From positions 1-41,525 of the forward strand of contig JADGQM010000003.1 of the NCBI GenBank assembly GCA_017881795.1: a stretch of 41,525 bases of DNA. Direction: 5' to 3'. The stretch's first letter is position 1. The number at the start of each line of letters is the position of its first letter. The position numbers were made by a program, and so were the translations under genes. Shown here piece by piece: positions 1 to 41,525 of this stretch. The stretch is from Syntrophobacteraceae bacterium (lineage in GTDB: Bacteria; Desulfobacterota; Syntrophobacteria; Syntrophobacterales; Syntrophobacteraceae). The notes beneath the pieces are model-generated. The model saw only the letters and a list, made by a program, of their open reading frames with translations. It did not search any database and was not told where the DNA came from.

Positions 1-463
1 CATAGCCATCCATGCTGCCGTCTTCCGAGATTAAGCCAATGACCATCAGCCAGTTCCGGGTGGATTTACTGACCTTGACCCCCTGGCGCTGAATCGCGTT
101 CGGCAGGCTCGCCATGGCGAGCTGGAGCTTGTTCTGCACCTGGGCCCAGGCAAGGTCAGGGTCGGTCCCCGGGGCAAAGGTGAGCTGGGTGCGGGAGGCG
201 CCGGCGGAGTCACTGGTGGCGGACAGGTACAGCATCTTGTCGAAGCCGGTCATCTTCTGCTCGATGATCTGCGTGACGCTGTTTTCGACGGTTTCCGCCG
301 AGGCCCCGGGGTAGAAGGCGTCAATGGCGATCGACGGGGGGGCGATGGGGGGATACTGGGAGATGGGCAGATTGTAGATCGCCAGACCACCCGCCACCAT
401 CATGATGATAGCGATGACCCAGGCGAAGACCGGACGATCCAGAAAGAATCTTGATAGCATCAT
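1..463 (-). CDS. RND efflux transporter permease (AcrB/MexB family), N-terminal fragment running off the window
   Basis: Reverse-strand translation from the ATG at 463 gives MMLSRFFLDRPVFAWVIAIIMMVAGGLAIYNLPISQYPPIAPPSIAIDAFYPGASAETVENSVTQIIEQKMTG..., the typical HAE1-RND N-terminus; adjacent to an adaptor gene. Confidence 0.93.
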   Translation of the reverse strand, partial: MMLSRFFLDRPVFAWVIAIIMMVAGGLAIYNLPISQYPPIAPPSIAIDAFYPGASAETVENSVTQIIEQKMTGFDKMLYLSATSDSAGASRTQLTFAPGTDPDLAWAQVQNKLQLAMASLPNAIQRQGVKVSKSTRNWLMVIGLISEDGSMDGY

Positions 464-472
464 GCGCCTCCG

Positions 473-1687
473 TCAATTCGATTTCGCGGCTGGTTGGGAC
501 GTATTCCCGGGTTCGGCGCCATCTTTCCGACCGGCATCAACAGGAACGGCCTTCACGGAAGCGCCGGGCCGCACTTTTTGCATCCCCTCGACGATCACCC
601 GCTCGCCGGATGCAAGACCTGATGAGACAAGCCATTGGTCGCCAATGGCACGATCGAGAGTGAGCATCCGCTGCTGGACCTTCCCTTCGGCGTCCACGAT
701 CAACACCGCGGGGTTGCCCTTTGGATCGCGTGACACGGTCTGCTGCGGAATGAGGATGGCCTGCTCATTGATGCCTTCCTTCACTACCGCCCGGACGAAC
801 ATGCCCGGCAGGAGAACTCCTTCCGGATTGGGAACGACAACCCTCAGGATGACTGACCCCGTAGTCGGGTCCACCGTAATGTCGCGAAACTGTAGTGTCC
901 CTTCCAATGGATAGAGGGTATTGTCTTCCAGGATGAGCTTGACCTTCTGCTGGTTTCTTCCGTTTTGATTGAGGCTGCCGTCCTCCAGGCGGCGCCTCAA
1001 GCGCAGCAGTTCGGTGGTGGATTGGGGCACATCCGCGTAAATGGGGTCCAGTTGTTGAATGGTTGACAGGGCTACCGGCTGATGCGCCGTCACGAGAGCG
1101 CCATCGGTCACGCTGGATCTGCCGATACGCCCGGAAATGGGCGCGGTAACCCGGGTATACCCCAGATTGATGCGGGCGGACTCCACCGCCGCCTTCCACA
1201 CTTCAACGTCCGCCTCGGCCTGTTTCAGAGCGGCGTCGGCGTCGTCGTAGTCCTGCCGGCTCACCGCTTTGTCGGCAAGCAATTCCTGATAGCGCTGCAT
1301 TCTCAACCGGATCGCCGGCCGATTCGCTTCGGCCCTGGCAAGGGAGGCCTTGGCATTGTCGAGAGCTGCCTGAAAGGGGGCCGGATCGATTTGATAGAGA
1401 ACCTGGCCGGCCTTGACCTCAGAACCTTCCTTAAACAGGCGCTTCTGGATGAGGCCATTGACCTGGGGTCGGATTTCCGCGACGAGGTAGGCAGAGGTAC
1501 GTCCAGGCAATTCGGTGGTCAGCTCGACCTGCTGCGGCTGCGTCGTCACCACAGCTACTTCCGGGACCGGGGGCGGAGGCGCAGATTGCGGCTGACGTTC
1601 GCAGCTTCCCAGCAAAACGCCGCCTGACAGAATGATCAAAAGCACAATGAGTTTAAGCGGTTTATTAACGGTTTTATGCAGTTGCAT
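473..1687 (-). CDS. RND efflux periplasmic adaptor subunit (AcrA/MexA family lipoprotein)
   Basis: Lipobox-like signal LLGSC, HlyD/biotinyl-lipoyl motif EIRPQVNGLIQKRLFKEGSEVKAGQVLYQIDPAPF, operonic with acrB-like gene. Start placed at 1687 after GGAGGT RBS (track ORF starts at 1753). Confidence 0.93.
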   Translation of the reverse strand: MQLHKTVNKPLKLIVLLIILSGGVLLGSCERQPQSAPPPPVPEVAVVTTQPQQVELTTELPGRTSAYLVAEIRPQVNGLIQKRLFKEGSEVKAGQVLYQIDPAPFQAALDNAKASLARAEANRPAIRLRMQRYQELLADKAVSRQDYDDADAALKQAEADVEVWKAAVESARINLGYTRVTAPISGRIGRSSVTDGALVTAHQPVALSTIQQLDPIYADVPQSTTELLRLRRRLEDGSLNQNGRNQQKVKLILEDNTLYPLEGTLQFRDITVDPTTGSVILRVVVPNPEGVLLPGMFVRAVVKEGINEQAILIPQQTVSRDPKGNPAVLIVDAEGKVQQRMLTLDRAIGDQWLVSSGLASGERVIVEGMQKVRPGASVKAVPVDAGRKDGAEPGNTSQPAAKSN

Positions 1688-1749
1688 CCGAGACCTCCAG
1701 AATATCCGGTTGGGATTGACGCATTCGGTTAGCAGAAACTCGATCCGGG

Positions 1750-2373
1750 TCACTGATCGAGCAGTCCTTTGAAGAGAATATTCAAAATGGTGTCCGGATC
1801 TTCCGGGTAGGGATGGCGTTCGGGTTCGTCGAGCCAGAGGAAAAGAAAGGCGTTGGTGATGCTATCGAGGGTAACGGCCAGGTGGTAAGGGTCGGCGATC
1901 TTTCTGAACCTTTTTCGCTTCATCCCGGTCTCAAAGATCGAGGCAAGGGTTTGCATGAATTCGCTGCGTCGTTCCCGGATCTCGGAATCGAATCCGGCCA
2001 TGACGTTGTAGCGCGCTCCATGGGTCTCGGCGAAATAGAGACGGATCATGGAGACGTTGGCACGAAAAACCTCGCCCTTGGCCTGGATGTAATTTCGCAG
2101 TCTTTGAATCTCATCACCCGGTTCTTCAATAGCCTTGGTGAGCGCTTGGTGGAACTTGTAGAACTGCTCCAGGATCAGGGCCTTGTAAAGGTCCTCCTTG
2201 TTGGTGAAGAACTTGTAGAGCGTGCCAATGGCAAACTCGGCCTTCTCCGCGATCTCGTGCATGGAAACGTTGCGATACCCCTTCTTCGAAAAGAGCTCGA
2301 GCGCGGCGGCCAGCATCTCTTGACGTTGCGCTAACTTCTCTCGTTCCCGCCTTGGGAGCTTCTTCTCTTCCAT
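1750..2373 (-). CDS. TetR/AcrR family transcriptional regulator
   Basis: N-terminal HTH ...MLAAALELFSKKGYRNVSMHEIAEKAEFAIGTLYKFFTNKEDLYKALI..., upstream of RND operon on the same strand. Confidence 0.93.
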   Translation of the reverse strand: MEEKKLPRREREKLAQRQEMLAAALELFSKKGYRNVSMHEIAEKAEFAIGTLYKFFTNKEDLYKALILEQFYKFHQALTKAIEEPGDEIQRLRNYIQAKGEVFRANVSMIRLYFAETHGARYNVMAGFDSEIRERRSEFMQTLASIFETGMKRKRFRKIADPYHLAVTLDSITNAFLFLWLDEPERHPYPEDPDTILNILFKGLLDQ

Positions 2374-2407
2374 CCTTTTACCTCTCGACCTGCAATATCA
2401 ATCCAAT

Positions 2408-2427
2408 ATGTGAATATGACGTCACAT
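2408..2427. promoter_or_regulatory. candidate TetR operator
   Basis: Perfect inverted repeat ATGTGA-ATATGACG-TCACAT, also containing the palindrome TGACGTCA, about 35 bp upstream of the tetR start. Confidence 0.45.
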
Positions 2428-2684
2428 TATATAACAGGACTTCGCATTGTAAAGAGGAATCTAAAGAAATTGTCGATCCGTGGCGGCGGTCTTTTGCCGA
2501 TCGTTCGCGTTTTCAGTAAAGCCCTTGGCGTGACGGCCTGGAGACATCCTTTTTGAAGAACTGATGGAAGGAGATCTTTGTGTCGCGTTTGAGAGGGTTA
2601 ATTCTTGGCAAATCCTTATCGTCGCCAGTTGCTGAACGAGGAATCGGTGCACAGAGACTGTGTGCGCTGGTGCCAGGATTTCAG

Positions 2685-4562
2685 CTAAAAGGCCTGTCCG
2701 ATGCTGAAATAAAACTGGTATGGATTGAAGAAGTTCTGGTTTGGAGGGTTGAGCTCATAACCGAAATCCAACCTCAAGGGACCAACCAGCGTAAGGTATC
2801 GGAGTCCGCAGCCCGCGGTGTAGCGAAGATTGCTCCAGACGACCTCAAAGCTTCGTTCATACACGTTTCCAAAATCCGTAAAGAGCACTCCCTCAAATGC
2901 TTTCGGGAGAGGAAAACGCCATTCCAGGCTGCCCTCAATCAGAGTCATGCCGCCAATGGGATTACCGGACTGGTCCAGAGGACCAAGCTTCTGATAGGGA
3001 TACCCCCGGACACTGTCCGCCCCTCCCGCAAAAAACCGTTTGAATATGGGAATATATGCCGTACTTTCAAGGGGTTGAATTCCACCCCATTTAAACTTTG
3101 CGGCCAGAACACCATATTTGCTGAGGGGCAAGTACCCCCTGCCTTCCAAAATCAGCTTGACATAGTCGACTTGGGAGCCCAGAGCACTCGAGGCCCACTC
3201 AACCGTGTGAAAAAAGCGCAATCCCTGGCGAGGATTAGCCGGCACATCCACATGCTCCCATGCGTTTCCCTGCAGGAGCGCCGACACAAAATAATTCTCG
3301 CGCTCCTGATTCTGCGGACCTTGAACGACCGGTTGCACAATCACGTTGGACAGGCGGTTCGCTTCGAGATCATACCCAATGGTGGATGCCAGCCTTTCGT
3401 TCCACTTGTAATTGAAAACAGGGTCCAAATATACCTTTTGATTCTCGAACGAAACCTGGTTCTCATGTTCTATCCCGCCATCCACGGTAAGATGGTCACG
3501 CGGTGTCAAAAAATAGGGCTGAAGGAGTCTTGCTTGCACCAACTGAACAATGGAGCTCGCCTTTGCATTGATCTGGAAGCGCCTGCCATCACCGAGGAAA
3601 TTTCGAATTTCCCACTGCAGCTGGCCGCGAAACTCATCCTCAGTGCCGTAACCAACCCCCACGCGGACCGTCTGTTTCTTGGCCTCCTTCACGAGAATCC
3701 GGACCGGCAGAGTGGTCGCGTTTCCTTCCGTGTTATCGACAGTTAAATCGACAACCTGAAAGAGCTCCAGGCCAAAAAGGCGCTGCTGGGTATCCTGGAT
3801 TTTCGAACCATTGAAGCGATCTCCGGGATGAAAAGTCACTTCGCGATAGATGACCTGATCCGCAACCTTCTCATTCCCTTCCAGAATGATCGGGCCGAAG
3901 GTGCATACCGGCCCCGTTTGAACCTCCACGGAGATCTCAGCCCGGTTGGTGCTCTTGTCGAGGCGCGCCTTCATGTCAACACGAGCCTTTGGATGACCCC
4001 AGTCCGAAAGATATCGCACCACGGCTTTCTCAATGTCCTGGTAAGCGGGAGTCGTGAATCGGCTGTCGACGTGTAACGGCATGACCCGGAGCAACTCACT
4101 GTGCCAGGGACCCGCCGGTTCGCCATCCACCAGGAGAGTCACTTCGGAAACCTGCATAGGAGGTCCTTCATTAACTTGAATTTCAACCAGGACCTCGTTT
4201 CCGAAGAAAGGAGTAACCTTGGGTGACTCAACGCTTGCATGATAGAACCCCTGACTGCGACAATATGTCTGGATCCGTTCCAGATCGTCGCTTAGGATTT
4301 TTTCATCGAGCGGAGCTTTGATGAACAGTCCGAAAGACTTTTCCTTGGTGGCAAGAAGCTTTTTTAGATCGCTGGATGAGACCGATTCGATTCCCTTGAA
4401 CTTTATGAAACGCACCTCATAGGCGGGAGATTGCGAGGGCTCTTCCTGCGTCCCTTGAGCCGGCGAAGTTGGTAAAACCAGGAGAAAAAGGGCCAGCCCA
4501 AACCGCAAGAGCAGATGGAGGCTGGGGTGTCCCTCTTTTGTCACCGACGTTATGGCGCACAC
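2685..4562 (-). CDS. Omp85/BamA-TamA family outer membrane protein with POTRA repeats
   Basis: Signal peptide, POTRA-like repeats (YEVRFIKFKGIESVSSSDLKKLL..., GPIILEGNEKVADQVIYREVTFHPGDRFNGSKI), C-terminal barrel with FFAGGADSVRGYPYQKLGP (VRGY/F motif) and terminal aromatic F. Confidence 0.9.
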   Translation of the reverse strand: MCAITSVTKEGHPSLHLLLRFGLALFLLVLPTSPAQGTQEEPSQSPAYEVRFIKFKGIESVSSSDLKKLLATKEKSFGLFIKAPLDEKILSDDLERIQTYCRSQGFYHASVESPKVTPFFGNEVLVEIQVNEGPPMQVSEVTLLVDGEPAGPWHSELLRVMPLHVDSRFTTPAYQDIEKAVVRYLSDWGHPKARVDMKARLDKSTNRAEISVEVQTGPVCTFGPIILEGNEKVADQVIYREVTFHPGDRFNGSKIQDTQQRLFGLELFQVVDLTVDNTEGNATTLPVRILVKEAKKQTVRVGVGYGTEDEFRGQLQWEIRNFLGDGRRFQINAKASSIVQLVQARLLQPYFLTPRDHLTVDGGIEHENQVSFENQKVYLDPVFNYKWNERLASTIGYDLEANRLSNVIVQPVVQGPQNQERENYFVSALLQGNAWEHVDVPANPRQGLRFFHTVEWASSALGSQVDYVKLILEGRGYLPLSKYGVLAAKFKWGGIQPLESTAYIPIFKRFFAGGADSVRGYPYQKLGPLDQSGNPIGGMTLIEGSLEWRFPLPKAFEGVLFTDFGNVYERSFEVVWSNLRYTAGCGLRYLTLVGPLRLDFGYELNPPNQNFFNPYQFYFSIGQAF

Positions 4563-4578
4563 TTCGTTCTACATTCTG

Positions 4579-5430
4579 TTACTGAAGCTGCTTCAATTTC
4601 TTCTGTGCAGCTTGGGCCTGAGGACTGTCGGGATACTTTTCCACCAACCGTTCGTAAAGAATCCGCGCTGCGGTGGCATCGCCCATCTGCTGGAATGCTG
4701 TCCCCTGCTTAAACAGCGCCTGCGGCACTTTGCTGCCCTTCGGGTAGCGTTCGATTACCTGCTGGTAGACCTCAACCGCATCTTGATAACGCTTTTCCGA
4801 GAGATAGCACTCCCCGATCGAATAGAGGGCGTTATCGGCCAACTGAGACTTGGGATACTTAGCGATGAAACTCTGATAATCTTTCCGCGCAGCATCAAAC
4901 TGTCCCTGCTGGAACGACTGAGTTGCTTTGTCAAAAAGCGCTTTTTCCGGGTCCTCCTTTTCCGGGATGGCGATATTCGGCTGTGGCGCGGGAGTCGTCT
5001 TGGCCACCGGGGGCGGCGTTGGACTGGTAACTGTGGCCAGACCGGGGGGGGCGGTCGGCGGGGCCGTCGTTATTGTAGGCGTCGCCGACGGCGAGGGCGC
5101 TGCCGGTGATTGGGGTGCTGATGCGGCAACGCGGGCCAATTGCTCGATTTTGCGATCTTCTTCCTCGACGCGGCCATTGAGGGCCCCCACCTTAAGCTGC
5201 AACTCGTCCAGGCGGGAATACAAGTCGGCTCTTTTCTGCGACTGGCCATCCATACCGTCGACGCGCCGTTCCAGTGCTTGAACCCGCTCGTACAGCATGG
5301 AAATATTCTGCTGGAGGGCGTTCATTTCATGGACTGAGGTTGAGGCACACCCTGTAAGCAAGCCCAAGACAGCCAGTGTGACTAATAGTAATTTGACTTC
5401 AATCCGCCTCAATTTATTCCCCACTTTCAT
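4579..5430 (-). CDS. cpoB: Tol-Pal system protein YbgF/CpoB (coiled-coil plus TPR)
   Basis: N-terminal lipoprotein-like signal, coiled coil, Pro-rich linker, then TPRs ALFDKATQSFQQGQFDAARKDYQSFIAKYPKSQLADNALYSIGECYLSEKRYQDAVEVYQQVIERYPKGSKVPQALFKQG; position 3' of pal. Confidence 0.92.
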   Translation of the reverse strand: MKVGNKLRRIEVKLLLVTLAVLGLLTGCASTSVHEMNALQQNISMLYERVQALERRVDGMDGQSQKRADLYSRLDELQLKVGALNGRVEEEDRKIEQLARVAASAPQSPAAPSPSATPTITTAPPTAPPGLATVTSPTPPPVAKTTPAPQPNIAIPEKEDPEKALFDKATQSFQQGQFDAARKDYQSFIAKYPKSQLADNALYSIGECYLSEKRYQDAVEVYQQVIERYPKGSKVPQALFKQGTAFQQMGDATAARILYERLVEKYPDSPQAQAAQKKLKQLQ

Positions 5431-5458
5431 AAACTCTCCCTTCCTCATCCCGAGTATT

Positions 5459-5487
5459 GGATGTCGGATGTCGGATGTCGGATGTCG
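5459..5487. repeat. tandem heptamer (GGATGTC)x4
   Basis: ggatgtcggatgtcggatgtcggatgtcg read directly in the cpoB-pal intergenic region. Confidence 0.85.
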
Positions 5488-5574
5488 AGGGTCGGACTGG
5501 GAATTCCAAACAGGGTTATCCTGGATTCTATGGTGCTCCTCATCCTTTGGCGTCTCTTCCTCAACCGGTTTCTC

Positions 5575-6153
5575 TTAATGATTCAAAACAAAGTGATCTC
5601 TTCGATTCTTTGCCCAGGCGGCTTCATCATGGCCTGTGGCAGCCGGGCGCTCTTTACCGTAGCTGATGGTCGTGAGATTCGTACGGTTGACTCCCGAATT
5701 GCTGATGTATTGCAGCGCGCTGTTCGCCCGGCGCTCCCCGAGCGCCAAATTATATTCCGTCGTTCCGCGTTCATCGCAATGACCTTCGATCGTCACTTTG
5801 GCCTTTGGGTAACGTTTGATGAAAGCAACCTTTTCATCCAGAATTCGCTTTGCCGGTTCGCTCAACACATAAGCATCATAGTCAAAATAGATGTCTTCAT
5901 TTTCAAACTTTTGAGATTTGGCAAGGAACTCCTGTTTTTCCTGTTCTGAGCCAATCCCAAGTTCCCGCCACCTGGCGTCATCCAATCCTGCGCCCCCCGC
6001 TCCCCCAGGTCCCCCCGTTCCTAAACCTTCCGACGGTCCGCCAGTCCCAGCACCAAAACCAGGTTGAGGGGGCACGGTCTGCTTTGCGCAAGCAAACCCT
6101 CCAACCATAAGAGCGAGAATCAAGAACATTCGAACAAGCGAATCACACCTCAT
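5575..6153 (-). CDS. pal: peptidoglycan-associated lipoprotein Pal (OmpA-like)
   Basis: Lipobox VGGFAC; EDIYFDYDAYVLSEPAKRILDEKVAFIKRYPKAKVTIEGHCDERGTTEYNLALGERRANSALQYISNSGV. Start set at 6153 by GAGGAGG RBS. Confidence 0.95.
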   Translation of the reverse strand: MRCDSLVRMFLILALMVGGFACAKQTVPPQPGFGAGTGGPSEGLGTGGPGGAGGAGLDDARWRELGIGSEQEKQEFLAKSQKFENEDIYFDYDAYVLSEPAKRILDEKVAFIKRYPKAKVTIEGHCDERGTTEYNLALGERRANSALQYISNSGVNRTNLTTISYGKERPAATGHDEAAWAKNRRDHFVLNH

Positions 6154-6296
6154 TTTCATCCTCCTCAATGTCACGTGGGTTAATCTGGAAACACAACCTT
6201 TAGGATCTTTGGATTTTTCACAACAAAACGGCTCTTCGACATGTTGCGGCCGATTACTCTCAGCGAAGAACCGAGAACGAGTAACCAGGATTATTT

Positions 6297-7631
6297 TCAA
6301 CGTCCACTCGCTCTTGGTGACCAATCGGGAAGCTCCTGCCCACTGCCGCTTCGAGTGAGGCGTCTAGCTCCGGTCCCATTGGTCTGCAGAATCCAGATGG
6401 CAGAACCGCCTTCCCGGGTTGAACTGAAAGCCAGCATGCGGCCGTCCGGGGACCACGTGGGATCTTCATTACTTCCCTCACCGTGCGTGAGTTGGCGCGC
6501 ATCGCTTCCATCCGGTCGGATGATGGCGATGTTGTGGCGTCCCCCAACTAGGCTGGTATAGGCGATCCAATCCCCTTTGGGGCTCCACGATGGCGCAGTA
6601 TTGTAATTTCCGCTGAAAGTGACGCGCCGCTTCTGACCGCTGGCGACGTCAAAGACGTAAACCTGAGGATTCCCGGTTTCATCCGATACGTAGGCCAGGC
6701 GTTTACCGTCAGGCGACCAGCCGGGGGAAACATTAATCGAAAAGCCTTGAACCAACTTCTGGATGATCTCGCCCGACGACGATATCAGATAAATATTGGG
6801 ATTTCCATCCTTGGAGAGAGTAACCGCCAGTTCATTGCTGCCGGGCCTCCAGGCCGGGGAGATGTTCAGGCCCGGATATCCGCATATGAGGCGCTGCGCC
6901 CCGTCCATAAGATTGACGGCGTACACTTTGGTGCCGCCTTCCTTGTAACTGACATAGGCCAACTGCGTTCCATTCGAGTTCCAGGCCGGCGACAAATTGA
7001 GGCTGTTGTCGCGAGTGACCTGAACCGGATTGCTACCATCGAAATCCACAACATAGATCTCTTTCCCTTTGCCCTGAGCCTGTACATATGCAATTTTGGT
7101 GTCAAATACGCCCCTCTCTCCCGTGAGAGCGTAGAGAATTTCATCCGCAAAACGATGGATCATCAACCGCCAGTTCCGTGTCTCTCCTTCATACACTTTC
7201 CCAAAAACCATGCGGGAACCCACGACATCGAAAAGGCGCCCCTCGATCTTCAAAGTCGGACCTTGGACTTGATATGCTCCGCGCGCCAGGAAGTCAGCAC
7301 CCAGTCTCCGCCAGTCCGGAAACTTGATATCCGCTGCGGTCAATCCCATCGCCTGAGGATCTTCCAAGAAGCCTTTCGGATCGAGCGGACGAAAGAGCCC
7401 CGAGTAATCGAGATCGTTTGCCAGGGTCTCGCCCATGTCCCGGGCCAGTTGCGTCTGTTCCGCTGTCTGACGCTTAAAATCAGGGATGGCGATGGGTATT
7501 CTTTCAAAACTAGGTTGGGTAATATCGATGTACACCCGCTGCGCCGAGACGGTTTCACCCCATACCAAAGTAATCGCGCCAACGATAAGGAGGCAATTCC
7601 ACCAGACAATCAACCGCTTCTTCAGCAACAT
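6297..7631 (-). CDS. tolB: Tol-Pal system beta-propeller protein TolB
   Basis: N-terminal TolB domain followed by WD40-like PD40 repeats (NVSPGWSPDGKRLAYVSDETGNPQVYVFDVASGQ, NTAPSWSPKGDWIAYTS). Confidence 0.95.
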   Translation of the reverse strand: MLLKKRLIVWWNCLLIVGAITLVWGETVSAQRVYIDITQPSFERIPIAIPDFKRQTAEQTQLARDMGETLANDLDYSGLFRPLDPKGFLEDPQAMGLTAADIKFPDWRRLGADFLARGAYQVQGPTLKIEGRLFDVVGSRMVFGKVYEGETRNWRLMIHRFADEILYALTGERGVFDTKIAYVQAQGKGKEIYVVDFDGSNPVQVTRDNSLNLSPAWNSNGTQLAYVSYKEGGTKVYAVNLMDGAQRLICGYPGLNISPAWRPGSNELAVTLSKDGNPNIYLISSSGEIIQKLVQGFSINVSPGWSPDGKRLAYVSDETGNPQVYVFDVASGQKRRVTFSGNYNTAPSWSPKGDWIAYTSLVGGRHNIAIIRPDGSDARQLTHGEGSNEDPTWSPDGRMLAFSSTREGGSAIWILQTNGTGARRLTRSGSGQELPDWSPRASGR

Positions 7632-7661
7632 TTTCTTGACAATCCTCCGTCACAATGATGG

Positions 7662-8657
7662 TCATGAAAGGTCTTCAGGGCGGAATCGGAGCCCGATTTC
7701 TTCTTGAGCAGGGCTGTAAATCGCTGGAAAAGGCGGGAGCGGTTCGGCTTTCCGAACCGCTCTCCTGGCCGATTCATCGTAAACCTCATTGCCGGAGCTC
7801 TTCTCCACCCGCATGTCCAACACCTTCCCATCGCGTCTGAGCACGATAATGAGCACCGTCTCCAAGCGCTGAGCCTTGAGAAACTCAGGAAGAGCCCACT
7901 GTCTACGAATCGCATTCCAGATTTCCGTATAGTAAAGCCGACGAGCCAGTCCAACCTGCGCTCCGTCAGCCCCTCCTGGCGGCCCCCCCTGCTGAACTCC
8001 CTTTTCTCCAGCCCCCTTGGCAGCACCGTCACGAGATCCCGTAGCGCCCTTCTCCCCGCTCTGCCCACCCCCGGGTGCACTCTGCCCTTCTTTCTTCTCT
8101 GTAGGTGCACCCTGCCCTTCCTTTTTCTCTGTATTTGAGGGCGCGGGTGAGCCCTTTTCGCCTCCCTCTTTGGCGCCTTGAGCGACTTGCACCCGTTCGG
8201 GCGTTTTCGGTTTGGGAATGAGCTTCTCCACGCTCTTCTCGACGGCAGCCGCGCTCTGCGAGTTGGTCGAGAATTTCGGGACTTCAGGCGCCTCCATCTT
8301 TTTTATTTCAGCCTCGGGCCTGGCATTCGGTTCATCCAATTGCAGCCTTTTAACCGGGACCATTGGACCAGACTTGGCGCGATTCGCGGAAGATGTCTTT
8401 TGATCATCCTGGCTTTTCGGCTCCGTGGCCCCTTTGACCGTGGTTCCTTTAGGAGCAGTGTCCTTCCCCAGACCGATGTCCTGCGTGGTGACCAGGTTAA
8501 CCGTCCAGAAGGGATTGGCCAGCACTGTCTTGGAAGGGCTGAAGGGGCCCACGATCGCAAGGACCACGATGAGGGAGTGAACCAGAAATGAACCCCCAAC
8601 TCCCGTCCAAACATCCTCTTTCGACAATTTTCGTGATGAAAAGTCTAAGGATTCCAA
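7662..8657 (-). CDS. tolA: TolA/TonB C-terminal domain protein, TolA of the tol-pal cluster
   Basis: Single N-terminal TM, long low-complexity linker, C-terminal YYTEIWNAIRRQWALPEFLKAQRLETVLIIVLRRDGKVLDMRVEKSSGNEVYDESARRAVRKAEPLPPFP; between tolR and tolB. Confidence 0.88.
   Translation of the reverse strand: MESLDFSSRKLSKEDVWTGVGGSFLVHSLIVVLAIVGPFSPSKTVLANPFWTVNLVTTQDIGLGKDTAPKGTTVKGATEPKSQDDQKTSSANRAKSGPMVPVKRLQLDEPNARPEAEIKKMEAPEVPKFSTNSQSAAAVEKSVEKLIPKPKTPERVQVAQGAKEGGEKGSPAPSNTEKKEGQGAPTEKKEGQSAPGGGQSGEKGATGSRDGAAKGAGEKGVQQGGPPGGADGAQVGLARRLYYTEIWNAIRRQWALPEFLKAQRLETVLIIVLRRDGKVLDMRVEKSSGNEVYDESARRAVRKAEPLPPFPAIYSPAQEEIGLRFRPEDLS
8074..8133. repeat. 30-bp in-frame tandem duplication inside tolA linker
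   Basis: ggtgcactctgcccttctttcttctctgta / ggtgcaccctgcccttcctttttctctgta; encodes duplicated EKKEGQxAP. Confidence 0.75.
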
Positions 8658-8703
8658 GAAAATAACCCTCTAAACCTGATTCCTCAAAACGTTCCTGGAA
8701 GCA

Positions 8704-9147
8704 TCATGGCGATGGGGTCTTTGATGAGCTTTTCAGTGGTTCTGTAACCATTCCGATCTGATCGATTCCGGCCTCGCGTATCACCCCCATCACTTGCACG
8801 ACAAAGCCATAAGGGATCTTCTCGTCAGCCCGCAAGAAAACACCCTGACGGCGGTTCTGATTCTGGTAGATCGATAACAACTTGGATCCGAGCGCGTCCA
8901 GGTCAACGGGATATTCATTGATGAAAATTTTTCGATCCTGGTTGACAGTCACCATCAAGCGCTCTTCCTCCGTGGGGATTGCCGGCGCCGAAGCTTGAGG
9001 AAGGTTCACATCAATTCCTTGCGTCATCATCGGAGCAGTTACCATAAAGATAATCAACAATACAAGCATGACGTCTACAAACGGAGTCACATTGATCTCC
9101 GAGACCATCTTCCCATTTTGATTTCTTCCGCCTGCTTGCATCCCCAT
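8704..9147 (-). CDS. tolR: ExbD/TolR family protein
   Basis: MVSEINVTPFVDVMLVLLIIFMVTAPMMTQGIDVNLPQA: canonical TolR/ExbD motif. Confidence 0.95.
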   Translation of the reverse strand: MGMQAGGRNQNGKMVSEINVTPFVDVMLVLLIIFMVTAPMMTQGIDVNLPQASAPAIPTEEERLMVTVNQDRKIFINEYPVDLDALGSKLLSIYQNQNRRQGVFLRADEKIPYGFVVQVMGVIREAGIDQIGMVTEPLKSSSKTPSP

Positions 9148-9162
9148 CGACGATCTCCAACA

Positions 9163-9211
9163 TTGGCTCTTGGCGTTTGGCTCTTGGCTCTTGGTTCTTG
9201 GCGTTTGGCCT
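9163..9211. repeat. cluster of degenerate TTGGCTC/TTGGCGT heptamers (about 7 units)
   Basis: ttggctc ttggcgt ttggctc ttggctc ttggttc ttggcgt ttggcct read directly in the tolQ-tolR gap. Confidence 0.8.
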
Positions 9212-9224
9212 ATGAAGAGCTCTC

Positions 9225-10040
9225 CTAATCCTGCATCGCCACCCGTGGTGGTTCCACCGGGAATTCATCTTGCCGGCCCCGACGCATCAGATCGCGCTTG
9301 AGCATATTCAGAAAATCCGCAGAGAAGTGGCTCATTTCATTTTCAATCATGCGGATTTGGTTAGCAAAATGGTTATAGGCGACGACCGCCGGGATCGCCG
9401 CGGCCAAACCCATCGCGGTGGCCACCAGGGCTTCGGAAATGCCGGGAGCCACTACGGCCAGGTTGGCCGCTCCCTTGAGGCCAATATCCTGGAAGCTTGT
9501 CATGATACCCCAGACCGTCCCAAAGAGGCCGATAAAGGGAGCCGTGCTACCCGTGGTGGCAAGAAGCGGCAAAAAGCGCTCAAACCGCTGGCGCTCGGCC
9601 ATCATTCCACCCTGTATGGCACGGTCCACATTTTCGAGCAGCACTTCGGGATTCACCTTCAGTTCCTGAATGTTCTTAGTCTCTAAAGATTTGCTGAGGC
9701 GATTCAGTTCCAGATAACCCACTCGGAAGAGTTGCGCCAAATGACTTTCTTCCAGGACCTGGCTATCCCGGTACAAGGCGGCGTAGTTCTTGCGCTGTCG
9801 AAAGAGATCAATGAACTGAACGGATTCCTTCTTCGCTCTTCTGAGCAGCCGTGCTTTCAGCAGAATCACAAACCAGCAGGCGAGTGACAGGACGAGTAAC
9901 ACCGCCAGTACGAATTTTACCATGGGGCCGGCGTGCCCAACCATCTCCCAGATCCCGTTTCCGCCCCGCTGATAGGGGGCGTTCACGGGTTCAGAAGCCG
10001 CATAAGCAAATGCCGTAAGGAACGAAATATTGCATGTCAT
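9225..10040 (-). CDS. tolQ: MotA/TolQ/ExbB proton channel family protein
   Basis: LPLLATTGSTAPFIGLFGTVWGIMTSFQDIGLKGAANLAVVAPGISEALVATAMGLAAAIPAVVAYNHF. Confidence 0.95.
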   Translation of the reverse strand: MTCNISFLTAFAYAASEPVNAPYQRGGNGIWEMVGHAGPMVKFVLAVLLVLSLACWFVILLKARLLRRAKKESVQFIDLFRQRKNYAALYRDSQVLEESHLAQLFRVGYLELNRLSKSLETKNIQELKVNPEVLLENVDRAIQGGMMAERQRFERFLPLLATTGSTAPFIGLFGTVWGIMTSFQDIGLKGAANLAVVAPGISEALVATAMGLAAAIPAVVAYNHFANQIRMIENEMSHFSADFLNMLKRDLMRRGRQDEFPVEPPRVAMQD

Positions 10041-10052
10041 CTTTTCGAATCC

Positions 10053-10799
10053 CTAAGAATTATAACTCTCATCTAATGCTGCCAGGATGCCGGGCAAGGC
10101 GATGCCCGCAGGCTCGGCAATGCGGAAGTCCGTCAGGTGATGGGATAGTTCTGATGCCTTGGGATTGATTTCAAGCAGGAACGCACCATTTTGCTTCGCA
10201 AGCCGTGGAATCTGCGATGCCGGGGCAACTGAAGCTGAAGTCCCGACAATCAGCATGAAGTCGCACTTGCCCGCCGCCGCCATGGCCTGGTGATAGGCAT
10301 CACCAGAGATCGGCTCACCAAAGAACACCAAATCAGGTCGTAGCGCGGTGCCGCAAGGGCACCGTGGGGGCAGACTCGCCAACGAAACGCTCTCGCGAGG
10401 GAACCTCTGGCCGCACGAATCACACCGCAGCGTCCGGTTGTTCCCATGAAATTCGACCACTTTCGTGGTTCCGGCACGTTGATGCAGGCTGTCCACATTC
10501 TGGGTAATGACGAGCCTGAGTATACCCCGCTTTTCGAGCTCGGCCAGGGTCCGATGGGCAGGATTGGGATCGGCGCTCGCAAGGACTTGGTCGAGTTCCG
10601 CCAGCATCTTCCATACCTTTGCCGGATTGGCTCGAAAAGACTCGATGGTGCCAAATTCACTCGGATCATATTTCGACCACAGCCCTCCGGCACTCCGAAA
10701 ATCAGGGACGCCACTCTCAACCGAGATTCCCGCTCCGGTCAAAGCAACCGCATAACTACTTCGAGAAATTCGCTCGGCCATCCGTCGGTAATCATCCAT
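10053..10799 (-). CDS. cobB: SIR2 family NAD-dependent protein deacylase
   Basis: ALTGAGISVESGVPDFRSAGGLW, TQNVDSLHQRAGT, Zn ligands CDSCGQ...CPCG, LIVGTSASVAPASQIP. Confidence 0.93.
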   Translation of the reverse strand: MDDYRRMAERISRSSYAVALTGAGISVESGVPDFRSAGGLWSKYDPSEFGTIESFRANPAKVWKMLAELDQVLASADPNPAHRTLAELEKRGILRLVITQNVDSLHQRAGTTKVVEFHGNNRTLRCDSCGQRFPRESVSLASLPPRCPCGTALRPDLVFFGEPISGDAYHQAMAAAGKCDFMLIVGTSASVAPASQIPRLAKQNGAFLLEINPKASELSHHLTDFRIAEPAGIALPGILAALDESYNS

Positions 10800-10918
10800 C
10801 TCTCACCAAAAAATATTGAATTTTTAATGCGTTATGGAGTCGGTATCGTAAATCTCCCAACCGGACTTGTCAAGCACTTCGTTTTTTCCGGTCCGGGCTT
10901 GATCCTGACTGCAAAGCG

Positions 10919-12019
10919 TCACCTGATAATCTTGAGCACCTGGCCGAGGCGGACTTTATCTCCCTTGAGACCATTCCACTCCTGCAAACTCGAAGTGCTG
11001 ACTCCGTAATTCGCAGCAATCCCGCTCAGAGTCTCCCCTTTTCCAACTTTATGCAAGACGGCATTGGGCTGTTTGCCGGCTTTGAAAGCTTCGAAGCGGT
11101 TGCTGAATTCCTTGCCTTTTTCCCCAGGTACCTTAAGCGTATGGGAGCCCTCCGGCAGGATATCCGAAACCAATGCAGGATTCAGGATTTTAAAATCCCG
11201 ATAGGTGATCCCAGCCAACTCGGCCAACGTTTGAACCGGAAGGGCACAAGGCGCCACAACATTAACCCGCTCGGCGACAACGCCAGGATAACCGGCTCCC
11301 TCGGGAAGAAAATAGCCGTATTTTTCGGGATGACTCAGAACCTCTTTGATCGCCAGAATTCTGAATACGTAGCGTTCCGTCTCTGCCGGCAGTTTGAGTA
11401 AATAATAACTGCTCACCTTTTGCCTCTTCATTTCGTCCTGAACGCGCTTTTCTCCACAATTATAGCCGGCGACGGCAAGGGTCCAGTTCTGGAATAATTC
11501 GCGCAGATCCCGCAAGTAGCAAAAAGCGCTTTGGGTGGACATTTCAAAGTCTCGCCGCTGGTCTACCCCTTCCGACTGCGCCAGGCCGTAGTTGGCGCCG
11601 GTGCTGCGCATGAACTGCCAGGGACCAACGGCGCCTGCGGGAGAAGCCGCCGAAACCTGGAGATCACTTTCTGCTACAGCGACGTACTTGAGATCATTCG
11701 GCAGACCATTGCGCGTCATCTCCTTCTCCAGCCAGGGGAAATAGCGCTGCATACGCTTCAGCCACAGGTAAACCTGGGCATGGCTGTAGACCACGATCGT
11801 AAACTCCCGATCCAGTCTCTCTCTCACGTCCGGGACCTCCAGCGGAACCGGTTCCCCGCAGAACTCAAGTTGTTCCGGAGGAGCAAAGTAGGGCACGACA
11901 TATGGGATCGTCGGTGTTGGCCCGGGACTTTGGCCCCAGATAGCTTCGCCGAGATAGCCGGCACCCAATAACAAGGTTACCCCTACGACGATGATCAGAC
12001 GTCTGTCCCTGGAAGTCAT
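10919..12019 (-). CDS. lytic transglycosylase (SLT domain) with C-terminal LysM, MltD-like
   Basis: GLPNDLKYVAVAESDLQVSAASPAGAVGPWQFMRSTGANYGL and LysM VLHKVGKGETLSGIAANYGVSTSSLQEWNGLKGDKVRLGQVLKI. Confidence 0.93.
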   Translation of the reverse strand: MTSRDRRLIIVVGVTLLLGAGYLGEAIWGQSPGPTPTIPYVVPYFAPPEQLEFCGEPVPLEVPDVRERLDREFTIVVYSHAQVYLWLKRMQRYFPWLEKEMTRNGLPNDLKYVAVAESDLQVSAASPAGAVGPWQFMRSTGANYGLAQSEGVDQRRDFEMSTQSAFCYLRDLRELFQNWTLAVAGYNCGEKRVQDEMKRQKVSSYYLLKLPAETERYVFRILAIKEVLSHPEKYGYFLPEGAGYPGVVAERVNVVAPCALPVQTLAELAGITYRDFKILNPALVSDILPEGSHTLKVPGEKGKEFSNRFEAFKAGKQPNAVLHKVGKGETLSGIAANYGVSTSSLQEWNGLKGDKVRLGQVLKIIR

Positions 12020-12247
12020 TCTTTTTCCCTTTCTTTGCTTTGGCCTTCATGCCTCTGGCCAGCACCTCTTCGTAAGTATCCAGGCACCGTTTGAAGCAAA
12101 CCTATTCTCTGCAGCGACAATTGCTTTTGAAAATCTCTGTCGAACAACTATAATGAAATCGGGGCCGAGCAGAGACGCCATTTCTTATCGTATTTGGAGG
12201 CACATTCCTATGGTAAGGAGATGCCCAAAGATAAACTTCTTCTCTTG

Positions 12248-12314
12248 CCACGAAGAGCACGAAGAAAACGAAGGACACGAAGTGATTTCTTCGTGCTCTT
12301 CGTGTCCTTCGTGG
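12248..12314. repeat. CACGAAG-type palindromic intergenic repeat, copy A
   Basis: ccacgaagagcacgaagaaaacgaaggacacgaag...cttcgtgctcttcgtgtccttcgtgg; 9-nt periodicity inside each arm, arms inverted. Confidence 0.9.
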
Positions 12315-12510
12315 TTTCAAATACGGTCAACATGAGAGCAAGTTATTCTTGGACAGACCCTAAGTTGGAAGAATTCTCCACCAACCACGCTTCTGCACCA
12401 TCCATTTGTATCCCTTGGTGCACCCCGAAGGCAACGCAGACGTTAACGGTTTTTTTGAGGCGGCGACTTTACCCTCCAAACATGAGCCTTTGCAGAAGGA
12501 AGAGCTTCCC

Positions 12511-14412
12511 ATGATTACCAGTTACTGGGCGGACGATTACGTCAAGAAGCGACGCTCTGCCAAACAGGCGATTGAGGCCATCAAGCCCGGTCAAAGGATT
12601 TTTATAGGAACTGGGTGTGGCGAGCCGCAGCATCTGATACAGGAACTGGCTTCTCAGGCAACCAACTTCACCGACATTGAGGTCGTCCGGCTCTTGAGCC
12701 TCGAAACGGCGCCGCTCACCCTGATTGCCAGTGAAACTTCCCAGAACAGCTTTACGATCAGGTCCTTCTATTCGGGATCAACCATTTCTGAGCCTCTTGC
12801 CAGGAACCGCCGCTTTTTTACCCCGGTTAACCTCTCCGCTGTGCCGCATCTCTTTCACAGCAGGCAGATTCCCATTCACGTGGCACTCATCCAGGTTTCT
12901 CCATCAGACGATTTCGGGTGGATGAGCCTCGGGATCTCTGTGGATATTACCATGGCGGCAGCATTCTCGGCAGATCTGGTCGTCGCTCAGGTGAATCCAA
13001 AGATGCCCAGAGTTCTGGGCCGCAGTTTCATCCATGTCAATGATGTGGACATCATTGTTGAGCATGAAGAAGAACTGCTGACCATCGAAGCTCACGCTAT
13101 CTTTGAGTCAGCCCGGTTGATTGCCAGACATATCACCAAACTCATTGATGACGGTTCCACGCTCCATCTGGGTTTGGGAGCAACGGCTGGGGCGATATTG
13201 CACGCGCTTTCCGACAAGAACGACCTCGGTGTGCATTCAAGGTTCATCACTGACGGGATGATGCAACTTGTGGCCAAAGGAGTAATAACCAATCGTAAGA
13301 AAGGCTTAAATGAGGGGAAGTGCGTGGCGAGCAGCGCCATCGGCACGACTAATCTTTATGAGTTTCTGCACGACAATCCGAGCATCGAATTCCACCCTTC
13401 GGATTACGTGAATAACCCCACCGTTATTGCCAGCCACAATAAAATGATCTCCATTCACGTTGCCACGATCATGGACTTAACCGGCCAGGTCGCTGCCGAC
13501 GCTCGGCCGCAGAACCATTTTTCGGGGGTGACCGGAATGCTTGACTTTGTGAGGGGCGCAACTCGATCCCCTCAAGGAAAATCCATTATCTTGCTTCCGT
13601 CCACGTCGCGGGATGGCAAGACCAGCAGGATTATGCCAACGCTCGACAGCACTGCTGTGGTCATCCCTCGAAGCGACGTGTACTATGTCGTGAGTGAATT
13701 TGGAGCAGTCAATCTCTTTGGCAAAAGTCTTCAGGAACGGGCCGTGGCCATGATCAGTCTCGCCCATCCTGATTTTAGGGACGAGCTTTTCTTTAATGCC
13801 AAGAAACTGGGCCTGATCGGCGCCGAGCGCAGTCTCAAGGAGTCCATCCACGCGGTCTATCCTCTCAAATACGAAGAGATCATAAAAGTCAGCGGGCAGG
13901 AGGTCACGATCCGGCCGGCAAAGTCGGTGGATGAGCGCCGGATCCAGGAACACTTCTATAACCTCGATGCCGACGACATTGTCTCAAGGTTCTTCCACCG
14001 CAAGACCAGCTTCATTCGGAACGATGTCGTATCCATGTATCAAATCGATTATGTGCATGAGATGACCATCGTGGCGGTGGTCGGCGAATTCGGTTTTGGC
14101 AAGATCATCGCTTTGGGAGGGTATGCTCTCGATCCATCCACGAATATCGCAGAGGTCGCTTTCTCGGTCTCAAGAGAATGGCAAGGCAAAGGTTTATCTA
14201 AGATCATTTTAAAAAAACTAACAGAAGCCGCCCGCGACAGTGGGATTGCCGGCTTTACCGCCTACACCTCCATGCAAAACCGAGGCATGGCTAAGCTTTT
14301 TAACAGCTTGCCCTATAAAATTCAGACCATCTTCGAAGATGGCATATTGACGATGACCTGCCGGTTTGATGATCCCGATGCTCAGCCAACAGCACCAGCC
14401 GTCAAAGACTAA
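12511..14412 (+). CDS. acetyl-CoA hydrolase/transferase-like domain fused to C-terminal GNAT acetyltransferase domain
   Basis: CoA-transferase region GLGATAGAILHAL...DYVNNPTVIASHNKMISIHVATIMDLTGQVAAD...FSGVTGMLDFVRGA...DVYYVVSEFGAVNLFGKSLQERA; GNAT region VTIRPAKSVDERRIQEHFYNL...AEVAFSVSREWQGKGLSKIILKKLTEAARDSGIAGFTAYT. Start at 12511 after GGAAGAG. Confidence 0.92.
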   Translation: MITSYWADDYVKKRRSAKQAIEAIKPGQRIFIGTGCGEPQHLIQELASQATNFTDIEVVRLLSLETAPLTLIASETSQNSFTIRSFYSGSTISEPLARNRRFFTPVNLSAVPHLFHSRQIPIHVALIQVSPSDDFGWMSLGISVDITMAAAFSADLVVAQVNPKMPRVLGRSFIHVNDVDIIVEHEEELLTIEAHAIFESARLIARHITKLIDDGSTLHLGLGATAGAILHALSDKNDLGVHSRFITDGMMQLVAKGVITNRKKGLNEGKCVASSAIGTTNLYEFLHDNPSIEFHPSDYVNNPTVIASHNKMISIHVATIMDLTGQVAADARPQNHFSGVTGMLDFVRGATRSPQGKSIILLPSTSRDGKTSRIMPTLDSTAVVIPRSDVYYVVSEFGAVNLFGKSLQERAVAMISLAHPDFRDELFFNAKKLGLIGAERSLKESIHAVYPLKYEEIIKVSGQEVTIRPAKSVDERRIQEHFYNLDADDIVSRFFHRKTSFIRNDVVSMYQIDYVHEMTIVAVVGEFGFGKIIALGGYALDPSTNIAEVAFSVSREWQGKGLSKIILKKLTEAARDSGIAGFTAYTSMQNRGMAKLFNSLPYKIQTIFEDGILTMTCRFDDPDAQPTAPAVKD

Positions 14413-14457
14413 GGGCCGTCTGGAAATAACTTGCTCTCATTTTGATCTTATTTCAAA

Positions 14458-14524
14458 CCACGAAGGGCACGAAGATCTCGAAGGGACCACTTCGCGTCCT
14501 TCGAGATCTTCGTGCCCTTCGTGG
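14458..14524. repeat. CACGAAG-type palindromic intergenic repeat, copy B (convergent gene ends)
   Basis: ccacgaagggcacgaagatctcgaaggga / tccttcgagatcttcgtgcccttcgtgg: near-perfect 28-bp inverted arms. Confidence 0.9.
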
Positions 14525-14552
14525 TGAAAGGTGATGAGCTGAGCCCGGGCGC

Positions 14553-15245
14553 TCACCCAGAGCTCTCTCCCGATTTCTTCGGCAACTGGTCCAGGCTCCA
14601 TTGCATGGGATTGAGTAAGGTAAACCCGAGACCTTCAAGCTTCGCTTTGACGCGGGCTACATTGCCGGTGAGCAGGTAGGGGAAAACGGCGCGCTTGCCC
14701 TCTTCCCAATAACGCGCAACGAGGATCGAGCCAAAGGGTATGCGCTCCTCGGTGATCGCATCGACAATCCTTTTCATCTGCCCGACCTTGTCATCGGCCA
14801 GAATGCACAGCAAGGTTCCCGGTTCTTCAATTCCCAACACGTTAATGAAGGCCCGCATGAGGTCGCGGACTGAGATGATGCCGATGAGTCTATGCTGCTG
14901 GTCGAGCACGGGAAAGGCTCCCACCTTTGTTCTTTGCATCAGTAACAGGGCATCCTCAAGGGTATTCATGGGAGAAATGGCCACCACATTCCTGGTCATA
15001 ATATCCTTCACTTTGATCTGGGCAATCCGCTCTGTTTCCTTCGCCACGGCCTCTTCACTCGATAGAACTGAAGGCATGGCACTGCGAATATCCCGATCCG
15101 TGACGATCCCGACCAGTCTGCGGTCCTGTTCAGTAACCGGAAGATGGCGGATATGGTGCTGGCGCATTAACGCCGACGCCTCGGCAATGTTGGTCTCGGG
15201 GTCGATGGTGAGAACATCCCTCGTCATGGATTTGTCAATGAACAT
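14553..15245 (-). CDS. CBS-pair protein with C-terminal ACT-like region (AcuB-like)
   Basis: Two CBS motifs (MTRDVLTIDPETNIAEASALMRQHHIRHLPVTEQDRRLVGIVTDRDIR; MTRNVVAISPMNTLEDALLLMQRTKVGAFPVLDQQHRLIGIISVRDLM) and GTLLCILADDKVGQMKRIVDAITEERI. Confidence 0.88.
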   Translation of the reverse strand: MFIDKSMTRDVLTIDPETNIAEASALMRQHHIRHLPVTEQDRRLVGIVTDRDIRSAMPSVLSSEEAVAKETERIAQIKVKDIMTRNVVAISPMNTLEDALLLMQRTKVGAFPVLDQQHRLIGIISVRDLMRAFINVLGIEEPGTLLCILADDKVGQMKRIVDAITEERIPFGSILVARYWEEGKRAVFPYLLTGNVARVKAKLEGLGFTLLNPMQWSLDQLPKKSGESSG

Positions 15246-15278
15246 CTGGCCCTCCTTTGGTCCAGTGGGGTGAGATTT

Positions 15279-16244
15279 TCACTTACCAAGCAGGATTTCC
15301 ACGTGGTTTTTGATCAACTCGGGTAAGCGTTTCAATGAATAGCCACCTTCGAGTATCGAGATCAAGCGGCCGTTGGCATGCTCATCGGCAAGTTCGACCA
15401 GGCTTTGCATGATCCAGGAGTAGCCCTCGGTGGACAGATTGATGCTTGACATATCATCGTCCGCGTGAGCGTCAAAACCGGCCGAAAGCAATATCACTTC
15501 GGGTTTGAAGGAAGCAAATGCCGGGACCAAGTCCCTTGGCAACAGCTCCTGGTAGGCTTCATCCCCCTGTCCGGGAAGCACCGGGGAATTGAGCGTGAAA
15601 CCATACCCCTCGTCGATGCCTCGCTCGAACTCACGGCCCGTGCCAGGGAAAGAGAAGGATGGGTGTTCATGGATGGAATAGTAGAACACCGTGGGGTCAC
15701 CGATAAAAACCTGCTGCGTTCCATTGCCGTGATGCGCGTCAAAGTCAACAATGCCGACGCGCTGAATTCCCCACTGCTCTTGCAGGTATTTTGCCGCAAT
15801 CGCCACGTTGTTGAAATAACAGAAACCCAGGGCGCGGTTTGCTTCGGCGTGATGCCCCGGGGGTCTCACTGCACAGAAAGCATTGTCGAGCTGACCCTCC
15901 ATGAGGAGATCGATGGTTTTGAGGATGCCTCCGACCGCCAGGAGCGCAATGTCATAACTGTCTTTGCAGATCTGATTGTCAGGATGGTCAAATTCGCCGA
16001 GTTCAAGCATGCAGGCCTCTTCGAAACGAAAGATGTGCCTGGGAGAATGGACCCGTTCAATCCATTTCAACCGCGCTGGGGTCGCTTGAATCAAGGTGAG
16101 TTGAGCCAGTAGTCCGGCTTCCTCCAGAGCGCGGTAGGCGAACGTAAGCCGGTCAGAATGCTCGGGATGTCCCGGGCTTGTGCAGTGGTTAGAAAACCGT
16201 TCGTCATACAAAAAACCTGTTCTTCGCATTAGCTGGTTCCTCAT
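15279..16244 (-). CDS. histone deacetylase/AcuC family protein
   Basis: CAVRPPGHHAEANRALGFCYFNNVAIAAKYL, VGIVDFDAHHGNGTQQVF, ILLSAGFDAHADDDMS: intact class I/II HDAC metal and catalytic motifs. Confidence 0.94.
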   Translation of the reverse strand: MRNQLMRRTGFLYDERFSNHCTSPGHPEHSDRLTFAYRALEEAGLLAQLTLIQATPARLKWIERVHSPRHIFRFEEACMLELGEFDHPDNQICKDSYDIALLAVGGILKTIDLLMEGQLDNAFCAVRPPGHHAEANRALGFCYFNNVAIAAKYLQEQWGIQRVGIVDFDAHHGNGTQQVFIGDPTVFYYSIHEHPSFSFPGTGREFERGIDEGYGFTLNSPVLPGQGDEAYQELLPRDLVPAFASFKPEVILLSAGFDAHADDDMSSINLSTEGYSWIMQSLVELADEHANGRLISILEGGYSLKRLPELIKNHVEILLGK

Positions 16245-16596
16245 TCTAAACTCTTAATACAAACGCTCCCTGGTAAGAGTAACTTGAAACGAAAGCTGTT
16301 TCCATGTCTGCTTCGTCTGCAGGCAATAGCCAAGTGCTTGTCTGCTCGTTTGCTCGACATCTCCAGCGTGAACGATAACTTAATTGAATATCGAACAAGG
16401 AACCGCAGAATGTCGAAGGACAGAACAATTTTTATCTTGAAGAGCGGTTGCTTGGTTTTTCAGGTCGAGTAATCGGGCAGCAGAATCCTTATCGCCCGGC
16501 AAGACAAGAGAAGACTTCGTAATTCGAAATTCCTTGTTCAGTATTCGATGTTCCTCTTTTTCGTTAAACGGGGGACCAGTTAGCTTGATGCATAGG

Positions 16597-16732
16597 CGCA
16601 TTCCCCCAATGCCGGTGAATTGAGAATCAGTAAAGTTCGTAGGAGCCGCTTCAGCGGCAAGGAAAAGCACTGAAGCGCTCACTACGAACAGACTCAGCGG
16701 CTATTTCACCGACATTGGGGTATTCTCCCTCG
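16597..16732. repeat. nested palindromic intergenic element (outer arms CCCCCAATGCCGGTGAATTGA-type, inner arms GTTCGTAG..GCTTCAG)
   Basis: Outer arms ~16597-16620 and ~16705-16732; inner arms gttcgtaggagccgcttcag / cactgaagcgctcactacgaac (16635-16689). Confidence 0.8.
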
Positions 16733-16747
16733 GTTGTAGTTAGCGGT

Positions 16748-18706
16748 TTATCCCTTGACGGCGGCCAGGCGATTCTTGATGAGGTCCTCAACCACCGCGG
16801 GTTCCGCGAGGGTGCTGGTATCGCCGAGATCAGAGATCTCATTGGCAGCGATTTTGCGGAGAATCCGGCGCATGATTTTTCCCGACCGCGTCTTGGGCAA
16901 GCTGGGCGCCCACTGGATAAAGTCGGGTGAGGCGATGGCTCCAATTTCCTTCCTCACCCACTGAATGAGCTCTTTTCGCAGCTCATCCGAAGGCTGTCGA
17001 TCAGCATTCAAGGTGACATAAGCATAAATGCCCTGGCCCTTGATCTCGTGCGGAAATCCGACGACGGCCGCTTCCGCCACGGTGGCATGAGCAACCAAAG
17101 CGCTCTCGACCTCTGCAGTCCCGAGGCGATGTCCGGATACGTTGATGACGTCATCGACCCGACCCGTGATCCAGTAATAGCCGTCTTCATCCCGGCGCGC
17201 GCCGTCACCGGTAAAGTAAAGCCCCTTGTAAGCACTGAAATAGGTTTGTTTAAAACGTTCATGATCGCCATATATCGTCCGCAGCATTGCCGGCCAGGAA
17301 TCGGTGATAACCAGATTGCCCTTTCCTGGCCCCTCGAGGAGGTTGCCCTCGGCATCCATGATAGCCGGCTTCAAACCAAAATAAGGCCTGGTCGCGGAAC
17401 CGGGTTTGAGCGCGGTGGCGCCGGGGAGAGGAGTGATCAGAATACCACCGGTTTCCGTCTGCCACCAGGTATCGACAATGGGACAACGCTTTTCGCCGAC
17501 GACATTGTAGTACCAGAGCCAGGCTTCCGGGTTAATGGGCTCCCCCACGGTGCCGAGGAGTCGCAACGACTTGCGCGAGGTCTTCTTGACCGGCTCGTCG
17601 CCCTGGCGCATGAGAGCTCTAATGGCTGTCGGAGCGGTGTAGATGATGTTGACCTTGTGTTTGTCAACCACGTTCCAGAAGCGAGACCAATCCGGGTAAT
17701 TGGGCACGCCTTCGAACATGATCGAAGTCGCTCCATTGGCCAGAGGGCCGTAGACGATATAGCTGTGTCCCGTTACCCAGCCGATGTCGGCGGTGCACCA
17801 ATAGATATCTCCGTCGTGATAGTCGAAAACGTGCTGGTGGCTCATTGCAGTGTAAACCAAATAACCCCCGGTGGTATGCAGCACCCCCTTAGGTTTTCCA
17901 GTGGAACCGGAGGTATAGAGGATATAGAGCGGGTCCTCGGCATCCATCTCTTCCGGCGGACAGTCGGCGGATGCATCCTGCATAAGTTTACCCCATTCGA
18001 GATCTCGCCCCTCCTTCCACGGAACCTGGCCGCCCGTATGCTTCACCACGACCACCTTTTCGACAAAGGGGCACTTTTCAACGGCTTCGTCGGTATTCGC
18101 TTTCAAGGGGATCGGCTTACCCCCGCGCAACCCTTCATCGGCGGTGATCACCACCTTGCCCTGGCAGTCCTGGATGCGCCCCGCGAGAGAATCGGGTGAG
18201 AAGCCGCCGAACACGATCGAGTGGACCACGCCGATGCGGGTACAGGCAAGCATGGCCACGGCCAACTCCGGAATCATCGGTAGATAGATCGTGACCCGGT
18301 CACCCCGCTTCAGCCCCAATGACTTGAGGACGTTGGCAAACTTGCTCACATCTTCATGCAACTGGCGATAGGTAATGGACTTGCTCACCGCGGGGTCGTC
18401 CCCTTCCCAGATGATGGCAATCTGATCGGCGCGCTTGGCGAGATGACGATCCAGGCAATTGTAACTGACGTTCAGCTTGCCGTCGGTGAACCACTTGATT
18501 CGCACATCATCCTCGAAGGAACCCTCTTTCACCTTCGTCCAGGGCTTGAACCAATCGAGGCGTTTAGCCTGTTCTCCCCAGAAGCCTTCGGGGTCTTTGA
18601 CCGACTGCTCATACATCTGCAGGTATTTGTCGTTGTCTACCCAAGCTGACTTTGCCCAGGATTCCGGGACGGGAAACAATTGATTTGACATAGCTTCCTC
18701 CTTCAT
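16748..18706 (-). CDS. acs: acetate--CoA ligase (AMP-forming acetyl-CoA synthetase)
   Basis: [46 protein letters not shown], and the regulatory acetylation-site motif [17 protein letters not shown]. Confidence 0.97.
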
Positions 18707-18731
18707 AGGTTATTGGAATAACTAAGCACCT

Positions 18732-18750
18732 ACCGCCCATCGAGGGCGGT
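18732..18750. promoter_or_regulatory. small hairpin in acs upstream leader
   Basis: ACCGCCC-ATCGA-GGGCGGT perfect 7-bp stem, 26-44 nt upstream of the acs start. Confidence 0.35.
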
Positions 18751-18926
18751 CGACCAAGATTGCGTGAAGGAAGTAGAGGTGTTGAGAAAAGAAGGCGCCC
18801 AACGTGCAGCCCCCAGCTTGAGGCAATCTTAAGCTTCAGAGGGGATTGGAAAAAGAAATGTAGCAGGCGATTGAGAGGTTAGATTCATCCCTACAAGAAG
18901 TTATGTAGCAACTCAGGAAATCCTTG

Positions 18927-19163
18927 TCAACTGAGAATAATGCCCTCGATCTGCTCCACAGCTTCAAAATGTCTGTCCCGCGTGAGCAGTGTCCCACCAA
19001 CCTCCATGCAACACGCAGCCATCCAGACGTCGTTGATCGGGATCTTCCTTCCTTTTTTGACCAAAAAAGTGTAAATGACTACATACTTTCGAGCCACGTC
19101 TTCATCGACTGGGATAATTACCATTCCGAGCCGACCGACGATCTGCCTGAGCTTCTTTTCATT
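18927..19163 (-). pseudogene. PIN-domain (VapC-type) toxin, C-terminal remnant
   Basis: KKLRQIVGRLGMVIIPVDEDVARKYVVIYTFLVKKGRKIPINDVWMAACCMEVGGTLLTRDRHFEAVEQIEGIILS: PIN C-terminus with NDxWxAA and TRDRHF; no PIN N-terminus upstream. Confidence 0.75.
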
Positions 19164-19278
19164 TCCCGCTGTGAGGATTGCGAGTGGTCTCCTGCAGCAA
19201 TTTGCGAATACATTGAGCGATCTGATCGAGAAACCACTCGAAATCGCGCTATGCGGCTTCAGTGAATTGGACGTTCAT
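19155..19278 (-). pseudogene. YoeB/Txe-type RNase toxin, N-terminal remnant with in-frame stops
   Basis: ATG at 19278 overlapping the antitoxin stop (ATGA); translation MNVQFTEAA*RDFEWFLDQIAQCIRKLLQETTRNPHSGK*K, Txe-like, then changes frame into PIN sequence. Confidence 0.6.
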
Positions 19279-19544
19279 AGATCCTCGGCAGGAAACTCAA
19301 CTAACTCCCCTTGCACCACCTGCCGCAAGGCTTCTGCAAGGTGAGCCCGATTTGCCGGAGAACGAAGCAAATATGCTGTCTCTTCAAGCTCTCGAAAATC
19401 TTCGAGGGATATTAAAACAGCCCGCTCGCTGGATTCTTTGTTCACGATGATGGCAGGCTCGGAGTCTTCACAAACCTCGCGAATGACAGACGCCAGATTC
19501 TTCCTCGCCTGAGAAATTGTAATAGTTTTCAAAGCATACCTCAT
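19275..19544 (-). CDS. type II antitoxin, Phd/YefM family
   Basis: MRYALKTITISQARKNLASVIREVCEDSEPAIIVNKESSERAVLISLEDFRELEETAYLLRSPANRAHLAEAL: canonical Phd/YefM. Confidence 0.9.
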   Translation of the reverse strand: MRYALKTITISQARKNLASVIREVCEDSEPAIIVNKESSERAVLISLEDFRELEETAYLLRSPANRAHLAEALRQVVQGELVEFPAEDL

Positions 19545-19890
19545 TATATGGAATGTATCAGCACTCTATAGCATGCTCGTGGGAGGGTCAAGGTGGGCAA
19601 GAAAGATGAAATAGGATAATCCTCAGAATAGTAGGCAAGAAACACTCTCGAGGACAGGATTTCTTCTTCTGCATAGATTTTGCGGCTATTTTTCTGGAAA
19701 TCCCCAGCACAACCACGGCGGCAAAGGGCACCAGGCACGCACCATCTCCGCTCCATTTCGTGGGCATCGTAACCATGGGCCTTTTTTGCCGCTTAGCTCA
19801 GCATGCCTTGTCCTGGCTGCTGAAGTGCACTAAGATGGCTCAAGGGATGTGGATAAAACTTGCGGCCTTGAGAGAGAAGGAGATCTCTAA

Positions 19891-20076
19891 ATGCAAACCC
19901 CAAGCGTTAAAGAGCAAGCCTACCAGCTATTGGATAATTTGCCGGATTCGACAACCTGGGAGGATCTAATGTATCGAATCTATGTCCGCCAAGCCATTGA
20001 AGCAGGTCTACAAGACAGTGATGCAGGGCAGACGCTGGATGTGAAAGAAGTCCGAAAAAGGTTCGGATTAACCTGA
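19891..20076 (+). CDS. small putative antitoxin upstream of ParE/RelE toxin
   Basis: 61-aa ORF MQTPSVKEQAYQLLDNLPDSTTWEDLMYRIYVRQAIEAGLQDSDAGQTLDVKEVRKRFGLT; its TGA overlaps the ATG of the toxin. Confidence 0.8.
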   Translation: MQTPSVKEQAYQLLDNLPDSTTWEDLMYRIYVRQAIEAGLQDSDAGQTLDVKEVRKRFGLT

Positions 20077-20363
20077 TGAAGGTCCATTGGACTCACAACG
20101 CTATTGAGCACCTGGCCAACATCTACGCATACGTTGCCCTCAATTCACCGGTTTATGCACGAGGGATGGTGGACAGAATCACCCGACGTTCAGAGCAGCT
20201 TGCGGACCATCCGTTTTCAGGTCGTAGAGTGCGGGAATATGATACTGAAGATATCCGCGAGATCATCGAAAAACCATATCGCATCATATACAAGATCAAG
20301 GCCAACCAAATAAACGTGCTGGCCATCATCCATGGCGCACACTTACTGCCTGATAAGATCTGA
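20076..20363 (+). CDS. RelE/ParE family toxin
   Basis: MKVHWTHNAIEHLANIYAYVALNSPVYARGMVDRITRRSEQLADHPFSGRRVREYDTEDIREIIEKPYRIIYKIKANQINVLAIIHGAHLL: ParE fold motifs. Confidence 0.9.
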   Translation: MKVHWTHNAIEHLANIYAYVALNSPVYARGMVDRITRRSEQLADHPFSGRRVREYDTEDIREIIEKPYRIIYKIKANQINVLAIIHGAHLLPDKI

Positions 20364-20672
20364 GGTCGGAAAAGGAGAAGAAGGCCAAGGACTACCTTCG
20401 CGCGTGCAGTGCGCAGCTTGACAGCACCCGGAATGTGTGACCATAACGAAATTGCCTCTACGGACCGACCCCCCAAGCGAGCAAGTAGAAATATCAGCGA
20501 GTCGAATAGCCACCTTTACCAGGAGATGGTGTTATTCGGCATGGTCTCAAGATCCTGGATTCTGCGCCGTTGCGGTGATAAAGGAGAGCATAGGGGACAA
20601 CAGGCTCGGCAAAAAACCAGGGGAGGAGAATCATGGCGCAAGGATGGGGACGGTTTCTTTTTGCAGTAATGT

Positions 20673-21530
20673 TCACGGTGGGTTAGAGGAGGGTGATGAA
20701 AGGACAAATCCTGCATGGCCGAAGGCAAAGGACTCACCAAACTCTGCGGCGAGCCGGGCCATCGCCGCCTGTCCGGTGCAATGACTCGTGGCAACGAGCT
20801 TCGGGTCATAGCCTTTGAGCGCCTGGATGGTGCGGTCCAGTTGCGCCGGCGATGAAAATCCCAGGTGCGTACCGCCGAGGATCGCATGAATGCGCTGCTC
20901 TCCTGTTTGGGCAATGGCATGATCGAGGATGTTGATCAGCCCGGCATGGGCACATCCGAGCACGATCACCAGCCCCTCCGGCGTTTTCAACACCAGCGAA
21001 CAATCATCCAGGAACGGTTCCGGAGCCCAACGGTTGTCCCGGCGGACGGCAAATTTGGGATCACCCGTTTCAAAACCTGATACTCGGGGGACCTCGCCGG
21101 TGATGAACACATTCGGGGCAATCTCGGCAAAATCTTTCTGCCAGCGGAAACGTGCATCCCTGGTCGTGAGATATGCTTCGCGCCAGGGGATGCCAATGGA
21201 CAGCGGTTTTTCTTCCCTGCCCACAGACTTCCACCGAAATCTTTCGCTCAACACATCCGGATGGGCCACAATATCGCACGCTCCGTGCAAATCGAGAAAA
21301 GCCAGGAGTCCTCCGGTGTGGTCGTAATGGCCATGACTCAGGACTACCTGCGTCACCTGGCGAAGATCCTTCTCCAGCCTGAGAGCATTCTGAATCAAAG
21401 TGAAGCCCTGTCCGGTATCAAACAGGATCTTGCCGGCCGAGGTTTCGAGGTAAGCGGCAAAGCCATGCTCACCCAATAGTCCCGGCTCCTTCACCGTGTT
21501 TTCACATAGTATCGTGATCTTCCAATCCAT
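20673..21530 (-). CDS. MBL-fold metallohydrolase
   Basis: ILFDTGQGFTLIQNALRLEKDLRQVTQVVLSHGHYDHTGGLLAFLD and GLVIVLGCAHAGLINIL, HxHxDH motif; resembles the dihydropterin/RFA-P-synthase-like MBL group. Confidence 0.88.
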   Translation of the reverse strand: MDWKITILCENTVKEPGLLGEHGFAAYLETSAGKILFDTGQGFTLIQNALRLEKDLRQVTQVVLSHGHYDHTGGLLAFLDLHGACDIVAHPDVLSERFRWKSVGREEKPLSIGIPWREAYLTTRDARFRWQKDFAEIAPNVFITGEVPRVSGFETGDPKFAVRRDNRWAPEPFLDDCSLVLKTPEGLVIVLGCAHAGLINILDHAIAQTGEQRIHAILGGTHLGFSSPAQLDRTIQALKGYDPKLVATSHCTGQAAMARLAAEFGESFAFGHAGFVLSSPSSNPP

Positions 21531-21894
21531 ATCCCATCCAAGAAATAGTGTTCAGCGGCTAGTGATAAGTCTTCCAGAATTCCAGACAACACAGCGCATG
21601 AAAATCCGGGCTGCCGTTTTCAGATCAGTCCGACCATACCCAAAACGAGAGCAGGCGTCCAATCTTATCCTCCGCGGGTGTGCTATCGGGATGGCAATTA
21701 CCACTCGAAAGCATCCTCCATCCAGATGGCCTCCCAACAGACCATCTTAAGGAAAGAATATTACCTTGAATTCTCAATACCATTGGAAAGCCGGCGGTTA
21801 TTCCGTTTCGATTTTGGATGGACACTCAAAGATTAGTGATGTAAAGGAAGGGTCGATCACGGAGAACGCTTTACCTCTGTAAGGAAAATTCTCA

Positions 21895-22314
21895 ATGGAA
21901 CGAACCTTGTCCATGATTAAGCCTGATGGTGTCGAGAGGAGCCTTGCCGGCGAGATCATAAGACGCTTCGAAAGCGCCGGCCTGCGCATCGTCGCCATGA
22001 AGATGATGCGGATGACCAAAGAGATCGCTTGCTCCTTTTACACAGAGCACCAGGGAAAACCATTTTATGAAAACCTTACCGATTTCATGTCGTCGGGACC
22101 GATTGTGGCAATGGTGCTCCAAGGAGAAAATGCAGTCTTAAGGAACCGTGCGCTTATGGGCGCAACCGACTTCCGCGAGGCCGCCCCCGGAACCATTCGC
22201 CATGACTTTGCGAGGGACGTGACGAAAAATATCGTCCATGGTTCTGATTCCACCGAATCAGCGGCCCGGGAAATTTCTTTCTTGTTCAGCGAGTTAGAGA
22301 TCCATTGCGATTGA
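21895..22314 (+). CDS. ndk: nucleoside-diphosphate kinase
   Basis: MERTLSMIKPDGVERSLAGEIIRRFESAGL...GATDFREAAPGTIRHDFA...NIVHGSDSTESAAREISFLF (active-site His in NIVHGSDS). Confidence 0.97.
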   Translation: MERTLSMIKPDGVERSLAGEIIRRFESAGLRIVAMKMMRMTKEIACSFYTEHQGKPFYENLTDFMSSGPIVAMVLQGENAVLRNRALMGATDFREAAPGTIRHDFARDVTKNIVHGSDSTESAAREISFLFSELEIHCD

Positions 22315-22329
22315 GAGGAAGTTGAAGTC

Positions 22330-23598
22330 ATGAAGCAAGACGACTTTTCACGATCATTTTGTATTTTTTTGTTTGCACTGTTGGTCGTTGGAGCACTGCT
22401 CGGCTGCGCCACCACCCAAACCCCTTCACCAACCACGTCTCCATCCTCTCCTCCCGCAGCCACTCTTTCAACGAAAGAAGCTACGCCCCCTGCTCTGGCT
22501 TCCGTCCCCTGCTGTATGGCCCCCTATTACCCGCCCCCGGACAGAATCGACCTCTGCGGGGAACCGGTGCCGCTCGAGGTGCAAGATGTCCAGGAGCGGT
22601 TTGACCGCGAGTTTACTTTGATTGTCTATAACCATGCCCAGGTTTATCTCTGGCTGAAGCGGATGGAACGTTATTTCCCCTGGATCGAGGAGCGGTTGCG
22701 CTATTACGGCCTCCCGGAAGACCTGAAGTATGTCGCTATTGTGGAAAGCGATCTTCAGCCGAACGCCTGTTCCCCGAAAGGGGCAGCCGGGCCATGGCAG
22801 TTTATGCCGAGCACCGGCGCCGCATATGGACTCGACCAGCAAGGGTCCTGTGATCGGCGGTATGATTTTGAACGCTCAACCGAAAGCGCCTTCCGCCTGC
22901 TGCGCGATCTTTATGCGCGGCACAAGAACTGGGCGCTGGCGCTGGCCGCATACAACTGCGGCGACCGGCGCATCTACGATGAGATGCGAACCCAGCACGT
23001 TACCGATTATTATCACCTCAGGCTGCCCCTGGAAACCGAACGCTATGTCATAAGAATTCTTGCCGTTAAGGCTGTCTTGGGAAATCCCGGACAGTACGGG
23101 TACTTTCTACCGAAAGGATCGGGATACGCTGAACTCAAACTGGATCGCGTGAAGGTGACCCTTTCTCGTCCGGTTGCTATCCAGGGTATTGCCGCTGCGG
23201 CCGGAATTACCTATCGCGAGTTCAAGCGGCTCAATCCTGAGTTTCGGGCGGATGATGTTCCCGCAGGGACCCAGGAGCTAAAGTTCCCTGCCGGGACAGG
23301 GAAAACCTTCGAACAGAATTTTAACCCAGCGAAGGCCGCAGCAAGCTCTTCGGCTCCAAACGACCAGGAGGGAACCGAGAAGATCACTGAAGGGCCACCG
23401 CCGGTCCCCACCGCGACGCCGTCGGCGAGGCCTCAACCAAAACCCGCCGCTCCTGCCGCCACCTACCATACGGTGAAGAAGGGAGAAACCCTGTTCAGTA
23501 TCGCTCAACAGCACAAAATGAGCGTTCAAGAACTGCGTGAGGCAAATAACCTCAAGGGCAATACGGTCGCCCCCGGCCAAAAGCTCAGGATTCCGTAA
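22330..23598 (+). CDS. lytic transglycosylase (SLT) with LysM, lipoprotein; paralogue of 10919-12019
   Basis: Lipobox LLGC; GLPEDLKYVAIVESDLQPNACSPKGAAGPWQFMPSTGAAYGL; LysM TYHTVKKGETLFSIAQQHKMSVQELREANNLKGNTVAPGQKLRIP. Confidence 0.94.
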   Translation: MKQDDFSRSFCIFLFALLVVGALLGCATTQTPSPTTSPSSPPAATLSTKEATPPALASVPCCMAPYYPPPDRIDLCGEPVPLEVQDVQERFDREFTLIVYNHAQVYLWLKRMERYFPWIEERLRYYGLPEDLKYVAIVESDLQPNACSPKGAAGPWQFMPSTGAAYGLDQQGSCDRRYDFERSTESAFRLLRDLYARHKNWALALAAYNCGDRRIYDEMRTQHVTDYYHLRLPLETERYVIRILAVKAVLGNPGQYGYFLPKGSGYAELKLDRVKVTLSRPVAIQGIAAAAGITYREFKRLNPEFRADDVPAGTQELKFPAGTGKTFEQNFNPAKAAASSSAPNDQEGTEKITEGPPPVPTATPSARPQPKPAAPAATYHTVKKGETLFSIAQQHKMSVQELREANNLKGNTVAPGQKLRIP

Positions 23599-23608
23599 TT
23601 CTTGATTG

Positions 23609-24385
23609 TCAACGGTCACGCCATCGGGGCTTGCGCTTCTCCAGGAAAGCGTTCATGCCTTCGGCCGCGTCCTCGGCCCTGCAGTTCATGGCGATCACTT
23701 CGCCGGCATAGGCGTAGGCTGACTTTTCATCCAGGTCGATCTGCTCGTAGAAGGCCCGCTTCCCGAGAGCCAGAGTGAAACGACTGAACTGGGCAAGTTC
23801 CAGGGCCCACTTCCGGGTCTCATCTGACAATTGATCTGGCTGAACGATGCGATTGACCAGACCGAAATTCAGTGCCTCCTCTGCCGAAATGAAACGGCCG
23901 CTCAAGAGCATCTCCATGGCTCGCCTCCGGCCCACTACCCGAACCAGAGGAACCATCGGGGTGGTACAGAAAAGGCCAATGTTCACTCCTGGCGTGGCAA
24001 AGCGAGCACCGGACTCAGCAATGGCCAGGTCGCATGCGGCGACCAACTGACAGCCGGCGGCGGTGGCAATCCCATGCACTTGGGCGATAACCGGCTGCGG
24101 CAACTCGTGCAGTCGCAGCATCATGCGATTGCAGGCGGCAAAAATGCCGCGAACATAGTGCAGATCGTCCTTGTGGTCGGCCACCTCTTTGAGGTCGTGG
24201 CCGGCACTGAAGATTGGCCCATTTCCCCGAATAACCAGCACGCGGATGGTCGGATCTTCGGCCGCCACATCCAGCTTTTTCAGGACTTCCGACATCATTT
24301 CGCAAGAGAGGGCATTGCGCTTTTCCGGGCGATTGAAGATCAGCCATCCGAGGGGACCGTCCCTTTCCAGTAAAACGGCGTCCAT
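23609..24385 (-). CDS. enoyl-CoA hydratase/isomerase family protein
   Basis: LGWLIFNRPEKRNALSCEMMSEVLKKLD, IFSAGHDLKEVADHKDD, IAQVHGIATAAGCQLVAACDLAIA. Start at 24385 overlaps the end of the upstream gene (track start 24424). Confidence 0.92.
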   Translation of the reverse strand: MDAVLLERDGPLGWLIFNRPEKRNALSCEMMSEVLKKLDVAAEDPTIRVLVIRGNGPIFSAGHDLKEVADHKDDLHYVRGIFAACNRMMLRLHELPQPVIAQVHGIATAAGCQLVAACDLAIAESGARFATPGVNIGLFCTTPMVPLVRVVGRRRAMEMLLSGRFISAEEALNFGLVNRIVQPDQLSDETRKWALELAQFSRFTLALGKRAFYEQIDLDEKSAYAYAGEVIAMNCRAEDAAEGMNAFLEKRKPRWRDR

Positions 24386-24386
24386 G

Positions 24387-26996
24387 TTAATCTTCTCCTT
24401 TGTCCTCTCCAGTGTCGAGCCCATCCAACCAAAACAGCAGGGCGTCTCTAATTTCCGTTATGCGCTCCGGATCAGTAACCTTTTTTCCCTGGTTGGTCCG
24501 GATATAGAATACGTCAGCCACCTGATCCACTTTTGTCGTAATTTTGGCGACAAAGATCCGGATCTGCAGTTCAAATAGAGTGCGCGTGATGGTATAGAGC
24601 AACCCCACACGATCAAGAGTGTACACTTCGAGGATGGTGTATCGGGCGTTTGACTCGTTATCAATGAGGATCTGACTTGGGGTCTTCCGCAAGGGCGGCT
24701 GAGCGAATCTGTGGCTGGCAGCGTGGGCAGCAATCCGGTAGCTCAGGGCGACCTTCCCCTCCAGCAGCCGTTTCAGGTCTGCTCTCACAGCATCCCAATC
24801 CGGCTCCCTGCCTGGCCCATCTTCAAAGCGACACTGAAAAATCAGAATCAGCACCCCGTCGTTCATGGCAAAGACCTGAGCCCCGCGAATGTCCATATTG
24901 TGGAGGGTGAGGATGCCGGCAGAGCGAGACACCAGACCGGTCATCTCCCGGCTCAAAAGGGTGATCTCAGCTGAGCCCTCTGCGGTTGCAACCTCCATGA
25001 CCAACGGTTCCTCAGAATGGCGCAACTGCCATTCCATTCGCAGATGTTTGGCGATCGTCCCCGGAAGCATGGAAAGCAAGTACCGAGGCGCAAGGTTGGC
25101 AAAATAACTTTCGAGCTCTACCGGCATCATCAAATCCGAGACTTCTCCGGCAACCTGGCTTCTGATATGAGCAATGCGCTCGCTGATGGCCTGGTGGCTG
25201 GGCTCGCCTTTTTCCAAAAGATGGCGGATGCGCTCGTAAAGCGGAATTACCGGTGTGTCTCGCCACTTTTGATAGCCCTTGGGGCCGGTGGCAACCATGT
25301 CGGCAAGGCTCAGCAGAGCGAGAAGGTCGAGGCGCTCGGGGGTCCCAATTATGGAGGCACAGTTAGCCACCATCTCGTCATCGCCCAAGTCCCTCATCGA
25401 GGCGTTATCCATGAGGAGAAGGTGCTGAGCAACCAAAAACTGGAGCAAATCGGACTCATCGGCGTTCAGCCCCAGACGTCGGGCAACAGCAGGAATCATT
25501 TCTCCCCCGTGAGCGGCATGGCCTCGGCCCGAGCTCTTCCCGATATCGTGCAGCAGTCCGGCAAGATAAAGCGAGGTGGGATCTTCGACGCCCTGCGCAA
25601 TGTGCGTCAGTTCAGGTTCTGCCTGGGCGTAATCTCCCCGGAAGATCTTCTTTAATTCGGCAAGCGTGCGAAAATGATGTTCCTGGACCGGATAGAGATG
25701 AAAAGCATCGTGCTGAACCAGGCCATGGATTGCGGAAAGCTCGGGGACGAGGGAAAGCATGAGTCCCTGATTGTAAAAGCCGCGGACAAATTGCAGGCCC
25801 TCCGAATCCATTCGGATGAGCGCCAAAAGTTCTTCTCGTACGGCCTGATCGCCTGCGGCCGTGTCCAGGGCATTACGATGATGCCGGATCCACTGTCTGG
25901 TGACATTAGCCAGACCCATGTTATTTTTTGCCGCCAAGGCAAAAAGGTGAACGATTTGGCCAGCTTTGGGCGAATAACGATCGGTCTGGATGTGGATTCT
26001 CTCAGCACGCGCCAGGATTCCGGCCTCCAGGACCTGTGATGCGGCTCCCTCTCCTTCCCCATGGTCTTCACGACTTTCACGCAAACGTTCCCAGAATTCC
26101 TGCGCAACAGATAGGACCCCGTGAAACAATTGATAAATGTATTGCATGAAGGTTTCTACCGGCAAAAATCCGGAACGCGCTTGATACCCCAGCTTATCGG
26201 CAAAGATTTCCTGTTCTTTGAAGCCGAGGGTGGTCGTTGAGCCACCGGCCAAGGTGCGGACGAGATTCAAGAGGCGGGCATAGGTTTTTTCTGCCTGTTG
26301 CAGCAAGTCAACCTCCTGGCGTGTCAGATATCCGCCAAAAATGGCATCCTCAAGGTTGCGGACATTCGAAGCAACCCGACAGGCAGCGCGAATGGCTGTG
26401 ATTTCGGAAAGCCCACCGGGATTTCGATCAAGGTCCGGCTCCATCCAACTTTTAGGATCTTCGAGGCGCGCCTGGCGAGCTTCGACCGACTCGAAAAGAG
26501 CGCCCAAAAGATCGTTCTGGCGTCTCTCGAGGTAGGCTTCGAGGGCCCTTTCCAGTTGCTCTGCCAGGTGGCGGTTTCCGGAAATATAGCGAGTCTCCAA
26601 AAGATCGAGGAAAAAACCGGAATCTTTATCGGCTCGATCCAGCAGGATGTCCATAGTGCCTTGTTGAACGTCGACGACCCAACCCGCTTCCACCAAAGGG
26701 GAAGCAATCTCGTCCATCCATTCCTCTTGCCAGGGGGAGGACTCCGCCCTCAGCAAAAGCACGGGGACGGCCTGATTGGGGCCAAGCAAGCCGCGTCCCA
26801 GAGCGCCTGCAGCCAGGACCGCGCCGCTCGAGCGGACCTGTTCCGCGTCCAGGTTCAGGCGGTTTATCATACGGTTATAGAGTGAAATAATCGCGATCTC
26901 GATCAGGCTGGTGTGGCGACTCAGCATCTCCTCGCTGCTATCGGTCAGGATCTGTTCGCGCTGTCTTTTCAAGGATTCAGAGATATTTTGCATCAC
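24387..26996 (-). CDS. GlnD-like [protein-PII] uridylyltransferase/uridylyl-removing homologue with degenerate NTase domain, HD domain and two ACT domains
   Basis: HD region YLAGLLHDIGKSSGRGHAAHGGEMIPAVARRLGLNADESDLLQFLVAQHLLLMDNASMRDLGD; C-terminal ACT LEVYTLDRVGLLYTITRTLFELQIRIFVAKITTKVDQVADVFYIRT; N-terminal NTase lacks DxD. Confidence 0.88.
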   Translation of the reverse strand: MMQNISESLKRQREQILTDSSEEMLSRHTSLIEIAIISLYNRMINRLNLDAEQVRSSGAVLAAGALGRGLLGPNQAVPVLLLRAESSPWQEEWMDEIASPLVEAGWVVDVQQGTMDILLDRADKDSGFFLDLLETRYISGNRHLAEQLERALEAYLERRQNDLLGALFESVEARQARLEDPKSWMEPDLDRNPGGLSEITAIRAACRVASNVRNLEDAIFGGYLTRQEVDLLQQAEKTYARLLNLVRTLAGGSTTTLGFKEQEIFADKLGYQARSGFLPVETFMQYIYQLFHGVLSVAQEFWERLRESREDHGEGEGAASQVLEAGILARAERIHIQTDRYSPKAGQIVHLFALAAKNNMGLANVTRQWIRHHRNALDTAAGDQAVREELLALIRMDSEGLQFVRGFYNQGLMLSLVPELSAIHGLVQHDAFHLYPVQEHHFRTLAELKKIFRGDYAQAEPELTHIAQGVEDPTSLYLAGLLHDIGKSSGRGHAAHGGEMIPAVARRLGLNADESDLLQFLVAQHLLLMDNASMRDLGDDEMVANCASIIGTPERLDLLALLSLADMVATGPKGYQKWRDTPVIPLYERIRHLLEKGEPSHQAISERIAHIRSQVAGEVSDLMMPVELESYFANLAPRYLLSMLPGTIAKHLRMEWQLRHSEEPLVMEVATAEGSAEITLLSREMTGLVSRSAGILTLHNMDIRGAQVFAMNDGVLILIFQCRFEDGPGREPDWDAVRADLKRLLEGKVALSYRIAAHAASHRFAQPPLRKTPSQILIDNESNARYTILEVYTLDRVGLLYTITRTLFELQIRIFVAKITTKVDQVADVFYIRTNQGKKVTDPERITEIRDALLFWLDGLDTGEDKGED

Positions 26997-27296
26997 ACTT
27001 TCCTCACATTAATTCAGGCGCTATGAGTGCATTATCAACTGTTACACGGCTGCGCTCGCTGGAAAGCCACCGGAGCTTCAGGCCAACGGGCTTTCTGCTC
27101 ACAATACCAAGCGCAAGTAAGGCTTTGCACTGTATCTAAGCTTCATCTTGCACACCCGATGAAGCCATGTCAAAAGATTTATCACTGGCTTTTGAACGAA
27201 AAACCTCTCCCCTTTATTTCCTTGACCCAGATTAATGATATTGCATATTAAGTGATCGTTCGAGCACAATTGAAAACCATGGTTAAGGAGTTTCAT

Positions 27297-27932
27297 GTGA
27301 TTGCAATTTTGGATTATCGAGCTGGCAATTTAACGAGCGTAGAAAGAGCCTTGCGCTTTCTCGGGTTTCCTTGTGAAATCACGGATTCAGCGGAGCGCAT
27401 CAGGGCGGCGGAACGGATTATTTTTCCGGGCGTCGGTGCAGCGGGCAAGTCCATGCAGGATCTGAGTGAACTGGGCTTGGACTCGCTTCTTCATGAGCGG
27501 CTGGAAGCCGGAGTCCCGATTCTGGGCATTTGCGTGGGCTTACAAGTGCTTTTTGACTACAGTGAAGAAAACGACACGAAATGCCTCGGCATCCTCCCTG
27601 GAAAAGTGCGGCTGTTCCCCGCAGAACTTCGCGATGAAGATGGCAATCTCTTAAAAATTCCTCACATGGGCTGGAACGAGGTGATCTTCACCCGGGAGCA
27701 TCCCGTATTCCGAAAGGTGCCTCCTGGGAGTGAGTTCTATTTTGTCCATAGCTATTATCCCGAAGCGAGTGATCTAGCGTGTGTTGTGGGAAGGACCGAT
27801 TACGGAATTGCTTTTGGTTCGGCTGTGGCCCGCCGCAATCTGGTGGCCGTCCAGTTTCATCCGGAAAAAAGCGGCCCTCCTGGGCTCCAGATCCTGAGCA
27901 ATTTTTGTCAATGGGATGGGCTCGATTCCTGA
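27297..27932 (+). CDS. hisH: imidazole glycerol phosphate synthase glutaminase subunit HisH
   Basis: [19 protein letters not shown]...[13 protein letters not shown]...[17 protein letters not shown]...HSYYPE...[25 protein letters not shown] start at 27297 follows AAGGAG. Confidence 0.95.
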
Positions 27933-28008
27933 AAGCAATTACCGCCCGCGCCCGGATCGAAGAGCCCCTCGAACGGGCCTTCTTTTTGACATAAACAAAG
28001 GAGATTAC

Positions 28009-28788
28009 ATGCTCAGTAAACGGATTATTCCCTGTCTGGACGTCCGGGATGGACGGACCACCAAGGGGATTAAGTTTAGAAATAATATTGACATTGGTGA
28101 TCCGGTTGATATGGGCCGGTACTATTATGAAGAAGGCGCTGATGAAATCGTCTTCTATGACATCACGGCATCGAGCGACCGGCGCCCCATCATGCTAGAG
28201 GTCGTAAGAAGGGTTGCGGAAACCATTTTCATCCCGTTTTCCGTTGGCGGCGGCATTCGCACTCTTGAGGACATGCGCGATGTCCTGCTTGCGGGCGCCG
28301 AGAAAGTGAGCGTCAACTCGGCCGCAGTGCTCAATCCGGGAATTATCCAGCACGGAGCGAAAGCTTTTGGAAGTCAATGCATCGTCCTAGGCATGGATGT
28401 GAAGCGGGTCCCGCCATCGGCGAAAATTCCGTCGGGATACGAGATGGTCATCAACGGCGGGCGCTCTCCCATGGGGATTGATGCCCTCTGGTGGGCACAG
28501 GAAGCCGAGCGGCTCGGGGCCGGAGAAATCTGCCTCAACTCCATTGATGCCGACGGCACGCAAAATGGTTATGAGCTAAGTCTCACTCACCTGATTTCAA
28601 CAAAGGTGCGCATTCCAGTCATCGCTTCCGGGGGAGCAGGCGGACCGCACCACCTCCTCGATGTGCTTTCGGAAGGACGCGCCGATGCGGCTCTGATAGC
28701 TTCGATGGTTCACTACGGAACTTATACGATAAGGGAGATCAAGGAGTTCCTTCAAGGACAAGGCGTTAGAGTGCGACAAACCTGGTGA
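28009..28788 (+). CDS. hisF: imidazole glycerol phosphate synthase cyclase subunit HisF
   Basis: [23 protein letters not shown]...[35 protein letters not shown]...[22 protein letters not shown]...[11 protein letters not shown]. Confidence 0.95.
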
Positions 28789-28798
28789 AAACAGTAAG

Positions 28799-29791
28799 TT
28801 ATGGCTGAGAACTCGCTTCTTGGGATGCTCTGGCCCACGCGATGGTCTTTCTTAGCCCCTCGAGGAGTGACACCCGGGGCTCCCACCCGGCAACTTTGTG
28901 AAATGCGTCCACAGACGCCTCAGAAAAACGAATATCTCCGGGTCGCTCCGGGCAAATAGCTAATCCTGCGTGATTTTCCACCAGCCCATTTATCGTCTCG
29001 GCCAGTTCCAGAATGGTGGTGCTCTTGCCCATCCCGATATTGTACGGGTTCTTCCCTCCCCCTGTTGCCTTCCCGCACAGGCTCGCAGCGCGGAGATAGG
29101 CTTCCACCACATCCGACACGTAGATGAAATCACGCGTTTGCAGACCGTCTCCGAAAATGGTGAGAGGCTGCTGTTGCAGAGCCAAAGCGACAAACCGTGA
29201 GATCACTCCACTGTAGGGACTTGTCGGGTCCTGTCTCGGTCCGTAAATGTTGAAACAGCGTAACGCAACGCCACAGCGCCTCTCGGCAACCTCCCGCGAA
29301 GCCAGATATTTTGAGCGGCCATAAGCACTCAAATGCCTGGTGTGCTCCGTGGCATATTCTTCCTTGAGCGGCAACCGCTGCTCTCCGCCATATTCCGCCG
29401 AGGACCCGGCAAACACAAAAGCCCCGAAGCCCAAGTGGTCGGCCTCACCCAGCAGGTTCACGGCAGCTTGGCAGTTCACCTCCATGGTCGTTTCAGGATG
29501 ATCCACTGAATAGGGCACGCTGACGATAGCTGCCAAATGAAAGCAGCATTCCAGATCGGGGTATTGCGCCTTGAGATCTCCTAAAAGACCAGCCTCGGTG
29601 ACGGAGCGCTCGTGGAAAGAAAAGTCCGGATGCTTCCATAACGCGGTCAGGTTTTCCTTGCGCCCGGAGAAGAAGTTGTCTACGCCGATAACACGATAGT
29701 TTTCAGACAGCAGTCGTTCGGCGAGATGACTTCCGACAAAACCGGCCGCACCGGTCACTACACAGCCGATTTTACGATCGCGATTTTTCAA
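28799..29791 (-). CDS. NAD-dependent epimerase/dehydratase (UDP-glucose 4-epimerase-like, extended SDR)
   Basis: GAAGFVGSHLAERLLSENYRVIGVDNFFSGRKENL, LSAYGRSKYLASREVAE, RCFNIYGPRQDPTSPYSGVISRFV. Confidence 0.92.
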   Translation of the reverse strand: MKNRDRKIGCVVTGAAGFVGSHLAERLLSENYRVIGVDNFFSGRKENLTALWKHPDFSFHERSVTEAGLLGDLKAQYPDLECCFHLAAIVSVPYSVDHPETTMEVNCQAAVNLLGEADHLGFGAFVFAGSSAEYGGEQRLPLKEEYATEHTRHLSAYGRSKYLASREVAERRCGVALRCFNIYGPRQDPTSPYSGVISRFVALALQQQPLTIFGDGLQTRDFIYVSDVVEAYLRAASLCGKATGGGKNPYNIGMGKSTTILELAETINGLVENHAGLAICPERPGDIRFSEASVDAFHKVAGWEPRVSLLEGLRKTIAWARASQEASSQP

Positions 29792-29899
29792 TTGCGTTCC
29801 TTACGAGAAAAATGTGCTCATAATAGCTCATTGCAGGAGGAAGATCCCACGTATTGAGTGAACTTGACGTCCTGTGGGCGAATTCTAATCAATAACTCA

Positions 29900-29973
29900 C
29901 CACGAAGAATGCAAAGGAATACTTGCTCAATAATCTCCGTGGTCTTCTTCGTGCTCTTCGTGTCCTTCGTGGT
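29900..29973. repeat. CACGAAG-type palindromic intergenic repeat, copy C (degenerate left arm)
   Basis: ccacgaagaatgcaaaggaat...tcttcgtgctcttcgtgtccttcgtgg; right arm identical in pattern to copy A right arm. Confidence 0.85.
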
Positions 29974-30012
29974 TTAGTGGTCTTAAAAAATGCAAATCCC
30001 TGCACAGTTAAA

Positions 30013-31377
30013 TTATCTTGCAGCGACTTCCTTTTTTGCCTCTTCGAGGGTGCCCTCCACCAGATTCCGGATCTCGTCAAGGCGCTCGGGGGTGTTGGCT
30101 TCATAACGCAGCACCAGGACCGGCTGGGTATTGGAGGCTCGCGCCAGGCCCCAGCCATCTTCAAAAACGATGCGCGCGCCATCGACCTCGATGATTTCCA
30201 AATTTTTGGATCGAAACAGAAGCTTGGCCCTTTCCACGACATCAAACTTGATCGGGTCAGGGCATGGGACTCTGATCTCAGGCGTGGTATAGGTGGCGGG
30301 CACTCCATCCAGAAGTTCGGGTATGGTCTTGCCGGTATTGGTGAGGATTTCAAGCAGCCGACAGGAGGCGTAAAGTCCGTCGTCAAAGCCAAAATACCGA
30401 TCTTTGAAGAACATGTGCCCGCTCATCTCTCCAGCAAGCGCTGCATCCTCCTCCTTCAGCTTGGCTTTCATCAAGGAGTGGCCCGTGCGCCACATGATGG
30501 CCTTACCGCCATGTTTCCTTATGTCATCGTAGAGGGTCTGCGAACACTTCACCTCCGAAATGAAGGTCACTCCAGGGCGTCGCGAAAGGATCTCACGGGC
30601 GAAGATAATCATCAACTTGTCGCCAAAAACAGGCTCTCCGCAATGGTCTACCACTCCTAGACGGTCACTGTCCCCATCGTAGGCGACGCCCACGTCCAGC
30701 TTCTCGTTCTTAACCAGAGCGCATAAGTCTCTGAGGTTATCAAGCACCGTCGGGTCCGGTTCGTGATTGGGAAAGGTGCCATCGACCTCACAGTAAAGCG
30801 GGAACACGTCGCAGCCCAATTTCTTAAGAATAGGCAGGATCACCGGTCCGGCGGTTGCGTTGCCGGCATCAACGCCCACTCGAAGACGGCGGTTCAGGGT
30901 GATATTGTCAACGACAAAGTCGATATAGGGGGTGACGATGTCGTACTCCACGACCCGACCGACGCCGGTCTCAAACGAGCCCTGATCCATGAGGGTGCGA
31001 AATTTCTGAATTTCGCTTCCGGAGATGGTATCGAACCCGTTGCAGATTTTGAAACCGTTGTACTCAGGAGGGTTATGGCTTGCAGTAATCATCATTCCTC
31101 CCTCACGGTCCAGACGCCGCAGGGCGAAATAGAATACGGGCGTCGGGCATACGCCCACATCCACCACATCCAACCCGGTTGCCAGCATTCCCTCAAGCAG
31201 CAGGTCCCGATAGCGATGCGAACTGAGCCGGCAGTCCCGGCCCACGACCACATATTTCTTCTGCTGCCGGACCATGTAGGCGCCAAAAGCCTTACCCAGG
31301 AGTACAACATCCTCGTCCTGGATTTCTTCGTTCACGATACCGCGGATGTCATATTCTCGGAATACGTTTGGGTCCAC
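30013..31377 (-). CDS. phosphomannomutase/phosphoglucomutase
   Basis: FREYDIRGIVNEEIQDEDVVLLGKAFG, MMITASHNPPEYNGFKICNG (phosphoserine loop), VGVAYDGDSDRLGVVD, GEMSGHMFFKDRYFGFDDGLYA. Confidence 0.96.
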   Translation of the reverse strand: MDPNVFREYDIRGIVNEEIQDEDVVLLGKAFGAYMVRQQKKYVVVGRDCRLSSHRYRDLLLEGMLATGLDVVDVGVCPTPVFYFALRRLDREGGMMITASHNPPEYNGFKICNGFDTISGSEIQKFRTLMDQGSFETGVGRVVEYDIVTPYIDFVVDNITLNRRLRVGVDAGNATAGPVILPILKKLGCDVFPLYCEVDGTFPNHEPDPTVLDNLRDLCALVKNEKLDVGVAYDGDSDRLGVVDHCGEPVFGDKLMIIFAREILSRRPGVTFISEVKCSQTLYDDIRKHGGKAIMWRTGHSLMKAKLKEEDAALAGEMSGHMFFKDRYFGFDDGLYASCRLLEILTNTGKTIPELLDGVPATYTTPEIRVPCPDPIKFDVVERAKLLFRSKNLEIIEVDGARIVFEDGWGLARASNTQPVLVLRYEANTPERLDEIRNLVEGTLEEAKKEVAAR

Positions 31378-31470
31378 TTGGCATCTCCTTGTGGCAGATG
31401 GTGGTGATCATGGGGCAACACGGGTTATAAGCAGGCATGGAAATACTACAAGAGCGTGATCGGCGGGCGC

Positions 31471-31684
31471 CCCCTGGTACTCGACGCTTCCGGCTCACCA
31501 TAACCCGGGGAGCTCCACAATGTTGTTGAATTAACAATTCAGGATTAAGGAATTCAGGGATTGGATTTGCCAAACCAGGACAATCTCTACCTTGCGCCGT
31601 AAGAATTCCTCAATTCCTAAATCCCTCAATCCAACAGCATTGGGGGAACTCCACCCCCGTTGGAGCGTCCAGCACCAGAGGTCC
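31471..31684. repeat. long imperfect palindromic intergenic element (second copy of the CCCCAATGYYGKTGAATT-arm family)
   Basis: Arms gggagctccacaatgttgttgaattaa (31508-31534) and caatccaacagcattgggggaactcca (31626-31653); outer arms ctggtactcgacgcttcc / tggagcgtccagcaccag; inner arms aaggaattcagggattgga / tccctcaatcc. Confidence 0.75.
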
Positions 31685-31746
31685 ACTATACAGCATAGAT
31701 GAAAACGAACATCACCGGAAGGGAGATGATGCAGGCGACGATAAAG

Positions 31747-31956
31747 CTAGTGGTGTCCCCCTTCGTCCCCGTGTTTCAAGCGTTTAAACGTTAATATGGC
31801 CGCCGCCAGGAGGCCAAATCCGATCACCCCCACGGCGCCGTAAAGTGCTGCAAAGAAGACCGTATGGCTGGGATCATACCACGGAATGTCCTGAGGCAAC
31901 GCGCTGGCAACGCTACGTTTGAGCTCCACACATAAAAATTCGCCGAATGGTGACAT
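31747..31956 (-). CDS. small single-TM hypothetical protein
   Basis: MSPFGEFLCVELKRSVASALPQDIPWYDPSHTVFFAALYGAVGVIGFGLLAAAILTFKRLKHGDEGGHH: one TM helix, positively charged/His-rich tail; no overlap with better ORFs. Confidence 0.6.
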   Translation of the reverse strand: MSPFGEFLCVELKRSVASALPQDIPWYDPSHTVFFAALYGAVGVIGFGLLAAAILTFKRLKHGDEGGHH

Positions 31957-32213
31957 AGCACAACTCCTCATTGAAAAAGACGGTTACCGGCAGCTCTTCA
32001 AATTCGTGAAACCTTTAGCAAAGATTTCCGGATGGGTCAATCTCAAAAGTCATGCCTGCAGGTCCATTCACTCTTTGTTCAGCCGGAGCGCGAGTTTATT
32101 TTACAACGCAACGCCTGGATCGAGGAAAGGCTTTGACACCGAGCCACGGGACTGCCTATAAAGTACGGGTTGGCTGAGGTTGCTTTACGAGGTACAATTC
32201 TGAAGCAGGAAAT

Positions 32214-34556
32214 GTGCTCACCATGAAAAACGTTTTCTCCAATGTTTTGGAAGCCATCGGCAATACCCCGCTGATTCGTATCAACCGCATGAATCCCAAC
32301 CCGAAAGTTACCCTTTTCGTCAAATGGGAAGCGAAGAATCCCGGAGGATCGGTCAAAGACCGACCGGCCCTCTCCCTTATCGAGGCCGCAGAGCGAGAGG
32401 GGCTGCTCACTCCTAACAAAATTATTATCGAGGCCACCAGTGGCAACACGGGTATCGGCCTGGCGATGGTAGCCGCGGTCAAGGGGTACCGAATCGTTTT
32501 GGTGATGCCCGAGACGGCCAGCCTGGAGCGTCAAAAGATCCTCAAGGCCTTCGGCGCTGAATTGCTGCTGACACCAGGAAACAAGGGAACGGATGGCGCC
32601 ATCGAAGAAGTCTACAACCTCGTGCGGGAAAATCCGGATCTTTATTTCATGCCGGATCAATTCAACAACCCAGCCAATCCTGCGGCGCACCATGAGCATA
32701 CGGGACCGGAAATCTACGAGCAAACTGACGGGAAAGTCAACGTCGTCGTCGTCACCCTGGGTACGACGGGAACCGCCATGGGTATCCTTCAGGCCATGAA
32801 GGAACGGGACCCGGCCATCCAGGTCATCGGCGTCGAGCCCTATCCCGGGCACAAGGTCCAGGGTTTGAAAAATATGAAGGAATCCTACGTACCCGGGCTT
32901 TTTGACCGCCATGCTCTGGACGGCGTGGTGAATGTCAAGGACGAGGAAGCCTTCGAAATGGCCCGGCGGCTCGCGAAGGAAGAAGGGATCTTTGCCGGGA
33001 TGAGCTCCGGGGCGGCAATGGCTGCCGCAGTCCGCATCGCCGCAGAGCGCGAAGACGGCATGGTCGTAACCATCCTCCCGGACGGCGGCGACCGTTACCT
33101 GAGCACTAACCTCTTCACGACCTTGCTCGAACCCGATTTCCGCTTCTATGACCTGATGCGTCGAGAGAAAGTTGACTTCAAACCAGTCCAGGAGGGCAAA
33201 GTGCGCATTTTCGTGACTGGCCCTCCGTTGGACAAACTCCTTTCCTTGCAGGAATTGCGTCGTTTCCTCCTGGCTGATCTCCTGACCCGCTTTCTCCGTT
33301 CCAAATCATTTTCGGTGAACCAGGTGGTGCTGGCTCCGGATCTTGACGGCCGTGCCATTCTGGGCTCGATCGCGGCAAACATGGAACACGCCGCCTATAC
33401 GCAGCAGCAACTGGAACAATTCCTGAGCGACCTGGACCAGATTGGAATCCAGAGGGCTTACAATTGTCCTCGCACAACTGAGCACATCGATACCATCATC
33501 GAGTTCACCAAGTCTCTCATCAAGAAAGGCATGGCCTACGAGAAGCTGCGCTCCGTTTATTTTGATCTTTCGAAGAGCAGTAATTATGGAGTCCTCTCCC
33601 GGATCGATCCCAAGAAGATCCGCTTAGGGAAGACGGTGGATTTGGAGGCCTACGAAAAGCTCAATCCAAGGGATTTCACCCTGCTTAAGCGATCTACTCT
33701 GGCGGAACTGAAGCGGGGGGTCTATTTGAAAACCGACTGGGGCAACGTGCTTCCGACCTGGCATATTGCTGCCGCCGCGGTGGCAATCCACGATCTGGGA
33801 GCTCCCATCGACATCCACGTGAGCAGCGTAGATTTCCTTTTCCCTCATCTGGAGAATCTCCGCGAGATCGGCGAGACGGTCACCGGCAGACCCTTTGCCA
33901 ATATTTGGATGCTCTGCGAACGGATCTGGTCTTCACAGCAGGAAAAGGACGAAAGACATCTCGATGAAAACGTCTCCGTCAGAGAATTTATCGCCGCCGG
34001 TTATAGTGCTATGGAGATTCGCTACTGGCTGCTAAATACTCATTACCGCAAACCCATCCACATCACTTCCGAGAATATTCTCAATGCCAAACGCGGCTAC
34101 GAACGCCTGAAGGAATTCATCAGTCGCGTCCACCATGCGCAAAGCAACAAACAGGAAAACAGGGTTATCCCCGAAATGACTTACGCCCTCGAACAGAGCT
34201 TCCTCGATGCCATGGCCGATGATCTGAATATGCCTCTCGCCCTGGCTGCACTCTTTAAATTCGTCCGGCAAGCCAATCCCATCCTTGATCGGGGAGACTT
34301 TAATGAGGCTCAGCGCAAGCAGGTTCTGGATGTTCTGAAGAAGTTAAACGCTCTTATGGGAGTTTTCGATATGGAGCTCCAGCCCCTGACGGTGGAGGAA
34401 AGGGATTTGATTCAAAGGCGCGAGGAAGCAAGAAAGGCAAAAAAGTGGGCGGAAGCGGACCGCATCAGAAAAGACTTACAGGAGCGTGGGCTGAGGGTGT
34501 TCGACACCGCGACGGGCACCCGGTGGGAGCACCTGTGTGACCCGCACCCCGGGTAA
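32214..34556 (+). CDS. cysteine synthase (CysM-type PLP enzyme) fused to a catalytically degenerate cysteinyl-tRNA synthetase-like region
   Basis: N-terminus IGNTPLIRINRM...KNPGGSVKDRPALSLIE...TSGNTGIGLAMVAAVKGY...GTTGTAMGIL...GMSSGAAMAAAVRIA...ILPDGGDRYLST; C-terminus aligns by eye with CysRS (GKVRIFVTGPP..., RTTEHIDTIIEFTKSLIKKGMAYE, DIHVSSVDFLFPHLEN, GRPFANIWM, ADDLNMPLALAALF, AKKWAEADRIRKDLQERGL). GTG 32214 or ATG 32223 start. Confidence 0.93.
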   Translation: MLTMKNVFSNVLEAIGNTPLIRINRMNPNPKVTLFVKWEAKNPGGSVKDRPALSLIEAAEREGLLTPNKIIIEATSGNTGIGLAMVAAVKGYRIVLVMPETASLERQKILKAFGAELLLTPGNKGTDGAIEEVYNLVRENPDLYFMPDQFNNPANPAAHHEHTGPEIYEQTDGKVNVVVVTLGTTGTAMGILQAMKERDPAIQVIGVEPYPGHKVQGLKNMKESYVPGLFDRHALDGVVNVKDEEAFEMARRLAKEEGIFAGMSSGAAMAAAVRIAAEREDGMVVTILPDGGDRYLSTNLFTTLLEPDFRFYDLMRREKVDFKPVQEGKVRIFVTGPPLDKLLSLQELRRFLLADLLTRFLRSKSFSVNQVVLAPDLDGRAILGSIAANMEHAAYTQQQLEQFLSDLDQIGIQRAYNCPRTTEHIDTIIEFTKSLIKKGMAYEKLRSVYFDLSKSSNYGVLSRIDPKKIRLGKTVDLEAYEKLNPRDFTLLKRSTLAELKRGVYLKTDWGNVLPTWHIAAAAVAIHDLGAPIDIHVSSVDFLFPHLENLREIGETVTGRPFANIWMLCERIWSSQQEKDERHLDENVSVREFIAAGYSAMEIRYWLLNTHYRKPIHITSENILNAKRGYERLKEFISRVHHAQSNKQENRVIPEMTYALEQSFLDAMADDLNMPLALAALFKFVRQANPILDRGDFNEAQRKQVLDVLKKLNALMGVFDMELQPLTVEERDLIQRREEARKAKKWAEADRIRKDLQERGLRVFDTATGTRWEHLCDPHPG

Positions 34557-34583
34557 GATGGTCAGGAAGAGCGAGCGGGCGTA

Positions 34584-34617
34584 CTGGGAATGACAGACTA
34601 TTTACTGCCATTCCCAG
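34584..34617. terminator. hairpin at convergent gene ends, possible terminator
   Basis: CTGGGAATG-aCAGactatttaCTGc-CATTCCCAG; no clear T-run. Confidence 0.45.
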
Positions 34618-34665
34618 CATCTTCATTGTTGCTGTGAGGTTTGAGCTCTTTATGTGATGATTCGG

Positions 34666-35799
34666 TTAGGAAAAACTCCACACGCTCTCGGCCAACCCGA
34701 TGGAATGGGTGGCCTCAAACAAGCGTAGAGCTTCCTCATAAGCGTGATCGGTGATCCGCTTTTTGTATTGCAGGGGAATGGCATTCATTTTTGCGGCAAA
34801 AGCCTGATTGGCGCTTTTGATGTTGCCGCCGGTATTCTTGGTCTCCACCGCCCAGGACCACATCTCCTGCCACAGTTCATCCGGAATCCCACGATACGGG
34901 CGTTTGATGTACTCGCGATTTTCAGTGGTAAGCGCATTGCCGCTTTCGTTCATGGCCATACCAAAGGAGATGTTCTGCCACAACGTTCCCACATTCCCTT
35001 TGCGGATCCCGTATTCAATGAAAGAGGAAATCTTTTCCAGTGAAGTTCCCGTGATCCCATGCTGAGCGATGTCCACGGACCAGGACTGGATGGACTGCCA
35101 GATCTTTGCGGTCAGATCGAGTTGAATGCCCTCATGGGCTGCGCCGAAGTAGGTTCCATGGATGGACCCGTTATTGATGGCGAGTAGATTCGGGCGAATC
35201 TTCTTCTTGTCCAACTCGCCAACAAACCATGCTGCTTCCTCTGGCTGGGTAAAGCCCTCAGTGCTGCCACTTTTCGCCCCAATTTCCCCCAACTCAACTT
35301 CGAGGGCCAAGCCTGCCTGTACGATGGGCAGCGCTAATTGAGACGTGGCAGCGAGGTTATTGTCGTTCTCCATGTGCGAAGCATCGATGGCAAACGAAGT
35401 GAAACCTGCTTCAAGCTGCTTGGCAATCAGAGCCGCGACACTTTCCACTTCCTCTGGCTTCTTAACCGTGATGTGGTCCCCATGAACGCCAAAGGGCACG
35501 TCGGTGTTGCCCAGTCGCTCGTTTTCTTGAATGATGAATTCCACGAACGTCGCTGGAGTAAATTCGGTGTATCCCAACTCTGACTTGGCAATCTCATACA
35601 TGACCGGGGCCTCGGCCGCCATGGAAGCAAGCACAATGCCCTCCACCGGCAACCGGCACCGGATGTTACAGGCCATGATCATGGCCTTGTGCTTCCTGGC
35701 AGCTTCCAGCAAGGCTCTGCCGTTGAGCAGGGGAACGACACTGTTGGGAAACCGTTTCTTAACATTTGCCGGACGTGGATCTATCCTTGGTTTGGTCAT
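34666..35799 (-). CDS. class II fructose-bisphosphate aldolase family protein
   Basis: DVPFGVHGDHITVKKPEEVESVAALIAKQLEAGFTSFAIDASHMENDNN, LEVELGEIGAKSGSTEGFTQPEEA, INNGSIHGTYF; start 35799 after GGAGGTG. Confidence 0.82.
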   Translation of the reverse strand: MTKPRIDPRPANVKKRFPNSVVPLLNGRALLEAARKHKAMIMACNIRCRLPVEGIVLASMAAEAPVMYEIAKSELGYTEFTPATFVEFIIQENERLGNTDVPFGVHGDHITVKKPEEVESVAALIAKQLEAGFTSFAIDASHMENDNNLAATSQLALPIVQAGLALEVELGEIGAKSGSTEGFTQPEEAAWFVGELDKKKIRPNLLAINNGSIHGTYFGAAHEGIQLDLTAKIWQSIQSWSVDIAQHGITGTSLEKISSFIEYGIRKGNVGTLWQNISFGMAMNESGNALTTENREYIKRPYRGIPDELWQEMWSWAVETKNTGGNIKSANQAFAAKMNAIPLQYKKRITDHAYEEALRLFEATHSIGLAESVWSFS

Positions 35800-35926
35800 T
35801 CTATTCACCTCCAAAAGTCACTTAAAAAACGCAAATTGCCACCCATTTTTAGACCCTTTGGTCCGAATCAGTCAAGAGCGGTTTTACCATGACCGATACT
35901 CGGGACTTGTCCGAGAACTCCTTTTC

Positions 35927-36017
35927 TGTCATTTCGAACGAAGCGTGGCGCACTGAGAAATCTGAAAACTTCGCCACTTGCGCCAACCAAGTTTCTCGGC
36001 TCCGGCTCGAAATGACA
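35927..36017. repeat. TGTCATTTCGA-ended palindromic intergenic repeat
   Basis: tgtcatttcgaacgaagcg...gagaaatct and inverted ...gtttctcggctccggctcgaaatgaca. Confidence 0.8.
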
Positions 36018-36398
36018 ATTCTCGGGGAGCCTCCTGGAGAACTGATTGTGGCTAAAGACAAAGGGTAATTTCGATTTGGCCCATATTCCATCCTGGCTGA
36101 GAAATGGCGGAAGGAATTCCGCAAATCGGCAGACGACCAAGCTCTGCGCCTTGGTCTGGAGCCTTTGGCCATGTCATCGGCATCCCCCAAAGAGGTTTCC
36201 TCATATGATCGTGCCTTCCGGTCCCCCGGGCTTGACGACCACGTGTTGATGCAAACTTCAAGAGAGCTTATCAGACTTCTAAAAATCATTCTCTTTTGAA
36301 AAAAACCTTGATCTACACCAATAGAACCTTTATCTTACCATGCACTATGGCTATATCACTCGTTTACAGTTGCAGAACATGGATGGGAAGATTGATTT

Positions 36399-37358
36399 AT
36401 GAAGCTAAGAATCCTGGCGATTTTTGCTGTACTTTTGATTGTTAGTTCATTCGTCGGGTCCCAAGCCCGCGGTGATGACGAGGAATTCAACACTACTGTT
36501 CAGCGCTATCCATATCGGATCCCTGAATTAACGGTCATCGGGACGCCGATCTGGTATAAGATCGGCGCCAAAGAAACCATGCTCGATATCGCCAGGAAGC
36601 ACGGGTTGGGGTACAATGATATTGATCTTCTATTCCCCCGTATGGATGCGTGGATTCCCCCAACCGGCAAGAAAATTTCTATCCCGACCTTTTGGGTCCT
36701 GCCTCCCACTCAGCATCAGCAACTCGTGATCAATGTGCCCGAGCTCAGGCTGTACTTTTTTGACAAAACCTCGTCCACGGTTCAAACCTATCCCATCGGC
36801 ATCGGCGACGAAGGCTGGGAAAGCCCGCTCGGCACTTTTTTTATCAATGATAAGAGAGCCAATCCAACGTGGTATATCCCTGCTTCACTGCAAGAGAAAT
36901 ATGGCATGGCTTCAATGCCTCCCGGGCCGGAGAACCCCCTCGGGGAATATGTTATGAAATTCTCGGCCGGGGCCTATGGCGTTCATGGTACGGCGATGCC
37001 CTGGGGAGTCGGGCGACTGGTCAGCCATGGGTGCATCCGATGTTATCCGGAACACATTAAGCTCCTCTATCCGCAGGTGCCGACGGGAACCAAGTTGGAG
37101 ATCATCTATGAACCCATTAAATTCGGGCAAAAGAACGGGCAGGTGTTTGTTGAAGCCCATCCTGATGTCTACAGAAGGATTCCCGACTACGTCCAGTATG
37201 CGCTTAATAAGCTGGCTCAGCACCCTTCGGCAAAATTCATCGATCAAAAGAAATACCTCATGACGGTGAAGCTCCAAAACGGGGTGCCCACCAATGTTTC
37301 CCGGTTTGCAGCCGATGATGTCTCTTTAAAACTGGTTGAAATCATGCAAGAGCAGTGA
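36399..37358 (+). CDS. L,D-transpeptidase (YkuD/ErfK family) with LysM-like N-terminal region
   Basis: GAKETMLDIARKHGLGYNDIDLLFP (LysM-like), VINVPELRLYFFD, catalytic VHGTAMPWGVGRLVSHGCIRCYPEHIKLLYPQVPTGT. Confidence 0.95.
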   Translation: MKLRILAIFAVLLIVSSFVGSQARGDDEEFNTTVQRYPYRIPELTVIGTPIWYKIGAKETMLDIARKHGLGYNDIDLLFPRMDAWIPPTGKKISIPTFWVLPPTQHQQLVINVPELRLYFFDKTSSTVQTYPIGIGDEGWESPLGTFFINDKRANPTWYIPASLQEKYGMASMPPGPENPLGEYVMKFSAGAYGVHGTAMPWGVGRLVSHGCIRCYPEHIKLLYPQVPTGTKLEIIYEPIKFGQKNGQVFVEAHPDVYRRIPDYVQYALNKLAQHPSAKFIDQKKYLMTVKLQNGVPTNVSRFAADDVSLKLVEIMQEQ

Positions 37359-37616
37359 TATGCGTTGCTGTGGAAGGCGTAATATGGTGCTCGTGCAGTC
37401 CAAAAAACTTCTTGATTTTATGAATTTTCTAGGGTAGCCTGTTGACGTCTTTCCTAACGGTGCGGGATAGCGAAGGCAATTCCCAAAGGCTTTTGCAGTG
37501 AATTGATTGAAAAGGAGAGGAGGTGGGAAGCAGGTATATCTAACGGATTTTGTCAGCAAATGGGTAGGTTTTATCAACACTGGTATTGGGTTAAGTTTAA
37601 CAAGGAGGAAAGAGTA

Positions 37617-37874
37617 ATGAAGAGAATAATGTCAATTCTGTTAGTGGTCGCTTTCGCTTTCACGATGGTTGGTTGTGCTTGCACACAAGATGCCAAGAAG
37701 TGTACAGAGCTTTGTCAGGCAGCCCTGGATAAGGCTCAGCAGGTAGAGCAGTCCTGTGCAAATTACGCCAAGCAAGCTGAAGCAGCCGCTATGAAAGCTG
37801 AAGCAGCCGCCCGCCGGGCTGAGGCAGCAGCTCAAAAATGCGAAGACATTTTCATGAAGAAGATGAAGAAGTAG
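37617..37874 (+). CDS. Lpp/OprI-like alanine-zipper lipoprotein
   Basis: MKRIMSILLVVAFAFTMVGC|ACTQDAKKCTELCQAALDKAQQVEQSCANYAKQAEAAAMKAEAAARRAEAAAQKCEDIFMKKMKK: lipobox, heptad Ala-rich coiled coil, terminal Lys; AAGGAGG RBS. Confidence 0.85.
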   Translation: MKRIMSILLVVAFAFTMVGCACTQDAKKCTELCQAALDKAQQVEQSCANYAKQAEAAAMKAEAAARRAEAAAQKCEDIFMKKMKK

Positions 37875-37904
37875 TTACGCTACGCATTAATATTCTGGTT
37901 GCAT

Positions 37905-37940
37905 GGAAAAGCCGCTAAAGTCTCGTTTAGCGGCTTTTCC
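37905..37940. terminator. strong (probably bidirectional) intrinsic terminator
   Basis: GGAAAAGCCGCTAAA-GTCTCG-TTTAGCGGCTTTTCC, perfect 15-bp stem followed by TTTT, between convergent genes. Confidence 0.93.
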
Positions 37941-37948
37941 TTTTCAGG

Positions 37949-38404
37949 CTACTGCTTTGACTTTTCAACATTTCCAAAGACGAACTTGCTCACCAGGTTT
38001 TCCAGATCCAGAGGCGGTTGCGTATCCCTTATCATGCCTCCCGGCTTGATGTACTCTTCGGAAGCTCCAGGACTGACATAAACATACTTGTCTCCAATGA
38101 TGCCCATGGTCTTGATGCTGGCAATAACGTCTTCTTCGAGACGAACGTCCTTATGGATGCCCATTGTCAGGAGAGCCTGCCCATCGTCCAACCTGATGTT
38201 TTTCACCTGACCGATCGTCACTCCCGCCATGGTCACTGCTGCCTTGTCCTTCAGTCCTGCGACATTTGAGAACCTGGCATGTACTTCATAGTCGGAACTG
38301 CCCCAAGGATGGATATCGCCCAGTTTGAAAGACAGGTACCCCAAACATGAGAGTCCAATTACCAAGAACAGCCCAACGCCTAACTCAAGTCTCCTTCGTT
38401 CCAT
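37949..38404 (-). CDS. mlaD: MlaD family protein (MCE domain)
   Basis: MERRRLELGVGLFLVIGLSCLGYLSFKLG...YEVHARFSNVAGLKDKAAVTMAGVTIGQVKNIRLDDGQALLTMGI...IIGDKYVYVSPG. Confidence 0.93.
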   Translation of the reverse strand: MERRRLELGVGLFLVIGLSCLGYLSFKLGDIHPWGSSDYEVHARFSNVAGLKDKAAVTMAGVTIGQVKNIRLDDGQALLTMGIHKDVRLEEDVIASIKTMGIIGDKYVYVSPGASEEYIKPGGMIRDTQPPLDLENLVSKFVFGNVEKSKQ

Positions 38405-38477
38405 ATGGTCATCCCCTGCCTGTTGAGAAAATGGCGCCGAGTACTGGATGTCGCGAAAAATCAATGATCTTAGACCG

Positions 38478-39263
38478 CTAGAGCAGAATGGAGGTGACCA
38501 CATAATCCGCCGCGAGAATGGACACCGATGAGAGCACCACGGCATTGGTTGTGGCCCGGCCCACCTGTTCGGGGCCGAAGTTGCCGTCGTCAACGCCGGC
38601 GTAGAAGCCCTTGTAGGTGCAGATCCAAATCATCAGAACAGCAAAACCCAGTGATTTTACCATACCCATATAAACATCTTTCCAGACCACACTGTTTTCA
38701 ACCCCTGAGAGGTATGCTCCCGGGCTCACACCCAGGAGGTCGACACCGACCAGATAGCCGCCAAAGATCCCCACGACATCACAATAGGCGGTGAGGAGCG
38801 GAAGGCAGACCAGACCGGCAAGGAGTTTTGGGGTGATCAGGTAAGAGTAAGGGTCGATAGCCATGCATTCCAGCGCATCGATTTGTTCGTCAATCCGCAT
38901 TATCCCGATCTCGGCGCATATGGCTGAGCCGGCTCGGCCGGTGACCATCAGCGCCGAGAGCACAGGTCCCAGTTCGCGGATCAGGCTGAGGGCCACTCCC
39001 GATCCCAGCAGTCCCTCAGAACCGAATTTAGAGAGCGTGTAATAACCCTGCAAACCAAGCACCATGCCCGTGAACGCGGCGGTAAATCCAATGACAAAGA
39101 ACGACTTGGTGCCGATGAAGTGGATTTGCTTTATTACTGACCAAAACTTGCCCGGCGGCTTGACTATCCCTCTAATCATATAAACCAAAAAGAGCCCCAT
39201 CCGGCCGAGGTGTGCGAGCTGATCCAGAGTGGCAGCGCCCAGTGATTGGACCAAGCGAGTCAT
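38478..39263 (-). CDS. mlaE: MlaE family lipid ABC transporter permease
   Basis: GMVLGLQGYYTLSKFGSEGLLGSGVALSLIRELGPVLSALMVTGRAGSAICAEIGIMRIDEQIDALECMAIDP: canonical MlaE. Confidence 0.96.
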   Translation of the reverse strand: MTRLVQSLGAATLDQLAHLGRMGLFLVYMIRGIVKPPGKFWSVIKQIHFIGTKSFFVIGFTAAFTGMVLGLQGYYTLSKFGSEGLLGSGVALSLIRELGPVLSALMVTGRAGSAICAEIGIMRIDEQIDALECMAIDPYSYLITPKLLAGLVCLPLLTAYCDVVGIFGGYLVGVDLLGVSPGAYLSGVENSVVWKDVYMGMVKSLGFAVLMIWICTYKGFYAGVDDGNFGPEQVGRATTNAVVLSSVSILAADYVVTSILL

Positions 39264-40072
39264 CGGCCACTCCTGGTTATTTCGTTTCCCATAATGCGAG
39301 ATAAATAGCCGGCGGTGTTAATCTCTGCAGTATCGGCCTTTCTTTCCAGAAACTGCAGCACCCGTTCGTTTTGGCTCGCTCGGATTTCATCGGGACTTCC
39401 CGCAGCAAGAATGCAACCGCGATCCATAACGATCAACCGATCAGCTATGCGAAAAGCACTCTCCAGTTCGTGCGTCACCACAATGATCGTCATGCCAAGC
39501 GTGTCGCGCAGTTCTAGAATCAACCGATCCAACCCGGCAGCGGTGATCGGATCCAGGCCCGAAGAAGGCTCATCGACAAAGAGAATTTCGGGATCCATGG
39601 CCAGCGCCCGCGCCAAACCCGCCCGCTTGCGCATCCCGCCGCTCAACTGGGAGGGCATGAAGGCGCCAAACTCCGCTAACCCTAACAGGTTGAGCTTGAT
39701 CAGCGCCATGATCCGGATGGTCTCATCGGATAGACGAGTGTGGACTTTAAGGGGAACGGCGATATTTTGCGATACGGTCATCGAGTTGAAGAGCGCACCG
39801 CTCTGGAACAGCACCCCGAGGCGACGCCGATAGTTTCGCATTTCCTCTTCATTAAATTTCCCCAGATCCTGTCCATCAACCATTATCTGTTCTGGCCGAG
39901 TGCGTTTCAAACCGATCAGATGCCTGAGGAGGGTGGTTTTTCCACAACCGCTCACACCCATAATCACGGTAATGTTCGTGTCAGGAATCCCAAAACGAAT
40001 GTCGAAAAGCACCTGTCTTCCGCTATAGTGACTGTTCAGACCACACACGTCGATCAAATCCCTATGACCCAT
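39260..40072 (-). CDS. mlaF: ABC transporter ATP-binding protein, MlaF-like
   Basis: Walker A GVSGCGKTTLLRHL, signature LSGGMRKRAGLARALAMDPEILFVDEPSSGLDP. Start uncertain (40072 or 40120). Confidence 0.94.
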   Translation of the reverse strand: MGHRDLIDVCGLNSHYSGRQVLFDIRFGIPDTNITVIMGVSGCGKTTLLRHLIGLKRTRPEQIMVDGQDLGKFNEEEMRNYRRRLGVLFQSGALFNSMTVSQNIAVPLKVHTRLSDETIRIMALIKLNLLGLAEFGAFMPSQLSGGMRKRAGLARALAMDPEILFVDEPSSGLDPITAAGLDRLILELRDTLGMTIIVVTHELESAFRIADRLIVMDRGCILAAGSPDEIRASQNERVLQFLERKADTAEINTAGYLSRIMGNEITRSGR

Positions 40073-40415
40073 ACTCAATCCTGCTTCCCGCTTCATCCCG
40101 GATCTCAAAGATCTGATCAAGCCTTGCCAGCTGAATCAGCCGCTTGGCATTTTCGCTGAGACCAGACAATCGAAGCGCTCCGCCCCTGCGCGCAAGGCCT
40201 CTCCAGGTTTCCACCAGCATGGCGACCCCCGAGGTATCAAGTTTCGATACCCGTGAAAAATCGATGCGTATTTCCTTAACTGCTCTCTTCTTTGCAGCGC
40301 CCAGGAGCACCTTGCGGATCTCCGGGACCGTCGTCATGGCCACCGGGCCGTGCAATGGGATGGAGAATATGCCTTCCCGGAGCGAACCATTTTCTGGGGA
40401 CGATTGGACCATCAT
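40062..40415 (-). CDS. STAS-domain protein (MlaB-like / anti-sigma factor antagonist)
   Basis: IPLHGPVAMTTVPEIRKVLLGAAKKRAVKEIRIDFSRVSKLDTSGVAMLVETWRGLARRGGALRLSGLSENAKRLIQLARLDQIFEI. Confidence 0.88.
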   Translation of the reverse strand: MMVQSSPENGSLREGIFSIPLHGPVAMTTVPEIRKVLLGAAKKRAVKEIRIDFSRVSKLDTSGVAMLVETWRGLARRGGALRLSGLSENAKRLIQLARLDQIFEIRDEAGSRIEYGS

Positions 40416-40582
40416 AAAGGTTCTCCACTCGGACCATCCTGAGGATGGGCAACAAGCAAGAAACAAGAACTCCCCACCCATAATCGGGAGCCACAGGCGC
40501 CCCAGACAGGGGGGCAGAATTTGCTCACGGACTGAAAGGTTAACCATATTAACGGCAAAATTCCAAACGACAAGATGATTTT

Positions 40583-40612
40583 TTGTTAAAGGTGAAACAG
40601 ATTCTGTTATAA
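40583..40612 (+). promoter_or_regulatory. candidate promoter with palindromic operator upstream of nitroreductase
   Basis: TTGTTA-N18-TTATAA with perfect palindrome AACAGA-T-TCTGTT (40596-40608) in the spacer. Confidence 0.35.
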
Positions 40613-40753
40613 ATCATCATGCGATGTGCTTGATATCACAGATCCGAACCTGAACGACATGAGGTGATGATGTTCGTCTGTCGTTTGGAGGTTGGTTAAG
40701 AGTGAGGGAGGAATTGCAGGCTTTCATTTTCGAGGTGATGCAAAGGAGCGTTA

Positions 40754-41278
40754 ATGAATCCAGAAAGAGCTGATTCGGAGGTGATCAAGGCCATCGCCGA
40801 GCGGCGCAGTGTGAGAAACTTTACCGACGCACCTGTGGACCGTCACGTGATACGGGAAATTGTGCGAGCGGCCTCTTGGGCTCCTTCAGGGTTGAACAAC
40901 CAGCCCTGGCGCTTTGCCATTGTTTGGGACCAAAGCCTGAAAGAAGAGCTCGGGCGCTTGACCCGGTACTCTGCCGTCCTGAAGAATGCGGCGGTTCTGA
41001 TTCCCGTCTTTTTGGACAGGGATAGTTCCTACGATCGCGTCAAGGACTGCCAGGCCATCGGCGCCTGTATGCAGAATCTCTTGCTGGCGGTGCATTCCCA
41101 TGGCCTCGGAGCAACCTGGATCGGGGAAATTTTGAAAAATAAGGAGCGAGTTCTCAATCTGCTCGAGTTGCCGGATCGCCTTGAGCTCATGGGCGTCGTG
41201 GCCATCGGCCACCCTCTCCATCGGAATCAGACTTCACATCGCAAACCGATAGAAGAGCTCGTGGTGCTTGAAAAATAG
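40754..41278 (+). CDS. nitroreductase family protein
   Basis: VIKAIAERRSVRNFTDAPVDRHVIREIVRAASWAPSGLNNQPWRFAIV...GACMQNLLLAVHSHGLGATWIGEI: FMN-binding nitroreductase motifs. Confidence 0.95.
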   Translation: MNPERADSEVIKAIAERRSVRNFTDAPVDRHVIREIVRAASWAPSGLNNQPWRFAIVWDQSLKEELGRLTRYSAVLKNAAVLIPVFLDRDSSYDRVKDCQAIGACMQNLLLAVHSHGLGATWIGEILKNKERVLNLLELPDRLELMGVVAIGHPLHRNQTSHRKPIEELVVLEK

Positions 41279-41303
41279 GGTATTCAAACAGGGAAGGTAG
41301 GCA

Positions 41304-41525
41304 ATGATCCTTGAAACTTTTGTCGTCGGCATGCTCCAAACCAACTGCTACCTCCTGGGCGACAACCAAACACATGTGGCAGTGGTAATCGATCCGGGAG
41401 GTGACAGCGAGCGGATCGCAAAGAGAATCCAGCAACTGGGACTGAACCTTGTGGCGATTCTCAATACCCATGGTCATTTCGATCACATCATGGATGCCTG
41501 GGCCTTGAAGCAGCGGTCGGGAGGT
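41304..41525 (+). CDS. MBL-fold metallohydrolase (glyoxalase II-like), 5' part, runs off the window
   Basis: MILETFVVGMLQTNCYLLGDNQTHVAVVIDPGGDSERIAKRIQQLGLNLVAILNTHGHFDHIMDAWALK (THGHFDH). Confidence 0.93.
   Translation, partial: MILETFVVGMLQTNCYLLGDNQTHVAVVIDPGGDSERIAKRIQQLGLNLVAILNTHGHFDHIMDAWALKQRSGG

Follow-up and report, generated by a model that had tools for sequence, protein, structure and literature searches.

The window analyzed here, a 41,525-nucleotide stretch of DNA from a Syntrophobacteraceae bacterium, encodes a protein in which a region resembling a CoA-transferase is joined to a GNAT acetyltransferase domain. It raises the question of what role an apparent metabolic enzyme, with an arginine in place of its catalytic glutamate, might play when tethered to an acetyltransferase. 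A preliminary description of the locus had read the protein as a Pat-like acetyltransferase with a dead CoA enzyme as its sensory half.

Domain architecture of the fusion protein

The reading frame is uninterrupted over its entire length and starts with an ATG preceded by AAGGAAGAG (Table 1). Pfam profiles recover AcetylCoA_hydro (residues 9-192) and AcetylCoA_hyd_C (278-428) domains followed by a GNAT domain (511-597), confirming the domain order originally described, and phmmer aligns the first 436 residues end to end with solved 4-hydroxybutyrate CoA-transferases (9vag, E=3.5e-105; also 3eh7, 2oas, 3gk7 and 3d3u). These matches place the N-terminal half in the homologous two-domain fold of the class-I CoA-transferases (4HB-CoAT/Cat1). 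Structure prediction from a six-sequence alignment gave a mean pLDDT of 41, too low for use. No curated NCBIfam equivalog covers the fusion, since its scores against the models for butyryl-CoA:acetate CoA-transferase (267 bits, cut-off 675) and Pat (44 bits, cut-off 460) both fall far under the cut-offs. Such proteins carry the NCBI name 'bifunctional acetyl-CoA hydrolase/transferase/GNAT', and the architecture is thus already familiar to annotators; our search, which covered open-access papers, found none describing a CoA-transferase-GNAT fusion or a function for it.

Table 1. Positions of the fusion gene, its halves and altered residues, and neighboring genes in the window
Feature	Positions	Strand	Basis
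CoA-transferase-GNAT fusion, 633 aa	12511..14412	+	ORF, Pfam, NCBIfam, match to solved structures
CoA-transferase half, residues 8-436; homologue of 4-hydroxybutyrate CoA-transferases	12532..13818	+	Pfam, solved structures
His219, at Gln213 of stand-alone enzymes (3GK7 numbering; QxGhG loop)	13165..13167	+	alignment to 3GK7
Arg244 (AGG), at catalytic Glu238 of stand-alone enzymes (3GK7 numbering)	13240..13242	+	alignment to 3GK7
Met343, at CoA-contacting Gln337 of stand-alone enzymes	13537..13539	+	alignment to 3GK7; contact per PMC11659651
GNAT half, Pat type, about residues 460-617	13888..14361	+	Pfam, structure relatives, alignment
AcuB homologue, two CBS domains and C-terminal ACT-like part	14553..15245	-	5awe, E=6e-28; 9s4w, E=6e-27
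Class-II-like deacetylase of the HDAC family, with HDAC6 and HdaH as nearest solved relatives	15279..16244	-	solved-structure comparison
AMP-forming acetyl-CoA synthetase (Acs), with K610 (16877-16879) as the lysine of PKTRSGK	16748..18706	-	
Sir2/CobB-type deacylase	10053..10799	-	

Among solved structures the GNAT half comes closest to 9it0/9isq (E about 1e-15), which are protein acetyltransferases, and to the GNAT domain of S. lividans PatA (4u5y/4nxy); this bears out its description as Pat-like. Glu548 (14152-14154) aligns with the conserved glutamate of the Pat GNATs and a QGKGL motif occupies residues 558-562. Among 153 aligned fused proteins the Glu548 position holds Glu in 144 and Asp in seven, and the motif-A glycine (Gly561) is present in 151. 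As in type-I Pat, the C-terminus is therefore a Pat-type GNAT with both the catalytic glutamate and motif A.

Inverted repeat arms of 115 nt, 81% complementary, lie on both sides of the gene (12248-12362 and 14410-14524). Within the downstream arm, 14457-14484 pairs perfectly with 14498-14525 in a 28-bp hairpin of the CGAAGGGCACGAAG type, a related further copy of which is found at 29947-29969.

Altered residues in the CoA-transferase site

Alignment to the crystallized enzyme 3GK7 places its catalytic E238 on Arg244, as the preliminary description had proposed, and shows the site to be more altered than was seen then: the glutamine of the QxGhG loop (Gln213) is replaced by His219 and that of the GGQ motif (Gln337) by Met343. 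In 4HB-CoAT, Ile216 and Gln337 hydrogen-bond CoA and the QxGhG loop is flexible (PMC11659651); I216 of 3GK7 aligns with L222 of the fusion. The CoA-binding regions had been called well kept, and DYVNNP, FSGVTGMLDF and SEFGAVNLFGKSLQERA are indeed all present; this is only partly right, because the stand-alone enzymes read FSGxGGQ where the fusion has FSGVTGM. The AGG codon of Arg244 is two base changes away from CAG, the Gln codon usual in relatives, and likewise from GAG (Glu), so that one sequencing error does not account for it. The intact frame and the low dN/dS in relatives (see below) further rule out such an error, as they do a pseudogene.

To place these changes in the family, homologues were gathered from five named genomes, from 56 belonging to the class and from 198 belonging to the phylum. 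Matches at E<=1e-90 occur in 89 of the 198 phylum genomes, and most of them cover both halves. The catalytic glutamate and the Gln213 and Gln337 equivalents are all present in 17 of 17 stand-alone enzymes, of which five have solved structures, one comes from the same order and 11 were drawn from plasmid records in several phyla. At the catalytic position, 62 of the 153 fused proteins have Glu, 42 have Gln and 34 have Asp; the remainder have Pro (six), Arg, Gly, His or Val (two each) or Leu (one). In a close set of 41 homologues (identity 52% or more) the residue is Gln in 33, Glu in three, Arg and Pro in two each, and Leu in one. The counts leave out two seemingly stand-alone proteins with Gln (L030, L145), whose genes are fused ones cut off at a contig edge. 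Conservation of the arginine among fused proteins, which the preliminary description had held up for checking, is thus ruled out: Gln is the rule of the close clade, other fused proteins have Asp or Glu, and Arg arose twice, as AGG in the window and as CGT in L163. The open frame of the latter (L163:5491-9234, + strand) runs far upstream, giving about 1,178 aa from the first start. In the class-level set, one relative genome (G042) was hit 12 times by the CoA-transferase query; several of these hits are stand-alone and several have internal stops.

In a tree of the CoA-transferase half, computed by a quick method with the catalytic column removed beforehand and containing some long branches, a well supported branch (SH-aLRT 99) parts fused from stand-alone proteins. 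The catalytic position requires 14 state changes on this tree, and the arginines of the window and L163 are separate events within a mostly-Gln clade. Some fused proteins have a fully intact active site (e.g. L174-L178), other fused branches keep Glu together with Gln213 and GGQ, and another has Asp. From this distribution we infer that the fusion event preceded the decay or rebuilding of the CoA-transferase site, which took several directions. In the close clade, further residues invariant in stand-alone enzymes are replaced: Gly62 by Glu65 (40/41), Phe81 by Tyr87 (41/41), Asp117 by His, Gly327 by Pro and Gly335 by Thr/Ser.

In close pairs of Glu-less homologues, dN/dS of the CoA-transferase half (0.012/0.26, 0.021/0.65, 0.037/0.24 and 0.060/0.73) is well below 1 and resembles that of the GNAT half. 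This purifying selection indicates that the half has been retained for something. It might be a mere scaffold for oligomerization or docking of Acs, with no sensing role, attached to a GNAT that still acetylates Acs. Such a role would suit the loss of the CoA-contacting Gln337 throughout the close clade (to M, I, V, T and others) and has a parallel in Pat, whose N-terminal domain also matters to structural integrity (PMC8556138); we nevertheless regard it as unlikely, given that the fold signature is mostly retained, with 70 of the 97 positions invariant among stand-alone enzymes, glycine loop included, identical in the fusion.

A bifunctional protein whose CoA-transferase half is still catalytic without Glu238, for instance in intramolecular CoA transfer or acyl-CoA hydrolysis, appears quite improbable. 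Loss of the glutamate by itself is no proof of inactivity, since ThnP, a member of the same family with Gly at this position, converts its substrate as an active intramolecular CoA-transferase (PMC11659651), and the fused branches that keep Glu with Gln213 and GGQ point the same way. The near-invariant, clade-specific Glu65 is the only candidate for a carboxylate that could in principle have moved; a catalytic role does not follow, because the stand-alone protein L226 has a Glu at this position as well as the catalytic one. Against continued catalysis stand the loss of both the QxGhG and GGQ glutamines from the fusion, the drift of the catalytic position among Gln, Arg, Pro, Leu and Glu inside the clade, and the inactivity of both the E46A and E46S variants of CtfAB (PMC12400318).

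In one large fused branch (L063, L064, L070, L085, L092 and others) Asp replaces the catalytic Glu throughout. As the E46D change converts CtfAB to an acyl-CoA hydrolase (PMC12400318), these homologues may, by analogy, be hydrolase-GNAT proteins, which would favor retained catalysis in that branch.

Gene neighborhoods and the connection to Acs

The fusion gene is convergent with a group coding for the AcuB homologue, the HDAC-family deacetylase and Acs, across a gap of 140 bp. The AcuB homologue gives a nearly full-length alignment with solved AcuB proteins and its gene starts 33 bp after that of the HDAC, which is 'AcuC-like' by position and not by subfamily, its nearest solved relatives being HDAC6 and HdaH. 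The acs gene, whose product has the PKTRSGK motif, is 2.3 kb from the fusion; all three genes lie within 4.3 kb of it, as in an AcuA-type neighborhood, and together with the Sir2 gene they fall inside about 8.7 kb. The Sir2 gene adjoins a Tol-Pal type cluster (ExbB/TolQ, ExbD/TolR, TonB-like, TolB, OmpA and TPR genes; 473-10040), and the order TolQ-Sir2-transglycosylase is kept in relatives.

The connection to Acs recurs in relatives and is stronger than the preliminary description knew: 1) of the 13 nearest relatives, eight have the fusion directly beside acs and in the same direction, with a spacing of 255 to about 570 bp, and on its far side Sir2 and transglycosylase genes are conserved (L049, L051, L052, L053, L056, L057); 2) the order fusion>acs>HDAC is found in three members of the close set (L165, L166, L167); 3) in a separate Glu-type fused branch (L189, L200, L203) the fusion overlaps or adjoins an ADP-forming acyl-CoA synthetase gene, with AcuB- and HDAC-like genes near; 4) other acyl-CoA synthetases come after the fusion in L122, L194, L196 and L207. 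These counts partly reflect shared descent of the nearest relatives; the arrangements of L165-L167 and of L189/L200/L203 are distinct. Many close homologues lie away from acs, which is within 5 kb in 10 of the 36 having enough flank. Glu is kept in three of the 41 close homologues, one of which (L053) is beside acs; deadness of the site is thus not strictly bound to the Acs link.

The window's genome, a draft of 486 contigs and 92.6% completeness, contains one Acs that we could find, and a search of it with the type-I Pat of a relative (L051) found no type-I Pat: apart from the GNAT of the fusion itself, all matches were acyl-CoA synthetases without a GNAT. Replacement of type-I Pat by the fusion is not universal, since L051 and L056 have a type-I Pat as well as a fusion near acs.

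That the GNAT acylates some other protein or a small molecule, its linkage to acs reflecting shared acetate regulation only, we consider very improbable. This would fit the fact that most fused proteins as a whole are not encoded near acs, and that three close homologues (L153, L154, L162) adjoin AcsV, the Wood-Ljungdahl corrinoid activator. The Asp- and GGY-type branches have unrelated housekeeping surroundings, among LGT/MobB or MinC/MinD genes, and hence some fused proteins may have a target other than Acs. Opposed to it are the genes for Acs, HDAC, AcuB and ADP-forming ligases, which turn up next to the fusion repeatedly and independently, and the specifically Pat-like character of the GNAT half.

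A predicted acetyltransferase of Acs and its known counterparts

Pat and AcuA shut Acs down by acetylating its catalytic lysine, and AcuC and sirtuins (SrtN) take the acetyl group off again (PMC11910552, PMC8556138); AcuB senses the cellular energy charge (PMC13121692). A counterpart of each of these parts appears to be encoded in the window, with the fusion as the acetyltransferase. In light of these contextual connections, a role in Acs acetylation is likely, and on balance we favor the fusion being a lysine acetyltransferase directed at Acs, comparable to Pat and AcuA in function and different in architecture, whose regulatory half is a retired CoA-transferase. It is probably an off-switch of an unstudied type for acetate metabolism. 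Its acetyltransferase activity, substrate, ligand binding, acyl-CoA sensing and direction of regulation are what we infer from homology and gene context. The GNAT half would carry out the acetylation chemistry; the N-terminal half, apparently descended from a CoA-transferase and still so folded, though short of the catalytic glutamate and two CoA-site glutamines, would, judging from its sequence, probably bind acyl-CoA and so regulate or position the GNAT. The nearby HDAC- and Sir2-type deacetylases could undo the acetyl mark, and the AcuB-like CBS-ACT protein might couple this reversal to the adenylate energy charge. The core of the preliminary reading thus survives in its Glu-to-Arg change, Pat-type GNAT and Acs linkage, without the arginine as a family signature.

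The five-type scheme of bacterial GNAT acetyltransferases has a CoA-transferase half in none of its types (PMC8556138). More tentatively, and with the odds somewhat against it, the fused proteins might constitute a sixth architecture, widespread in the phylum, in which a repeatedly retired CoA-transferase (its Glu giving way to Gln, Asp, Arg, Pro or another residue) serves as the acyl-CoA sensor of an Acs-silencing Pat-type GNAT and replaces type-I Pat in some genomes. If so, two unrelated enzymes, the acyl-CoA synthetase of Pat and the CoA-transferase of the fusion, would independently have become regulatory halves of acetyltransferases, hinting at a general design rule whereby an acyl-CoA enzyme, once retired, lends itself directly to sensing acyl-CoA. 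Many anaerobes that may lack type-I Pat would thereby gain an identified Acs acetyltransferase, and a common fusion, of which we found no role described, would gain a function. The natural Glu/Asp/Gln/Arg/Pro series at one catalytic position makes the step from enzyme to sensor testable in family members.

Of the systems already described, type-I Pat (Salmonella Pat and E. coli PatZ) is similarly a large protein combining an inactive CoA-enzyme half with a homologous C-terminal GNAT, and shares the implied target Acs; its regulatory half is an NDP-forming acyl-CoA synthetase, whereas that of the fusion is a class-I CoA-transferase relative (Pfam AcetylCoA_hydro domains). SlPatA, AAPat and MtPat (type II and III GNATs) likewise join a Pat-family GNAT to a sensor, their sensors being acyl-CoA synthetase, ACT or cAMP domains. 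The 4-hydroxybutyrate/butyryl-CoA CoA-transferases of the Cat1 group (3GK7, RipA) match residues 8-436 in sequence, fold, glycine loop and C-terminal signature, from which the fusion departs by its Arg, His and Met for the catalytic Glu, QxGhG Gln and GGQ Gln, and by the attached GNAT. ThnP, a Cat1-group protein of anaerobic naphthalene degradation, also lacks the catalytic glutamate (Gly238); in contrast to the probably inactive half of the fusion it is an active intramolecular CoA-transferase, and its paper mentions no GNAT or acetyltransferase part. The setting resembles that of Bacillus AcuA with AcuB, AcuC and SrtN, where an acetyltransferase is likewise found amid Acs, AcuB, an HDAC-type deacetylase and a sirtuin. 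Unlike the AcuABC setting, the window has a class-II-like HDAC, and AcuA is a GNAT-only (type IV) protein, whereas the fusion carries a CoA-transferase half of about 430 aa.

Follow-up and report, generated by a model that had tools for sequence, protein, structure and literature searches.

The window, a 41,525-nucleotide stretch of a Syntrophobacteraceae genome (contig JADGQM010000003.1), bears a single open reading frame at positions 32214–34556 of the + strand, the strand of every feature of the fusion described below. In this frame a PLP-dependent cysteine synthase is joined to a full-length module that resembles cysteinyl-tRNA synthetase (CysRS). An earlier description made from the letters alone (hereafter the sequence-only reading) had reported one uninterrupted frame of about 780 residues, and translation from the GTG at 32214 indeed gives 780 amino acids with no interruption. 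Orthologues align from MKNVF, however, which makes the ATG at 32223 the more probable start. The sequence-only reading had proposed a Pfam call for PALP, tRNA-synt_1e and DALR_2; all three were detected (at residues 12–290, 322–626 with 173 bits, and 663–718, respectively), together with CysS_C at 725–771. The fusion has no conserved gene neighbours of note, and no Rfam families or tRNA genes were found within the window. About 800 bases 5′ of the frame (31408–32213) have no evident gene and no Rfam match. Elsewhere in the window, at 27252–28788, a glutamine-amidotransferase and HisF-like pair sits next to genes for an epimerase and a phosphomannomutase-type enzyme; the pair resembles some surface-sugar clusters and is perhaps not part of a histidine operon.

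The synthase half (32247–33116; PF00291, 248 bits) scores 381.9 bits against the CysKM model TIGR01136, above its cut-off of 344, and falls under the cut-offs for CysM proper and CysK proper. As had been claimed, it is a complete CysM-type PLP enzyme: the GGSVKDR lysine (32343), TSGNTG (32436), GTTGT (32760) and SSGAA (33003) are all present, and the PLP catalytic residues are kept in 104–105 of 106 fused proteins. The substrate loop, GLKNMKES in the window (32862–32885), carries an insert in the fused enzymes, which read GHKxQGLKNMKESYxP where stand-alone CysK proteins of the same genomes read GPHKIQGI---GAGFVP. In M. tuberculosis CysM, Arg220 is the residue that binds the phosphate. That arginine lies within ALRNMDE (numbering from 3dwi) of a protein deposited as an O-phosphoserine sulfhydrylase, and by motif it matches the first lysine of the fused loop, which is invariant in 105/105 fused proteins. 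E. coli CysM has an arginine near this position too, yet is known as an O-acetylserine enzyme; the loop alone is therefore no proof of O-phosphoserine use.

To number the synthetase module, we used as a ruler the E. coli CysRS sequence, in which C28, C209, H234, E238, K266, K269, R427, W432 and D436 sit at their literature positions. Aligned to it, the module (33129–34532) has lost HIGH (H37 to S344, H40 to E347), three of the four Zn ligands (Cys28 to T335, Cys209 to A520, Glu238 to L549) and both KMSKS lysines (K266 to E577, K269 to R581). The changes at Cys28 and HIGH fall within 33216–33254 (T335 and S344–E347) and those at KMSKS within 33942–33956. The former Zn and cysteine pocket between them (33759–33860), where A520 and L549 lie, keeps W205 and H206, and it also keeps the fourth ligand, His234, as H545. 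The histidine that has become leucine in the motif FPHLEN is the neighbouring H235 (L546), and the first histidine of that motif, His234 itself, is retained in 106/106 fused proteins. The earlier claim that the HIGH, KMSKS and Zn residues are erased thus stands for HIGH, KMSKS, Cys28, Cys209 and Glu238, and fails for the Zn histidine. These losses are not private to the window: across its order neither H37 nor the KMSKS lysines survive, and C28, C209 and E238 are missing from 37/37 proteins. Displaced copies of HIGH or KMSKS were considered and rejected, as the alignments leave no candidate for either.

Despite scoring 267.6 bits against the CysRS model TIGR00435, under its cut-off of 340, the module retains the CysRS fold, the DALR domain (34200–34367; PF09190, 42.3 bits) and the anticodon-binding C-terminal domain (34386–34526; PF23493, 29.5 bits), as judged by Pfam and by an AF2 model. 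The module modelled alone reached a pLDDT of 86 and a pTM of 0.81. Its best structure matches are CysRS, among them 8qhp, and the match to CysRS crystal structures, the tRNA-Cys complex 1u0b being one of them, spans the entire module. Domains and model thus agree with the view that the C-terminal half follows the CysRS core and anticodon-side helices, and the comparison with CysRS–tRNA complexes that had been suggested gives a full-length match. AF2 of the full-length protein from four sequences gave a pLDDT of 52, at which the two halves cannot be placed relative to one another.

The sequence-only reading had supposed that similar fusions may exist in relatives, and they are widespread. With the module as query, the fusion was found in 54 of the 57 genomes of the window's class, one of these copies being cut by a contig end, and was absent from three. 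Among 396 genomes sampled from the phylum Thermodesulfobacteriota, a 17-sequence profile found it in at least 150, a count made by hand from the matches listed, down to 398 bits; nearly all of these frames are 740–930 amino acids long, and some of the few shorter ones are cut by contig ends. A contig scan with the window protein alone and strict patterns returned five loci. Named carriers are Syntrophobacteraceae, which NCBI places in Thermodesulfobacteriota, and one Desulfobacterales MAG. Sharing on this scale is more than chance; the fusion is common to many sulfate-reducing and syntrophic bacteria, and the protein family is old. It is also easy to overlook, since annotation scores it as an ordinary cysteine synthase or a partial cysteine–tRNA ligase. 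In a FastTree phylogeny, a single clade unites 105 fused modules and contains no canonical CysRS (support 0.69), suggesting that they are likely monophyletic, and the synthase halves group apart from stand-alone CysK (support 0.81, with six stand-alone sequences). Chimeric assembly was rejected as an explanation, given that single-contig genomes carry the fusion.

Across the 106 fused proteins, the catalytic motifs form a series that runs from near-intact (CGPT..HLG, WHIEC, FPHHENE, KMSRS) through partial to fully erased. Some near-intact relatives exceed the TIGR00435 cut-off, and about half of the fused modules phylum-wide keep C28, C209 and H234, most of these with E238, plus W205. The K269 site, by comparison, is changed in almost all of them: the second KMSKS lysine is replaced in all but two of the 106 proteins, those two also lack an intact KMSKS, and so no fused protein carries one. 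The minimum number of changes over the fused clade is 4 for C28, 3 for C209, 7 for E238, 9 for H37 and 7 for K266, versus 1 for R427 and 0 for D436. Catalytic residues have therefore been lost repeatedly within the fused clade, and with forms from near-intact to dead in one clade, the evolutionary path from synthetase to regulator can be tested directly.

The last two residues of that comparison belong to the anticodon reader. In the E. coli complex, R427, D436 and W432 contact the anticodon base G34, and R423 does so via water (PMC12684709). These four, with R439 and D451, correspond to R736 (R423), R740 (R427), W745 (W432), D749 (D436), R752 (R439) and D764 (D451) of the fused protein, and all six are kept there and in 37/37 of the fully eroded modules of the window's order. 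We scored these 37 proteins for the 108 residues invariant in canonical CysRS. The anticodon domain keeps 7/7 and the connective region 17/24, whereas the catalytic and KMSKS parts keep 4/27, 8/32 and 4/12 (anticodon domain against the catalytic parts, 7/7 versus 16/71; Fisher p = 9e-5). The anticodon domain is otherwise variable, with a mean column identity of 0.47, and three of the four G34 contacts are among its seven near-invariant columns while the fourth stays aromatic. These residues could be kept for folding, though they are the RNA-recognition residues in 1u0b. With the catalytic residues gone and the anticodon readers kept, the pattern favours tRNA-Cys over cysteine as the module's ligand in the window's clade.

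Erosion of the catalytic motifs is not decay. The dN/dS ratio is 0.04–0.16 along the module, against about 0.05 for the synthase half, showing strong purifying selection on the module, and a pseudogene or decaying fusion was rejected because the frame is open in nearly all orthologues at these ratios. The pocket of the window's order has clade-specific fixed residues (T335, D340, T515, F541 and L546). Fixed residues of this kind combined with low dN/dS argue that the pseudo-active site is selected for something new rather than drifting.

The sequence-only reading had suggested checking whether a separate canonical cysS always co-occurs, and one was present in 30/30 fused genomes tested; no separate CysRS was seen in three fragmentary MAGs of the class (G012, G013 and G016), which incompleteness can explain. 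In one single-contig relative (G014, contig C1) the canonical cysS appears split into residues 1–104 and 103–465 at 4550729 and 4276118, about 274 kb apart, through assembly error or rearrangement. Outside the window, the same genome also carries a third CysRS paralogue of 430 amino acids (contig C192, locus L002, 1162–2454, − strand), in which a HIGH-like motif and KMSKS are kept, the Zn ligand Cys209 is Asp and the anticodon domain is missing, the mirror image of the fused module. This paralogue scores below both the cysS and the MshC cut-off, and most genomes of the family have frames like it.

The genomic context also bears on the substrate. Among 29 fused genomes from across the phylum, cysE occurs in exactly 10, all 10 of which have stand-alone CysK. 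In 18 of the 19 genomes that lack cysE, nothing but the fusion exceeds the CysKM cut-off, and these are fusion-only genomes without serine acetyltransferase; the remaining one, G181, has a further match below the cut-off (p = 5e-7 for the overall pattern, ignoring relatedness). Most of families f2 and f3 in the window's order show the same pattern. SerA, the entry to O-phosphoserine, is encoded by 23 of 24 fused genomes picked for lacking both cysE and any other CysKM protein over the cut-off. Because cysE is absent, O-phosphoserine is the likeliest substrate, and the synthase half is most likely an O-phosphoserine sulfhydrylase, a prediction drawn from sequence. Both stand-alone CysK and cysE-like genes are present in the window's own family, one of the latter in the window's genome itself, which makes the fusion a second route to cysteine in that family and not the sole one.

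In the model that we infer, down to its substrate, its tRNA-Cys binding and its direction of regulation, the synthase half would make cysteine from O-phosphoserine and sulfide, and the pseudo-synthetase would no longer activate cysteine but would still bind tRNA-Cys through its kept anticodon-reading domain. Most simply, the module would sense uncharged tRNA-Cys and adjust synthase activity; otherwise it may hold the synthase next to the Cys-tRNA pool. We give an even chance to this reading of the protein as an O-phosphoserine sulfhydrylase whose dead CysRS module binds tRNA-Cys and so regulates or localises cysteine synthesis. It preserves the core of the earlier proposal that the dead CysRS is a tRNA- or cysteine-binding regulatory module and sharpens it toward tRNA-Cys; cysteine is the less likely ligand in the window's clade. 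A bolder version, which we advance tentatively and regard as somewhat doubtful, is that the phylum's main cysteine maker is a tRNA-Cys-gated O-phosphoserine sulfhydrylase whose dead CysRS reads anticodon and charging state, with no need of transcription or of a free-cysteine sensor. If true, an amino-acid biosynthetic enzyme would be controlled by its own tRNA via a built-in dead synthetase, and cysteine making in these anaerobes without serine acetyltransferase would be explained.

Other functions for the module have to be weighed against tRNA-Cys binding. It might be a structural scaffold, determining the oligomeric state or anchoring the synthase to canonical CysRS or another partner, with tRNA uninvolved. 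The catalytic fold of the module is as conserved as the enzyme half (dN/dS 0.058 against 0.055 in genus g10), and R350, S447, R493, K500, G502 and K613 are invariant specifically in fused proteins, as an interface would require. Yet a scaffold gives no reason for the anticodon readers to be kept best in a domain that otherwise varies, and we consider it rather unlikely. We rate lower still a cysteine sensor that exerts feedback control through the old amino-acid pocket. It has a precedent in HisZ (PMC9734150), and the roughly half of fused modules that keep most of the Zn site and W205 would suit it; in the near-intact lineages, cysteine sensing is as plausible as the tRNA-Cys reading. In the window's order, however, the loss of C28, C209 and E238 in every protein should make Zn-based cysteine recognition fail.

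The remaining alternatives would have the module take part in chemistry. That the PLP half acts on aminoacyl-tRNA-Cys brought by the synthetase half, making cysteine on the tRNA in the manner of SepCysS, would agree with both the kept anticodon readers and the O-phosphoserine-like loop, but it sits poorly with a canonical CysRS in every fused genome tested. Moreover, the PALP fold is known for acting on free amino acids and differs from the SepCysS fold, and we think this reading very improbable. The same canonical CysRS speaks against a still active synthetase whose fusion channels cysteine onto tRNA. Relatives with near-intact motifs above the TIGR00435 cut-off (G060 with 463 bits, G155 with 457) speak for such activity, but these carry KMSRS or other KMSKS variants, and the window's order is without HIGH, KMSKS and three Zn ligands; we judge it slightly more improbable again. 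The least probable of all, and one that we rejected, is a persulfide-producing activity, which the sequence-only reading had listed as an alternative. E. coli CysRS makes cysteine persulfide with PLP bound at the lysines of KIIK and KMSK, namely K73, K76, K266 and K269 (PMC10655014), and in the window's order practically no protein retains any of the four.

We found no description of such a fusion in the open-licence literature. HisZ and GCN2 are comparable to the predicted tRNA-Cys-binding regulator. GCN2 of eukaryotes is a kinase with a HisRS-like domain, a dead synthetase domain that binds tRNA and controls the enzyme domain in the same chain; in the fusion, the enzyme controlled would make the cognate amino acid itself. 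HisZ is a class II protein and has no anticodon-binding domain. The fused module differs from it in being a class I CysRS in one chain with its enzyme; its amino-acid pocket is destroyed, and its anticodon reader survives. What the two share is a dead synthetase attached to the enzyme that makes its cognate amino acid: in HisZ–HisG (ATP phosphoribosyltransferase), a dead synthetase paralogue regulates how its own amino acid is made (PMC9437257, PMC9734150), although HisZ forms a subunit of its own and binds histidine. On the synthase side, M. tuberculosis CysM (3dki) is likewise a PLP cysteine synthase that has both the insert in its loop and, at position 220, a basic residue. That enzyme is without a synthetase module, whereas the fusion has lysine in place of arginine and its substrate is predicted. 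MshC, the CysRS paralogue of mycothiol synthesis, shares the class I CysRS fold, and its structure 3c8z is among the matches to our model. MshC is, however, an active cysteine ligase, and the fused module keeps the anticodon domain and scores 98.5 bits against TIGR03447, far under the cut-off of 485. Finally, CysRS* of Desulfobacterales, a CysRS paralogue from the same phylum, lacks an anticodon domain and charges SelC* (PMC9437257); the fused module is the reverse, having kept the anticodon domain.
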